Assembly: GCA_021030905.1 (NCBI GenBank)
Contig: JAGFMI010000017.1
Span: 806,001-870,000 of the forward strand
Direction: 5' to 3'
Length of the DNA stretch: 64,000 bases
Source: Pyrenula massariospora
Lineage: Eukaryota > Ascomycota > Eurotiomycetes > Pyrenulales > Pyrenulaceae
Made by a program: the position numbers and the translations under genes. This document shows, one piece after another, positions 1 through 64,000 of this stretch. How positions within the stretch are numbered: position 1 is the stretch's first letter; each line of letters begins with the position of its first letter. The notes under the pieces were generated by a model. It had not been told where the DNA came from, did no database searches, and saw nothing but the letters and a program-made list of their open reading frames with translations.

Positions 1-153
1 GATGAGCGCAACAATCGAAATCGCAGGGCAGGCGATGATAAATCCCAGTCTGGAAGCGGGCCAGGTAAGCTTCTTTCCCGATTTAGCGTTTCCTCCAATG
101 AGTTGACTTTGCAAGGCCGCCATCTTTATTACGATCCCGTCCGAGGAAATTAA
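1..153 (+). CDS. 3' end of an unidentified gene (partial)
   Basis: The window opens inside an open frame that reads through base 64, where CCAG is followed by the donor GTAAGC. A short intron (65-115) ends in GCAAG, and the last exon (116-153) closes with TAA. Joining the two gives a C-terminal tail ending RHLYYDPVRGN, with the phase kept across the junction. The tail before it is polar (Arg, Asn, Gly, Ser). I do not recognise the protein. The gene is convergent with the uniporter gene, only 69 bases from its stop. The call rests only on the splice sites and the open frame. Confidence 0.45.
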   Translation, partial: DERNNRNRRAGDDKSQSGSGPGKLLSRFSVSSNELTLQGRHLYYDPVRGN

Positions 154-222
154 AACTGCACATTTATTGAGTGGCAAAGCGCTGTATCCAAAATTGCAGT
201 TTGATGTGTTTTGCGGCGATCT

Positions 223-1790
223 TCAGTCCTCCTCGCCTTGAACTTTGGTGCTGGATTTTCTTGACGAATTTTGCTCTTTTTGGCGCTCCTTTCTCAATGT
301 ATCAGCGACATTTGTTTTGCCATTAAGATCTCGATCCTCCTGCCATTCAACGTCATATTCAGCGGCGACGGCCTTGATCTCTTTTCGTAAAGCGTTCCCT
401 TCATCAATCAATGCCTCCCATTTAGATAGGTCAAAGCCTCTTGCTTCATACAACTTATTTTGACGACGACTGATGGTAAGATTCATAGCGGATCGATAGG
501 AAACCTCCCGATTATTGTAAAGGAACCACAAATAGCCCCCCATTAATGTACTCAGGCCAACTAAATAAGTGACCGGCTCCATCGTATCCCAACCATAATC
601 GGTCTTAAAAGTTAAGTAAGCGACTCCGAACCACCATCCGAGAATACCAAGAAAGCCCATGGCTGCCAACCGCTGCCCTCCCTTATGGGCAGCAATGTCG
701 CATTCACGTTTCAGGGCGGACATATCAGCGATTTGCCGAGCCGTCTTCCTTAGGCGTGACCGCAAATAATGGGTTCTGTCCTGGAAGGAAGGCACGCCGA
801 CACGAATATCTTCTGAAGCCCCTTCAATCTCAACAGCAAACTCTTTAGCTCTTGCAGCATCTCTAATGAAGTCGCCGATCTCAGTGGAGCTTGACCATCT
901 CACAAAGTTATTCTGATGACCGTCGTCATCTTCTGCTTCGCGACCAAGTCCGCTATAAGACTCTACGCCACCCTCTCCTGATCTGCCACGGGCAGGACTA
1001 TATTCTACAGCGTCCTTATCCTCTTCTGGCGTTCTTTCTTTAGGTTTGATCTCGTCGTCTTTGAACTCCACTGCTCTAAAGGTGACTTTTGGAATCCTGT
1101 TGTCTCCTTTCTCTGTGGTTATGGAGGGTAGCTCGGACTGTATTAATCGTTCGAGGTATGAGAGGGGCTGTTGTGGATGGACAAGAAGAGCCAGGGGCGC
1201 TATGTCTTTCCGATCTGTGTTATGATCGACGGTAGTGAGAGGAAGAACGAGCTTTAAAAGGCGAGAGGGCGTAGTGAGGAGCTTCCCTATAGACTGTTAG
1301 CGGTCGGATCCCGGGGAGTTTAGAGCAATTAAAAAGAAAAAGGGGTTGCCACAAGTCTGATGACCGCCACAACAAGCTCCAAGGTTCTTTCATGCGCACT
1401 GATAATCGTGTTGCATACGCATGGTCATCGACATAGTGACTAGAGCACATGAGGATACTCACCTTTCGTCATCGCCCCAGCAGATCTGGGCCGTTTTACA
1501 GGAGGTTCTGCGGTGCCTTCTCGGTGCCAGGGTGTACGCACTTGTTTCTCTTTTTCCTGAGCAATGGCATCTTCGAAGGACGACTGCTGTTCGTTGATGC
1601 CTTTCTGGTTGAGGTCTTTGGCCTTCTGCTCGTACGAGACTGATCGGTTCGGTATCACAACGCATTTTGGCAACTGTACTCGCGAAGCTTCTGTGTGTAA
1701 TCGATGGGAGGCTGCAGCGTTACCAAGAACAGAGCTCTGGAGGGAGCATGAGATTACTCTTCCAATTGCTCGACCGAACTGCGGTGACAT
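223..1790 (-). CDS. mcu: Mitochondrial calcium uniporter (MCU) pore subunit
   Basis: Pore-forming subunit for Ca2+ uptake across the inner mitochondrial membrane. Exons are 1790-1463 and 1286-223 (463 aa), with donor GTGAGT and acceptor TATAG. The first about 60 residues are Arg/Ser-rich and suit a mitochondrial targeting peptide. Two hydrophobic segments lie at about residues 318-334 and 347-365, joined by the pore motif WDTMEP near residue 342. This corresponds to the animal WDIMEP motif and keeps the Asp and Glu that form the Ca2+ filter. A coiled-coil segment follows the second helix and another precedes the first. Length and layout fit filamentous-fungal MCU proteins. No EMRE-type or MICU-type gene is visible nearby. 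The family call is firm; transport activity is inferred from the motif. Confidence 0.9.
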
Positions 1791-2581
1791 TATTGGGGAA
1801 TGTTGAAGGCGCGCCGGAGTCGCGCGCTAGTTCTTGGCCCAGCCAATTTTTGCGGCTTCGACAGATGTCAATTTGTGAGAGGAGCAGAGGGTTTGATACC
1901 GATCATAAGCATGCAAATGAGCCTCTTGCATGGCTCATCCCAGAAATTACAAGGAAGAAGGTCTTTCCTTACGAGCACGTCTCGTTAAAAGGCAAGATGT
2001 TGCAGGACGAAAAAGTCACAAATCCGGTAATCAGCTGAAGTTTTGTGACGTCAGATCGGTTCGAATCAGGGGCTCCCAGGGGGATGTCAACGAATATGAG
2101 ACCAGCTACGGAATTACAGATGATAACACGGTGAATTTTTTAAAAATAGCCCTTCTTCTAGGATCCAGCAACGGATTCACAATCAATCGTAGCAGTATCG
2201 AAATCATCATAGAGACTTGTCATCCAAAGAATCTGTCGCCTAGCTAGAGGGGCGGCTTGGACAAAGAACTTCCTGCCAATTCAGTGTTCTATACGCATAT
2301 TGACCCCCCCAACTACACGATTTATTTAGCCAATCGACACGGTTAAGGACTCAACTTCCCTCAGAGAAGACAACATGCCGGCCCATGAGACTTATTGTGT
2401 TCTTCAATTCTTGAGCCGAGTCTCATTCCTGGACCTGAGGTTCAAGAGCCAGCCTCCCATCCATGGATGATATTTCCTATTCTATCTCTATCGCCGCCAA
2501 GGAATGCAGAAATACTGCTTGATTGAAAGATAGTCTTGGACAGAGACGAGTATAGGGGGCTAGTCTTTCCGCGACTTTTCT
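1791..2581. other. Intergenic, nothing recognised
   Basis: The stretch lies between the uniporter start codon and the 3' end of the HET relic. It should hold the uniporter promoter. Short plus-strand open frames here lack domain similarity and good start contexts. No RNA gene was seen. Confidence 0.5.
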
Positions 2582-4845
2582 TCATACCAATTTCACCTCC
2601 TCTAATTCGTGACATGGACAAGGAGGGACACCATAGACAAGACGGCCTATTATTCGTCGCCTCGCGAAGACGAACCCCACGCCATCCTTCAGGGTTGCCG
2701 CGTAGTCCAGCCCAGGTATACGATAAATTGTAGCGCCAAGAACGTACGAGGCTCCTACGAACAACGCGGCGCGAAAGAGCGATTGTTTATCACAACTCTT
2801 GCACTGAACAGTGATTAGACCGCTGTAATGTTGGAGATGGACAGTACCGCCGTGGTTGACCGCATATTCAAAAGGAGACTCATGATGGTGTTTATGTCCA
2901 GCAAGGTTTCGATTAGACAGACACAGCGTATCAGCAAGAGATGTTAACTGCGTGCTTCGCTCTCGTGGTACAGGTCTCGGGCCGAGTAAATTTTTCAAAA
3001 GAGTGGCGATGTTCTCGTACTGATTGTTTTGCTTTAGATGTTCAAGCGGGGGTCTTGTTGCAACACCATAAAGCCGAGTGGCGAGCGTTGACACAAAATC
3101 CTCGAAATTTTCCCCTGTCACGTGGAGCACCTGCATAATTGCATGTTCAAAAGGCGCAGGGAGTTCAATTCCGTAAAAGTTGAACTATGATGCATGCACG
3201 ATATCACCAACCTTCTCAACCTTGAGGAATGGATGTCCGTTATGAAGCCGCGGCGGATAATGAGCTAGAGAACCCTAAGTCCCAGAACCCACTTATGGAA
3301 AGAACGTATCCTCAGATCATACTGTCGAAGCCATACCACTTTTGTAGGCTTCAGAATATCAACCGGTGCTAGCAAGACCGGGCTATAATCACCCCTGGCC
3401 AGGCACTTTTGGTAGACTTGCAGACAAGCGTCGAGGTCATCTGATCCTAGGTCCTTCTCTTCCAAATCAACTCCGGTGAGGCCAAGAAGCGCGTAGTAAT
3501 AGTCGCGTGGCACTGTACATGTCTTGAAAGCAAGGATGTCATAAGCTACTCCGAGCACGCAGTGGCCTCGAGAGCGTACATTTATCAACGGACCCAGCTG
3601 CCATGGCACATGAAACTTCGATTTCGACTCTCTGTACATTCGCTCAACTGCTCTCACGCCTAACACTTCAACCGCACCGTTCTAGACATGCCATAGCTCG
3701 CGTATTATCAGGTCTGCTCCCTTCTCAACTAGGCGATCTTCTTTAGTCAATACATTTATTTTTCTACTTCGTCAGAATTCCATAGTTGTCCAAACCAGCC
3801 AAAATCATCGAGAATGCAGAACCTCCGTCATGCCGTTCAAGCGTTTGTCCAGAGAATCTCCATATCGCATGTCCTCAATACTTTGAGAGGACACATCATT
3901 TAAATGAACACACGTATACAAAGCTTTTCCGTAAATGTCTGCTTTATTGCAAGAATCTTCTCTTTGTAGGTATCATTCCATTGAGGCACGCTGATGTAAT
4001 CGTGCCAGATTTCGAGTTCGTCACCATAGGTTGATCTCAGAGATTGATAGATCTGTCGTGGACTTTTGAAGGCAATCTGCTCAGTCTCTCGTGTCCATTT
4101 CTTATTGCGCTAAGCATCTGAGATTGAGGGCGACCAGCAGTGAGACACGGCTACGTATGGAGTGCCCGATAGGCACTCCTAATGCCTGTTGAAAAGCTGC
4201 ACTCGTACTCCATCGACGTAAATGATCTCGGAACTGTCGTGAGAGCCATCATGTGCGTCTGTTTCCTGGAAGCGGAACGTTCTCACAACGGCACAGGTGT
4301 CGATTTACTTGCCACAGGTACAGCAAGGCTGCAGGTGGGACTCATCGACCCAAATACTATCAAGGAACGTCATAGTGAGATGTCGTAAATCGGAATTTTG
4401 CATGATACAGAACGTAGATCTAGTCAGAGATAGCCATTTCGCAGAGATTCTACTAGAGTAGCGGGATATGTATGACGGAAAAGCGTACGAGCAGTTTCAG
4501 CCTCAAACAGCGTCCAGGATATCACGGCATGCTCGTGAATACCACTCGGCATTAAATATCTGGAAATGTACTCAACTTCTACAGCTGCAAGAGCCTTGAA
4601 TCCTAAAAAGTGGAGTCCTTTCAGCTCCCCAATGTTATCGATTGAGTAAAATCTATGTTGTAGGAAACAGCGGTGTTTTTGCAATGTTTTTTGTATTCCG
4701 CATCCGACCCTGCAGAACAGCCCGAAATTACCCTAACGTATTCCACACTTGGGCGAAGAGCATGCTCTGTTTCGAAACACAAATCAGATGACATATAAAC
4801 ATATCCAGAGCAGGAAGAATTCCTAACCTGCCCCGACAGATTCAA
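2582..4845 (-). pseudogene. Decayed HET-domain (heterokaryon incompatibility) gene
   Basis: Read on the minus strand, conserved pieces appear in the right order. A HET-type opening (YVAVSHCWS) is followed by a WHDYISVPQWN block, a VHLNDVSSQSIEDMRYGDSLD block and then WFWLVWTTMEF. Next come a segment with PRDYYYALLGLTGVD, like the RDkvYaLLGL motif of HET proteins, and a C-terminal region of about 180 residues. Intact members act in self/non-self recognition after hyphal fusion. The copy is broken: roughly eight in-frame stops and at least two changes of frame separate the pieces, too many to explain by introns. The part above about 4400 joins less certainly. Most stop codons are of the kind that C:G to T:A changes produce, which would fit repeat-induced point mutation, but this was not measured. 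Confidence 0.7.
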
Positions 4846-5535
4846 AATTATCTTCGACTACGATTTTCTCAATGCTTCTTCTTGGGTACGAACCTTAGGC
4901 GAAACCTCCCAGGCCATAGTCACAAAGAGCCGCATTCAATCGTCGTCATCGCTTAAGATGAACGGGCTGAATTCTGGCTCAATGGTGCAATATCGAAGAT
5001 GCTCGAATGATACCTGATGTTTCAGGGATCGCTGTAGCACGTCTTTGGCGGTAAGCTGAGCATATTCCATCTGCATACAGTGCATGATGCGTTTTCTAGA
5101 TAGATATGACGACATCCACTAATGCGACGAACCATCATTTCTATGTAGGTGATGTTTCCTGCTAGGTAGATTGCAGCTTCAGTTGGACCCAAAAAAAACG
5201 TTGAAAGGGCGGTTTCCTCGGTGTAATTTCTTCGTCCAGTGTCATTTACACTCTATCTAGTAGGGGCAAAATCTACATTCCTTGACGTCTTGTTCACTAC
5301 TACTGGATAGGAAAAGCTTTACAACTTGTTTGGACTGGAAAATCTTCAGCTCAGCCACTGAGGCATCATACAGTAGCAGCAGTGACAAGCTGCAGAAACC
5401 CGGTGCAGCCGCCCGTAGTAGGAAACATGGACCGGAAAGTTCTCTCTTTGTCTCGCTGCAATATATCTACCAGTGTTCGCACCTCATAATCTCTTCAACC
5501 GAAAGTCACAACCTCCAATCTCTAAATTCCTAAAG
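4846..5535. other. Intergenic region upstream of the DUF7587 gene
   Basis: No supportable gene. It lies between the head of the HET relic and the DUF7587 start and should contain that gene's promoter. Weak open frames occur on both strands without recognisable motifs. Confidence 0.4.
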
Positions 5536-6847
5536 ATGGCGGCACTTGAAGGACTGGCGGATGATTTCCAAACTCTAAGCATTGAGCCAGAGCATCTCCT
5601 TTTCGATCCTCAAAATGATAAAGCCTGGCTTCGAGAGAAATTCAATGACATTCCGCGGTGTCTGTTCCGCGTCTCAACTCCAAAGTCTGACGGCACAACC
5701 AATAGCGTATGGTTAAGGTCTAAGGATGTTGGTCTTGCTCGGGAGTACGGCAAGGTTGACCTTCTTGCTATGAGAGACAACAAACAGGCCGCAGCAATGC
5801 TCAACAAGCATCTCCGTTGGAGGGGTAATCCACAAGATCCGGACAACTTGGTATCTTGGACAAGTTCTCTGTTGTTCGCGCTTCAGTATATCTTCTACAG
5901 GCAACAGAAGAACGGCTTGGCTTTCAACGACATTTATCTATGTGTTATCGATACAGCCGCTTTCCCCATGGGTGTGTTTCTTCGAGATATGGATCTGATC
6001 AAGGCATACAAGGCATTCGACGAAGGTCTACCCATGGAAGGAGAGCACAAGCGAGATTTGTCAAGCCTAGAAGACCTCCGAGAGAGGAAGCGAGAAGGTT
6101 CTTTCTATTTTGGCGAGTATCTATCACAGGGAGCTTTAAAAATCGAGAACAACTGCCAAATAATATCAGCACAGAGGATGCTTGACCACGGCTTGCTTGT
6201 ATTGCAGCCTGGATTTGACAGATCACATCGGGAGTGGGTTTACCCGGTGGTTCGTCTGCGTGAAAGTTTCCATCCGAATTTTGCGCCATGGCCAGAGACC
6301 ACCGGGGAAGAGTTGAGCGCTGCCATCAATATCGCAGAGCTTTTTGGATCACGCTGGAGATTGCCCATAGCAGCGAGCCTATTGGCACTTTCTCCTCGGC
6401 GAGACGGAGATCGTGCAATCCTCGAAGTATTCAGAAGTGCATCCTTCACAGGTATTTTTCCATTCCACTTTTACGTGAACGCCTCTGATGATTCCAGGAA
6501 TTGAGAGAGACGAATGTTCGCCAGCAAAGACAAAGACATTCGCCTACGACACTTTGCCTGAGGTTAAACAGTTCGACACCATTATGCGAACCATTTACAC
6601 GGACTTTTGTGTCAAGAAGTTGGAAGGTGGGTTGCAAGTAGTTTCCTTTTGAGATCAAGCATTGATGACCCTTATAGACGATCTCGCAGAAGCCGAAGTA
6701 AAGTTACAGAATTGTCTCGACCAGGCTCTGTTTCCAGATTTTGCCTTGACGAACGCTAACGTCGCGAAAATTACGAAGCGGCTTCCTTCGATTAACTTCT
6801 TGTGCATTTCTATTTTGGAAAACTTGGGAAAGCGCGTCAAAGAGTGA
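5536..6847 (+). CDS. DUF7587 domain protein
   Basis: A fungus-specific protein of unknown function. Exons are 5536-6451, 6498-6626 and 6678-6847 (404 aa). The introns use GTATTT...CCAG and GTGGGT...TATAG, and phases agree. The start at 5536 has a good context (AAAGATGG), better than the upstream GTG in the same frame. The N-terminal half carries the family's features: IPRCLFRVSTPKSDG (about residues 39-53), then LNKHLRWRG and VSWTSSLLFALQYIFYRQ. These resemble a fold in which a small-molecule or ADP-ribosyl-type binding has been guessed for relatives, but no catalytic residues can be assigned. The C-terminal tail is helical and variable. The neighbouring HET relic is on the other strand, and no operon-like relation is implied. 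Confidence 0.75.
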
Positions 6848-7168
6848 AGAGTATGAAGTGGAAATAGGAATTGGGGAAAGAGATTTTGGAGTGGGTAATA
6901 GAAATGGAAGTGCAAAGCAGAAGTGAAAGTGGGAATTGGGAAGTGGATTGAAATTGCAAACAAATTGTGCTGCAAACCGCAGCCCGGTCTCGAGGGTTTA
7001 AAGCGCCAGTCCAATGCAAACACCATGCTTTACACGCCATAGCAATGCATCTTCCAGGGAACTCCTGAACACCGTAATGATGCCATATCATAACGCTCGC
7101 TCAATCCTGCCCAGCCCAGAATCTCTAATGAGAGACTTGATTCGATCCAAGAAACACAATCGTTAAAG
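6848..7168. other. Convergent 3' intergenic region
   Basis: Tail-to-tail spacer between the DUF7587 gene and the Etp1/BRAP2-like gene. It contains a purine-rich stretch of GAAGTGGGAATTG-like words (about 6845-6955). No gene was seen. Confidence 0.4.
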
Positions 7169-9309
7169 TCATCTCTTCCCCTTGCCCTTCCTCCTCCCTT
7201 TGCCGGACCCCTGTTCCGGTACGCTCACCGTCCCGTCCCTCACTTCCCCCTCCTCCAACAACTCTCCTTTCTCCATCTCCTTGACCTTCTCCTGCCCAGA
7301 GATGAAGAACTGCAAATCACGACACATCTCCTCAGCATCCTTTTTCTCCTTCATCGCCATGTCCCTCTCCCCTTTCAAACCCTCCACCTCCCCCGTCATC
7401 TTATCCACCCTCGCTTTCAATCCCTCCCCCAAGCTCCTCTCCTCCTGCCATCTCCTCTCCATCCCTCTCGCCAACTCCTCAAACCTCCCCGCCTTTTTCT
7501 CCAACCTCCTATTCTCCCTCTCCAAGCTCGGCACTGTCTCATGGACCAAAACCTCATGCCTCCCCTTCAACTCCCTCAACTCCCCCACCGCCTCCGCCGC
7601 CGCCCTAGACGCCCGGGTAGCCTCCTCTACAGCCCTTGCGGCCTTATCCGCCGCCCTCTCCACCTTCTCCTCAAAGTACACCCGCTGACTCTCCAGCTGG
7701 CTGGTCAAGAGGTGCGTGTACTCCAGCCCCAACGCGTCCTCGCCTCCCCCTCCCCCGTCCCATCCGTAATCCTCACCTATATCTTCTTGTGGGCCTGGCG
7801 TCTCCTTGCCCCTCGCCATCGCCGCCGGAGCTGCGGGCGTGATCCGGTGTACATATCGATCGCCTTCGTAGTCCCAGACGCGCTTACTCTCGAGGTCCAT
7901 GGCGAACGTATGGCCCGTCTGCTGGAAGTGAGCAAAGGCGTGCGCAGCGTCGTAGCGACCGCAGCCAATGCTACCGCAGATCAGGCATTGCCAAAGGTTT
8001 GTGGTGGAGTGGCAGGTTGGGCATTCGAGAGGTTCTTCGTCTTCTAATTTTTGGGATTTAGGATATTTTGGTTTGGATTTCGATGTTGAGGGCTGAGAGG
8101 AGAAGTCATCATGTGTATATCGGCATACGGGACAGCCTCCGCCGGACCATTTCTGGAGGCAGGTGCAGTGGAAGACGTGTTGGCAGAGGATGGTGAGCAG
8201 GCCACTCGTCTCATCCATACGCTCGAGGCAGACGGGGCATGTAGGGAGCTCGATGAGGGAGCGGGTTGGTGGGGCCAGAGGTTTGGATGTCCGTGTTGTC
8301 GTAATGAAAGGGTCGGAATGGGGATCTGGGAAGGTCGAAGTTTCGGTGCACGTGGGACTAGGAGATGATGGGATAGTGATTTCGACGGATTTAAGAAAGA
8401 CGACGTGGCAGGTTTCAGGCTGGGAGAATCAGGGTCTTGTCAGCTAAGGAATAGGTACAAAGGTGGTTGCAAAGGTTTACGCACCTCCATACTGTTGAAG
8501 ACTTTCCCATTCCATTCTTCCTGCCAATGTCTTGCTTCTCTTCCATTGCGAAACTTCATCAATACCATATACCTGTTAGCCCTTGCCGTGCGTATCATCC
8601 GGAAATGACTGATCTGGTTCCTTGACTCTTCACCTACGAATCCAAGAAAATCTGATGGTCCCATATACGACGGAACAGCGAGAATACATAGGGTCGTACA
8701 TTCTGCATCTCTAGTGATTTGCTGATCCGATGCGTTCTTTAGACTCGTAGACCTGTATTGTTGCGGTTGCACATCCAATGAAGAGTCTTCCTTCGGACCT
8801 GGTGTTTCATCCGCGTCTCGGTAAAGGTGAACGATTCCCCAAGCGCTTGTACTAATATCCTTATCAAGCGGAATATACCGTCCTTTTGTCCTAGGCCCGC
8901 TTGTAGACGTGCCGATTCCTTTGTTGATGTGGGATTCTTCTTCGGTATTTCTTGACCTTGCAGCATTGACATCGATCATGTCTGTTCCTTCCATAGAAAT
9001 CCAGTCCAGTCTCTTGTCCCTAGCCGTAGTATCTCGTGCCTGTAACGACAAGATCGAAGTTTCCTGGGAAATATGCTGTCTCTCTAGACTTAGCGCTCGC
9101 ACGACGTCTCGCGAAAGAGTAGTTTCGTCTGTAACTCTCTGACGTATTTCGTCTGAAACGGTAGATCCTCGATCAAATGTTGATCCGGTCGTCAAGAATG
9201 GTGCAAGCGACTCGGCTCCCTCTGACCACTGTTGCCCGGCGCTTTTGTGGACTGGCGAGTGTGGTGACGGGAATAGCTCAAGTTGAACGTGAAAGAAATA
9301 TTGGGGCAT
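7169..9309 (-). CDS. etp1: BRAP2/Etp1-type RING and UBP-zinc-finger ubiquitin ligase
   Basis: Homologue of human BRAP (IMP) and yeast Etp1, a cytoplasmic RING protein. Exons are 9309-8485 and 8419-7169 (691 aa), separated by a 65-nt phase-0 intron. The ATG at 9309 gives MPQYFFHVQLEL, the usual fungal start for this family; a GTG three bases upstream is not needed. Domains in order: an RRM-like BRAP2 domain (about 205-275, containing SYMGPSDFLGFVG), a RING finger (about 337-375, with CPVC, HVFHCTC and CPVC), a UBP-type zinc finger (about 407-470, with CPTC, CLICGSIGCGRY and H residues) and a long coiled coil (about 500-660). The basic tail is Lys/Gly-rich. The UBP finger is expected to bind the free C-terminus of ubiquitin. 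It lies next to the polyubiquitin gene, but in fungi such adjacency is probably chance. Confidence 0.92.
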
Positions 9310-9944
9310 CACAGTCGTATCGTCATAACGTCATGACACTGTTACAGAAGTGGGAGAAAGATGGAATGAATGTTTGGATGAAAAGATCGGGTATGTGCAA
9401 GTTCAAGGGAGATATGCTTGATGGCGAGGCTGGGTGGGTCCGCTGTGACGCAACAAGGCTGGGTAGTGATTGTCAGGTACCGTACGAGTGGCAAGTGGCA
9501 AAGCTTTACAAACCACACACAGTTCCGCCAGAGGTTGATTTTCGTCAAGTTCGGAAAGATCAAGACATTATGAAACGAAGGAGGTTCTCCATAAGGACTG
9601 GTAGAAACGACTCCTGCTAAATGAACCATTACTGCCGGGATGTAATATTCAAGAGCCTGAGCAGGTTACGACCATTCCAGGCTACTTTTGGCAACTTTCG
9701 AAGAAACAACTTGGGATACACGCTAGATAGGAAAATTTTAGAGCATTCAAATCGTAATATTCACATTTGAGCCAGAGGATTTTTTAATGTAAACAGCGTA
9801 TGGAATATTCCACTTGGCCAGCGAAAGCCGAGCCACGTTAATTTGCTAACTCAATAATATCGCTATTGGACGACTACAGTTGCAACTCCGCCGACCTCAC
9901 CAGAGCAAAGGCTTTCAACCACCGAAGAAACAGACAGCACCCGC
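9310..9944. promoter_or_regulatory. Upstream region of the etp1-like gene and 3' region of polyubiquitin
   Basis: The stretch holds the presumed promoter of the etp1-like gene and the 3' untranslated region of the polyubiquitin gene, which is transcribed towards it. Both open frames crossing it (plus 9177-9620, minus 9342-9629) lack domain features and are judged spurious. Confidence 0.4.
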
Positions 9945-10980
<1,036 letters not shown>

Positions 10981-12228
10981 GATGGCGGTGTTGGACGAAG
11001 TATGTAATGCGTGCGAGTTGTAAGATTCGAGAGTATGGCGAGGGCTTAAAGTCTTGATGAATCAAGGGATCGTAGTAACTGGGAGTTGTAGGATGGATGA
11101 AGGAAGAATGGTGGTAGAGGTTTAAGTAGGCGGGGGAGGCAGGGCAGCCTGGCGCTAAGGTGAGGCTGGTAGTGATTGGTGGATGACAAGCCGGGCTTAG
11201 CTCGGCTGCTGCGCTGGAAGGTGAGCGAAAGCGCAGGAAGGCACCCGCACCAACACCGCCACTTTACGACTTGTGAATAATCGGAGCTGATCTCAAATCC
11301 GTATGAGTGCTCAAGTATCACAAGTAAACACCTGGTCAAAGGGTCGGCTGAGAGTGAAGGGCCACAGTTCCACAGGCTCCGTAGCAAAGATTCCGGTCTC
11401 TCTTTGTTTGTTCCGAGGTTGCGACTTAACCTGGGGTCGAGGCGAACAGCTGTATCCGGCACCCAGAAAGGGCCGGACTCTAACGATGCCATGCACGACC
11501 GGGATCCCAAGTGTCAACCTGATCACCGCCTTACCAGTGGTGATACCGAGGATGATTCACGCGGTTTTCGCTCCCTCACTTGCAAGCACAGAGATCCCCA
11601 CGCCGACCTTGGCTTTCTGGGATAGCCAAGTAAAACGCTGACTGTTGATAGAAGTGGAAGGATGTTCATAGTCATAGATTGAGCACAGCCATAAAGGGCT
11701 AATAGAGAGAAATCCATCCGATTTTCTAATACATCAGAAACCCCAGATTCCAAATCAGCCGGCTCGACCTGTCCATCAGAAGCCCTTTTTTTCTTCTCAT
11801 AATCTCCTATTCCAAAAAAGTCCGTGAAAGAGACAATCTCCAGAAGCAAAGTAGTAAATGTAGAAACTAAAAGTCGGGTTGCCATCTAGGTGCATCCATT
11901 TGATCTGCTTGCTGCCCATTCCCGTAAAAATCATGACCTTCATGAATCTTCGTTTCCGCCAGGCTCGCTATGCTGCAGAAATTTCTGAAATCATTCCAAG
12001 GTTGTAAAAGAATATTGATAAAAATAATGATGCATCCTCGCTTGCCTTGAACATCAATGGATAGATCAGGTCAGATATTCAACAAAAGAAATTATGAAAC
12101 TCGCTCGCATCGGAGTTAAATCCGTGTATCGTGATCCGTAGCTCGTTCTAAATCAGATCGCTGTCGTGAGAATAAAAAACAAGATTTCGCTATGGCCATT
12201 AGTGAGTGGCATAATCGTAGACGTCGTT
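10981..12228. promoter_or_regulatory. Polyubiquitin promoter region
   Basis: About 1.25 kb between the polyubiquitin start and the 3' end of the Zn2Cys6 gene. The 5' untranslated region and promoter of polyubiquitin should lie in the first several hundred bases. A minus-strand open frame of 120 codons (11885-11523) begins with an ATG but has no recognisable domain and is not called as a gene. Confidence 0.4.
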
Positions 12229-14622
12229 TCAGTTGGCACGTATGACGAGTTGGGAGATGAACTTGTTGGAGAGGCAGTCAAAGTCACCACGGTCGAATTT
12301 GGCATCTTTCCGCCCACGGAGATAGTTTTCTAACATGCTATTAGCTGCGATGTCTATAGGCAATATCGGCGCACTTACCATATCGGTTGACATGCTCCCG
12401 CACCTCGCTCATGGTGTTGCAGAAGTCGGTATTGGAGTTGAGTACATGGTGGTGCTGGTTAGAATCCCACTCACTGAACGCAGGTAATTTCTGGGAGATA
12501 GCATGGAAGAGACCCACGATAACTCCAACCGGAGTCTTTTCCATGTCAGAGCAGAATTTGTCGACGGACGCGTTGTCGGGCACCCTATAGTGACAATCGA
12601 ATTGCATACATTCCCACACGGCAAGGAGGACTGACGCCAAAATGAATATTGTTGGCCAGTTCTTAAGCTTGTCGCCGCTGTAGACGCTGGAATAGAGAGA
12701 TGAAAGTTCTTCGAGGACGTCTTTCTGAAGTTCCCGCCACATGTTGGCCATCGCTGTCTTGATCTGGAAATTGATCATCACTGGGGCCATGGTCTTGCCA
12801 TAGAACTTCGAAGTCTCTTCCTCGATCTTGCCAAGGAAATTTTCCTCGTCTGGAATACCCTCAACCATTGTAACATGTAGAGTCAAATTGTATGCAAGAA
12901 CTAGCTTCAGTGCTTTGCGGATGACAGGAAGCTTGGTGCGGGTATAGTATCTGAAAGCTGTCTTCAGCATTTGTGTAAGGAACATGGTCCCTTCAAAGTA
13001 GTCATCGACGAATCTGTCAAAGCTACCGGCGCCGTCAATGTGTCGGTCGAGATATTCAGAAAGTAAAGCAGTTGAGACACCTTCCGGTCCAGCAGTAAGC
13101 TTAGCAGTCGATATCTCATAGGGTTCAGGCCCATATCGGATAGTCTCGACCCAGTGGATGTCAAAGCATTTATCGTCGCGCACATGTACCTCACGAGCTG
13201 CAATGGGAAGCAATTGACCATAACCATGAGTGACGTACAACATCCTTTCGTCATCCGAGAAGCCTTTGATGTTACTGATGGAAAAGCCAAGTGTGATGTG
13301 GCGCTCGTAGTCTGCTTTCCAGTCCTTGACAAAGTACCCGATCTCCTTGATGTCAATGCGCGTGCACGGAACTTGCCATAGGCGTGCATGAGCAGGCTGA
13401 CATCCACCACAAGGCTCACCCTTATCACACTACGAAAGGTTAGCAATGCTCGCAATATTGAAGCGGTTAACTTTACAGTCTTCTTGAGAAACTTGCAGCG
13501 AAGACAAGCTCTCAACTTGCGAATCTCGCTGGCCTGCTGCCGCTGCTCGAGGCTGAGAGGACCCTTTCTCCTCCCAACTTTCTTCTCTGAGTCCATCTTG
13601 GGGTTCTGTGAAGGCTTCTTGATCACCTTCTCTGTAGTCTTAGCCGTAGGACTTTTCCTGGAGGTCTTTCGCGATGGTGGAGATGAAGAGCTAGTTGAAC
13701 CCGATGAACCGACAGGTGATCTGGCAGGAGAGGTTGACTTCTTGATGGGTACTGGAATTGGTCTGATCACAGCGACTGGGCTAACAGCGGCAGAAGATTG
13801 GGATGTGTGGTCATGCGAGGAGCCGTGGTCGATCGATAGGCGGTGTGGCTGAACGTGGTTATACTCTAGCTCCACGGCAGACTCCGAGCTTGGCGAATTC
13901 ACCGTGTTGGGGATAATTTCAAGGCCATTGATGAAAGTATTTTGGTGTTGTGGTTGATCAAGTTCAGAGTATGATGAGTCTGACAAAGTGCGGTCGTGAA
14001 GGGTCTGATTCGGATTGATGAAGAAGCCCCGGTCGTTATAGGCATCAAATGGTTGTCGTTCAATAACGTTCCACCCCTCATTACTGCTAGCGCTCGTAAG
14101 CGAGCGAACTTCGAGATGTGTGTCTGTTGGAGAGCTCGAATGAATTTGATAGCTGGCATCACCGGATCCATCGTAGTTCAGTGCCCCGTTGACTTCCTGC
14201 CAGTTAAATGGCATACCATTTACATCTTGAAGCGGCGAGATGAATGAACTATCCATGGGTAGACGGGCTGCAAGTCCCGACGCCTGTGCCGCAGGTATTA
14301 GGTCGACGGGCGAAGTTTGCAACGGCACACCGTAAGTTCCACCATACTGTATAGTCTCGTTCGGGAAATAGTTCAAAGTCGTTGGCGCCGGTTGGAAATT
14401 CCATTCTCCCATTGTCATCTGATCATTTGTGGCGAGCTGTTGAAAGCCATGAGGCGCCGGCGTCTGGAGAGGTGAGATGGCTCTTCTGACATCAGGACGT
14501 TGGACATGATGTTGGATTGGAATGTGCTGCCAACTCTGTCGAGGATCGTAGGGAATCGGCTGGCCTCTCGAGTCGTAATCCAGGCTTACCATATCCTCCG
14601 GAGCGTACCCCGCACTTGCCAT
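12229..14622 (-). CDS. Zn2Cys6-type transcription regulator with a central zinc cluster
   Basis: A 765-residue nuclear protein from three exons: 14622-13477, 13429-12379 and 12329-12229. The last exon is small, with donor GTAAGT and acceptor GTTAG, and ends VIRAN. The first about 370 residues are low in complexity, rich in Ser, Pro, Gln and Asn, then basic (SRKTSRKSPTAK). The zinc cluster is central (about 374-407), begins RACLRCKFLKKT and continues CDKGEPCGGCQ. Its spacing is Cx2Cx6Cx5Cx2Cx11C, with a longer last gap than the usual six to eight. It is split by a 47-nt intron just before the third Cys. After it comes the conserved segment VPCTRIDIKEIGYF and a helical C-terminal half without the usual fungal-specific TF signature. 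The family is widespread in ascomycetes; its targets are unknown to me. Confidence 0.8.
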
Positions 14623-16538
14623 TGCTGGGCGGCCAAGCGAGGCGGGAAAAAGAGAACCAAAATTTGATATTCTTTTTCACGTCGATAGTGGACCAGTCCA
14701 CGAGGTAGCAAATGTGGTTTCTGTTCGGGGCCTGCCTCAAAAGGAGAGGAGGAACGGGTTCGAGACGAGAGGGAAGAATCAGCACTCCGCCGGGGAGCGG
14801 GAGGATGAGGTCTTGAGGGCGCTCGATTCACAGCGAATTCTCGTGGAGAAGAGGCGGTGAGTTAGCGTGGCCGACCAGCGCCCGCTCGGACCAATCGCCT
14901 GCAGACAGCCGCCAGCGAAGTCGGCCAATGAGCCCAAGCGGGCGACGGGAGCCGGGCGGCCTCCTCAACAGCAAATCACCGCACCAGGCCACCCTCGTTG
15001 CTGCTCGCTCCTCCTCTCACGCTGCACACTGCGCAACCATCACCCCCTCGTACCCGCAGCCTGCCCCCCCATTCCCGCCGCTATAGGGGGCAGGGTACAG
15101 TTAATCCCCGGCGGTACCTCTCCTAGACGCGCGCCCCCCAGGCAATCCCAAGTCACTCTCTCCGCACTCGCCCCCTCCTCCACCCCCTCGTCGCCTGCTA
15201 TAGCCGACGCCTGCACTATCGCTGCTACCGTCATCGACGAGGCCTCATCAGGATGCGTAACACGCCAACCTGCTGCAGCTACCGTTGCACTTGTCATGCA
15301 CCTACGGCAAAGCTGCCAGCAATCAAGGGCGTGCTCGACAGCCCAACAGCACCCTCCCCCCCCCAAATCAGCCCACTTCAGTCCAGAACCTCGCAGGGCC
15401 CTGGGCATGGGCCGGCATTGTGCAGCTCGTAATTCTACATCATATGGTTTGGAGGATTCGCAACGTTGCCATCTTGGGTTGGAGGATGGAGATTTAATGA
15501 TGGTGATCGTCGGATGCGTTCGCTTGTTTAGGAAGAATGAGGGCCTGCTGTCCAAACCTTCCTCCACTTGTTCATTGTCTCGTCCAACCTGAGATCGGTA
15601 GACAGCGTCGGGTGGTGGTGGTTCTGGAAAACGCGTATACAACCCCCAATCTCCCATCTTCCCAGCCACGAGCTGACCAGCTGTCAAAAAATAAAATTCG
15701 CCTCCTCGGGATGACCAAAACTGAAGTCGATGGCGGAGGGGGCCAAGTGCGCTTCGATCATTTCACGGCCTCACCAAGCCTCAGCTTGACCCTCGACAGG
15801 CATGGCAAAGGCCAGCAGCTGCCACCTCAGTCAAGATCATGTGGAGACCAGGGACTCCACTCCCTGCCACATCTCCCGCCAGAAATCTCGGCCAACCAGC
15901 CAACTGATGACTTCTCGTCTGATTCTTGGAGTACCGGCTTTCCTAAACTGTTTCTATACTGGTTTGAAAGAGCATTGCAAAGGCAAAATCACTCTGACCC
16001 ACAACGCATTGTAATGCTCTCCATAATTCCTGGCAGCAAGGCCCAGCATGCCGCGACAACGACGCACACCTATCCACCTCAATCTCTTTTTCATGCGAGA
16101 TTGAAGATCGTTGATCCATCGCTTCGCATTATCATACTCGGCTTCCATTGAAGGATCTACCACGGCAATAACTCTCTCCACGAATCCGCCACAAGGATGC
16201 TTTGCGTGGATCGGCCAACCACCAACCCTGCTATCTTTCCTAATATCGTATCATCTTGATGTGTCTCCGTTTTGTTCTGTCTGATCATCTGAAGAACCTG
16301 CCAATGCAGGTGTCGGACATACAGCGACAACGCTCTTTGTTTATAATGAACGTATTCAGTAAGTAGAGAATCACGTGCAGAAACTCGGCCGATGTCGCCT
16401 ACTGGCATCCACGATCGGGAACCACGGAAGGATTCTTGCGTTTCTATCACAGCCTATAAGCAGGTACTCCTCTCAAACCACGCATCCTTACTCATCCTTC
16501 CACGCCACGTTCACGCCTTCTACAACCACACTCACCAT
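14623..16538. other. 1.9-kb gene-free tract with GC-rich core
   Basis: The stretch upstream of the Zn2Cys6 gene is very G-rich, then very C-rich (about 14990-15400). Long frames here (plus 14867-15592, minus 15687-15040, plus 15537-16151) overlap one another, have repetitive Pro/Ala/Arg composition and show no domain. I take them as products of base composition. The long leader of the regulator gene probably lies here. No RNA gene was seen. Confidence 0.45.
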
Positions 16539-17672
16539 TTAGTAGGTAGCAGGATGAACACTCAACCTCCCACCATCAGCAATGACTACCGTGCCAGTTG
16601 TGTACCCTCCTGCCTTTGAACACAACCACAACACCACTCCGGCCATCTCCTCCTCCGTCCCTACCCTCGTCATAGGAATCTGCTCCCTCGAAAACTGACC
16701 TTCTGCCGTCCTGTCCTCAATACCCATCTTCTCAAACATCGGCTCTGTCATCTCGCTGTTGAACAGTCCCGGCGCGATGACATTGCATCTGATATCGAAC
16801 TTCCCCCACATCGTTGCCATGGATTTTATCATGTGATGCCTGTAAAAGAGAATCAGCCTCCACCATGTTCAATCCCTTCCCACCCTTTCATTTACGAGAA
16901 GAAGAAATAAACTCACACCGCAGCCTTACTCGCCCCATACGCATACCCCGCCAAGGGCTTCCGATTAAACCCCCCAATGCTCCCCGTAGCAATAATCTGC
17001 GGCCGCGGCAAATCCCCATCCTCCCCCCGCGCCCTCAACTCATTCGCCTTCATCAACAGCGGCAAGAACGCAACCGCCGTGTAAAACACCCCCGTGACGT
17101 TCACCTCGCCCACCCGGCTGAACTCCTCCATCGGCACCTCCCACAGGTACTTCTGTATCGCCTCCAACCCGGCCACACCCTTCCCCACGTCGTCGAGCTC
17201 TTTCGGCGGGGGCTCCGCGCGCGGCCCGCTGACGCCCGAGTTCGCCAGCACGACGTCCACGTGGTCGACCTCCGCGCCGATGTGGTCGGCGGCCGCTTTC
17301 AGGGAGTCTTTGGACGTGACGTCGCCGACGAGGGGGATCGCGGTGCCTGCGGGGGAGCAGGTCGCGGCGGTGGCTTGCAGGGCGTCGAGGCGGCGGCCGA
17401 TCAGGTAGATGCGTTTTGCGCCGTTGGCGGCGAGGGCGCGGGCCATCATTGCGCCGATGCCTGGGCGAGGGTGGGTTGTTAGTGATGTCCATTTTTGAAC
17501 GGGGAGAGGGGAGTGCTCCGGGACGATGGTAGGCTTTTAAGACTTTGAGAGGTAGGTGGCTATAGAATGTAGATGGTGGGAGTGTACCTGTCCCGCCGCC
17601 CGTGATGACGGCGACCATCCCGGGGACCTTGAAGAGGCTGCCCGCTTCGACGTTTGGTGCTTGAGAGCCCAT
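16539..17672 (-). CDS. Short-chain dehydrogenase/reductase (SDR)
   Basis: NAD(P)-dependent oxidoreductase of the classical SDR family, 309 aa, cytosolic by appearance. Exons are 17672-17588, 17460-16917 and 16839-16539; the second donor is GTGTGAGT, giving a phase-2 join at Val of SKAAVHH. Motifs: the Rossmann loop TGGGTGIG (about 26-33), the acidic-strand region after LIGRR, NSGVSG, the catalytic Ser in IATGSIGG, and the catalytic YGASK, followed by NVIAPGLFNSEM. Length is somewhat above the usual 250-280 because of an inserted loop with Pro/Lys/Glu (about 130-150). The substrate cannot be told. The middle exon has very high GC and a strong strand-composition switch (see findings). The neighbouring ABC transporter is 579 bases away in the same orientation; a functional pair is possible but not shown. 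Confidence 0.88.
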
Positions 17673-18251
17673 GATTGAAATCGGTCGATTACGCTGTGGT
17701 GAAGTGATGCTGATGTAAAGCTTGAAGTGAAGAGAGACAGTCCCAGTCAACAACCGTAGGACAAAGCAGGTCCGTCCACAATGCAATCAAAATATCTATC
17801 AGGTTTTACTCAGTGTCTTGAATTAAAGTCAAGATGCTCCAGCGTCGCGATTCCGAACCCGATCTGTGTCACTTAACGTTATCAAACTAGTAGGAAGGTA
17901 CTCAGGGTAGGTCGCGCTTGCCGGTAAGCTTACACGCAGAATCATCGACCTGGTCTCCAATTGCCGTCGGCGTGACGCGACGAAAGTGAAGCTTGACGTG
18001 GGGTAAGGATTGAACGAGCGGACCACATTTCGGGTGCAAGTTGGGGGCTCGGGGCAGGGAGATGATGACGTGCTGCGGATAGTTTATCACGGGCAGGGTT
18101 TATGGTTTCTCAGTAATCGTGTTCTTATTCTGTGTGCCTTTATATGTCCAAGCTGCAGTCTGATTAAAATAGTATATATGTAAACCCCTCCCCTCCCTGT
18201 CCCCCTCCACCTCCGAGGTCCCAGCCCTCCCAACTAGACATGAGCGGTCCA
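17673..18251. other. Spacer between the SDR gene and the ABC transporter
   Basis: It contains the SDR promoter and the transporter's 3' region. No gene, repeat or RNA was recognised. Confidence 0.4.
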
Positions 18252-21200
18252 CTACGTCTCGTAGAGCTCCCGAAACGCGCTCCCCTCGGTCCGCAGCAGG
18301 GTGCCGGGATGTCCGCACTCGAGGACCTTCCCGCCGGGGCCGAGAACGACGACCTTGTCGAAGTCGACGATGGTCTTGAGGCGGTGGGCGACGGACAGGA
18401 TGGTGCAGGCGGCGAAGGAGTCGCGGATGATCTTCTGCATGAGGGCGTCGGTGTGGACGTCGACGCTGGAGGTTGGGGTGGTGGAGGTTAGTAGAGTAGC
18501 TCTGGAGTACGAGGGATAGAAGATGAGACCGTTGTGGTGGCGGGGGTTGGGGAGAGGTGTTGCAGAGCGAGTAAAGAAGATGGTCTTGGAATGGACGAGA
18601 GTTACACATACCTGCTTGTTACTTCATCAAGCACAACTATTTTGCTCTTCCTTAGTAGTGCTCTCGCTAGGCAGAAGAGCTGTCTTTGGCCGTGGCTGAA
18701 GAAGTCGTTGCTCATCTCTACGTCTAGACCTCCCTTGCCTTGTACCAAGTCCCACAGCTCGACTCTCTTTAAAGCTGAAATGATCTCTTCATCTGAAGGA
18801 TGAGCACCTTGCTCACTAGAAGCAGCCGTCCATGGACTCGCATTTACGCGCACTGATCCAAGCAAAAAGTACGGCTCTTGAGGAATAACGTTGATCCTCT
18901 GTCGAACAAGCTCCCGTGGGACAAAGGAGAGGTCAACACCGTCGATGGTGATGAGCCCGTCGCGGTACTCGAGAATGTGTAATATCGAAGACAGAAGACT
19001 TGATTTCCCGCTTCCGCTCCGCCCACAGATACCGACCTTCTCTCCAGTTGCAATGGTGAGGTTGACGTCGTTGAGGACAAGACGTGATTCGCTGTCGTAA
19101 GAAGCTGCAAAATGCCTGATCTCAATTGATCCTTCCAAGGGCCACTCCTTTGGCGGCTCGGTGTTCTCGCTCGGCCGGGATTCGGAAGTAGTTTGAGTGA
19201 TGAAGGATTTAATGCGGGCGATCGCACCAATAGAAGTTTCTAGCCTCGTCCAGGATTTGATCAAATCGGCTAGTTGCTCGTTGAAAGACATTACGTTAAG
19301 CAGTCCTAGACCGACGTAACCTGGACTGACCTTATCGCGGAGCGCGACGATCATGATGACCATGATGACTGCCAGAGCGGCAACTATCAGGTCCAAGACG
19401 ACCTGGAGCCAGCGCTGGATACAAAAGAGTGTGTAGAATGGCTTTTGAGATTCATCGAGGTATAATAAGTTCCGTTCGCTGAAAGCGTGACTCCAGCCAA
19501 AGGCACGGACTGTGGCCAGGCCATTAAGTGTTTCTTGAAAGAGCGTGTACAGTGGTGCTTTCGCTTCGAGTTCGAGTATTCGAATTTGCCTCGATGTTTT
19601 GATGTAAAATTTCTGAACGGCATAGAGTGTGACCAAGACAAATGGCAATACAGCTCCGAAATAACTAGCTGATACACTCATCAGGATGCCCACTGCCAGG
19701 GTTACGAACACCGCTTCAAAATCTCAAGTCAATCTCTATTCCGAGCTCTTCTTGTCTCAAAAGGTAGCCTTACCTAATATTGTCTCTATGAGAGAGTAAG
19801 GAAGTTCGACTGTAGTGTTGTCAATATGCTAGAACTGGATCAATTCAATAGGTCGCCTACCATCTACAAGGGCTATATCATTACTGAATCTGTGTAAATG
19901 CGTTAGATCCTGGTCCTGAATGAGTAAATCGGAACGGGATATACCTGCTCAGGAGTGAGCCTGAATCTGATTTGGTGAAGAAATGCAATGGTGCGCTAAT
20001 TCAATGTTAGCACAAAGACATTATGTGTAGTGAAATGGCACACTTGATGACCGTTTCCAACAAAGCACTGTGAAGGCTTTTCGAGGACCTAGGAACCATA
20101 TAGCCAAGAAGCATCCTGCCTTAATTAGTGTTGCAAACCATAGATATGAAGGTCCTCGACTTATTGGGAGAGCCTACCAAACGCCTATAATAAGACTGAT
20201 GAGACATAGCAACGTGAACAATCCGTATATGCTCATGTAGAATGTATCGTTGCCTCGATTTTCAATCCAAAATTTGACCCAGAGTTCTATTTCAGATCAG
20301 TTTACCAGTGAAGATTGATTCTGGATCGAATATACCTGGGAATTTTAAAAAGAACACAAATCCACAGATGGCAAGCGTAAATGGAATAATAGCATAGACA
20401 CCCAGCGACAAGAAATAGTACTTATAAATTTGCCAGTCCCCAGTCTTCTGGGCAGGGTCTGCTTCAGCTGTAGCTGTGGCAGATTCTTTTATAGGTGGCT
20501 TGGTAGGCACCGGAGAGTCAGGCTGATCAGTTCGCTGTTTCATTTCCCGTGCTTCTCTGGAAATGCTTTGCACATAGCCGCCCGCCGATCGAAGGGATTC
20601 CCAAGACCCCTGTTCCAGAATAGTGCCATCGGAGCCAAGAGCAACAATGTGGTCGGCATAAGGTAGCCGGTGTGCTGTCGGCCGATTAGCTTATCGACAC
20701 AGTAAAGAGAAGGTAAGTCCATACCTGCATGGGTGATGAGGATGACGGTTGTTGGCAATTTTCGAAGAAGACCATCTTGACTGAATAGCCTATCGAATAT
20801 TTTTTCTTCGGTATCGGCATCCAGGCCGCTAAAAACGTCGTCGAAAATGATCGTTTCGGTCTTCTGGTAAATTGCTCTAGCCATGGCTAGCCGTTGCTTC
20901 TGACCGCCACTTAAAGATATGCCTTTGGATCCAACCATCGTATCGTCACGTTCGGGGAGGATGGTGAGATCTTCATCCAAGGCACAGCCGGCAACCACGG
21001 TATCATACCATGTCTGGTCAAAAGTTGAGAGCCCGATGATGTTGTCTTTCAAGGAGCAGTTCTGGATCCAAGGGTCCTGATCGGCGAGTGCTGTCTTCAA
21101 AGAACTCGTATAAACAAAGCCTTTCGACGTTGGAGTTTCGCCTAGCAAGCCTTTAACAAGAGTTGACTTTCCAACGCCGGTCTTGCCCACAACAAGGACA

Positions 21201-23691
21201 AAATCTGAAGTCTTAAGCCGTAGATTAATATCCTTTAGAACTGGAGACTTCTTGTCACCCCAGCCAAAAGCGCCGTCTTGAACGACTAACGCGTCATCTG
21301 TGACAGTTTTTGCAGCTCCGCTGAGACTTGATAGCTCGATATCGGACGTCGAACTAGCAGAAAATGGATCGTCATTGGCAATGCTTCTTCGTTGAATTGG
21401 AGACATGAAAAGTCTGTGATCAAACCTGGCTTCGGACTTTAGGAAGTTTTGGATGCGCTCAAAGCATGCGAAAGCGCCAAAAATTTGCGGGATAGTATAT
21501 ATCAGCATACCCAGCGGGAGCGCGATTAAGTTGATCACAGAGAGCGCGGTAAAGGCAGTAGCCGTGGTAAGTTGAGAGCCAGTATGCTTACTGAGACCTA
21601 TGAAGATCGCAAAAGAGATTATCGGAGAAACTATAGGTGTAACATTTCCTGCAAGATATTCGTTACTGGAGGCTATTTCTTCAGCGGGGTTTGAATCAAT
21701 ACCTAAAAATATTCGAAGGGTCATAAGTTTTCGAAAGCGTGTCGAAAGTCCAACTTCTCGAATTCTGAATCGTTGTACAAAAGTTGTCACTGTCTCTGCT
21801 AAGCCGAGAAGCTTGATTGCGCGCATGGCGCCGAGTGTGTGCGAGGTAACATCCACTCTTGACTGAATTGCTTCGACCCACATCTTCTGGGCAAAACCCA
21901 TGAATTTGGACATGATGAGAGTCGAAACAGTAGATACTGGAATTGATGAGTGCCGTCAGTCGCTAATGCAATGATCAAGATGTCCCTTCATGCTCGCTTT
22001 CACAAGGACGGTAGACGAGAAACATCCGGCATCCTCTGAACAATTACAGATTGAAGCACTCGACATGGCAACATCAAGAGAAAGACATATATTTGTAAAA
22101 ATTTGTGCAACATAAATGAATGAACGTGCCGGCGCCGAATGTCCAGAGTGGATCTAACCACACAGAAAACGTCATGTGATTTCGTTATAGTTCTCAAGCA
22201 CTAGAAAGGTTAAGATAGCTAAGGAAAACGGGATAGAACAGAAAGACTGGGAACGCTTACCAAACGCCACTACTGCCGGACCAACACAAGCTAAACCTAG
22301 ACTACTTTCCAAGATGTAAATTGCAACACATAGCTCGACAAGTGTGGCCCAGGTATCATGGACGAATAAAAAAGCTTGAACGATTCTTTCCGTATCGGAG
22401 CTCATCAAGGTCAACGACCCTGATTCATCGAGTGCGGTGATACTCAGGTCAATTGTTTTAGCATACACCAACGACACGAGTCCGCCTCGGAGCATTGTGA
22501 CAAATCGATTGGTTAGGTGCATGTACGCTGCAGTAAAGATCTTGAAAAGTCAGCTCTAAACTCCTGGACCTGAGGAGCTTGGAATTCATCACCTACCGCC
22601 ATTCCAACGTAAACAATAGCGTAGGCTCCAACGAGACCCCAGCCAATATCGTATGTCTGTCTTGTTATCTGTTCCTCAACGTAGGCCACTGTCCTGTTGA
22701 GCAAGAAGGGCTGGGCGTACTTGAAGCCTGTAAGGATGAGGCGTGGTACGGCGGATAGCACGAAAGGCCAGGCTAAGACTTTTGCGCACGCATTGAAAAG
22801 TGGATGAGCTCTTTTCTTATTTGCAGTATCCCAGGAGTGTTGAAATCTTTTGAGGAGGTTGTCTGACTGTAAGTCTGGATCCACATTATAAAGATCGCCT
22901 AACAACAATGTCTTGACGAATCCAGTCCGTAGTAGCGGGTTCAACCACCAGAAAATGCTTCGACTGTAGATATTGGAGGTCGCTTCCGGTGGAAGATCTT
23001 GATATCTTGCGAGTAAGATTGCGCGCTTGCTGTTAGCCTCGAGAACCAACACACCGACTTTGACTACGGTGGATATCGTGAGGACGAGAGCGATGCTTTG
23101 CAGCTCGCGCCCTGATAGCCAAAGGGTGCGAGATCTTGCCACATCGAATGGTATAGATATCAGCAAGTATAGATTGATGATAAACGACGGTCGGACCGAT
23201 CGAGAATGTTCAAAGTATGAAAGAATGCCTGCACAATCAATAAGCATGCCCACATTTGATACTGGTTTAGGGGTTAATTGTACAAAGCGCGCATGCGGCT
23301 GCAAAATCAACCGCCAATGCTGGAATAGAGGCCTTTGTACCGATCCATGGTCGGTTGAGTGCCCAGAGGAGCAGGATGGTTAACTGCAGGATAGCAAATC
23401 CAGCAAGGAAAGCCTGGCCACAATGTTATAACCTTTTTCCAAATCGGTGGCAATAATAAGGGAGGTTTGGCTACCAACCACTTTATTCATACGGGCCGAG
23501 CTTTCGGACACCACTCTCGAACTGCTGTACAGCCATAACGTCCGGAATGGGATCGCGATTAGTAAAAGTGCAGCTGGTGCTATCGCAAGGAAGCTGTCTT
23601 CAAAAAGCAACGTGAAATCAAATCCATCCCGCGTTCCTCGGACTGCTGGGCCGAACTGGTCATCTGGATGTAGTGTACTGTTCACAGACAT
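18252..23691 (-). CDS. ABCC-type (MRP-like) full-length ABC transporter
   Basis: A 1450-residue ATP-driven exporter of the ABCC class, built from 14 exons: 23691-23482, 23413-23284, 23228-22593, 22527-22261, 21936-21703, 21648-20725, 20674-20336, 20286-20178, 20115-20044, 19995-19945, 19889-19861, 19809-19774, 19713-18612 and 18465-18252. All phases agree. The N-terminal hydrophobic domain (TMD0 type) is followed by TMD1, then NBD1 with GKTGVGKST, LSGGQKQR and a Walker B ending FDD instead of the catalytic Glu. After TMD2, NBD2 has GRSGSGKSS, the variant signature SHGQRQ, LDEVTSS and the H-loop AHRL. One active and one weakened ATP site is usual for this class. One intron (22260-21937) is 324 nt, against about 50-75 for most others. 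The substrate is unknown; fungal relatives export drugs or secondary metabolites. No biosynthetic core gene lies nearby. Confidence 0.93.
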
Positions 23692-24386
23692 GACAACCAA
23701 GGCGTAGCGCCTTACCGTAGGTGTCTATCGAACTCAAAACAAAGCATCAAAGAAGATAGACTTACTGTCCAAGTGTTAGGGTCTGATTAGAAGGTTGTTA
23801 TGGGATTTGATGGTGTCAACTTAAGCAAGCTAGGCAGCGAGAGAGAGACCGATCTCACCGCAATTACTACAATTGCGACACTAGGGTTCACACGCGTCGA
23901 GCTGCCCGTTTGTGTCATTATGCGGGATAGAGCTTTCACCACGCAACAAGTAGGTGGTCAAACCCTGGTCGTAGTGCGGCTGACTCAGAAGGGAAAATAC
24001 GATAAGCATTGCATAACATCGCCACAGACTGGCTGGTTCCGCCGTAGAAGCTATGCCGTCACCTGGGGGGCAAAAATACCAAATACCGGGTGCCTATCCG
24101 GATGAATAGCAGTCTCCCTGGATTATTGCAGCTGGAGCCCAGCAAAGGAGACCAAAATTTTAGCCTCATTTCTCATCATCGGCGTGAGTCAACCCTGATA
24201 TTGCGTACTTCGCATTCAGTGCACACGACTTTCAGAGACGCCATTGGCCGATGACGTGTCGGTCGACGCGGGCACTGAACTAAATTCGCGTCGCCTGACA
24301 TTTGCTCAACCAAACTCTCGCCAGCAGCTGCACCCGTTTCGTGCGTCGAATATACCTGCTTTATCCATTTGAGCGCGGAACCATCA
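23692..24386. promoter_or_regulatory. Divergent promoter region, ABC transporter and DUF7719 gene
   Basis: Head-to-head spacer of about 0.7 kb that must serve both genes. No defined operator could be assigned by eye. Confidence 0.45.
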
Positions 24387-25208
24387 ATGAATCGGCGCGA
24401 GCGGCGAAACGCACGGCACGCCAATGACCCCTCGTCGTTGAATACCACTTCCGACATACCATTTGCTCGCCCGCCCAAGTCGAACATTCGGAAAACCAAG
24501 ACTCTATACGACATTGCAGCCGAGAAGCAAGCCGAGCTCTCTAAGAATGGCCAGCCCTTCTCACCAACATCCGGTCCTGACCACCAGCCTTCAACACAAA
24601 CCCTCCGCCTCGCACCTGATGGCACACTTCATGCCGAGCAGCCCACGCTGACAGCCTCACCCGCAACCTATACTTCGACCAACAGCTACCCAGTCTCCTC
24701 TTCTGCCTCCGAAATAGATCAGCGATCAACCGAAAGTCCTCTTCTCGACACACTTTTTACGTCCCTGACCCTGTCTGCTCTTCATTTTACCCTCTCCGTC
24801 TTGACGGCCCATCAATACGCTCAATCGATCGACTGGGCGTTTCTGTCTTTCCAATCGCTTCTCGCCGCCTTCCCCGTCTTGACCTTCTTAGTCCATCTAG
24901 CTCATGGCCACATCGTCCATGTTCCTTACCTCACACCACCAACTAAGCCTTCGTCTCCACCCGCCGACTGGGGTGCGCCAGCAACAACACTGTCATTGCA
25001 ATTGTTGTTCCTAGTCCTGGCAAACATATGTGGATGCCGCCTCATTGCGCTTACAAATGATCGAGGGTACTACGCAGTCATGAAGCGTGCTCCTAGCATT
25101 GGAACCCTATGGGTGTGGAGTGTGCTCGAACTCGGCCTCGCTGGTGCCGTGGGCGGTGTCGCTGGGCCAGCTGCCTATGCGTGGTGGTATGGATATGGTA
25201 TATTCTGA
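24387..25208 (+). CDS. DUF7719 family membrane protein
   Basis: Single-exon gene of 273 aa. The ATG at 24387 gives MNRRERRNARHAND; the same frame extends upstream only by a TTG codon. The first about 110 residues are polar and basic, including the segment NIRKTKTLYDIAAEKQ, typical of the family. The C-terminal half holds about four hydrophobic segments (about 120-140, 148-165, 200-220 and 240-262), with conserved short motifs LHFTLSVLTAHQYAQ and KRAPSIGTLWVWSVLE. It is a conserved ascomycete family of unknown role, probably an endomembrane protein. Third codon positions shift from C-rich to G-rich along the gene. Confidence 0.8.
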   Translation: MNRRERRNARHANDPSSLNTTSDIPFARPPKSNIRKTKTLYDIAAEKQAELSKNGQPFSPTSGPDHQPSTQTLRLAPDGTLHAEQPTLTASPATYTSTNSYPVSSSASEIDQRSTESPLLDTLFTSLTLSALHFTLSVLTAHQYAQSIDWAFLSFQSLLAAFPVLTFLVHLAHGHIVHVPYLTPPTKPSSPPADWGAPATTLSLQLLFLVLANICGCRLIALTNDRGYYAVMKRAPSIGTLWVWSVLELGLAGAVGGVAGPAAYAWWYGYGIF

Positions 25209-26195
25209 ACAAGGGATGAGGAATATGACTTGAATAGAAGCAGTACCAGCCGCATGCGCCTACATTGTAGTGCGCTTGTCAACACGCGGGACTGCGGTTC
25301 ACGAACGAGCCCGCTTTGCTGACAAGGCCACTGTTTCACGTTTCTGTACAGAGCCCCAGTAACCACTACAGTATGCTAGAGGGTAAGGTTAAATTATGGC
25401 GGCAATCCGGAAGAGGTGTGGTCGGCATAAATCCTTAATCTGTGGCTGTCCAGGACGATGCGTTGAAGTATACCGCTGATAACAGTGGCCGAAGCTACTG
25501 TGGACGCATTTAAAGCAACTGAAGCGCAACGAGTCCAGACGTCGGAAAAATCCTTGAAGGCCTCTTGAGCATACTATTCGCCTCTAAAGCGTTCGAATTC
25601 GGGCTGTAACAATTCAACAACCTTCGAGACATGTTGGAGTTGCAGAACTACACAAGGAAGACATTGGTGCTTCTTTTTGCGCAAGGGCGACTTCATGGGG
25701 CCAACATTGCTTACAGGTAAGGCACCACGCTTAAATGTCCTCCCCAACCATCGGAGGTGGGAAGGATCCTTAATGCCGACGTTGAGCCGCCTCTAGCCTC
25801 GTGGGACTGTCAGCAGTTGCTTCATATCTTGAGCATCGACCAACATCCCACAACAGCAATTGTGAGTCGTATACTCAAGCTCAGTAGCCGTGTCTCTCTC
25901 TGATGTACTTCTTGGCCGGGCTCTGCTGGTTGTCTCCTCAGATTGCAGCTGCTCTGTCATCCTGTTGTCCTTCGCAGAGACGGCCGTCATACGGACTAGA
26001 TTGACGCGTATAACCCCTTGAAGCAGCCTTCATAGCGAACCCGTCCGTTGTGCCAACACCTCCTTTGAAAGGCTCTCTGATCTCCAGTGTAATGCTCTTC
26101 ACTTTCTGTTCATTACATTCTCTTTAGCCATCTGGTGCTTCTCCAGTCACGCAGAGTCTTGACTGATTGCCGTGTTCCGCACGCGCGCTCTTTCT
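25209..26195. other. Intergenic, nothing recognised
   Basis: About 1 kb between the DUF7719 gene and the secreted-protein gene. It should contain the latter's promoter. Short open frames lack motifs. Confidence 0.4.
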
Positions 26196-27871
26196 ATGTT
26201 CAATTTCCTCAAGATGTTTACTTTGTTGCCGTCTAATTTTGCTAACCTCATATTCGTATTGTCATGCATCGCTTCTGTTTCACACGCCTTCCCTAGCTTT
26301 GGGCGCACGAAGCCTCAACCCGCCGCCCGAAGCGCAGAACCTAACCCACCACAGATGAATCACGGTAAAAACTGTCATAAGAAAGGCCCCGGATGGTGCA
26401 TTATTAGTGCAGACTTCTGGCCTAATGTCGCTGGCTATGGCAAGAACAATTTATTTCAGGTCTACGATAACAACTGCAACTATAACGGCGGTTCTGCCAA
26501 ATGGATCAACCCAGACCCAGCCAATACAGATCGATCTGTGTACGGGTCCTCTTTAAAAAAGTCTTTTGATGTAAAAGATTTTCTTGATAAAACGTATGAT
26601 AGCGTGGGGTTCAACTGGGAATACAGTGCCAGATATGGTGCGAATACCAAGAGCCAAGCAAAATTCGACAAGACGCTCACTATGCCGACCCATGACAAGA
26701 ACAAATTTTTCCTTATGAGTGTATATTGTCAGGACTCTGCCGGCGGCACCCTAGGAAGCGGGACCGGTGTCTGCTACGAGATTCAGTTCATATGCGATGA
26801 GGAAGCACTCCCCAAAGAGCCAAAACATTCCGCCTCAGGATCAATCTGGAATGATCTCTTTGGATATATGCCTATCCCCACCAGCGGGCATCCAAAGCCC
26901 AGTGGATCTGCGAATGTTCCATCCAGCAATGGTATACGCGTTCTCTCTCAAATTTTCTTCAAGCAGCCGTATTGACCAAAATAGTCCGTTCAGGAGTACC
27001 TTCCATCATCACGGGCAACTCTCGAGTGCCTAGCGGCACAGGTTCATATGTACCGCCATTGACTGGCAGCTATGCCACGGGAACTGCTAGCGGAGGATTA
27101 GGGAGCGTCTTCCCGCGCGATGGCCGCCGCTTACACCGCGATTACGCCCATCAGGAACACAAGCGTACCCTTACTACCACTACCACCAGTAGCAGCAGTA
27201 CTACCGCTATCACCACCAGTGCTAACTCAGATCCATCAAACCTTCATCCCTCGGTGACCGCCGGCTCAGACCGCTCCCTCGTGCTCACTACTGATCGACC
27301 ATTTGCAGCTTATCCCGCCCCAATTTGTGCACCTTATCCAGAGCCAGGCATGTGCATCATCTCTGCGGGCTTCTTTCCTGCAGCTGGCGTTGGAAAACCA
27401 GCCTTCAACTCCTTCTTGCTCTCTGATGGGTATTGTAATGTTGACCATGACAGCGGGAAATCTTTAGATGCAAAGAATATCGGCGCTTCGGATCACTCTT
27501 TGTCCAGCAATCTAATGTCCTACCCTCTAGACATAGTGTCATTTGTCGATCCTAAGTATCCGGAGGATGGATTCCGGTTTGCCTATGGAGGGAAGTATGA
27601 CGAGAAAGACTCGTATGTGAAGTGGAACGAAACGGTGAAAGACCCTGGGTTGCACTCGTCTTTACAGTCTTCGTCTGAGAGTCTACCGATCCTGGTCAAG
27701 ACTCAGAGCGAGTGTTGGCTTGCACAGGATTCAGGTAGGATGGGTAAGTGCTACAGCATTGCGTTTGAGTGCAACGCGGAGAAGGTTGCAGAGTGGAAGA
27801 CAGAGGGGGTAGGCCACAAGGAGGATCTAAGAAGGAGGAAACTTGAGCATAGCCTAGATAAAGCACGATAA
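26196..27871 (+). CDS. Secreted protein with a duplicated cysteine domain
   Basis: Two exons, 26196-26931 and 26985-27871 (540 aa); the 53-nt intron (GTATAC...AATAG) joins two reading frames that would otherwise look like separate genes. The ATG at 26196 gives a signal peptide of about 31 residues (hydrophobic core LIFVLSCIASVSHA). Two related domains follow, at about residues 57-205 and 355-512. Both contain CIISA-x-F-P, a GxGK turn, an F-x6-7-CN element, a central FxY segment and a C-terminal GxCYxIxFxC. Between them is a linker rich in Gly, Ser, Thr and Pro, including runs of Thr and Ser that could be O-glycosylated. The last residues are basic. I do not recognise the domain. An extracellular or wall-associated role is inferred only from the signal peptide and linker. 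Confidence 0.75.
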
Positions 27872-28563
27872 AGACCTTCATTTCTTGTTGTTCTTTCTAG
27901 TGTTGATAGCATCTTTGGCGGATGTCAGGGGATGGCCAAATGCTGCTTTTTGTGACGATACCTAGGGGCTCGAAATAGAAACAATTGTATCATGACTGGG
28001 AGCTCTATAATTGCCTTGCGAAGTTTGATACCTATTTTGTCAAAGAACCGGAATATTCCATTCGCCTAACGACGTGCTCTAACGTTCCTAAGACGGTGTT
28101 TCCCAAGTTTCAATCGAAGGCCCTTAAAGATATGCCTGCTTTGCTCACCTCCTCGGTTCGCTCCGCAGCTGGTTGCCCTAAGCCGATTTGGGAGTTCCTT
28201 CGAGAGCCTTCCACTCCAGCGTAATCCCGGTGTTGCGCACCACAATCACTTATTCTCACTCTTCTGCCTGGCAAATTGCAGTCACGACGACTGCAGTTAC
28301 ATAGTGGTGAAGGTACGTTCGTTCCGCCGTCTCCTCGCCTCATATGATGTGACTATAAGCTGGCACCAGTCCTAGAAGACTTGTACTCTTTTTATGCGGA
28401 CTAGCTTGCGCAGGCTATGACCTCGCCTATCTGACTAAAGTCTTGCACGAGAATTTTCTTGCGAATATCCTACTTCTTGACTAACACGTGCTTTAGTGAC
28501 CTGCGAATCGAAGCCCGTGCTTGCCCGCCGTCTTTTGGTCACACTCGCCCACAGCCTTTCACA
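27872..28563. promoter_or_regulatory. Spacer upstream of aha1
   Basis: About 0.7 kb holding the 3' region of the secreted-protein gene and the aha1 promoter. No gene was recognised. Confidence 0.4.
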
Positions 28564-29713
28564 ATGGTCCTCCACAACCCGAACAATTGGCATTGGGTGA
28601 ATAAAGATGCCTCTACGTGGGCAAAAGAATACCTCGAGACCAACCTCATTTCTATAGCCGCGGAAGATGATGGAGTCGAGGCCCATATATCGAAAGTAAT
28701 ATCGATGGATGGTGATGTGGATGTCAGCCAAAGGAAAAATAAGGTCATTACCTTGTTCGATGTCAAGCTACAATTGGAATATGAGGGTCAGTGTCCGAAG
28801 TGCAGCCGCTAGCTTCTCATGCCGTCTCACTATGATCACAGGTAAGACAAAGGACGAAAAGGATGTCAGCGGTAGCATTACCATTCCCGAAGTTGCTCAC
28901 GATACAGAGGAAGATGAGTATGTCGTATGTTCCCTTGATTTGCGGTCGTTCAAATCAATCTTTTTCTAACTTTTAGCCAACAGTTTGAGATAGACATTTA
29001 CTCCGAGTCGAGCGAGAAGCAGCCTGTCAAAGATCTAGTCCGCTCAAAAATCACACCCCAATTGCGCAAAGCCCTTGTCAAGCTCGGCCCTGCCTTGATC
29101 ACCGAGCATGGGAAGGACCTCCAACACGCACCTGGATCGAATCCCTCGAGTGGCTTCTCTACCCCTACATGGCATCCCTCCAAGAGCCCCGTGCCCGTGA
29201 AAGTGCCGACGACGACGACGACTGCCACGACCGACTCCAAATCTTCAGTGAACACTACCACCGTCACAGCCACCGATGAGTTCAGAACAACAGCGGAAGA
29301 GATGTTTCAGACCTTTACAGACCCTCAACGAATCGCAGCATTCACACGCGCTCCACCTAAGATCTTTGAAGGTGCCAAGCCCGGTGGAAAGTTTGCGATC
29401 TTCGATGGCAACGTGTCTGGAGAGTTCGTTTCTCTCGACAAACCGAGGAAACTCGTTCAAAAATGGCGGCTGGCGCAATGGCCCGCAGGTCACATGAGCA
29501 CACTTGATATCAACTTTGACCAGAATGACGTAGACAGAGTCACTAACATGCGGGTGACATGGTCTGGTGTACCAGTCGGTCAGGAGGAAGTTGTCAAGCG
29601 AAATTGGGAGGGTTATTACGTGAGGAGTATCAAGCAGACTTTTGGGTAAGCTCTCAAGACTTGAAGATGGTTCGCTCGTACTAATTATGCACAGATTTGG
29701 CACTATTCTCTAG
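28564..29713 (+). CDS. aha1: Hsp90 co-chaperone Aha1
   Basis: Activator of the Hsp90 ATPase, cytosolic, 328 aa. Four exons: 28564-28786, 28842-28924, 28984-29645 and 29695-29713; the last codes only the final residues (FGTIL). The third exon starts at the second of two possible AG sites; only this one keeps the frame (EDEYV then FEIDIYSES). The N-terminal Aha1 domain starts at NPNNWHWVNKD, near the NxNNWHW signature that contacts the Hsp90 middle domain. A Pro/Ser/Thr linker follows at about 150-190. The C-terminal AHSA1/START-like domain (about 195-328) contains FTDPQRIAAFTRAPP and WSGVPVGQEEVVKRNWEGYY. Length and order match the eukaryotic family. Confidence 0.95.
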
Positions 29714-30288
29714 GACAAGAGGACCGAAAACTGCACATGGCGTTACTGAGTTTTTGCAAAGCGTAAGAATGACGGCTGGCCATGTCCCAATGCAGTACCA
29801 AGGGGTCCGGCTAAAAAGCATAGACAATTTAGTATTTGATAAATCGATCTCTCACGAGTATCCAAGATGCTTCCTCGGTAAATCTCTAAACTCTACGCAA
29901 TCCCAGTGGCTAGCAAAAAACTTTTCTTTTCATATCCATTTTCATGTATTGTTAGAAAATCGGCAATGACATGTGAAAGCTATGGAACATATTCGTTATG
30001 GGGAACGAGACACGAGGACGGCAATTTGGCGATGGGCCTAGAACTCGCGATCCGCGCCAGGTAAAACATGCAAGATGTGGCTGGGCATCCGGTTTTTTTG
30101 ACGTCATGCTGGAGATTTGTGGCGCCCGCATCTCCAATCCTCCATCTTTTCCTGTTTATAGCTTTGGTACCTAGACATGTGTCCTAGCTTAATGAATGCA
30201 GGAATCCTCTCCATTTAATACTGTAATTCCGCCTCAGAACCACACAATCAAAGCTACGCTCTCGTAGCCAACGTCAAGGGGGCCCAAG
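29714..30288. other. Intergenic between aha1 and the DUF726 gene
   Basis: It contains the aha1 3' region and the DUF726 promoter. Nothing else was recognised. Confidence 0.4.
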
Positions 30289-33200
30289 ATGCCTCCCAAA
30301 CCCGCATCTTCCTCCCCCGCCCCGGCGAAGCAAAAGCAACAACAACAGCAGCCCAGCAAAGACGGCAAGGATGGCGACGACCTCACCACAATCCTCGACC
30401 CCTCCCAACGCGCCGACCTCACCCTCCTCCTCGCCTCCGTCACCGAATCCATGCGCACCCTCCTCCTCGACAACTTCAGCCCCACCGCCGGCCTCAAGAC
30501 GCGCGAGACCCGCCCGGGCATGAGCGAGGAGGAGAAGATCCTGAACGCGTCGATCGACCCGGCTTCCGCGGACGTGGCCGCGTACGACAAGGAGAGGAAG
30601 CTGAAGGCGCAGTTTGAGAAGGAGCTCGCGCAGCCCCCGGTGAAAAGGCTGAAGGCGGATGCGCTGCGGGCGTATGACGAGTGGCGGGAGGATGTGATTC
30701 TGCGGGTGGGGCAGGTGGTGAATAGCCAGGAGAAGGCAAGGGAGCAGGTAAAGCAGACGGGCGGGGTGAAGGCGTTGCCGCAGGCGCCGAATCAGCGGAG
30801 CCGGGGGGATGTGGTGAGCCCGCTGGGGGGGATTGTCAAGTTTAAGGATCTGTATGCGCCGACGAAGACGCCGCTGACGAAGCTGTCGATGCAGCAGAGG
30901 GGGTTGGTTTTGCATTCGATTTTTCTGCTGTTGTTGTCGCTGGAGCATTATAATGCGAGGTCGAGGACGCTGCTGTTGAATCTTACTTCGTCGCTGAAGC
31001 TGCCGCTTAAGACGTTTGAGGAGGATGAGGCGAAGGTTGCGAAGGGGTTGCTGGAGCAGGCTAAGGAGTTGTCGGCTGATCAGGAAACTAAGAAAAAGGT
31101 TGAAGCTAACCGAGACAATCGGAAGTGGAAAGTCGGCATTGCAACCGTGGCAGGAGCTGCCATCATCGGCGTGACTGGTGGTCTTGCAGCTCCTCTGGTA
31201 GCCGCGGGTGTAGGGTCGGTAATGGGAGGACTTGGCCTCGGTGCGACCGCTGCAGCTGGTTATCTTGGCTCCGTCGCTGGCAGCACTGTCATTGTGGGCA
31301 GCTTGTTTGGAGCTTACGGCGGAAGGATGACAGGGAAGATGATGGACAACTATGCCAAAGAGGTCGAAGACTTTGCGTTCATCCCGGTGCATTCTGCTAC
31401 CAAGACGAGCGAAGAAGAGGACAAAGGGGCTGCTCAGGCAAGCGCCCATGATCACAAGCTCCGCTTGACAATCTGCATCTCGGGTTGGCTGACTAGCCAG
31501 GACGACGTTGTCAAACCATGGCGGGTGATTGGAACAGGTGCTGAAGTCTTCGCTCTTCGTTGGGAATTGGAGGCGTTGTTGAACCTTGGGAACGCCATAT
31601 CATCAATGGTAACTTCCGCTGCCTGGGGTTACGCCCAGAAAGAAATCATCGCGCATTCCATTTTCGCGGAGCTGGCTTCTGCGTTATGGCCGATCGGATT
31701 GGTCAAGGTTGCCCGCGTCATTGATAACCCCTTTAGCGTCGCAAAAGACCGAGCGGATAAAGCCGGAGAAGTCCTTGCAGACGCTCTCGTGAACAAGGCT
31801 CAAGGAGAGCGACCCGTCACGCTGATAGGATACTCTCTTGGAGCTCGCTTGATCTATACCTGTCTGTTGAGCCTGGCGAGGCGGAAAGCATTCGGACTCG
31901 TAGAGTCAGCCGTGCTCATTGGCGCTCCAACACCTTCAGACACTGCAGATTGGCGGAAATTGAGGACTGCCGTCTCAGGCCGGTTGATCAACGTCTATTC
32001 GCAAAATGACTATGTCCTTGGCTTCATGTACCGAACTTCTTCTGTTCAATATGGTGTTGCTGGCTTGCAACAAGTCGAAGGACTTCCAGGGGTTGAAAAC
32101 TTTGATCTAAGTGAGGATGTGAGCGGCCACCTGAAGTACCGATACTTGATTGGAAGCATCTTGAAAAAGATCGGCTTCGAAGATATTGATATGAAGGCTG
32201 TGGAGGTTGAGCAGGAGGAGCTCAAGAAAATGGAAGAGGAGGAAAAGAAGCAATCACTTCAATCGCAGAGGAAGCGGCTGCTTCGCAGACAATCCATGCA
32301 AGGCAAGGAAGACGAGAATGCGGAAGCGGAAGCGGAAGCTCAGGATCTGCAGAAGGAGATCGAGGCAAAGACACAAAAGAGCTTGATGACCCGCGCAGTG
32401 GAATGGTGGTACCTTGGAAGACAGCCCGGTATCAAGGGTGCAGAGAAGGCCGTCGGAGGTGCTGCAGATGCTGCGTCGAGCGTGGCAAAGAATCCAACAG
32501 AAGCCCAAAATGTTGCGTCGAAGACGGCAACGGATGCTCAAAAGTCAACACAGTCCTACACCAAGCTTGCTGCTAGCTATCTACCAAACGTGCCAGGTCG
32601 AGGAAAGCAAAGTACGCCTGTTGATGCAAGCAAAGGCGTGCCAGACACGGGAAAGAAGTTTCCAGGAGCAGCTGACGCTGGAAAGACTGCCTCACAAGCC
32701 ACGAAGCCAGTACAATCGTACACTCAAAAGGCCGCAGGGTATATCCCCAATTTCCGAGGTCAATCAAAACCGGCCGTTCCAGCAGATGCCACCAAGCAGG
32801 TCCAGGCTCCAGGCAAAGCTGTAGCCTCGCCGGGAAGCACTCCAATCAAGTCTCCAACAAAAGGTGTGACATCGCCAAGCAGCACTCCAGTCAAGTCCCC
32901 AAGCGCAGGCGTCGCGTCTCCAGGAGCCGCCAAATCGCCCTTATCGAACGCTGCCCAACAGAGCCAGGGCTACGCTCAACGCGCAGCCGGCTACTTCCCC
33001 AGCATGCCTTCACGCGGTAAATCTTCAACATCTAACGCAACCAAAGCCGTGACGTCCCCAGGCAAAGAAACACCATCTCCTGGAAGCGTAAAGCGAACTG
33101 CATCCAACACCCAACAACAAGCCAGCAGCTACACGCAGCGCGCCGCAGGCTATCTTCCAAACGTAGGAGGTATCGCAGGACGCGGCAAGCCCTCAACACC

Positions 33201-33714
33201 GAGCACTCCAGGCACAAAAGACGTGCCTTCTCCCGCAGTTAAGAACGGCACACCCAACGCACCTAAAACGCTAGAGGCAACGCCGCAAAGCAAAACGGCG
33301 AGCCCGGCGCAGGGCTACACCCAGCGCGCGGCAGGCTACCTCCCATCGATGCCGAAGTTTGGCAGATCCCCGTCGCAGGCTGTGAACAAGCAAGCCTCGA
33401 GCCCGGCGCCCAAAGCGACGACGGATGGCGCGAAGGCGGCGAAAGATGGGAAGAGACCGAGCCTGCCAGGTGGGACGGAGAGGAAGGCGTCCGCGCCGAA
33501 GCTGCCAAGGACGCCGAGCGGGGTGGAGAAGAGGACGTCGTCGACGCCGAAGGTGCCGCAGACGGAAAGAACGGGGTCGACGCCGAGGGTGCCGCAGACG
33601 CCGGGGAGTGTGGAGAAGAAAGCGTCGATGCCGAAGGTGCCGCAGATGCCTGGACGGCAGGGTTCGCAGGCTCAGGTGGGGCAGTCAGTCAAGTCGCCGG
33701 GGTCAAAAGGGTAG
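30289..33714 (+). CDS. DUF726 (TMCO4/Mil1-like) lipase-fold membrane protein with C-terminal repeats
   Basis: An intronless gene of 1141 aa. The family includes human TMCO4 and yeast Mil1, alpha/beta-hydrolase-like membrane proteins. A Gly/Ala-rich double hydrophobic segment lies at about 280-343. The hydrolase region includes ISGWLTSQDD, FALRWELEAL and GYSLGARLI, giving the nucleophile motif GxSxG near 512, then VLIGAPTPSD and NDYVLGFMYR. A coiled stretch follows (about 640-690). The C-terminal 400 residues are low in complexity and hold five spaced copies of a YTQRAAGYLPN-like motif (about 755, 809, 893, 946 and 1009), separated by Pro/Ser/Thr/Lys spacers. The extreme C-terminus is repetitive (STPKVPQT-like units). 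The core is conserved; the repeats are lineage-specific as far as I can judge. Membrane lipid hydrolysis is plausible, not shown. Confidence 0.88.
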   Translation: MPPKPASSSPAPAKQKQQQQQPSKDGKDGDDLTTILDPSQRADLTLLLASVTESMRTLLLDNFSPTAGLKTRETRPGMSEEEKILNASIDPASADVAAYDKERKLKAQFEKELAQPPVKRLKADALRAYDEWREDVILRVGQVVNSQEKAREQVKQTGGVKALPQAPNQRSRGDVVSPLGGIVKFKDLYAPTKTPLTKLSMQQRGLVLHSIFLLLLSLEHYNARSRTLLLNLTSSLKLPLKTFEEDEAKVAKGLLEQAKELSADQETKKKVEANRDNRKWKVGIATVAGAAIIGVTGGLAAPLVAAGVGSVMGGLGLGATAAAGYLGSVAGSTVIVGSLFGAYGGRMTGKMMDNYAKEVEDFAFIPVHSATKTSEEEDKGAAQASAHDHKLRLTICISGWLTSQDDVVKPWRVIGTGAEVFALRWELEALLNLGNAISSMVTSAAWGYAQKEIIAHSIFAELASALWPIGLVKVARVIDNPFSVAKDRADKAGEVLADALVNKAQGERPVTLIGYSLGARLIYTCLLSLARRKAFGLVESAVLIGAPTPSDTADWRKLRTAVSGRLINVYSQNDYVLGFMYRTSSVQYGVAGLQQVEGLPGVENFDLSEDVSGHLKYRYLIGSILKKIGFEDIDMKAVEVEQEELKKMEEEEKKQSLQSQRKRLLRRQSMQGKEDENAEAEAEAQDLQKEIEAKTQKSLMTRAVEWWYLGRQPGIKGAEKAVGGAADAASSVAKNPTEAQNVASKTATDAQKSTQSYTKLAASYLPNVPGRGKQSTPVDASKGVPDTGKKFPGAADAGKTASQATKPVQSYTQKAAGYIPNFRGQSKPAVPADATKQVQAPGKAVASPGSTPIKSPTKGVTSPSSTPVKSPSAGVASPGAAKSPLSNAAQQSQGYAQRAAGYFPSMPSRGKSSTSNATKAVTSPGKETPSPGSVKRTASNTQQQASSYTQRAAGYLPNVGGIAGRGKPSTPSTPGTKDVPSPAVKNGTPNAPKTLEATPQSKTASPAQGYTQRAAGYLPSMPKFGRSPSQAVNKQASSPAPKATTDGAKAAKDGKRPSLPGGTERKASAPKLPRTPSGVEKRTSSTPKVPQTERTGSTPRVPQTPGSVEKKASMPKVPQMPGRQGSQAQVGQSVKSPGSKG

Positions 33715-33928
33715 ATGGAAGTCTGTTTTGTACCCGTTGTTGTGGGTGTTGGCGGCTGTTTTTGTCGTAGCATAGATCGCGGAATTGTACAGGGCGTCGA
33801 GATATAATGCGAGATCCTGCTCGTCGCCTAAAGTCGATCACCGTCGAAGACAGCTCCATTTTCCTAGTAGCCATCGGGAGTTCTGATACCCAGCTTTCTT
33901 ACCATAAGAAGAGATAATGAGCCATTCT

Positions 33929-34555
33929 TCATCCGCTTCCTCCTCTTCCCCCAGCGTCTTCACAAGCCCCCCTCAACGCCTCCAACGCCTGCACCACCCT
34001 CTCTGCCACCTCTCCCTCCCCGGAACCAGAACCCCGCGCAAACTTGCCATACCGCAAATCGCTCAACTCCCCAACCGTCTCCCTAATTTCCACTAACACC
34101 CTTTCCTTCTCCGCCTCGATCCTCCCTATCTGCCCCTCTAGATCCGCGCATGCCTTCTCCATCACCGCCAACAGGCTCTCCCTCGTATGCAGCGCGCGGT
34201 GGTCCGCACCCGCCACCGCCGGCCCGAAAAGCTGCGCGTCCATATCCACCTCCCTCGCGTCCACCACGGCGTCGCCGCCCTCCGCCAGCAGCCCCGCGCG
34301 CCCGGCGTGCAGCGCGCGGTACATGGCGCGGCGCTGGTGCTCGCCATTTAGGGCTTCTTGGGCGATGTTGGAGGAGACGAGGTCGATGTCGACGCTGCGG
34401 AGGAATTGGAGGTCGCGGTAGAGCTGGTTGGTGAGGGGGTGAGCGCGGTGGGGTTTGGGGAAGAGGGCTTGGAATTGGGGGAGGGGGAGGATGGTGGGGA
34501 GGGGGGCGGGGTTGAGGAGGTAGGAGGTTAGGATCTGGGTTTCGTTTGGCGGCAT
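33929..34555 (-). CDS. cnl2: Cnl2/Nkp2 family inner-kinetochore protein
   Basis: Single-exon gene of 208 aa. The N-terminus (MPPNETQILTSYLLNPAPLP, then FQALFPKPHR and a RDLQFLRSVDIDLV segment) is the conserved part of the Cnl2/Nkp2 family, subunits of the constitutive centromere-associated network that pair with Nkp1 in yeast. A predicted coiled coil occupies about residues 110-170 (ESLLAVMEKACADLEGQIG and on). The tail is Gly-rich. The gene is tail-to-tail with the DUF726 gene, 214 bases apart. Composition is extreme: the coding strand moves from C-rich to G-rich. Confidence 0.85.
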   Translation of the reverse strand: MPPNETQILTSYLLNPAPLPTILPLPQFQALFPKPHRAHPLTNQLYRDLQFLRSVDIDLVSSNIAQEALNGEHQRRAMYRALHAGRAGLLAEGGDAVVDAREVDMDAQLFGPAVAGADHRALHTRESLLAVMEKACADLEGQIGRIEAEKERVLVEIRETVGELSDLRYGKFARGSGSGEGEVAERVVQALEALRGACEDAGGRGGSG

Positions 34556-35362
34556 CTTTGGGCGGGCGTTTGTGGTTGAGATGTGGGTGCGGGGGGTTTA
34601 GGTATGTTGATGATTTGAGATGGTGAAGGTTCTTAAATGTCGGTGTCCTTAGCTCGATGCTTGTTTGTATAGGGTTCGGCGTTTGTACGAGCGCTAAGCT
34701 TTGATGCCGGGATGTATCTTTCAGTCGTCTATCAAGGTAGATCCAAGGGCGGTGACAGAATGATATTCGTTGCTTTGCATTGAGAAATTCTTCTTTCTTT
34801 CACATAGCAACTTGCTCGTGAACCCTCTGGGTGATACTCTTCACTCCTTACGACCTGAGCAAGCTTGAAAGGCTGGTATACCACAACGATGTCCGAAGTT
34901 GAAGTAGAGGAGAAACAAGAGCTTAGAAGGATGGCAACAATTAAATCGCGGGAAGTATTCTGCAACAACAAAGAAGTGGGTGGGTAAAGAGAAGACCTTG
35001 GGCGTCACCACCCTGGGTTGTTATTCTGGAGCTTTGAATTTAGTAATCTGTCGAGCGAAGGAACACATTGCTTTCGGCATCTGGATGGTGAAGATCTCTT
35101 GTTCAGCCTTGCTTTTTGTGCTTCTCTCGATATGCGTCTCTCAGACGCGTGGTAAAGTTCTTAGATGTTTGGACCGCGTCGGCTCTTTCGGCCTGGGTCG
35201 GGCAACCGCGCGTGCCCCTGGCTTTCCTTGGCGTGTTCTTGCCTCTTGTCCTGTCTGTCGTCCGCCAGACCGTTGCCCCTAGGTCCATCTTTCGGGTGAG
35301 AAACGGACCTCTCTTGTTGAATTTTGGATATTTTGTGAAGAGTATATTTGACCTGTACCAAT
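34556..35362. promoter_or_regulatory. Divergent region upstream of cnl2 and eaf3
   Basis: Head-to-head spacer of about 0.8 kb. The eaf3 leader probably extends into it. Plus-strand frames at 34980-35282 and 35116-35388 overlap each other and lack motifs. Confidence 0.4.
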
Positions 35363-37998
35363 ATGGCGCCCGCTCCACGAAATGCTGAGTCGAAGCCGCA
35401 ATACGCTGCCAACGAGAAAGTCCTGTGCTTTCACCACGACTTATTATATGACGCGAAGATCCTCGAAGTTCAGTCGGTAGAGAAAGACGGCACGACGAAC
35501 TGGCAGTACCGGGTGCACTACAAGGGATGGAAAAACACGTGAGTGCGGTCCTGCTTCTTTCCTCCCTTGACTCCTTGACCGTGTGGCTACATCCGATGTA
35601 AAGCGGAATATTGAGCCGTCAGCATGCACGCAAATTCGTCTTTGGTCTGCTCTGCCTTTTCTCATTCTCATTGACTGTATGTCTGGCTATTAAAGTCATT
35701 TCTTTGCTCTCAGCAAGGTCGTATTCACTGAGATTGCTAGTTCTCTACACCGCTAGTCCCGTATAATTTGAGCGCTGCAGGGCATGGTTGTAAATCTTTT
35801 CGTTTCCTTTTCATGTTCAATTCGTAGATAAATGCTACTGGATCTACTTCCGGACACTGGCTGACTGAATTCTGGCTCCTAACAGATGGGATGACCTGGT
35901 GCCCCAGGATCGGCTCCGGAAACTCAACGATGAGAATCGCGAACTCCAAAACCAGCTGAAGATGGACTATAGTAATGTCAACGAGCCTCGTCGTCCTGCT
36001 ACAAAAGCGCCCACAAGTACACGTAAACCCCGCGGCGGACAGGGTTCTGAGATGGGCTCTGGCCGTGGTAGTGAGGATCCACACGCAAATGCAGGGTCCC
36101 GTAAGCGTAATAGAGATAATGAAATAGAAAAGGTTCGTCGCATTTCTCCTTCAAAGCCCACGAATTCCACGGATACCTTTCCCGCTGGACGGCGCATCAT
36201 CAATCAAAACGCTGCTGTGGAGGCAATCACCACCGGAACCGGCCATTCTGAAAAAGGAAACCTTGGATCTGGATCTGCCTCTGAGCGCGTCTTCACTTTT
36301 CTCTCCCCAATCACTTTTGAAGAGTCAACCACTCGCCCCCCAAAACCAGTTCCAGACTTGACGCGTCAAATTTCTAACCTCCCCCTTGCCCAATTTATAA
36401 CTCGGCCTACCACTACTTCTCCATCTTCCTTAATCAAGCAACCCTCCATGGCGCGTCGCTTGCAGGCACAGACCCAGCCTAGAGTGATTAATCCAAGATT
36501 ATCACGACGCAATGTCAAGCCACTCAAACGAGTGAACGAGATGTCGTTCGAAGAGATTGACGAGTCTTTTGGTTTTTTGCCCCCTACAGACCCGGAAGAG
36601 CACATGCATCCAGAAGAGCTTAAGACAAAGCAGCCCAATGCTCCTCTCTTATCTGGCACGGCCCTTGACCATGACGTTGATCAGCATCCAGGAGTGCAAG
36701 ATGCACGCCATGAAAACAATTGCTCTGCAGCCAAGGCTCTTTTCTTCTCCGCCTCTGATCCCCATGCCAAGGCTTACATTGCAGGTATACCTCCTGAAAT
36801 TTGGCATGAAGGCATCTTCGACGGTCCTGGCGTTCAAGGTCCGTTCGATATTAATGACTGGAAAGGGATTGTTGGCGACCTGCATCTGGAGACTATACTT
36901 CGCTTGATTGACACAGCCACTACCAGGAGCGATCTTAGAAAATTTATTCACAACCTTGTCGATGCGGTTCCGATCTTAGATCCCCCTCAATGGGTCTTTG
37001 AGCAGCCTATCAGAGAAGGTAGACTCCAGCGCCCGCGGAGCGGGAAAGGAAAGCCCTTTAGCATCCGGCGTGAGGGAGATCTTCCACGGCCACAGAGCCT
37101 GTCTTTCCCGGATCCTAATGTCCCAGGTAAAACCATTGAATTCGACAAGCCATGGATTTCCTACCAGGTAACATACCACATGAGCGACGACCTCGTGGAC
37201 TATCTAATGAAGCTCTCCCGGAACAACAATTGCCCCGAGGACCCCGGAATTTCCCTTTCCACAACTAATGCCATCCTAATCATACAAGTGTGCCAAGCGC
37301 TAACAAAACTCCGATGGAAGGAGGAACAGTACCGCATGCGGCCCATGGTCCGGATGCCGATCCCCGAAGTCCTCAAGGGCGTCCTCGTCGACGACTGGGA
37401 GAACGTCACCAAGACCCTCATGCTCGTCAGCCTCCCCTCCGAGCGACCCGTCAACTGGATCCTCGACGAGTACCTCACGCAGAAGAGGAAGGGTATCGAT
37501 CTCGGCAGCTCCGACGCATCGATACTGCAGGAGTTTGTGGAAGGGATGAAGCTGTATTTCAAGCAGGCGCTGGGCAGGCTGCTGTTGTATCGGTTCGAGA
37601 GGGATCAGTATGCGGAGCTGGGGAAGAATTACTGGAATAAGGTCGGATTGCAGACGGTGAGGAGGGTGGATCCGGTCCACAAGACGGAAACCGAGGAGCA
37701 GAATCAGGTCAGTGTCGGTGATGTGTATGGCGCGGAGCATCTGTGTCGGCTGCTTGGTAAGTCTTTTATCTTCATGCACCAAATTCGTCATACGGAGGAA
37801 ATGCTAACGCATGAACCAGTGTCGCTACCGGAATTAATCGCCCAAACGAACATGGATGCGCCCTCGATGGCGCGCCTGAGAGAGGAGGTCCACAACTTCT
37901 CCATGTGGCTGGCGCAGAACTACAACGACTTGTTCATCAACCAGTATCAATCTGCGACGCATGAGTACGTCGTCAACTCTACAGCTAGTGGTAGTTGA
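35363..37998 (+). CDS. eaf3: Eaf3/MRG15 chromodomain protein carrying a 396-codon in-frame insertion
   Basis: Subunit shared by the NuA4 acetyltransferase and the Rpd3S-type deacetylase in fungi; its chromodomain reads H3K36 methylation. Exons are 35363-35538, 35886-37756 and 37820-37998 (741 aa), the first intron being long (347 nt). The chromodomain lies at about 14-75 (YAANEKVLCFHHDLLYDAKI, YRVHYKGWKNT, WDDWVPQDRL). A basic linker ends RDNEIEK. The MRG domain starts VRMPIPEVLKGVLVDDWENV (about 545) and runs to the C-terminus, with LGRLLLYRFERDQY and SLPELIAQTNMD. Between EIEK and EEQYRMRP sit 396 extra codons (36133-37320), although these two points are normally adjacent in fungal Eaf3. 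Without them the protein would be 345 aa, the usual length. Whether the insert is translated or spliced out is open. Confidence 0.88.
36133..37320 (+). other. 1188-nt stop-free insertion within eaf3, bounded by splice-like sites
   Basis: The segment begins GTTCGT directly after the EIEK codons and ends GCTAAC-(N)-GGAAG directly before the EEQ codons. The branch-point-like CTAAC is about 17 nt from the final AG, an ordinary fungal spacing. The length is 396 codons without a stop, in frame with both sides. The encoded protein is mixed: the first third is Ser/Thr/Pro-rich and looks disordered. The remainder is richer in hydrophobics and may fold (IPPEIWHEGIFDGPG, LETILRLIDTATTRSDLRKF, DDLVDYLMKLSRNNN). 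I recognise no domain. It lacks the Cys or Ser start and His-Asn end of inteins, and no transposase or homing-nuclease motif was seen. Confidence 0.75.
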
Positions 37999-38354
37999 GT
38001 TCGATGTTTCAGCAAATCTGTCTTGTCAAATGGTGCTTGGCACGGATCGAGGAAAGCTACGCCTGGAAGACGTGTGTTTAGTCGTTGGCCTGGATTATTA
38101 GTTGGGGTTCCTGGCCAGCTGATGGATGATTTGTGGCGTTGCGAGAGAAGGATGGCGGATGCGTTGAAGGTACTTCAACCTCCGTTTACTCAAGCTTGGG
38201 GCAACAGCCTTGACTCATTTAGCATCGTGAATAATAGGAGTGAGGAGCATTCGTGCACCGGCAGCATGACGAAAGACCGAGTCTTTTCCAAAAATTTTCA
38301 ATTAAATACCCAATCTCTCTGCCCTATACAAAAACGATTCATTTTCCTTTCTCC
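37999..38354. other. Convergent 3' spacer between eaf3 and ureG
   Basis: Tail-to-tail region without recognisable features; the final about 80 bases are C-rich on the plus strand. Confidence 0.4.
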
Positions 38355-39336
38355 TCACCCACTCATCCTCCTCCCCTCCACCCCTCCAACAACCTGCACC
38401 CCACTCCCCCGTACCCCGCCATTCTTCCACCGCTCCTGACACTCCTCATACGCCCCACAACTCTTCCACGCGCTCAATACCAGATTGCAGATATGCTCGA
38501 CACCCGCCCCCGTCTTCACCGTAGCAAACACGGTCGGCCCGCCCTCCCTCATCCGCCCCGCGTCCCGCTCCATAACCCCAAGATCCGCGCCCACCGCCAC
38601 CGCCAAATCGCACTTGTTCACCACGAGCAAGTCCGACCCCGTGATGCCCGGTCCACCCTTCCGCGGCACCTTGTCCCCGCCCGCCACGTCGATCACGTAA
38701 ATAATAAAATCCGCCAGCTCGCGGCTGTAGTTCGCGGCCAGGTTATCCCCCCCGCTCTCGATGAGCAGCAGATCCGTGCCGAACTCGGCGTGCAGCTCCT
38801 GCAGCGCGAGCAGGTTGGCCGAGATGTCCTCGCGGACGGCGGCGTGCGGGCAGCCGCCCGTCTCGATGGCGCGGATGCGGTCTGCAGGGAGAGCGTGGTG
38901 GCGGGTGAGGAACTCGGCGTCCTCGCGCGTGAAGATGTCGTTGGTCACGACGGCGATGTTGTATTCGTCGCGGAGGGCGTGGCAGAGGGAGAGGAGGAGG
39001 GCGGTTTTGCCGGAGCCTACGGGGCTGGATTTGGGGGATGGCGGTTAGCTGGTGGGTTTGGGAAGGGGTGTTGAGAGAGCAAGGGGAGGGGGGTTTGAGG
39101 GGATGAGATTGATTGAGGGAGCGTGATTTGATAGTGATGAGGACCTACCCACCGATTCCAATCGTGAAGGCGCGGTCCCGCCAGTCGCGGCCTTCGACTA
39201 TGGGCATCTCGCGGTGCACGTAGGAGCCCGGGCCGTCGAGGATCTCGTGAGTGTGGCCATGGTCGCCGGCAAGCCCATTCGCGTGGGAATGGGTCAGCCC
39301 GCCGTCGTGAGAGTGCACGCCAGGAAATGTATCCAT
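38355..39336 (-). CDS. ureG: Urease accessory GTPase UreG
   Basis: GTPase that helps load nickel into urease, 285 aa. Exons are 39336-39149 and 39024-38355, joined in phase 2 across the P-loop ([14 protein letters not shown], about 59-72). The N-terminal about 35 residues are rich in His and Asp ([21 protein letters not shown]), the usual metal-binding extension of fungal and plant UreG. Other landmarks are the metal-site CPH in [14 protein letters not shown], the [12 protein letters not shown] element and the guanine-specificity motif NKCDLA. The last about 40 residues (after [10 protein letters not shown]) are longer than bacterial UreG. The urease gene and the other accessory genes (UreD, UreF) are not in the window, as usual in fungi. 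Confidence 0.95.
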
Positions 39337-39753
39337 GGCAGTAAGAAGTTTGTGGTAGTACCGTTTCTGATGTTATGCGAGGGGTAATTTGACAATTCGT
39401 GTAGCTGCACCCCTCATTCCCTTCGTTTGCGGGGAACTGGAGGGGTCCGTCGGCTAACCTTCCTACGACTTGCCTTGCCTAGATCCGCCGGACCGTCGTG
39501 GTAGTCACTGGTAGTGTCCTCGTTAGAGGGTTCATATCGGTTATGATGACGAAAATGCGTTGACAAAGTTTCGGCGGGGTCGGTGCGCTAGGCTAGAGAG
39601 AATTGCGGACCCTATATGGCATTGGAAAGGCGTTGGTGATGATCGTTTTTCCATTTCTTAGACATATAGATCTCGGAGAGACTGTACCTCTTGAATTTCG
39701 ATAGGCTGCACCGAACAACTTTCTCACGACGAACTTCGACGGTTTCTGGCATC
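39337..39753. promoter_or_regulatory. Divergent promoter region, ureG and Dabb gene
   Basis: A 417-bp head-to-head spacer serving ureG (minus) and the Dabb gene (plus). No specific operator was recognised. Confidence 0.5.
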
Positions 39754-40190
39754 ATGACGATCATTCACATCGTTCTCTTCAAGTTCAAGTCCTCCGTGAG
39801 TCCAGAGCGGATTCTCGATGTAGGTCCTCACTTTTCCAAAGGAGATAGCGACCTAACCATCTTTCAAGGCCAGCAATCAAATGCTGGATTTAAAGAACCA
39901 ATGCATAAAATCAGACACGAAGCAGCCATACATAGTTGCGTCTTCCGGTGGCAAAAACAATAGTCCGGAGCCAGTCAATGTATGACTCAAAAGTTCAAGA
40001 AGAAATCGGCTCACCATGACAGTTCGGTTTGACGCACGGTTTCGTCATGGAATTTGCCTCGAAACAAGACAGGGACTACTATATTAAGGAAGACCCAGCT
40101 CACCTTGCCTTTCAGAAAAAAATGAAGACGGAAAATGGGGGTCTCGTAGATGATATTCGTGTACTTGATTATGAGCCGGGCGTCCATTGA
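39754..40190 (+). CDS. Stress-responsive alpha/beta-barrel (Dabb) protein
   Basis: A small protein of 114 aa in three exons: 39754-39819, 39869-39979 and 40023-40190, all joined in phase 0. The introns are 49 and 43 nt (GTAGGT...TTTCAAG and GTATGA...TGACAG). The translated product begins MTIIHIVLFKFKSSVSPERI and contains QPYIVASSGGKNNSPE and HGFVMEFASKQDRDYYIKED, followed by HLAFQ, the full Dabb signature in order. Dabb domains form dimeric ferredoxin-like barrels. Some are stress proteins and others polyketide cyclases, so the reaction cannot be told. The gene is easily missed because no single reading frame covers it. Confidence 0.88.
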
Positions 40191-40341
40191 AAGGATCACT
40201 AGATGGCCACCAGGAGGATGTACTGCAAACAGTACGCCTTTGAAAATGAATCATAACGAGGAGCTTGTATTCTATGCAATTCTTCCCAATGTAAGAGCGC
40301 CGTATAATGCCGCATGCTAAGAAGGCCGACTGCATCGCTCA

Positions 40342-41164
40342 TCAAACCATAAAAGACTCGCCGCACCCACACTGTTCCTCTGCAAGAGAATTAGTGATTC
40401 TGGGCTGTTCTTTGATGGGTAGTGGACTCACTGATATTAGGATTCTTGAAAACAAATCTTGTGCTCAGTTTATCATCGTGCCAATCCATCTCGCTCCCGA
40501 TAATACTAAACAAAGCCTTGCTATCAATCAAGATCTTCACGCCATCTTGCTCCACCACTTCGTCGAACTTGCCCGGTTGTTCAACGTATTCCAAGTGGTA
40601 GCCAAGGCCCGAGCAGCCTCGATTCTGGACCCCTACTCTAATCATTTTTGGGTTTGGTTGAGCGAGAAGTTCACGCAGATGCTCCACTGCCCCTGCAGTT
40701 ATAGTTAAAGGCGACTTGCGCGGTCGTAACTTGCGCCGAGGTTTCGACTCTGTAGGACTGGAAGGCGAAGGGGTGGGAGGGGCGACAGTCTTCGATTTCT
40801 GTGCCTCAGTCTCAGGGAGGCTGATGCTTGCGACTTCATCTGATGCGTCTTCAGAGCCGATAGTATGCTGCTCTGGAAGCTTAGGTGGTTGGGTATTGTT
40901 TATTTGTGGTTTGGGACCAGCGATCGAGGTGTCTGGAATGCCCGTATTTCGAGGTGGCGGAGGAAATGAATCAGGAAGGCTGTGAGGATGGTAGGCAGGT
41001 TGGGAGTATGGAGCGGTATATAATTCGCGCTTTGAGGACTGTCTTCTGGCACCGGAATAGCAGGATGCTCGTATCAGTCTTGGACAAGTACGTCCAACGG
41101 CCAGCCGTAGAAATGCGATTGATGATGTCACAGGCGCAATTGCGGCGCAGGACGTAGACATCAT
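40342..41164 (-). CDS. isa1: Mitochondrial iron-sulfur assembly protein Isa1
   Basis: A-type iron-sulfur assembly factor, needed in mitochondria for 4Fe-4S proteins such as aconitase and for lipoate/biotin synthesis. Exons are 41164-40432 and 40379-40342 (256 aa). The tiny second exon supplies the essential end EQCGCGESFMV. The three ligand Cys are seen: one in VQNRGCSGLGYHLEYV and two in CGCGES. The first about 50 residues are basic and Ser/Arg-rich (mitochondrial targeting). A long Pro/Ser linker (about 55-145) precedes the A-type domain (about 150-256). The gene is tail-to-tail with the Dabb gene and head-to-head with the ARMH3-like gene. Confidence 0.93.
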
Positions 41165-41506
41165 TCAAGGGCGGAGGATTGATAGAGATATAGTAAATGT
41201 ATCTGATTAATATAAATTGAGGACCTCAAGAAGTCGCGGCCGTGATTGTAGAGGGAAAAAGGTGTCGAGATGAGGACATGCCTAGCAAAGTTCGCCTCTT
41301 TGTAATCGAAGCCGTCGAGCATGTAATTGGTCGCTGGCGACAGGGCTGAGCCCACGGTTGCGGGACGGAAAAATAAGGCTGCGCCATCTCTTACCTACTG
41401 AAGTCTTTTCTCTTGGGTAAGACGACTTTATATGATCTTTGAACTGCACTGTTGGCAGCAGAACATGTTCATGAACATAATTTGAGCTGGTTCTGAAGCG
41501 TCAAAT
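41165..41506. promoter_or_regulatory. Divergent promoter region, isa1 and ARMH3-like gene
   Basis: A compact 342-bp head-to-head spacer that must carry both promoters. An alternating TATATAA-type AT-rich stretch lies close to the isa1 start. No defined operator was identified. Confidence 0.45.
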
Positions 41507-43675
41507 ATGGAGGCATCGCCTCTGACGCTTCAGACCAGGCCCGAGACATTTCAACCAAAAATCGTCCAGCTTTACCGAGAGCTTTTGAACAAAGCGGTAA
41601 AATTTACATGATCCATCGCCCAAAATTTATAATAACTTTACACAGCAAAATGCTGAAGAGCAAGAACCCCCTTCCGAGCCCTCCGAAGGATTTTGGCAGG
41701 AGTTCTTCTTGCTTAAACCCGACCCGCCTCAATTTCATGACCTTCTCGAATCCATGTCAGCAGCCAGCCTAATAGAAAATCAAGTATACGCTTATCGTGA
41801 CTTCCAGAATTTGTTCACTAATCTGTACCGCAGGTAAATACCCAAGCATTATTCACTCGAATGGTACAAGAGATCAAATCGGGGAAACCTCCACGAAACC
41901 AGAACGCGCTTGAGGTTGGACCATCGATTCTTTGAAGTTTGTCCCTTGGACTTACGACTTGAACAGACTTTGACTGCTTTTCTAGGTGGCGTCCTTACAA
42001 AAAGGTTTACCAATCCTAGCTCCGATGTGATCGAAGTCTTAGCTGGACTCGACGAAGTGGATGGGGTGATATCCAACCTTATCGATGGTCTTGACAGTAT
42101 TATCCGCAATGGAGACTCCCGTTCGTTACACCCAAGGCTTTTTAGGTTGAACAAGTTGGCTCACGTACCTTTAGTTGATCTCCGGAAGAGCGCAATTCGA
42201 ACCGCCTTAGCAATGACCGCTGGTGCATACCAGACAGGCCTTGTGTCATATTTCAACCACCGCGACCTCTTTCCATCATTGATGAAGGTAGGCGTATATT
42301 CTTTGAGACTGGATTACAAGAATTGAAGAAAGTCGAGTAGTTTGTCCATGATACAGAAAATCCAGAAAGCTGCTTTGAACCGTTGCTCCTTCTCGGTCTC
42401 CTCGCCAACTACAACAAATTCGAAATCCAAAATCCTTATCAACTGCGGATAGATGACTTCGTCAATGAGTCCGCGATTCAACAGCTCATTCGGTCGGTGG
42501 GATCCATCTGCTCTCTGGCTAGAGACTCCTACGTAGCTGTCGCGGATGACCTGCCAGAAGGATGGAATCTCAATAGCACTCTGATCTTTTTGGGACTGAG
42601 GGTTCTTGCTCCAGAAGCAAAAGCGCGGAAAGCGCCCCCAACCGAAGAAGAAACCCAGGCACTCTTCAGTGCCCTTCCCCCGGCTCATGCTTCAATAGCT
42701 CTGCCGGCATACTCTTTTGCAACCTCTAACAAGATCTTTGCTACGAATCTCGTGTCGATGCCACCTGCGCAGAAATCGGCCGAAAGCCCCTTTTCTGCCT
42801 TTTTGTCCTTTACCTCCTACGTTACACAGCATTCTCACCGCTCGCAACGATCTCTACATTATGCAAACTTTAGCATGTTAACGATACGAGTACTTCTTGA
42901 AGACTCAATAATCAGCAAGCAACTGTGTGCTGGCGACCACAAGATTGCAGTCCGACTCTGCCGTCAACGCGCGCCATTTCTTCCAGTCGTCTCCAGCCTC
43001 CGACCTCCCGCTTCTGCCATACTTGACATCTGCACAGACACCCTCAGTCATAATCTTCGCCGCCGGCTTGACGTTGACCTCTACAGCCTTGCTCTCGGCA
43101 TAATGCTACGTGTCGTAACGGCTCTCGGCCGTTCAAAAATCCGGCTCCAACACCACTGGGCCTACATATGGGGCTCCCTCCTATCACTAATCCGCTTCCT
43201 GACCCAATACTCTACCGACCTCTCCACGCTCCCCCAGATCAACCAACTCGTCTGCTCCCCCCTCACAAACCTCATCGCCCTCTGCCTCACCACCGGCGAC
43301 ACCTTCCTCCCCGACGCCACCACCTACGACGACCTCCTGTACAAACTCATCGAAACCTCCGCCCTGACCCGCTTCCGCGACGCCTTCCACCTCAGTCCTA
43401 CTGCTACTTCGCCCGACCACGCCGCCGCCATCAACACCCTCATCTCCGTCTCCGCGCACTACCACTCCCTGATCGAGGAGCGCCACGGCAAGCACACGCA
43501 CCAGTCCCCCGCCGCGGTGCAGGCGATCATCAAGCAGGGGTACGAGACGCTGAACATCGAGGCGCGGGAGGATTTTGCAAGCTGGGAGGTGTGGAGGGAG
43601 GCGGGGGCGTGGAAGGCGGAGCTGAAGAGGATGGTGAGGACGGTGGTGGAGGATGCAAGGTTGATTGTGGAGTAG
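41507..43675 (+). CDS. ARMH3-like (DUF1741) armadillo-type protein
   Basis: Homologue of human ARMH3 (C10orf76), a helical-repeat protein that works with GBF1 and PI4KB at the Golgi. Six exons: 41507-41596, 41646-41783, 41834-41914, 41967-42120, 42175-42287 and 42341-43675 (636 aa). All introns are 49-54 nt. The ATG at 41507 gives MEASPLTLQTRPETFQPKIV. Family landmarks are GFWQEFFLLKPDP, VLTKRFTNPSSDVIEVLAGL, AIRTALAMTAGAYQTGL, LLLGLLANYNKFEIQNPYQL and WAYIWGSLLSLIRFLTQY. The DUF1741 core is the C-terminal part, about 395-600. The first 1.7 kb has ordinary composition; the last 500 bases are very GC-rich, with C-ending then G-ending codons. Confidence 0.9.
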
Positions 43676-44496
43676 GTGTTTTTATCTAGGTATCTATCTA
43701 CCTCATTCAAGGCGGTGCATGGAGATGTTTTACTGGTCATAGTTTGATACGTATGAAATACATAGTCATCTCGAACCGTGGCGTGGGAGTTCCGGTCCAA
43801 ACTCAATCTCCCTCCCATCTGCTCCGATACGCAAAATATGCGTCTTGTCCCTCAACTAAACAACCCTCCATCCCGCTTTCAGCAACCGTCCTCCCCAAAC
43901 GGGCAGCATCTTCTCACCCGATATCGAACAGTAGATCTCGCCGGGGCCGGTAGGTTTCCCCGCCACCCGGGGAACGCGCGTACGTAGATTCAGACAGCAA
44001 GGAGACCATCGGAGGATTTAGCTGCTCCGGAAGCGGAGGGACGCCTTCCGAATATGGCCATTGCTCGCTGATTCCGTCTGACGGCAAAGAAACAGTGGTC
44101 ACTGCTAACGGGTCCTCATTGCTGGTGACAGGTGGACATCGCCATCAGGCCATGCGGACACTTGTCCATCGGACAGCGGTCGAAAGTGTAAGCTTCACGC
44201 AGTGAGACACTTTTCCCGATGGGAACAATGGATTTCCCGATAAGATGGTCGGGAGTTGTTTTCGTTTGACAGGGTCGGGAAGACGTGCCGAATTGGATAT
44301 CTGAATTTGGTAGGGGTGAGTAAGAGTTTCCTGAGTAGCAAGCTGCAGAGAGTATGTTGGAGAGGTCGCATGGGGTGTGTCTCACTTTCCAGCCACGAGG
44401 ATCTTTATGCCGTTTAGTTCTTGAAGGATCAATTCGTGAAGCTTGACGTGTGGCGAGCTGAGGAGCTGCGATGGGGTATGCCACGATGTAACGGCA
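43676..44496. other. Convergent 3' spacer between the ARMH3-like gene and utp7
   Basis: About 0.8 kb tail-to-tail. A 122-codon minus-strand frame (44484-44116) has no motif and overlaps the utp7 3' region. Not called. Confidence 0.4.
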
Positions 44497-46176
44497 TCAG
44501 ATGTCTCCCTTTCTGACAAACCTCGCCAGCGCTGGGCCCAACTCGACTCTGTCTTTCTTCATCTTTTCGGTGGCCTTTTGGTTTCTCTCCTTACGCATCG
44601 CTTCCAAGCGCAGCCTCTTCTCGTCGATAACGTTCTTGCCGCCCTTCTTCCTTAGGTACCTACGAATAGCACTGTTCTTGCCTTTGCCTTTATTCTTTTC
44701 CTTCAGCTTGGCTAGAGGATCAACCTTTGGTGTATCAAGATCTTTCTCGGCGGCTCGCTCGGCGGCAGCCCGGTGGTCTAATTGGCCAATAAAGTCGGGA
44801 TTTAGGGCTATGGTCTCCGGCTGGAGTTTAGTCAACAAAGATTTGACTTCAGCCTCCTGCCGCTGTTTAGTCGTCTCGTAAGGGTTGACTTCCAGGGCGT
44901 CGAAATTTGGTTCACCAGCCCCGGGGACGATGATGCTATGGAACCCTTCGTTGTGCGAGATCCCCAATACGTCTTCAAATGGACACCAGCGAAGGCTCTC
45001 AATACGCTTCCCGTCCTTTCCCCAATTCAGGTAAGGAGATTGAACTTTCTCCGGGTCTATCGACGTCGCGCTTTTGAAAAGATCCTTCCAGACAGTTACT
45101 CCTGTGCCATCACCGACGGCCGCAAGACCTCTATCGGAGATAGATAGAGAGCAGGCCGGATGGCGTGTGCGGTATGAATGCACTTCCTTGAACATTCGAA
45201 TGTCCCAAAGCTTGAGGCGTAAATCTTGGCCAGCTGATAACATATAATTGCCACCGCGGTCAATCGCGGCAGACCTAACAGGTCCAGCATGGACTTGCAT
45301 CTTGACCAGGGGAGTCGTCATGTTTGGTGACCATAAAGATACAGTGCCATTCTGATGTCCGACATGGAGTATGGCATTATGTGGATTTTGGGCCAGAACA
45401 GTTGGTGATCCCTTTCTTGTAGGGTGCTCTGCGACAATCTGGCCGGTAGAGGTATCGGTGTAGCGAAGAAAGCCGCTGTTCTCGACGCCAGCGAGTAGGA
45501 AATGATAGGGCAGGAACTCTAAATGGGTGGTCTCAACAAAGTTCCGCAAACAATGTATCTCGACTCCAGCGTGATCGTAGATGTAGGTATGCTTCTTCTG
45601 CGCAACGGCAAAGTATTGATCATTGTGTAGCCATGTAGCGTCTCTCACGGTTTCATTCAGGTGCAACTCGCAGCCTGGCTTTCCAGCTCTCCAATCGCAA
45701 GTCGCAATATGACCCTTTCTTCCGGCCAAAAGCAAGCTTCGACCGTTGCGCGTATAGCCCGCTGTGTATGGTCCCATGTCAAGCTTCAATTCAAAGGATT
45801 TTTTAGCGTACTCGACTCCCACCGCTAGCTGAATTTCGTCTTGCCTAATCTTGTACGTCCTCTCAAGCTCTGATTCCGGTTGCAAAAAGCCCTCATCGTT
45901 TTCGAGCAGGATTTCTGCATCTTTGGCACCGAGGACGGCGTTCTTGTACTTTGATTCGAGTCTTTTCAGATTTGCCCTTAATTTCTTGTCCTTGACGCTG
46001 CCTGTGCGTATGGCCTTCCCACGGCCATATGTCTGCCGAGCCTCAAGCGTTCGCTGCTTCTGTGCGTGCTCCTCGGGGTTGATAGGTTTTGTGGGAGCTT
46101 TCCGTTTCGTTGGGGGTTGAATGTTCCGAATAGTAAGCTGGCCGGCAGGATTCTCCACGAGTGTTTCCATGTTCAT
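44497..46176 (-). CDS. utp7: Utp7, SSU-processome WD-repeat protein
   Basis: Component of the U3 small-subunit processome (human WDR46), nucleolar, required for 18S rRNA maturation. Intronless, 559 aa, starting MNMETLVENPAGQL. A basic N-terminal segment (about 20-90; KRKAPTKP, YGRGKAIRTG) precedes a WD40 beta-propeller (about 135-400; LLLAGRKGHIATCDWR, NYMLSAGQDLRLKLWDIR). Then comes the BING4CT signature region (ESLRWCPFEDVLGISHNEGF, GEPNFDALEVNPYET) and a strongly basic tail (KGKGKNSAIRRYLRKKGGKN) suited to RNA binding. Length and order match fungal Utp7. Confidence 0.95.
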   Translation of the reverse strand: MNMETLVENPAGQLTIRNIQPPTKRKAPTKPINPEEHAQKQRTLEARQTYGRGKAIRTGSVKDKKLRANLKRLESKYKNAVLGAKDAEILLENDEGFLQPESELERTYKIRQDEIQLAVGVEYAKKSFELKLDMGPYTAGYTRNGRSLLLAGRKGHIATCDWRAGKPGCELHLNETVRDATWLHNDQYFAVAQKKHTYIYDHAGVEIHCLRNFVETTHLEFLPYHFLLAGVENSGFLRYTDTSTGQIVAEHPTRKGSPTVLAQNPHNAILHVGHQNGTVSLWSPNMTTPLVKMQVHAGPVRSAAIDRGGNYMLSAGQDLRLKLWDIRMFKEVHSYRTRHPACSLSISDRGLAAVGDGTGVTVWKDLFKSATSIDPEKVQSPYLNWGKDGKRIESLRWCPFEDVLGISHNEGFHSIIVPGAGEPNFDALEVNPYETTKQRQEAEVKSLLTKLQPETIALNPDFIGQLDHRAAAERAAEKDLDTPKVDPLAKLKEKNKGKGKNSAIRRYLRKKGGKNVIDEKRLRLEAMRKERNQKATEKMKKDRVELGPALARFVRKGDI

Positions 46177-46937
46177 TTCGATATCTGGTATGCAGAAGGC
46201 TCCTTGCCCCTACTCAGGGGATTGACTAGAATGTAGGCAGACTGGCTCAAATGGGAGCGCAAATTGTGTGTCGAACCAAAATTTTTGCGGGGATGGCCCA
46301 GCTTCTCCAATTTTCTTAGGCGTGGAAAAAGCTATTCGTGTCTTATTTCCCCCTAAGATGCCGTTCATAAGATCACTTAACATGATAGCGACCATGACTG
46401 TTATTTGTCGGTATTTGCTTCATGATCAGAATTACACTCGCCCATCGTGGGAAGGCGATGGAAGAAGTTTTACTTGTTCTCAGACATGCGGCTCACGAGC
46501 CGACCCCATTGTTTTTCAAATCATCAGAATTTAGTCATCGAGAATACACGAGGATATCCAGCTAAGCATCTAACGGGAGAATTGGGCAAAATAAATGTAC
46601 ACCAGTAACGGCCTTCGCAAAACAGTCTGTTACTAATGCATGGGTTCCCAAAAATTTATCTCCTCCCATACTTAATTAACGACGCAGACACCTCTATCTT
46701 GGGCAACCACAAGTAAACAAGACCTTCGTGTATGCGGCGATGTCTAGCAAAGCTTTCCAACTCGTAAGAAAAAGCCCCCCAGAAATCAATCCTCACACAC
46801 ACGTAACCAGTAATTTTGATATGAGGATCTCATCATCCGCAAGCTCGATAAGGGAAAGCGACCTTAAATCCAAAATACAGCTCATAGACTAATCAGGCAA
46901 ATCGTAATCTTCATCCAGGGTATCAATATGCGGGGTA
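46177..46937. other. Spacer between utp7 and the Hsp70-like gene
   Basis: It holds the utp7 promoter and the 3' region of the Hsp70-like gene. No gene, repeat or RNA was recognised. Confidence 0.4.
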
Positions 46938-49805
46938 TCACCATGCAGCCGAATAATCATCATCGCCTTCATCGTCCTCGTAATGCTTGTTTGCAGCTTC
47001 TAGTTCCTGAAGCCCCTCGATTCGATAATTGACCTGCTTCACTTTTCTCTTAGATCTCTCTCTAGTCCATCGATTGATGGATGACACCTGGCTAGAGTTG
47101 ATGTTCGAGCTCGGGATTTCGGGAGATGATCGGATAGAAGAACTCGCTAAGGAGTCTGCTATTGGCTGAGAAGGCGACGAATCTCCTGCTTGGTGAGAGA
47201 AGCTCGAGCTCCCAGCGAAAGAGCCGTCAGAAACTGAGCGGCCATGTGCGCGAGAGCGTTCCACGGTCATTTTGAGCTTTTTCGGAATGGTCGGCGCTGC
47301 CGCAGACCGGGGCTGTTTAGCGGTCGTAGACGTGAATTGGTCATGCTCTAGGCGAGGGTCCTGTAGAGCACCATGCATAAATGCCACGATTGTAGCAGAG
47401 ACTTGTGGCGTCGGACTTCGGGAAGCTGGTGTTCGCGGAGAAAGGCGCTGATTCCGGACGCGTTCGGATCTCTGCACGTTTTCTTGATCCAGTGTAAGAT
47501 CTGCCGCGCGTTTACGGGGCGTAACTGGCGTTAGATGATTGCGTGTGCGAATCTCAGAGCTTGGAAAAACAGGGCTATCAGGCGGAGTACTGCCTGGGAA
47601 AGTGAACACATCGCCAGACCTTGAGGCTGGCTGGTGCAGTGACCGAGTCCTCTTGGTAGGTCTTGTAAGGCGCTTAGTGGGTAGATGACTCTTTTGGACA
47701 TCAGGAGTTCTCTCCATGGACAGTCTTTGGAAGCCGTCTGCGAGTTTATTATCCTTGCTTAGAGATGGAAATGTCAACTCATCCTGCCTGTATTGCCCGT
47801 GCTCGTTAAGGTCAACATAATCTGCTCCAGGTTCTTCTGAATCCGAGTCTTCGGGTACCATTTTCAATCTGCTCTCTGGTTTTTTATGTGGGATCATCCA
47901 GAAATCAAGACGATTGTCATGATGAACAACGTACTCAATATTGAACTTGAAAGTGCCCTGCTGCTTCTTTCCAGATCGAAGACCAAGATAAGTGCGCTTT
48001 TCGCTTTCGCTCAAGTTCCTTAGATCAGCGACGAGTATTTTATCGCAGTAACAATCGGATCTGATGTCATGTTCTACTACATTCGAGTTTTTGCCTGGTT
48101 TTCCAGTATGCTCCCCTAGGCGATCAAGATGATCCTCAGAAGTAATGGACGACGTGATAATCTCCGTCGTGAGCCTCCATTCGTTCTCATTGTCGATATT
48201 GATTTCAATTTCTCGAGGGAAAGTCAATGGCGTGTTGAAATCAATCTCTGCACCTCTTTTCAAGAGCCAATGAATACTTTCGACGATGCGACGGCTTTGT
48301 GCAGCAGGCCAATGGACAACACCTTCCTTGTGTATCTCTGGGTCGTAGTCCTGTTTCTCATCTATACCAAGACTGTATCGCATTCTGCTCTTTTTCACGG
48401 CAGATTGGTTCATAGCCATGTGAATAATTCCATGGGCGACAGCACCAGACCGTTGATCCGGTTGAATCACTTCTGCGTGCTTATATTGCTTGCTCAATGC
48501 CTCTCTGATCCGGTGCTGTAGTAGAACATTACGACCAAAGCCACCGGTTAAGACTACTTTGGAAGTGTTGATTCCCATATCTTCGGCGATCTTGATCTCC
48601 TCTAAGGCGAGTCTGGTAATGTCCTGGAAAGACTTTTCCATAAATTTTCCCACCTCTTCTCGAGAAAGCGTAAACTCTGGGATCTTCTTCCATCCGCGAG
48701 CTGTGCTTGTAGGGTCATTATCATCTGCACGCCAATCTTCCAAATAGGGGACGAGGTGTGTAGGCAACTCTATGATAGACTTAACCTTGGGATCATCGTC
48801 AGGTCTCAATTTGCGCTTGACGAGGAACTCAAATTCTACGTTCGCAGCGTGATCCGCAATGCTCGCCAACCTTCGGCGGTCTGTGCCCCAGAGATTACGA
48901 AATCTTTCATGTCTCATGACCCAGTTGCGGAATCGTAAGTTGCAATAACCAGAACCGCAGTAGTCTCCATTGCCGACAGTCAATTGTTCAACAGCGATTG
49001 GTGAAACACTTAAAATCTTCATGACTGTGAACTCAACGGTCATTCCACCTGCGTCAATTAGAAGGAACGTCTCGCCTTCCACTAATCCATTGGAAGACAA
49101 TATGGTTGGTGACATTCCTCCTAAGAGTGCGGTGGCGGCCGCAGTCGGTTCAGACACCATTTGAATGTTGCTCATGCCAGCTTGCTCGCACGCACTTGTT
49201 AACTTTTCGACGTCTCGCTCAGGCCATGCGGGCGGATAGCCACAGAAATAGAAGCGCTCCGCATTCTCAAAACGAGGATAATTGCTGCGCAATGCTGCGT
49301 CCAGCTTTGCAATTAATTTTCGCAAGAAATCGGCGACTATGGACTCTGCATCCTTTTCGATCGCCTCTGCCAGTGATCGGGCGGGCCGAAGGAACCTTTC
49401 GGTTTCTGCTCTACTAGAGAGCAGAAGCTTAGGATATAGAAGCTTATCCCAGGAAGTGGGGTTATTTTTCCATAACCGGTCGTTCTCAACAGTATAGCCC
49501 CATCTCACCGGGTCTTGCCCTCTCTTTTCCCTATCGTATTTCATCTGGCTGGGGACTTCTTGGTCGTCCGAGTGGAGACAGTCATCATATCTAACCATCC
49601 CAATTTCGTCGGGTTTTAGAGGGACGAGATCGCGATTTAGGAAGGCCTTTTTGGACGATGGAGTATATGCTACTGCAGAGTATGTAGCGCCAAAGTCGAT
49701 GCCAACAACGACGCAGTCGTCATTTTCAGCAGTACGGTGTTGAGGAGCTTGCTTGTCTGCTCTTCCTCTCTGCGATCGTGCATTGGGACTGTTGCGGGGA
49801 GCCAT
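46938..49805 (-). CDS. Divergent Hsp70-like (HSPA12-type) actin-fold ATPase
   Basis: Intronless gene of 955 aa. The actin-like ATPase fold is visible from the phosphate-1 loop VVVGIDFGATYSAVAYT (about 33-49), a phosphate-2 element LLIDAGGMTVEF (about 248) and the adenosine motif VVLTGGFGRNVLLQHRI (about 425). The substrate-binding part of true Hsp70 is missing; a divergent beta-rich segment (about 520-650) replaces it. The last 300 residues are disordered and Ser/Pro/Arg-rich with mitotic-kinase-like sites. Such HSPA12-type proteins are strongly expanded in filamentous ascomycetes and their roles are mostly unknown. It is divergently placed from the ULD-CUE-PHD gene. Confidence 0.85.
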   Translation of the reverse strand: MAPRNSPNARSQRGRADKQAPQHRTAENDDCVVVGIDFGATYSAVAYTPSSKKAFLNRDLVPLKPDEIGMVRYDDCLHSDDQEVPSQMKYDREKRGQDPVRWGYTVENDRLWKNNPTSWDKLLYPKLLLSSRAETERFLRPARSLAEAIEKDAESIVADFLRKLIAKLDAALRSNYPRFENAERFYFCGYPPAWPERDVEKLTSACEQAGMSNIQMVSEPTAAATALLGGMSPTILSSNGLVEGETFLLIDAGGMTVEFTVMKILSVSPIAVEQLTVGNGDYCGSGYCNLRFRNWVMRHERFRNLWGTDRRRLASIADHAANVEFEFLVKRKLRPDDDPKVKSIIELPTHLVPYLEDWRADDNDPTSTARGWKKIPEFTLSREEVGKFMEKSFQDITRLALEEIKIAEDMGINTSKVVLTGGFGRNVLLQHRIREALSKQYKHAEVIQPDQRSGAVAHGIIHMAMNQSAVKKSRMRYSLGIDEKQDYDPEIHKEGVVHWPAAQSRRIVESIHWLLKRGAEIDFNTPLTFPREIEINIDNENEWRLTTEIITSSITSEDHLDRLGEHTGKPGKNSNVVEHDIRSDCYCDKILVADLRNLSESEKRTYLGLRSGKKQQGTFKFNIEYVVHHDNRLDFWMIPHKKPESRLKMVPEDSDSEEPGADYVDLNEHGQYRQDELTFPSLSKDNKLADGFQRLSMERTPDVQKSHLPTKRLTRPTKRTRSLHQPASRSGDVFTFPGSTPPDSPVFPSSEIRTRNHLTPVTPRKRAADLTLDQENVQRSERVRNQRLSPRTPASRSPTPQVSATIVAFMHGALQDPRLEHDQFTSTTAKQPRSAAAPTIPKKLKMTVERSRAHGRSVSDGSFAGSSSFSHQAGDSSPSQPIADSLASSSIRSSPEIPSSNINSSQVSSINRWTRERSKRKVKQVNYRIEGLQELEAANKHYEDDEGDDDYSAAW

Positions 49806-51347
49806 TTCTTGATATTCGAAGCGTCGCGCGCACGAACGTCAGGCACGCTTCGCATTCAAATTCATAAGGATAGAATAGTAAGTTTGATCGTGAAACCTTT
49901 CGACTGGAAGTAGATCTCAAATGATGGGCAGCGGGTTGCATTGGGAAGAGGGGCCAAGTTCTGGATGCCTGAGAAGGCTGAAAATCTGGCCTGGTGAACA
50001 GGTGATTGACAGCGACACAATCCCTGCCAATGAGGAAAACGGGTTGGTTCGTCATGTCGTGAAACCCTATCTTAGAGGTGATTGGTGATCTGGATGCAAG
50101 GAAGGGATGTTTCAGGGTACTGCCACAACTAGGGCGACAGGGCGCCAACAAGCAAGACGGACAATGGGATGGCGCGGCAGATTATGCTCAGTGTAGGCAT
50201 TGATAAGAGAACAATTTCCAGAGATTGAAAATGCAGGAACAATAAATTGGTGAGTTGCAGGTTTCGTAGCATCTTGTTGGTGATCTGAACAGCAGCAAGG
50301 CATGAGATAGTTGTTCTTGGTCAGGATGTGGGAGTCTCTATGAAAATGCAGAGACCGTGTAAAGGATGCGTAGCCTCCTGACTTGTACCAGTCCTCTGTG
50401 TTTCGGGTCGGTAGATGAAACACGAAGAAGAAAGGTCAGGTATCCTCATACTGAAATAACACATTGGCAGCGTATTTTCGGGGCCGTGACTTAAAGAGCG
50501 GTTAAGAAAATGTTTTATCTACGAACCCCAATCTCCTCATCTCTAGGCTCACTAACACACCAAAACAATGAGCCACAACTCCTGCTACCAAGCCTCGTCC
50601 GGGGTGCCTCGGCTACCCTACCTATAGGTACCTGAGTCACCGGGTAAAAATGAGTCCCAGCCCCGTCTCCTTCTCCGGTCCTATCAAGCTGTGGCTGGGA
50701 AGGAAAAGCCCAGAACTCAGAAATCTGCGTCGACCTCACCCCGCTCCCGGCCGAGGGTGATGCCGCCCGAAGCCCGCGCGATTCATAGCTCGGCATGGTG
50801 AGTCGGGGTGAGCTCGGGTGAATCTCGCCTAGGGCCTCAGGCCGAAGGGTGTATCTCACCCCTATCTTCCTCCAGGCGCTGTTCCTAGCAACATCTTACA
50901 GCCCCTTATTTTCCTGATTGATACACTCGCCACATATCTTCTACGCATTAATTGAGGTGTTGCATCCGTGCGAGCTACAAGGATATTCCTTATGTATAGA
51001 CGCGCACAGATCCTACAGCGGAAGTTCTCGTCATTTCTTCAAGAAATTGTGTCGAGGCGGAGTAGTCCCATGCTGCCCGTCCCTCATAATGTTTGGTGCT
51101 GCTCTGCTTGGTTGAAGCTATGACGGGATTGGTGAGTGGAACAATTCTTTTTGATCAGCTGCAGGCGACGCAGTGATGCGCAGCTTTTCAACGCTGGCTA
51201 GTTATGGCTGTACTTGGCCGCCGTTGGCGGGATGTATTGCCAATTACGGACGAGGTGGACTCTCTCCGTATCTCAGCCTGATCGAAGGTCGATTGTCCAT
51301 TTCATTAGTTTCGTGCATCCCATACTTTTTCGCTATCCGTCGCAACA
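49806..51347. promoter_or_regulatory. Long divergent intergenic region
   Basis: About 1.5 kb between the start codons of the Hsp70-like and ULD-CUE-PHD genes. Short frames on both strands (for example minus 50151-49726 and minus 50859-50515) carry no motif. Both promoters must lie here. Confidence 0.4.
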
Positions 51348-53303
51348 ATGGCTGCTGGGTTCAGCGTCGGCGATTTCATCGCCATTGCCAAACTAATCAA
51401 CAGCATCGTGTCGAGCTTGAAGCGAAGCGCCAATGCACTTGCAGAGTATCGTGAACTTGAACGAGAGCTGTTCGGTCTGCAAAAGGCGCTGGATGAAATT
51501 GAGCACATTCAGGTCGGATCGTCGTGTCAGCCTGCTGCAAACGCAATTAAATGTGCCGCTCTGAACTGTCAGCACGTCTTAGAAGAGTTTCACTTAAAAC
51601 TCTCAAAATACGGGTTATTGTATGGCGATGACAGTCCTTCGAAGCGTCTCAAGGCGGTAGGCCAGAAGCTACGATGGGGTTTTGGCAGCATGCCGGAAGA
51701 GGTAACGAAACTGCGCGTTTACATTGCTGCTCACGTCGGTAGTCTCAACATGAGACTACTCACCCTTGGACTGTGAGTCGAAGTGAAATCGCATTTATGT
51801 TCAGTTTGACTGACTACTTGCAACTAGTGAGTCCAGTACTCTCCTCTCTACACATGTGCAAGACCTGCATACCGAAAGCTCGAGATCTTCAACAAATATA
51901 GGAAGTTGCGTGTCTAGCATGCAAACGCACCAAGCTGTCCAAAATGATATGCTTCAAAAGATTCTCGACATCTTGTCAAGCGTTTTAGATCCACGTGTCA
52001 ATGCCCTCTTCGATTTAACAAGAAAAGTGTGGTCTTCAAATATCCAGAGTACGCAGCTGCTTGAGAAAATAGGATCAGAGGGTCCTTTACCCGACTTGCG
52101 TTATACATGGCTTCAGACTCCAATCCGACTAGAAGACGCATTCGGACGATATATTACGATACCATCTGAATATTCATTTGATATGATGGAAGCTGTTATC
52201 CTGGCACGGTACAAAGTCGGTCCCGGCACGCGAAGAATCCGGCTTAAACAGTTTGAAATTTCAAACTTTCGTAACAGTAACCAAGTATTTACGGAAGACT
52301 CTTTCACAGGTTTCATTCCTGGGATGCACCTTCGAATGGCTATTTTGATGCACGACGTATACGTGCCGAGTGACAAATGCCCAACAGCAACATGTGGCTC
52401 CCAGATGGTGAAAGATTGCTGTGGAGGAAAGTATTGGTAAGACCCCTTGTCTCACAATTGGAACTTGGGCCAATGACTGATTAAATAAGCGAGATGTGTA
52501 ATATGTGGTTTGGTTCTGCGACTAGCAATATGAAAAGGTTTGAAGAGATTGAAAGTGAAGATTCTGATGACTTGACATACTGTGGAGACCATAGGAGGAA
52601 AAAGAGAAGGCGTATTAGCTCCAAAGGTAATATTTCCCAGGATCCAGAAGACGATATGAGCCTGTTTAGAAACATTCGACTCCCAGGAACAACTCTTCAG
52701 ACCGATTTTCACAAGCTGGCAATACTTCGACAGTGTTTTCCAAAGCTACGGGAGGTCATGCTCAAAGATGCTCTGACAGCTTGCCACGGAGATATTAGCA
52801 ACGCCTGCCATGCCCTAAAAAAAGTCTTCGAGAATCCAGAGTCACTACCCAAAGACAGCTGCAACCTTCCAACTGAAGACGAGGAGATCAAAATCAAATG
52901 CATATGCACAATCTCCGGTGACGATGGCAATATCGTCCTTTGTGAGAATTGCAAAATATGGCAGCACCTTGAGTGTTACTATCACGGAAAAGAGATCCCA
53001 GATATTCACAAATGCGTGGAATGCGAGCCTCGGCGTGAACCTGCAATATCCGGGAGATCCAAAAAGCCTAGACCCGATAGCCCTGCGTCTAAATTGCAGA
53101 GAAATAGTCAGCAAGAGCCTGTGCCTGGTGCTGCTCCATGTATATCCAATACTCCTTCAACGCGTGTTCATGTGTGGTACTGCTGCAGGAGGTGCGAATT
53201 CGTCGGCCCGTTTACCTTTCAGTATGGAAATTGCATCACCGCCGCTTGCCAACACGCTCGGTGCGATCATTGTCCTAGGGGCTTGATTGAACTTGAAGAC
53301 TAA
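51348..53303 (+). CDS. ULD-CUE-PHD multidomain protein with STAND-type N-terminal helices
   Basis: Three exons, 51348-51772, 51828-52436 and 52490-53303, give 615 aa with matching phases. The splice TATTG|GTAAGA...AATAAG|C joins two open frames that otherwise look like two genes and continues a Cys-rich element (CGSQMV, DCCGGKYCEMC). Residues 1-140 (GFSVGDFIAIAKLINSIVSS) resemble the helical N-terminus found in many fungal STAND/NACHT-type and ankyrin proteins. A ULD_2 ubiquitin-like domain follows (about 234-324; IRLEDAFGRYITIPSEYSFD). Next are a CUE-like ubiquitin-binding segment (about 423-460; LRQCFPKLREVMLKDAL), a PHD finger (about 480-524; Cys4-His-Cys3, LCENCKIWQHLECY) and a C-terminal Cys cluster (VWYCCRRCEF, CQHARCDHC). 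Nuclear or signalling function is inferred only from the domains. Confidence 0.8.
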
Positions 53304-55124
53304 TTTACCAGTTCTTGATGTCGGACATACATCTTCTGAAAACGCGAGCGATGACAGCCCAAAGCTTGTGAAACAGAGCCTCCTCTATTCAGATGTGGGA
53401 TGCAGCAACTTCCGAATTTGCCTTCCTCATGTATATAAGAGGACAGAAACAATTCCTGACCTCAGATCAAGCAATAACTGACCTCGTCTCCGATTTGCTC
53501 CTGGAGCTAGGAGTGTGAAAGATCGACCTGACACGGGCTTGAAGCATTCTTCTCGGTTTCGAACCTCTTAGGCCGTTGGAGGTATCGATGCCCCTCTTCA
53601 TCCAGGTCTTATCTTCACACGGAGAACTAATAAGAGACGAAGGCTTTTGTCCTCGCAGAGAGTAGAAGATGATGATTGTCTGCGAAGATTGAACAGAGCA
53701 CTTGAGGCGCGATTCTGCGTAAGGCTATCTAAAGCGTGATGGATCCAGCGATCAATGCTAAGCATATGGCTCTGGCAAAGGTGACGGATGTTTCGTACGT
53801 AGTAAACCACACGCACGTCATCTAGAATGCTTTCACTTTGTATGAGTTTGTTGAGGAATATGTATCACAGGCAGATAGACCATGACATTGTGCTTGGGAG
53901 AGGATTTAGATCCTTTCACCTAGCCTGACACGGTCACAGTGGACAAAGCATCAGGGCAGTGCCTAGTCTATCTTGGTATAGCAGTGGCTTGTGAAGAGGC
54001 CAGTGTCGCAAATCAACGTCAAGCGCGAGAGTATTAAAAAAAAGCGCTTTCGCTTTGTTCTTGAAGTGCCGAAGAGCTATCGGATAATCCAAGAGTAGGC
54101 TTGGCAGCAAATTCTAGAAGAGGTCCACAAGATATAGAGGCGAGGAAAACCCAGCACGAGTTATCTCGATATATTCTGTATTGAAATGCAACATCTTATT
54201 CAACTTGTGTGTATTACTTGTGATGGGGAAGTTAGACAGTTGCGTGGACGCAGTCCATTCGTCTATGGCACCTTCGCCGCACCTTCCCCCGCAACTGTCC
54301 GCCTCGCGAAAGCTTGGCGGGTAACGGGACCCGCACGCCCCGGTGGATAGACTACAAGCGACAGATGGTTTTACAGGAGTCCCTCGAGTCCGAAAGAGGC
54401 TTCTGCTGCAATGTGGAACTGCAGGCGCCAGAAGTCAGGGTCTTGACAAGGATGAGTCTCCAGAGAGGGTCAGTATGAAGAAGCTTACTCTGTTCACCCT
54501 CGTGGTTTTCCCGCTCGCGAAATCAGGCGCGAAGGTGAGTGCGGCGCAGAAGTTTGTTCTACTTTTATGTTCTTTTTGTCGCGCCGCAACACTCACCTAA
54601 CGCTGTTCCACACTCGTACTCAACTCCCCAACTGTTTAGTACTTGTACGTCAAAACTCGGCTCAGGCACCGATAGGGCCATATGTCTCAGACAGGCTCGA
54701 GCACGCGTCGCCTGTCATCAACGTACTAGGTGAGAGCCGCCGGACGAAACTTACCGAAAGTCGGGTATATGTACCCCCAGATACCGGCCGCCCACGATTT
54801 CAGAGCTTGAGATTTGGCCTGCTTGCGGCACATGCGCAAAATGAGAACCCACATTTGATGCAACGCGCACGAATGGAGTCTGTCACTTAGGACATCGGAG
54901 TCCAGGTGGGATGTCAGCTTACAAATCTCAACAGCTTCTCTGTGTCTCCTTTCTTGTTGCAAGAAAAGGAAACTCTTGAAATATGAGCAGATTACAGATA
55001 AAACCATCACAACCTCTCCATTCCTCCTCTTCGCTTCTTTCCTCTGCGCTCAAGGGCGCTGTCCAAGTTCTTTCTTAGATAATGATAAATTGTACAACTC
55101 AATTTCTCGAGAATTGACAGCACA
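53304..55124. other. 1.8-kb gene-free tract
   Basis: No supportable gene. A plus-strand frame continuing past the PHD protein's stop (to about 53480) and Arg-rich fragments near 53600-53720 could be remnants of a longer ancestral 3' end. A possible signal-peptide start at 54475 (MKKLTLFTLVVFPLAKSGAK) runs into GTGAGT but no convincing second exon was found. The GST promoter should lie at the right end. Confidence 0.35.
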
Positions 55125-56113
55125 ATGGCTCAGAACGACCGAGCGAATGGCCTGATTGCCAGCAAGGGCATTGAGCTCCTTACATTTGACACTCCTAATG
55201 GTCTGTCAAATTTTTGTTGCCTGTCTAATTTGTTTCTCTGCTCACCTATTTCGTTAGGCTTTAAGATTTCGATCCTGCTCGAGGAGCTGAAGGAAGAATA
55301 TCGTACGGAGTACACTTATCAGAATATCGACCTCTTCCAGAACATTCAGAAGGAGCCGTGGTTTACCAAGCTTAACATCAATGGTCGTGTCCCAGTCATT
55401 GTTGATCATGACAAGGGCGGCTACGCTGTCATGGAGAGTCTAGCGATCCTCAATTACCTTACGCGCCATTACGACCCGGACCACAAGTTCTGTTTCGAGG
55501 ATCCGCTAGACACCTGCACTGCCGAGCAATGGATAGCATGGCTGCACGGTAATCTGGGTACGTGCTGGAATCAAACACTTCTTGCCCCGTCAACATTTCT
55601 GTCGAATGCTAAGTAGTAGCCGGTGTTTGAACCTCAGCTAACCACTACCGCCCATCACTTATAGGTCCCACGCAAGCCCAGGCCAACTACTTCTACCGCT
55701 TTTCTAAAGAGCGCTACGCCTACCCAACGCAACGCTTCGTCGGCGAGACTGAGCGTCTCTATGGCGTGCTCGATGCTCGTCTGGCCGATCGCGACTATCT
55801 CGCTGGCGCTGGGCGCGGTCGTTATAGTGTAGCCGACATCTGCGTCTGGCCTTTAATTAATGCCGCCGCTGTTACCGGCATTGAGCTTGAGAGATTTTCC
55901 CATGTTTATAAATGGTGGAATACTATAAATGAGCGCCCAGCGGTGCAGAAGGGTACCATGGTGCCGAGCGGGCGGGAATTTCCTTATGGGTACAAGGTGA
56001 TCCAGAGGATGACGAAGGAGGATCCGCAGGGGACAGCGGACAGGGAAAGGCCCTTGAGGGAGGCTCTGAAGAAGGCGCAGACGGAATTTGGATATGAGTA
56101 CAAGAGCCCATAA
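55125..56113 (+). CDS. Ure2-like glutathione S-transferase
   Basis: Cytosolic GST of the fungal Ure2p-like class, 274 aa. Exons are 55125-55200, 55258-55557 and 55665-56113. The second intron ends ATAG and restores Gly-Pro-Thr. The thioredoxin-fold half is at about 18-105: FDTPNGFKISILLEELK, then the glutathione-contact region INGRVPVIVDHDKGGYAVMES with the cis-Pro and the E-S pair. The all-helical half (about 120-245) includes FYRFSKERYAYPTQRF and YSVADICVWPLINAA, the N-capping/hydrophobic staple Asp. It lacks a prion-type Asn-rich N-terminus, so it is a detoxifying or redox GST rather than a Ure2 regulator. Confidence 0.93.
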
Positions 56114-57520
56114 GGGCGAAAAGACTTTCGGATCGCCTGATTTGGACATGTGTTGGTTCGAGTGAGGGCCGAGAAAGACTGAGAAGATATTGTATGTGGT
56201 AGTCCTCTAAGCCTATCCGCATTTAAATGTCTATAGTCACGCATTCCACATGCTACCATTTCGCTTAGTGACCTGCCTCAAGTTAACTTTGGCCCGTTTA
56301 AGAGCAGTGTAAAACGAAAGAACTTCGCGCAGTCGTGCAGATAGAAGCTGGGGAAGGGGGAAAAGGGTCAGTCGAGGAGTGCGGGGGGCCAAAGGCCCGA
56401 AGGGCTTAGAACTACGAGGCGTTTCCTTTGGGGCTGCCACCCTCAACCTTTTAGACTGTCGGCCAACCTGTTGCACCTTTGGTGCAGTTCGCTTAGGTGA
56501 ATTTTAAGAACACTCTAATATCATCAGTCTAACACAGCAAATGCTGTCAGTGTCTCTAGTCAAAGACGTCGACACAAATCCCATAGCTAAGGTTCACAAA
56601 GCAAAACCGTCAGCAAAAAATTTTCCACGCGGAGGAGCAGGTTGCGAAGAGCGGTTGAACGGACCTGATACTTCTACATTCAACGCAGGCTAACACGAAA
56701 GAGCTTCAATTTGATGGACAGAAGGCTTGGACATAACTTGAAAAGTTCCGGTCAATCCTACATGAATAATTATGGTACCAACTATAGAAACAAGAAGCAC
56801 TGCGTCAGAACTCCTGACTACTTTCCCTCGGACAATGTCAGCCTCCAAAAAGTTGTGCTGCCCGGATTATTCTGTATCTGTGGACCTGCCAACAATCATT
56901 AACCTTCTTCCTTCAAACCCTGTTGGCCTAGAAACATGGTCAGCCTCAGCTCTACCGCCGGACTTCTGACTGGAACCAACTACTTCGAACTCTTGAGACA
57001 AGATCGATTTCCCCCCAAGCTGATCGCTTTTCCAATGTGTGCGGGCACCGAGGGTACAAATACCTAGTCTTCTTGCGAAGAAAAAAGTGGTGTCAGCCGT
57101 TGTGCAATGGCTGAGTGGGCAAGATCAGTAAGGATATTTTTTTCGTCAACGGGAAGCATGCCCTCAGATTGAAACACGGGTGATCATCATGCCCACCTGG
57201 TCAGATTATTCAAGAGTATTCTTGCTGTATGTGACCGGAGCCGGTGCACAGATGGGATCAATCAGAAAATTTCAGACCGATGATGAGGATTGCCAGTCGA
57301 CCAGGTGGGTTGTTCTGCCGAGTGTTCTTCGTAAGAACAGGTGGCTGTGCTGACTGAGGTCGTGCCAATGGGAGAGGACGTGCTTGAGAACTCGTGGAAT
57401 GATGAGTGGCGGCAGAATCTATGAGGGTGATATGGAGAAATGAAAGAACAGCAAGTAGATAGATCGGACGGGGGCTTTATAGGCGCCGCGAGAGAGCGAC
57501 TGCCATCTGTCCCAACGAGT
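56114..57520. other. Gene-poor tract, left part
   Basis: No gene recognised. Short frames occur with no good start or domain. The left end holds the GST 3' region. Confidence 0.4.
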
Positions 57521-57832
57521 ACTGAGGCAGTCATAACCCCTTGTCGAGGCAGTCGAGACGCTCTCCGAGGCAGTTCAAATCTACGTCGAGGCAGCTAGAA
57601 TTCCTCATTGAGGAAATTCAGACTGCTGTCGAGACAGCTACGACCAATGTCAAAGCAGCCACAAATGCCACCGGAGGTAGTTGAGACCTATCCTGACACA
57701 ATTTAGATCTACATCGAGGAAGTCAAGATCAGTACGGAAGCAAGTTGAGACTCTGTCATCACCTTGGAGATATGTTGTCAAGGCAATGCAAGCCCATCAT
57801 CGATTCTTCAGGGAAGTTGAGACCCATCGGTA
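57521..57832 (+). repeat. Decayed 21-22-bp tandem repeat (heptad-coding in ancestry)
   Basis: Words like GAGGCAGTYGAGAC recur at 57524, 57546, 57567, 57588, 57610, 57631, 57652, 57673, 57695, 57716 and 57737, with spacings of 21 or 22 bases, then fade after about 57760. Each 21-base unit reads as seven codons of EAVETxV type, a coiled-coil-like heptad. The occasional 22-base units throw the frame off, so no long protein is encoded now. It is either a non-coding minisatellite or the relic of a repeat-protein gene. Confidence 0.7.
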
Positions 57833-59348
57833 AAGAAACTGCGATCTTTGGATGAAGGTTACTTCTAACTCAAAGGAAAGACTCAAGGGGCACTTGTTTC
57901 CAGCTCCAGAAAGAGTCTACATTACTAATTTAAGGTCTATCAGAAGCAACGTGTGGTAGACTCTAGGAAAGGAAAACACGACGGAGGAGCAGACGCGCTC
58001 TCCCCTGTCTGCGAGCCGAGGATTCAAGGCATGTCGAAAAATAAGCCTTGGATGCTTTGAATATACCGATGACTTTTTCCTTAATCTTGCTTGTCCTGAT
58101 TGCCATCACTTTTCATGCGTTCGATTAGCAGAGGCGCTCAGACCGATTAGCCCTCGATCGCGTCCTTCAATTTCGTTCCCGCTTAGCCTCGCATGTGTGC
58201 AGCATCTTCTAATGTAATTGGATTTCTATCCTATACCTGCCACTACATCTGTAAAGACAGCGCATTTGTTATTGATCTGCTGCTTCCATTCAATATCGGT
58301 CCATGCTATTTCGTTCCTGCTCTCGTCTACTATACTTTGGTGACTAACCACTAACTTAGAGACTAGGTAAATGATTCTAAGGGTTTCCGAAGGCTATTGA
58401 AGTTCACAGCTTCAAGATCAAAAAATTCTCGTCGACACAGCCGTTCCTCCTCTCCCAAAATCCCACGCGCCTTCAATCTTAGCAGTAGCGCCTTGCTCTT
58501 ACTTCCTTGTATCAGGCTAAAAGCGATCCGTTCCCCTCTCTGCATAGACTAGGGCGTATTAAAAGAAATTTTTGCGTTGCATCTTCTGGTGATACGAATC
58601 GCCTCTTGATCTATTACTTTCTTATTCTTGTTCCACGTAGAGCACGGAAAACGGGCTGCCGTGCTTACTTCCGAAAGGGATTTTTAGTAAGATGTCCCTG
58701 GTCGCAATTTCATCAGCATTAATAATGATTGTTCATGTATCGAATTGGGGGATATTGGCGACCGGCATCGATGTTCTCCAAACTTGGCCGACAACCTTAT
58801 TACATCTACCACGTTTCGATGGTACAGAACTTCCGGCCATTTCAGGTCTCACAAACATGGACATCAGCGTCATTATTTCACAGCTAGAACGAATCATCAT
58901 CTGGCATATGCTTGCTGTGACCAGTCATTCGGCAGCAGACCCCGGAGATGTCGATTCTCCGATATCAGCTTCTCCCCGCATCTCTTCTCCTCATATCGAC
59001 CACCCCCTTAACCTCGGAACTTTGTAGGTGCAGGGCCTTCTTCTGCTTCTTTGTTGCAACCTATGTGAAAAGCTTTTTAGACCATCTGCATACGACAGAT
59101 GCTAGCCAACGATCATAGAACATGTATCCCTTCTAAAGCTACGCTATGCTTAGCTTCTACGCTTCCGAAGTCGGCTCTTGACTCCTGACCGGTTCGCCAT
59201 GGTGACTTTGTATCTATGAGATATCTTTGGCATTATTGACCTTTACTTCGCTTTGTGGCTATTTTCTCCCGATCCCACTTCTAGCGTTCTATTCATCTTG
59301 GTCCTTCGATTCCTGTTAAACCTCCTGTTCTAACTAGATTCGGGCGCA
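57833..59348. other. Gene-poor tract, right part, with the sugar-transporter promoter
   Basis: A plus-strand frame at 58692-59027 (ATG in AAGATGTCC, 111 codons) has a hydrophobic start but no domain and ordinary codon use; it is not called. The segment from about 59030 to 59348 is the likely promoter and leader of the MFS gene and is pyrimidine-rich on the plus strand. Confidence 0.35.
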
Positions 59349-61203
59349 ATGGGTCGCCTAATACCTAATGCCTTCAACCTAGGTATCGTGATCTTTGTCG
59401 CCATTGGCTCCACTTGCTGCAGCTATGGCATGTCTGTGATCTCTTCCACCATCGGACAGCCCTCTTTCTACACCCACTTTCATCTTGCGACGGAAGGCAT
59501 GCCTGGTTATGCCCGCACCTCGAACCTCATCGGCGCAGCCAATGGGCTCAGCTGCGCCGGCTCCGCCTTCGGTGCCACCTTGACGGCATGGGCCGCTGAA
59601 AGGTTCGGCAGGAGAATATGCATACAACTAGGAGCTCTGGTTTCGATCATAGGAGCGGCTCTGTGTGCAGCTAGTGTAGACATGGGAATGTTTTTGGCGG
59701 CGAGGTTTATTGCTGGGGTTGGTGTTGGGGAGCTGATAACAGGGATTCCTATGTGCGTAATTTGGACATCACTTGAACATTGTGTTGATACTGACGATTT
59801 AGCAGGTACCAAGCGGAGTGCTCGACGCCGGAATCGAGGGGCTTCATGGTTTCGATGCATGGGGTAATGTTTGCTGTACGTCCTTCGCCATACCAATTCT
59901 TTTCAGGGCAGAGCTTAGCCATTCTCAAGTGCATACCAGGCTAAAGATGACTTATAGGTCGGCTATTCTCTCTCCGCCTGGATAGGCTTCGGCTGCTACT
60001 TTCTCTCTGCTTCAGGATCCGAATCCTCTTTCCCCTGGCGTTTTCCCTTAGCTTTCCAAGCTGCGCCGGCACTCCTCTTATTAGCTGGTTCTCCATGGTT
60101 GCCAGAAACACCTCGCTGGCTGCTCTCTCATGGTCGACCAGATAAAGCTCACCAGATCCTCCAGCGTCTGCATTACCAACCTCGAGGTGCACATCAGAAT
60201 GTCGCTGAGAGAGAATTTTTCCAGATGACGAAGCAGCTCGAAATGGACCGTGAGATCCGCGCTCAACTCGAGAAAACAGGTGGTGGTGGAATGTTCGAGC
60301 TCTTTAGGACCAAGCCGAATCGGATGAGAGCTTGGGTGGGATTCTCGCTAATGTTTGGGAATATTTTCACCGTATATACTCTAACGCCTCTCCACTATCT
60401 TCTCCGACTTTCGCCGCAGCTTCACTACTTGAAACACTAGCTGACGTTCTCTATATTCTATTTAGGGAGCAATCGTAATTGCCAACTACGGTGTCCTCCT
60501 CTACGCCTCCCTCGGCCTCACCACCTACAAACCCCTCCTCCTCTCCGCCCTGTGGGTCACCGTCTCCTTCCCCGGCAACGTCTTCACCGCCTTCTTCGTC
60601 GACCGCATCGGCCGCCGCTTCTTCCTGCTCACCGGCCTCGCCGGCCTCGTCGTCACCCTGTGCTTCGAGTGCGCGCTCCAGGCCCGCTACCTGGCCTCCA
60701 CCAACGCCGCCGGCCAGCGCGCCGCCGTCTTTTTTCTGTTTTTGTTTATATTCTTCTGGTCCACGTTCATGGACGCGAGCCAGTACCTCTACCTCGCCGA
60801 GATCTTCCCGACGCATCTGCGCAGCCAGGGCGTGGCGTTGGGGATGGTCGGGCTGTACACGGCGGCGGTGGTCATCCTCGTCGCGGGCCCGATTGCGCTG
60901 GATGTGATCAAGTGGAAGTTTTTTCTCGTGTTGATCTTGCCGACGAGTCTGCACTGGGTGAATGTGTACTTTTTGTTTCCGGAGACGAAGAATCGGAGTT
61001 TGGAGGATATCAATGTGGCGTTTGGGGAGAAGGTTGCGGTGAGGTATTATGGGGCGGGGACGGAGGAGGAGGAGATATATGCGAGGGCTCTGGCGGAGGC
61101 GGAAGCGAGGGTTGGGAAGGGAAACGTCGTAAACAGCCTGGAAGAGAAAGATGAGATGGCGGACGAGACGCGGGTCGAAAACGTCAAGCAGACAATGCCC
61201 TGA
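59349..61203 (+). CDS. MFS sugar-porter family transporter
   Basis: A 541-residue proton-coupled or facilitative sugar transporter of the plasma membrane. Exons are 59349-59752, 59806-59875 (70 nt), 59958-60371 and 60466-61203, phases consistent. Sugar-porter signatures appear in order: ERFGRR after TM2 (the RxGRR motif), RFIAGVGVGELITGIPMYQAE (loop after TM4), LPETPRWLLSHGR (PESPRWL motif), VDRIGRRFFLL (second half), YLAEIFPTHLRSQG and FPETKNRSLEDI (PETK motif). The usual GQQ-xG-N element in TM7 is replaced by FGNIFTGAIVIANYG, so substrate choice may differ from hexose carriers. The tail is acidic. The substrate is not known. Confidence 0.92.
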
Positions 61204-61648
61204 GTCACAGGGATAGAATTGCATATTCGACTGCACGTTACGGCGGTGTGAAGGATCTACATCAAGGGATTTGATCGTGGAAACCGTGAAAGTAGACAGG
61301 TACCAAAGGTCGCAATCTGCTATTCAGATACTGTAGGTAGGAGTAGCGGTATGGGCTAGACGTAATACTTTTCTATGCTACCCAGCTGCCTCAGTAAGCG
61401 AATTGACCTTGGGGGACTTTCTTAGCTCGACTAGCCGCGACAACCGGTCATCAACCCTCCACAGTATCGCGCAGAAGTACGAACCTGTTGGAAGGTTAGC
61501 GTATTATTGGATCCTGACGCAGTGCATAGAGGTTGTGCTAGTACGTAGAAAAGTGGAGGTTGGTCATATCCGGCGACAACGTAAAGCGATGCACGTTTTC
61601 GTCGTTTTATCGTGCTATTAAAAGGATACAGAGGAAACCCAGGGAAAC
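61204..61648. other. Spacer between the transporter and the tRNA gene
   Basis: The transporter's 3' region. A 72-codon plus-strand frame at 61403 has no motif. Nothing else was seen. Confidence 0.4.
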
Positions 61649-61656
61649 AAAAAAAA
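61649..61656 (-). terminator. RNA polymerase III terminator (T8)
   Basis: Read on the minus strand, eight T residues follow four bases (ATTG) after the tRNA discriminator base. This is the standard Pol III stop and supports the tRNA gene being a transcription unit. Confidence 0.8.
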
Positions 61657-61660
61657 CAAT

Positions 61661-61805
61661 CGACAGAGACGAGAGTCGAACTCGCGCATCCGAAGATAAC
61701 AGCTTTTCACAACAATAATAGCAGGCTGTCGCCTTAACCCTGTTGATTTCATTAATGGCGGTACTGCGGGAAATGTGATGTTAACTGACACTCGGCCACT
61801 CTGTC
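61661..61805 (-). tRNA. tRNA-Ser(GCU) with anticodon-loop intron and an extra D-loop insertion
   Basis: All stems pair: acceptor GACAGAG with CTCTGTC, D stem GCC with GGC, anticodon stem ACAGC with GCTGT, a variable arm with a UUCG loop, and T arm GCGAG-TTCGACT-CTCGT. The discriminator is G, as expected for serine. The anticodon loop CTGCTA...A gives anticodon GCU (61722-61720), followed at the normal 37/38 position by a 14-nt intron (61718-61705). The D loop should read GAGTGGTTAA but is split after GAGTG by 50 extra bases (61788-61739). Removing both inserts leaves 81 nt, normal for tRNA-Ser. The B box (GAGTTCGACTC) is intact and the A-box core TGGCCGAGTG lies just before the insert. A Pol III terminator follows. 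Confidence 0.85.
61739..61788 (-). other. 50-nt insertion in the D loop of tRNA-Ser(GCU)
   Basis: The insert lies between the two invariant parts of the D loop. Both its left edge and the base sequence just after it contain GTTAA, so a short direct repeat surrounds most of it. Shifting the borders slightly gives a GT...AG segment of 52 nt (GTGTCA...CAACAG), like a minimal spliceosomal intron. It contains the palindrome CATTAATG. Whether it is removed, and by which enzyme, cannot be read from DNA. Confidence 0.7.
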
Positions 61806-63244
61806 AGCAATAAGTCTCAAAAAGTAAAATATATCTCAATATAATGATAGCTTGAAAGTGACAAATATCGGACTATCATGCTTAGACTTACAAGCAAGCC
61901 AGTAGGACCGCCGACAAACCTCTCACTCTGATCCTGACGTTAGTACGATCATTTAGCAGTGAGCGCTAGTAGTTAATTTTTTTTAGAACGGGCCTATGTA
62001 GGAACGTTCGGTTGTTTAAAGCGGGCTTTCAGTCGATGCCGCTTACTGCCCAAGGAATACATGGACGCCGGGATAAGGGATACGGCCAAGCTATCAACCA
62101 CCAATATATCCTCAGATTAAGTCTGCAGCGTGTTCTAGTGGAGGAATCTCAAGTCCTCCGCTTTCATTTCCCGCAACTTTCATGATGGACTTCGGTTTAC
62201 ATCTATCTCCAAAGTCTCGAGACCAGCTATTTATCTCAAGTCAGCTCTGGTCATCTTTCACCCCGTGAATTCTTGCGAGCCAGACCCATCGATGTATAAT
62301 GTCTTGCGATTGTGTTCAGATTTGTTGTGCGAATCATGCCGAGATCTTGCTACCGCTTGGCTCTTGCCGTGGCATAGACAACAAGGCTCTGGTGCTTACA
62401 GGTCGTAGATCACGGACTACGACTCCCACCTGCGAGTCCGGTACTAATCCTTGTGAGATAGCGCGCCGAGACCAGCTATCTCTACTTCGGTCCTAATAAT
62501 CGAGTCCTGCTCTTGGATGAAGAGGCTATGAGGCGGCTCGCGAAAGAGCGTTAGAAGATGGCAGGCAAAGGCAACGATTCTTGGAAACTTTAACCCTTGC
62601 TGGCATTTTTCAGAGTTGGCCTCGTGGCTGAAGTAGATCGATAGTTTTGGTCATAGGCCTCAAAGTCGTAGCTCCGTAAGTTTTCTGTCTCGTCTGTTCT
62701 TAAGCTATGCCATGTCTACAAGACGACCTTAGAGTTGCTGCGATGGAGAGCTCTTAGTAATCGGAGAAACAAACCAGAATGTCTGTCTCTTGAGCTAAAG
62801 AGCAACCCGACCGTGCGCTCTTCTCGCTGAATTATCCAATCCTTCAATTGGGGATCTAGAAATGGCAAAGTTTTGTTGGGCAGTTCTGCGGTTCGTCATA
62901 TGGTAGGCATTTCATCATAAACAGCCTCGCCGTTGCCTGGTTGAATGTGCCGCAGCGCTTCACCATTTACCCGCCCTCTTAGCATGAAATTTAGTCAATT
63001 GACATCCAGTAAAACATTGTGTGCCTGAAGAATCCACAGCCTCTGAGCAGGCTACAGTCGCCAAGCAATCGTGTCTGCCTGCGCAATTGAGTGGTAGTGA
63101 GTGCTTATAGGAAGAGATGAGAAATCTTGTTCTGTTCTTATCAACAACACTCATATAATCTGTCTAACGATTTGTCTCTTCTCAAAGGCTCGGACGAGTT
63201 CCTTGATTTGAATTTAGTAGTAAGTAAACATCCAAAACGCCAAA
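61806..63244. other. Gene-poor tract
   Basis: About 1.4 kb with scattered short frames and no recognisable domain on either strand. A possible degenerate protein-coding relic around 62170-62680 shows Cys- and Leu-rich fragments in several frames, too weak to call. Confidence 0.35.
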
Positions 63245-63422
63245 ATGACCGACAGTGGCGGCTTCGTGAAAGTTCCTACCGATGAGGAAGGAAAACACAT
63301 GGAAGAGGCAGCGAAGACCCAAAGAGAAGCGTGAACAGGCTAGAAAGGAGCGCGAGGCACGTGAGGCAGCGATGGCAGCTGGACAGAAATCCCAAGAGCA
63401 TCGAGGGGCCGGGCGCGGCTAA
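63245..63422 (+). pseudogene. Small Glu/Ala/Arg-rich ORF split by one frame change
   Basis: An ATG in good context (CAAAATGAC) opens MTDSGGFVKVPTDEEGKHME, resembling the start of small conserved fungal proteins with a FVKVPTDEEG motif. After 29 codons the frame stops. A neighbouring frame then carries on with the same charged, helical composition (RKEREAREAAMAAGQKS) to a TAA at 63420. No intron of usable size explains the change. It may be a broken gene, a sequencing slip, or a very short real peptide. Confidence 0.4.
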
Positions 63423-64000
63423 AGCAGTCTAGGCGTGAGTTTCAGCAGAGTAACTCTTGAGTTCTGAGGGAACTCTGCTAATCGACGTTTGTTAGATCAT
63501 TGATCAATGTCTGTGGAAAACTAAGCGGAAAGATACAACATCCATTCATTGCCAGCAATTATACAGACCTTGTGTTTGTGGAACGTCTCCCATCAAGGTA
63601 GCCAGGGAAAGATAGGCTTAGAGAGTCGAATCAGGCTATATTTCGAGTTTGTCCACAACCTAATTCACTCTATTCGCTTCACATTCCTTGTGCCGGGGAA
63701 GAAGTATGTATTGGTATGATGTTCGGTTGGACATTTCCACTCATTTAGCCAGAGCTTTCAACGAAGGAACGCATAATTCTTTCTGACGACAATGATCCTC
63801 TTTCCTCCTTATCTGCGCGGGCGCCGCTTTGCATGCGTTAATATTAGCGCTGAATGGATTCTCGTACCGTTGGGAAATTGAACCCCTTTAAAAGTATAGA
63901 TGTAAGTAGCACGAAGCCATGTCATGTCACCCGGGTACCCTGTCTTTAGCAACACCATGGCTTTATCCTCTTCGTACGCCTTATTGTAAAGTCATTCCTG
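63423..64000. other. Window end, nothing recognised
   Basis: No gene or RNA could be supported in the last about 580 bases. Confidence 0.4.

What the first reader, a model, noticed from the sequence alone, without database searches (positions are those of the whole stretch)
61661..61805. tRNA-Ser(GCU) gene whose D loop is split by a 50-nt insertion
Seen directly: every stem of a tRNA-Ser pairs, a normal 14-nt intron follows position 37, a Pol III terminator follows, yet the D loop carries 50 extra bases. Nuclear tRNA introns of fungi are normally only at 37/38. D-loop introns are known from some archaea and red algae, not, to my knowledge, from filamentous fungi. Intact stems around the insert argue against a dead copy. 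Either a second intron must be spliced out, possibly by an unusual route (its edges can be set as GT...AG), or this gene is silenced.
Basis: partly seen in the sequence, partly recalled or inferred. Interest (0 to 1): 0.82.

Follow-up and report, generated by a model that had tools for sequence, protein, structure and literature searches.

The report
tRNA gene interrupted in its D-loop
A fungal gene for a serine transfer RNA carries 50 extra bases in its D-loop whose ends look like those of an ordinary messenger-RNA intron, so it is either a tRNA that needs the messenger-RNA splicing machine to mature, which would be new, or a recently broken gene copy.

Summary
On the minus strand, 61805..61661 is a tRNA-Ser(GCU): 23 of 23 stem pairs form, a 14-nt intron follows nucleotide 37, and a run of eight T lies just beyond the gene. 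The D-loop is split by exactly 50 nt (61789..61740). ARAGORN misnames the gene as it stands and calls tRNA-Ser(gct) with the flanks joined.

What the insert is cannot be settled here: the genome is not held and no relative was found. Two tests separate the readings. A tRNA-endonuclease (BHB) motif is absent at the cuts that restore the loop. A spliceosomal reading fits: with those cuts fixed the insert is GTCAGT...ATTAAT...CAG, one mismatch each from the published fungal donor and branch consensus. Of 127,422 other 50-nt segments of the window placed at the same site, 16 do as well. A polyubiquitin gene in the window has a 52-nt GT-AG intron, so the length is normal.

I favour a spliceosomal-type intron in a Pol III tRNA gene (0.45) narrowly over a recently disrupted, silent copy (0.42), the usual reading of D-arm insertions in eukaryotic tRNA genes. 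RNA reads would decide.

The parts
61661..61805 (-). tRNA-Ser(GCU) gene, G1 (61805) to G73 (61661)
   Evidence: 23 of 23 stem pairs, GCT anticodon, G73; ARAGORN calls tRNA-Ser(gct) when the flanks are joined
61740..61789 (-). 50-nt insert in the D-loop, GT...AG register (the other register is 61739-61788)
61784..61789 (-). candidate 5' splice site GTCAGT, one mismatch to GTRWGT
   Evidence: consensus from PMC5832005
61751..61756 (-). candidate branch site ATTAAT, one mismatch to RCTRAY; 12 nt follow the branch A (61752) to the end of the insert
   Evidence: sequence, rule, mismatch count
61740..61742 (-). candidate 3' splice site CAG
61705..61718 (-). 14-nt intron at the ordinary position, after nucleotide 37
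61789..61798 (-). A box (TGGCCGAGTG); its last G is shared with the insert and the G that should follow lies beyond the insert
   Evidence: A-box consensus recalled
61673..61681 (-). B box GTTCGACTC, starting 117 nt after the start of the A box
   Evidence: B-box consensus recalled
61649..61656 (-). run of eight T, taken as the Pol III terminator

Best explanation
The 50-nt insert is a small spliceosomal (GT-AG) intron lying at G18/G19 in the D-loop of a nuclear tRNA-Ser(GCU) gene. Proposed route: Pol III makes the precursor from the internal A and B boxes and stops at the T run. The spliceosome removes the D-loop intron first, restoring the conserved GG of the loop and so the elbow of the tRNA. 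RNase P and tRNase Z trim the ends, and the tRNA endonuclease and ligase remove the 14-nt intron after nucleotide 37. Shown: the gene anatomy, the exact loop-restoring GT-AG register, and the donor, branch and acceptor matches. Inferred: transcription, splicing, the order of steps, and any benefit to the cell.
For: The register is not free: two cut pairs restore the D-loop, and one of them gives GT...AG. There, donor GTCAGT and branch ATTAAT each have one mismatch to the published fungal consensus (GTRWGT, RCTRAY; PMC5832005, section 3.2 read), the acceptor is CAG, and 12 nt follow the branch A (published range 6-36). All 127,422 50-nt segments of both strands that do not overlap the locus were placed at the same site: 154 give GTnnG...YAG in a restoring register, 46 of these also a donor with at most one mismatch, 16 also a branch with at most one, 0 are perfect in both; some of the 16 overlap my candidate introns, so the background may be lower. 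Shuffles of the insert: 56 of 1,000,000. Earlier random draws that had not left out the locus itself gave 145 of 1,000,000 and, under looser rules of mine, 17 of 200,000. Length fits: a 52-nt GT-AG intron joins two ubiquitin-coding stretches of the polyubiquitin gene. Precedent: fungal U6 and U3 genes carry spliceosomal introns. All 23 stem pairs, the B box and the T run are intact.
Against: No RNA evidence. Donor and branch are both off consensus: of 24 rule-based, mostly unverified candidate introns of the window, 9 score better than the insert, 2 the same, 2 worse, and 11 fall outside the rule; in fungal U3 introns the branch is RCTRAC in 129 of 138. In Saccharomyces, chance intron-like sites with divergent signals are spliced at a median of about 1% (PMC6726248, passages), so weak signals need not mean useful splicing. 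My searches listed no spliceosomal intron in a tRNA gene, so the prior is low. With the insert, the free fold (-38.8 kcal/mol) lies 10.2 below the cloverleaf (-28.6); with the flanks joined the gap is 3.6. No relative was found to show conservation.
Confidence: 0.45

Rival explanations
1. A recently disrupted copy: about 50 bp of filler or insertion DNA landed in the D-loop, the transcript cannot fold or mature and is degraded, and intact tRNA-Ser(GCU) genes elsewhere do the work. The splice-like ends are chance.
For: A review says short insertions in D or T arms occur in various eukaryotic tRNA genes, mostly in one of many synonymous genes, and are supposed to be pseudogenes (PMC4090602, passages). 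The G18-G19 elbow and the end of the A box are broken. The precursor prefers another fold by 10.2 kcal/mol. The insert resembles nothing else in the window: its best non-self match of 22.3 bits is equalled or beaten by 147 of 200 random segments.
Against: The splice-signal match in a loop-restoring register is shown by only 16 of 127,422 other segments. No other damage is seen: 23 of 23 pairs, B box and T run are intact, though a young insertion would look the same.
Confidence: 0.42
2. The insert is removed by the tRNA splicing endonuclease from a bulge-helix-bulge motif, as in archaea and the red alga Cyanidioschyzon.
For: Eukaryotic endonuclease can cut BHB substrates (PMC4090602, passages), and tRNA-Ile(UAU) of C. 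merolae has a D-arm intron that is removed (PMC9602550, passages). Two cut pairs that remove 47 nt have a 4/4 central helix.
Against: At the two loop-restoring cuts only 2/4 and 1/4 central pairs form, no better than chance (2,622 of 5,000 random inserts do as well). The 4/4 cases are also chance (4,330 of 5,000) and would leave 3 extra bases in the loop.
Confidence: 0.04
3. Assembly or sequencing artefact: the insert is not in the genome.
For: Reads could not be seen; the genome is not held.
Against: No N in the window and no copy of the insert elsewhere in it; a clean 50-nt insertion at one base position is an unusual assembly error (judgement).
Confidence: 0.04
4. The interrupted gene is kept for another role, such as a Pol III or TFIIIC landing site, a tRNA-derived or intron-derived small RNA, or a tRNA with a very large D-loop.
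For: A box (bar its last G), B box and T run remain.
Against: Nothing specific points to it. None of the 4 weak Rfam matches at E up to 10 overlaps the insert.
Confidence: 0.05

Closest known systems
Spliceosomal introns in fungal U6 snRNA and U3 snoRNA genes
   Same: Short GT-AG intron inside a small structured RNA; both are named as the only small structured RNAs known to be often interrupted by an intron, and U3 is described as transcribed by Pol III (PMC5832005, passages and section 3.2). That U6 is a Pol III product and that the fission-yeast U6 intron is about 50 nt are recalled.
   Different: Here the host RNA is a tRNA, which also has its own endonuclease-type intron; the donor and branch are weaker than usual; no RNA evidence.
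D-arm introns of Cyanidioschyzon merolae and nucleomorph tRNA genes
   Same: Insertion in the D arm, in C. merolae tRNA-Ile(UAU) together with an anticodon-loop intron; D- and T-arm introns are supposed to leave before the anticodon intron (PMC9602550, passages).
   Different: BHB motifs are seen as the determinant in C. merolae, and the nucleomorph mechanism is called unknown; no BHB is found here at the restoring cuts.
Eukaryotic tRNA genes with D- or T-arm insertions, taken as pseudogenes
   Same: One interrupted tRNA gene (PMC4090602, passages).
   Different: The insert here has exact intron-like ends, and nothing else in the gene is damaged.
Ordinary tRNA-Ser(GCU) with a 37/38 intron
   Same: Stems, anticodon, variable arm, G73, 14-nt intron.
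   Different: The 50-nt D-loop insert.

Membership tests
Nuclear tRNA-Ser(GCU) gene | Cloverleaf stems, GCU anticodon, long variable arm, G73 | tested here: met
   23 of 23 pairs; anticodon and ends
Nuclear tRNA-Ser(GCU) gene | Uninterrupted D-loop with G18-G19 | tested here: not met
   50-nt insert at G18/G19
Nuclear tRNA-Ser(GCU) gene | A box, B box, T-run terminator | tested here: met
   A box TGGCCGAGTG without the next G, B box GTTCGACTC, T8; A-B start distance 117 nt; consensus recalled
Fungal spliceosomal (GT-AG) intron | GT...YAG at the boundaries that restore the exon product | tested here: met
   GT...CAG in one of two restoring registers
Fungal spliceosomal (GT-AG) intron | Donor GTRWGT (deviations mostly of one position) | tested here: met
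   GTCAGT, one mismatch; rule from PMC5832005
Fungal spliceosomal (GT-AG) intron | Branch RCTRAY 6-36 nt before the acceptor | tested here: inconclusive
   ATTAAT, one mismatch, 12 nt after the branch A
Fungal spliceosomal (GT-AG) intron | Excision shown in RNA, lariat | not testable with these tools
   no RNA data
BHB (archaeal-type) tRNA intron | 4-bp helix between two 3-nt bulges at the splice sites | tested here: not met
   2/4 and 1/4 pairs at the restoring cuts
tRNA pseudogene | Decay of stems or promoter beyond the insertion | tested here: not met
   23 of 23 pairs, B box and T run intact; does not exclude a young pseudogene
tRNA pseudogene | Intact synonymous genes elsewhere, no mature product | not testable with these tools
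   genome not held
Group I self-splicing intron | Catalytic core; match to an Rfam group I family | tested here: not met
   50 nt only; no such match at E up to 10 over 61501-61960

The most novel reading that the evidence does not exclude
A spliceosomal intron inside a nuclear tRNA gene: one Pol III precursor that must pass through two unrelated splicing machines, the spliceosome for the D-loop and the tRNA endonuclease/ligase for the anticodon loop. Since the usual eukaryotic tRNA search does not look for introns outside 37/38, such genes may be hidden in many fungal genomes.
Probability: 0.4. Interest if true: 0.87.

Novelty: new variant of a known kind. Interest (0 to 1): 0.56.

Why it matters
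tRNA splicing and mRNA splicing are described as separate worlds (for instance PMC13149111, passages), and the tRNAscan-SE 2.0 paper calls eukaryotic tRNA genes limited to one intron and describes noncanonical-intron search for its archaeal model (PMC8450103, passages). A tRNA that needs the spliceosome would join the two, would add tRNA to U6 and U3 as small structured RNAs with spliceosomal introns, and would point to a class of genes that present annotation misses or misnames, as ARAGORN did here. If it is only a broken copy, it is a small curiosity.

Tried and rejected
Own-genome search for other tRNA-Ser(GCU) genes: not possible, no genome held. Exact-pattern scans for pieces of this gene, for a split D-loop, or for the uninterrupted form: 0 matches in 4 scans of viral contigs and in 2 scans of bacterial and archaeal genome contigs. 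These collections are not expected to hold fungi, so this says nothing about conservation.

BHB motif: rejected. Group I intron: no Rfam match. Repeat copy in the window: none; the best non-self hits are three 11-nt matches of 22.3 bits, equalled or beaten by 147 of 200 random segments. Target-site duplication: a GTTAA direct repeat lies near both junctions, but 1,130 of 5,000 random inserts also give a shared 5-mer there. A SNORD111-like match abutting the gene (61883..61805, 17.9 bits, gathering score 46, E 2.2) was judged chance. The 11-nt inverted match between the insert and 62165-62175 was judged chance on the window scale.

Candidate introns of the window were inferred by rule, not by homology (24 kept of 65). 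Of these 24, 11 fail the U3-derived rule outright, so they are a rough yardstick. One was checked against its protein, the polyubiquitin intron. De novo folding of the precursor is uninformative (z -0.77, 45 of 200 shuffles fold at least as well). My first random nulls drew from the whole window and so could draw the insert itself; the exhaustive count without the locus replaces them.

Literature: 10 counted searches. Listed were 20 of 2,802 papers (10), 20 of 28 (13), 15 of 15 (14), 15 of 457 (21), 15 of 331 (32), 15 of 2,196 (33), 15 of 19 (34), 0 (39), 0 (42) and 20 of 21 (51). No title or start of abstract in these lists names a spliceosomal or D-loop intron in a nuclear fungal tRNA gene; unlisted papers and papers not held were not seen. 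Read: passages of PMC4090602 (and part 1 of 2 of its section 18), PMC4033280, PMC8450103, PMC3978253, PMC11782384, PMC6726248, PMC9602550, PMC13149111 and PMC5832005 (and its section 3.2). The U6 intron survey PMC4829304 is not held.

Full report
OBSERVATION. The minus strand of 61805..61661 encodes a tRNA-Ser(GCU). All 23 of 23 stem pairs form: acceptor 7, D 3, anticodon 5, variable 3, T 5. The anticodon is GCT, a 14-nt intron follows nucleotide 37 (61718..61705), and a run of eight T lies at 61656..61649, four bases beyond the gene. The D-loop is broken by exactly 50 nt. One repeated G makes two registers possible: 61789..61740, which reads GT...AG, and 61788..61739, which reads TC...GG; both give the same joined product. 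That the product GAGTGGTTAAGGC is the usual eukaryotic tRNA-Ser D-loop is recalled knowledge. ARAGORN with introns allowed finds one gene in the window, this one, but names it tRNA-Asn(att) with a 57-nt intron; at a threshold lowered to 70% it lists 402 genes, taken as noise. With the flanks joined it names tRNA-Ser(gct), though it takes only 4 of the 14 intron nt as intron.

SETTING. From 61324 to the window's end no stop-to-stop frame is longer than 94 aa; the nearest family match is a sugar transporter at 59958-60437 on the plus strand. I infer a filamentous fungus from the content: Utp7/BING4 with its best solved-structure match to entry 5oql, short GT-AG introns and an Aspergillus snoRNA family, Afu_190, at 28342-28435. 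The species could not be named and its genome is not held.

HOW IT COULD BE REMOVED: ENDONUCLEASE. D-arm introns are known from archaea, nucleomorphs and the red alga C. merolae (PMC4090602, passages; PMC9602550, passages); in archaea and, it seems, in C. merolae they rest on a bulge-helix-bulge. At the two cuts that restore the loop here the central helix has 2 or 1 of 4 pairs, and 2,622 of 5,000 random inserts do as well. A 4/4 helix exists for two cut pairs that remove 47 nt and would leave three extra bases; 4,330 of 5,000 random inserts give something as good. So there is no BHB evidence.

HOW IT COULD BE REMOVED: SPLICEOSOME. The restoring register fixes the ends of the insert. It reads GTCAGT at the donor, ATTAAT with 12 nt after the branch A, and CAG at the end (sequence). 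For fungal U3 introns PMC5832005 gives GTRWGT in 88 of 136 canonical donors, with almost all others one mismatch away, YAG in all but one acceptor, the fungal branch consensus RCTRAY with RCTRAC in 129 of 138, and 6-36 nt between branch and acceptor (section 3.2 read). The insert passes with one mismatch in the donor and one in the branch. All 127,422 50-nt segments of both strands of the window that do not overlap 61640-61830 were placed at the same site: 154 show GTnnG...YAG in a restoring register, 46 of these with a donor of at most one mismatch, 16 also with a branch of at most one mismatch, and 0 perfect in both. Some of the 16 overlap candidate introns of mine (for instance 20675-20725 and 59753-59802), so the true background may be lower. 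Of 1,000,000 shuffles of the insert, 56 pass. Earlier draws that included the locus gave 145 of 1,000,000 and, under looser rules, 17 of 200,000 segments and 16 of 200,000 shuffles. The length is ordinary: in the window's polyubiquitin gene a 52-nt GT-AG intron separates ...RLRGGMQI from VKTLTGK..., with the F codon split between the exons (ubiquitin family).

AGAINST. Both signals are below par: of 24 rule-based candidate introns in the window 9 score better, 2 the same and 2 worse, and 11 fall outside the rule, so the yardstick is rough. Chance intron-like sites in Saccharomyces, which have divergent signals, are spliced at a median near 1% (PMC6726248, passages). The precursor with the insert folds 10.2 kcal/mol better in another shape than as a cloverleaf, against 3.6 with the flanks joined. 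No RNA data, no second copy and no relative could be seen; six pattern scans in viral, bacterial and archaeal contigs gave nothing, as expected for a fungal gene. A review states that short D- or T-arm insertions in eukaryotic tRNA genes are mostly in one of many synonymous genes and are supposed to be pseudogenes (PMC4090602, passages).

WEIGHING. About one in 8,000 other segments does as well as the insert (16 of 127,422), but a true intron would show signals this weak only a few times in a hundred (my estimate from the U3 figures), so the evidence favours the intron by perhaps one or two hundred to one. The prior for a spliceosomal intron in a tRNA gene is low because none was listed in the searches that I made, although annotation is largely blind to it: the tRNAscan-SE 2.0 paper describes eukaryotic tRNA genes as limited to one intron and the noncanonical-intron search as part of its archaeal mode (PMC8450103, passages). 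I end near even: 0.45 for the spliceosomal intron, 0.42 for a recently disrupted copy, the rest for other readings. These weights are judgement.

PROPOSED WORKING. Shown: gene, insert, loop-restoring GT-AG register, B box and T run intact, the A box interrupted only at its last G, and A- and B-box starts 117 nt apart. Inferred: Pol III makes the precursor; the spliceosome takes out the D-loop insert before the tRNA fold is needed; the endonuclease then takes out the 14-nt intron. In C. merolae too the D- and T-arm introns are supposed to leave before the anticodon intron (PMC9602550, passages).

COMPARISON. The nearest known things are the spliceosomal introns of fungal U6 and U3 RNAs, which PMC5832005 (2017) calls the only small structured RNAs known to be often interrupted by an intron. 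If spliced, this tRNA would be a third. It is not a member of the BHB class by the test made. On paper it works like a spliceosomal intron; membership needs RNA proof.

Noticed in passing
window 28342-28435 (+): C/D snoRNA of the Aspergillus fumigatus family Afu_190 (RF01498, 56.5 bits, gathering 35).
   Followed up: partly
window 9987-10676 (-): Polyubiquitin gene: a 228-nt tandem array of 2.8 copies at 9987-10616, ubiquitin family, with a 52-nt GT-AG intron at 10625-10676 that splits an F codon between MQI and VKTL.
   Followed up: yes
window 61705-61718 (-): In the 14-nt tRNA intron the G that could pair with C32 lies four rather than three places before the 3' end, so the anticodon-intron pair would leave a bulge one base larger than the usual yeast form (usual form recalled; read off the sequence).
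   Followed up: no
window 61765-61775 and 62165-62175: An 11-nt perfect inverted match between the insert and DNA 389 nt away; on the scale of the window such matches are common.
   Followed up: partly
window 61805-61883 (-): A very weak SNORD111-like match directly upstream of the tRNA on the same strand (17.9 bits, E 2.2), probably chance.
   Followed up: no
window 30268-33711 (+): One 1,148-codon open frame with a DUF726 domain; other family matches in the window include MRG, Utp7/BING4 and ARMH3, BRAP2 and mitochondrial calcium uniporter.
   Followed up: no
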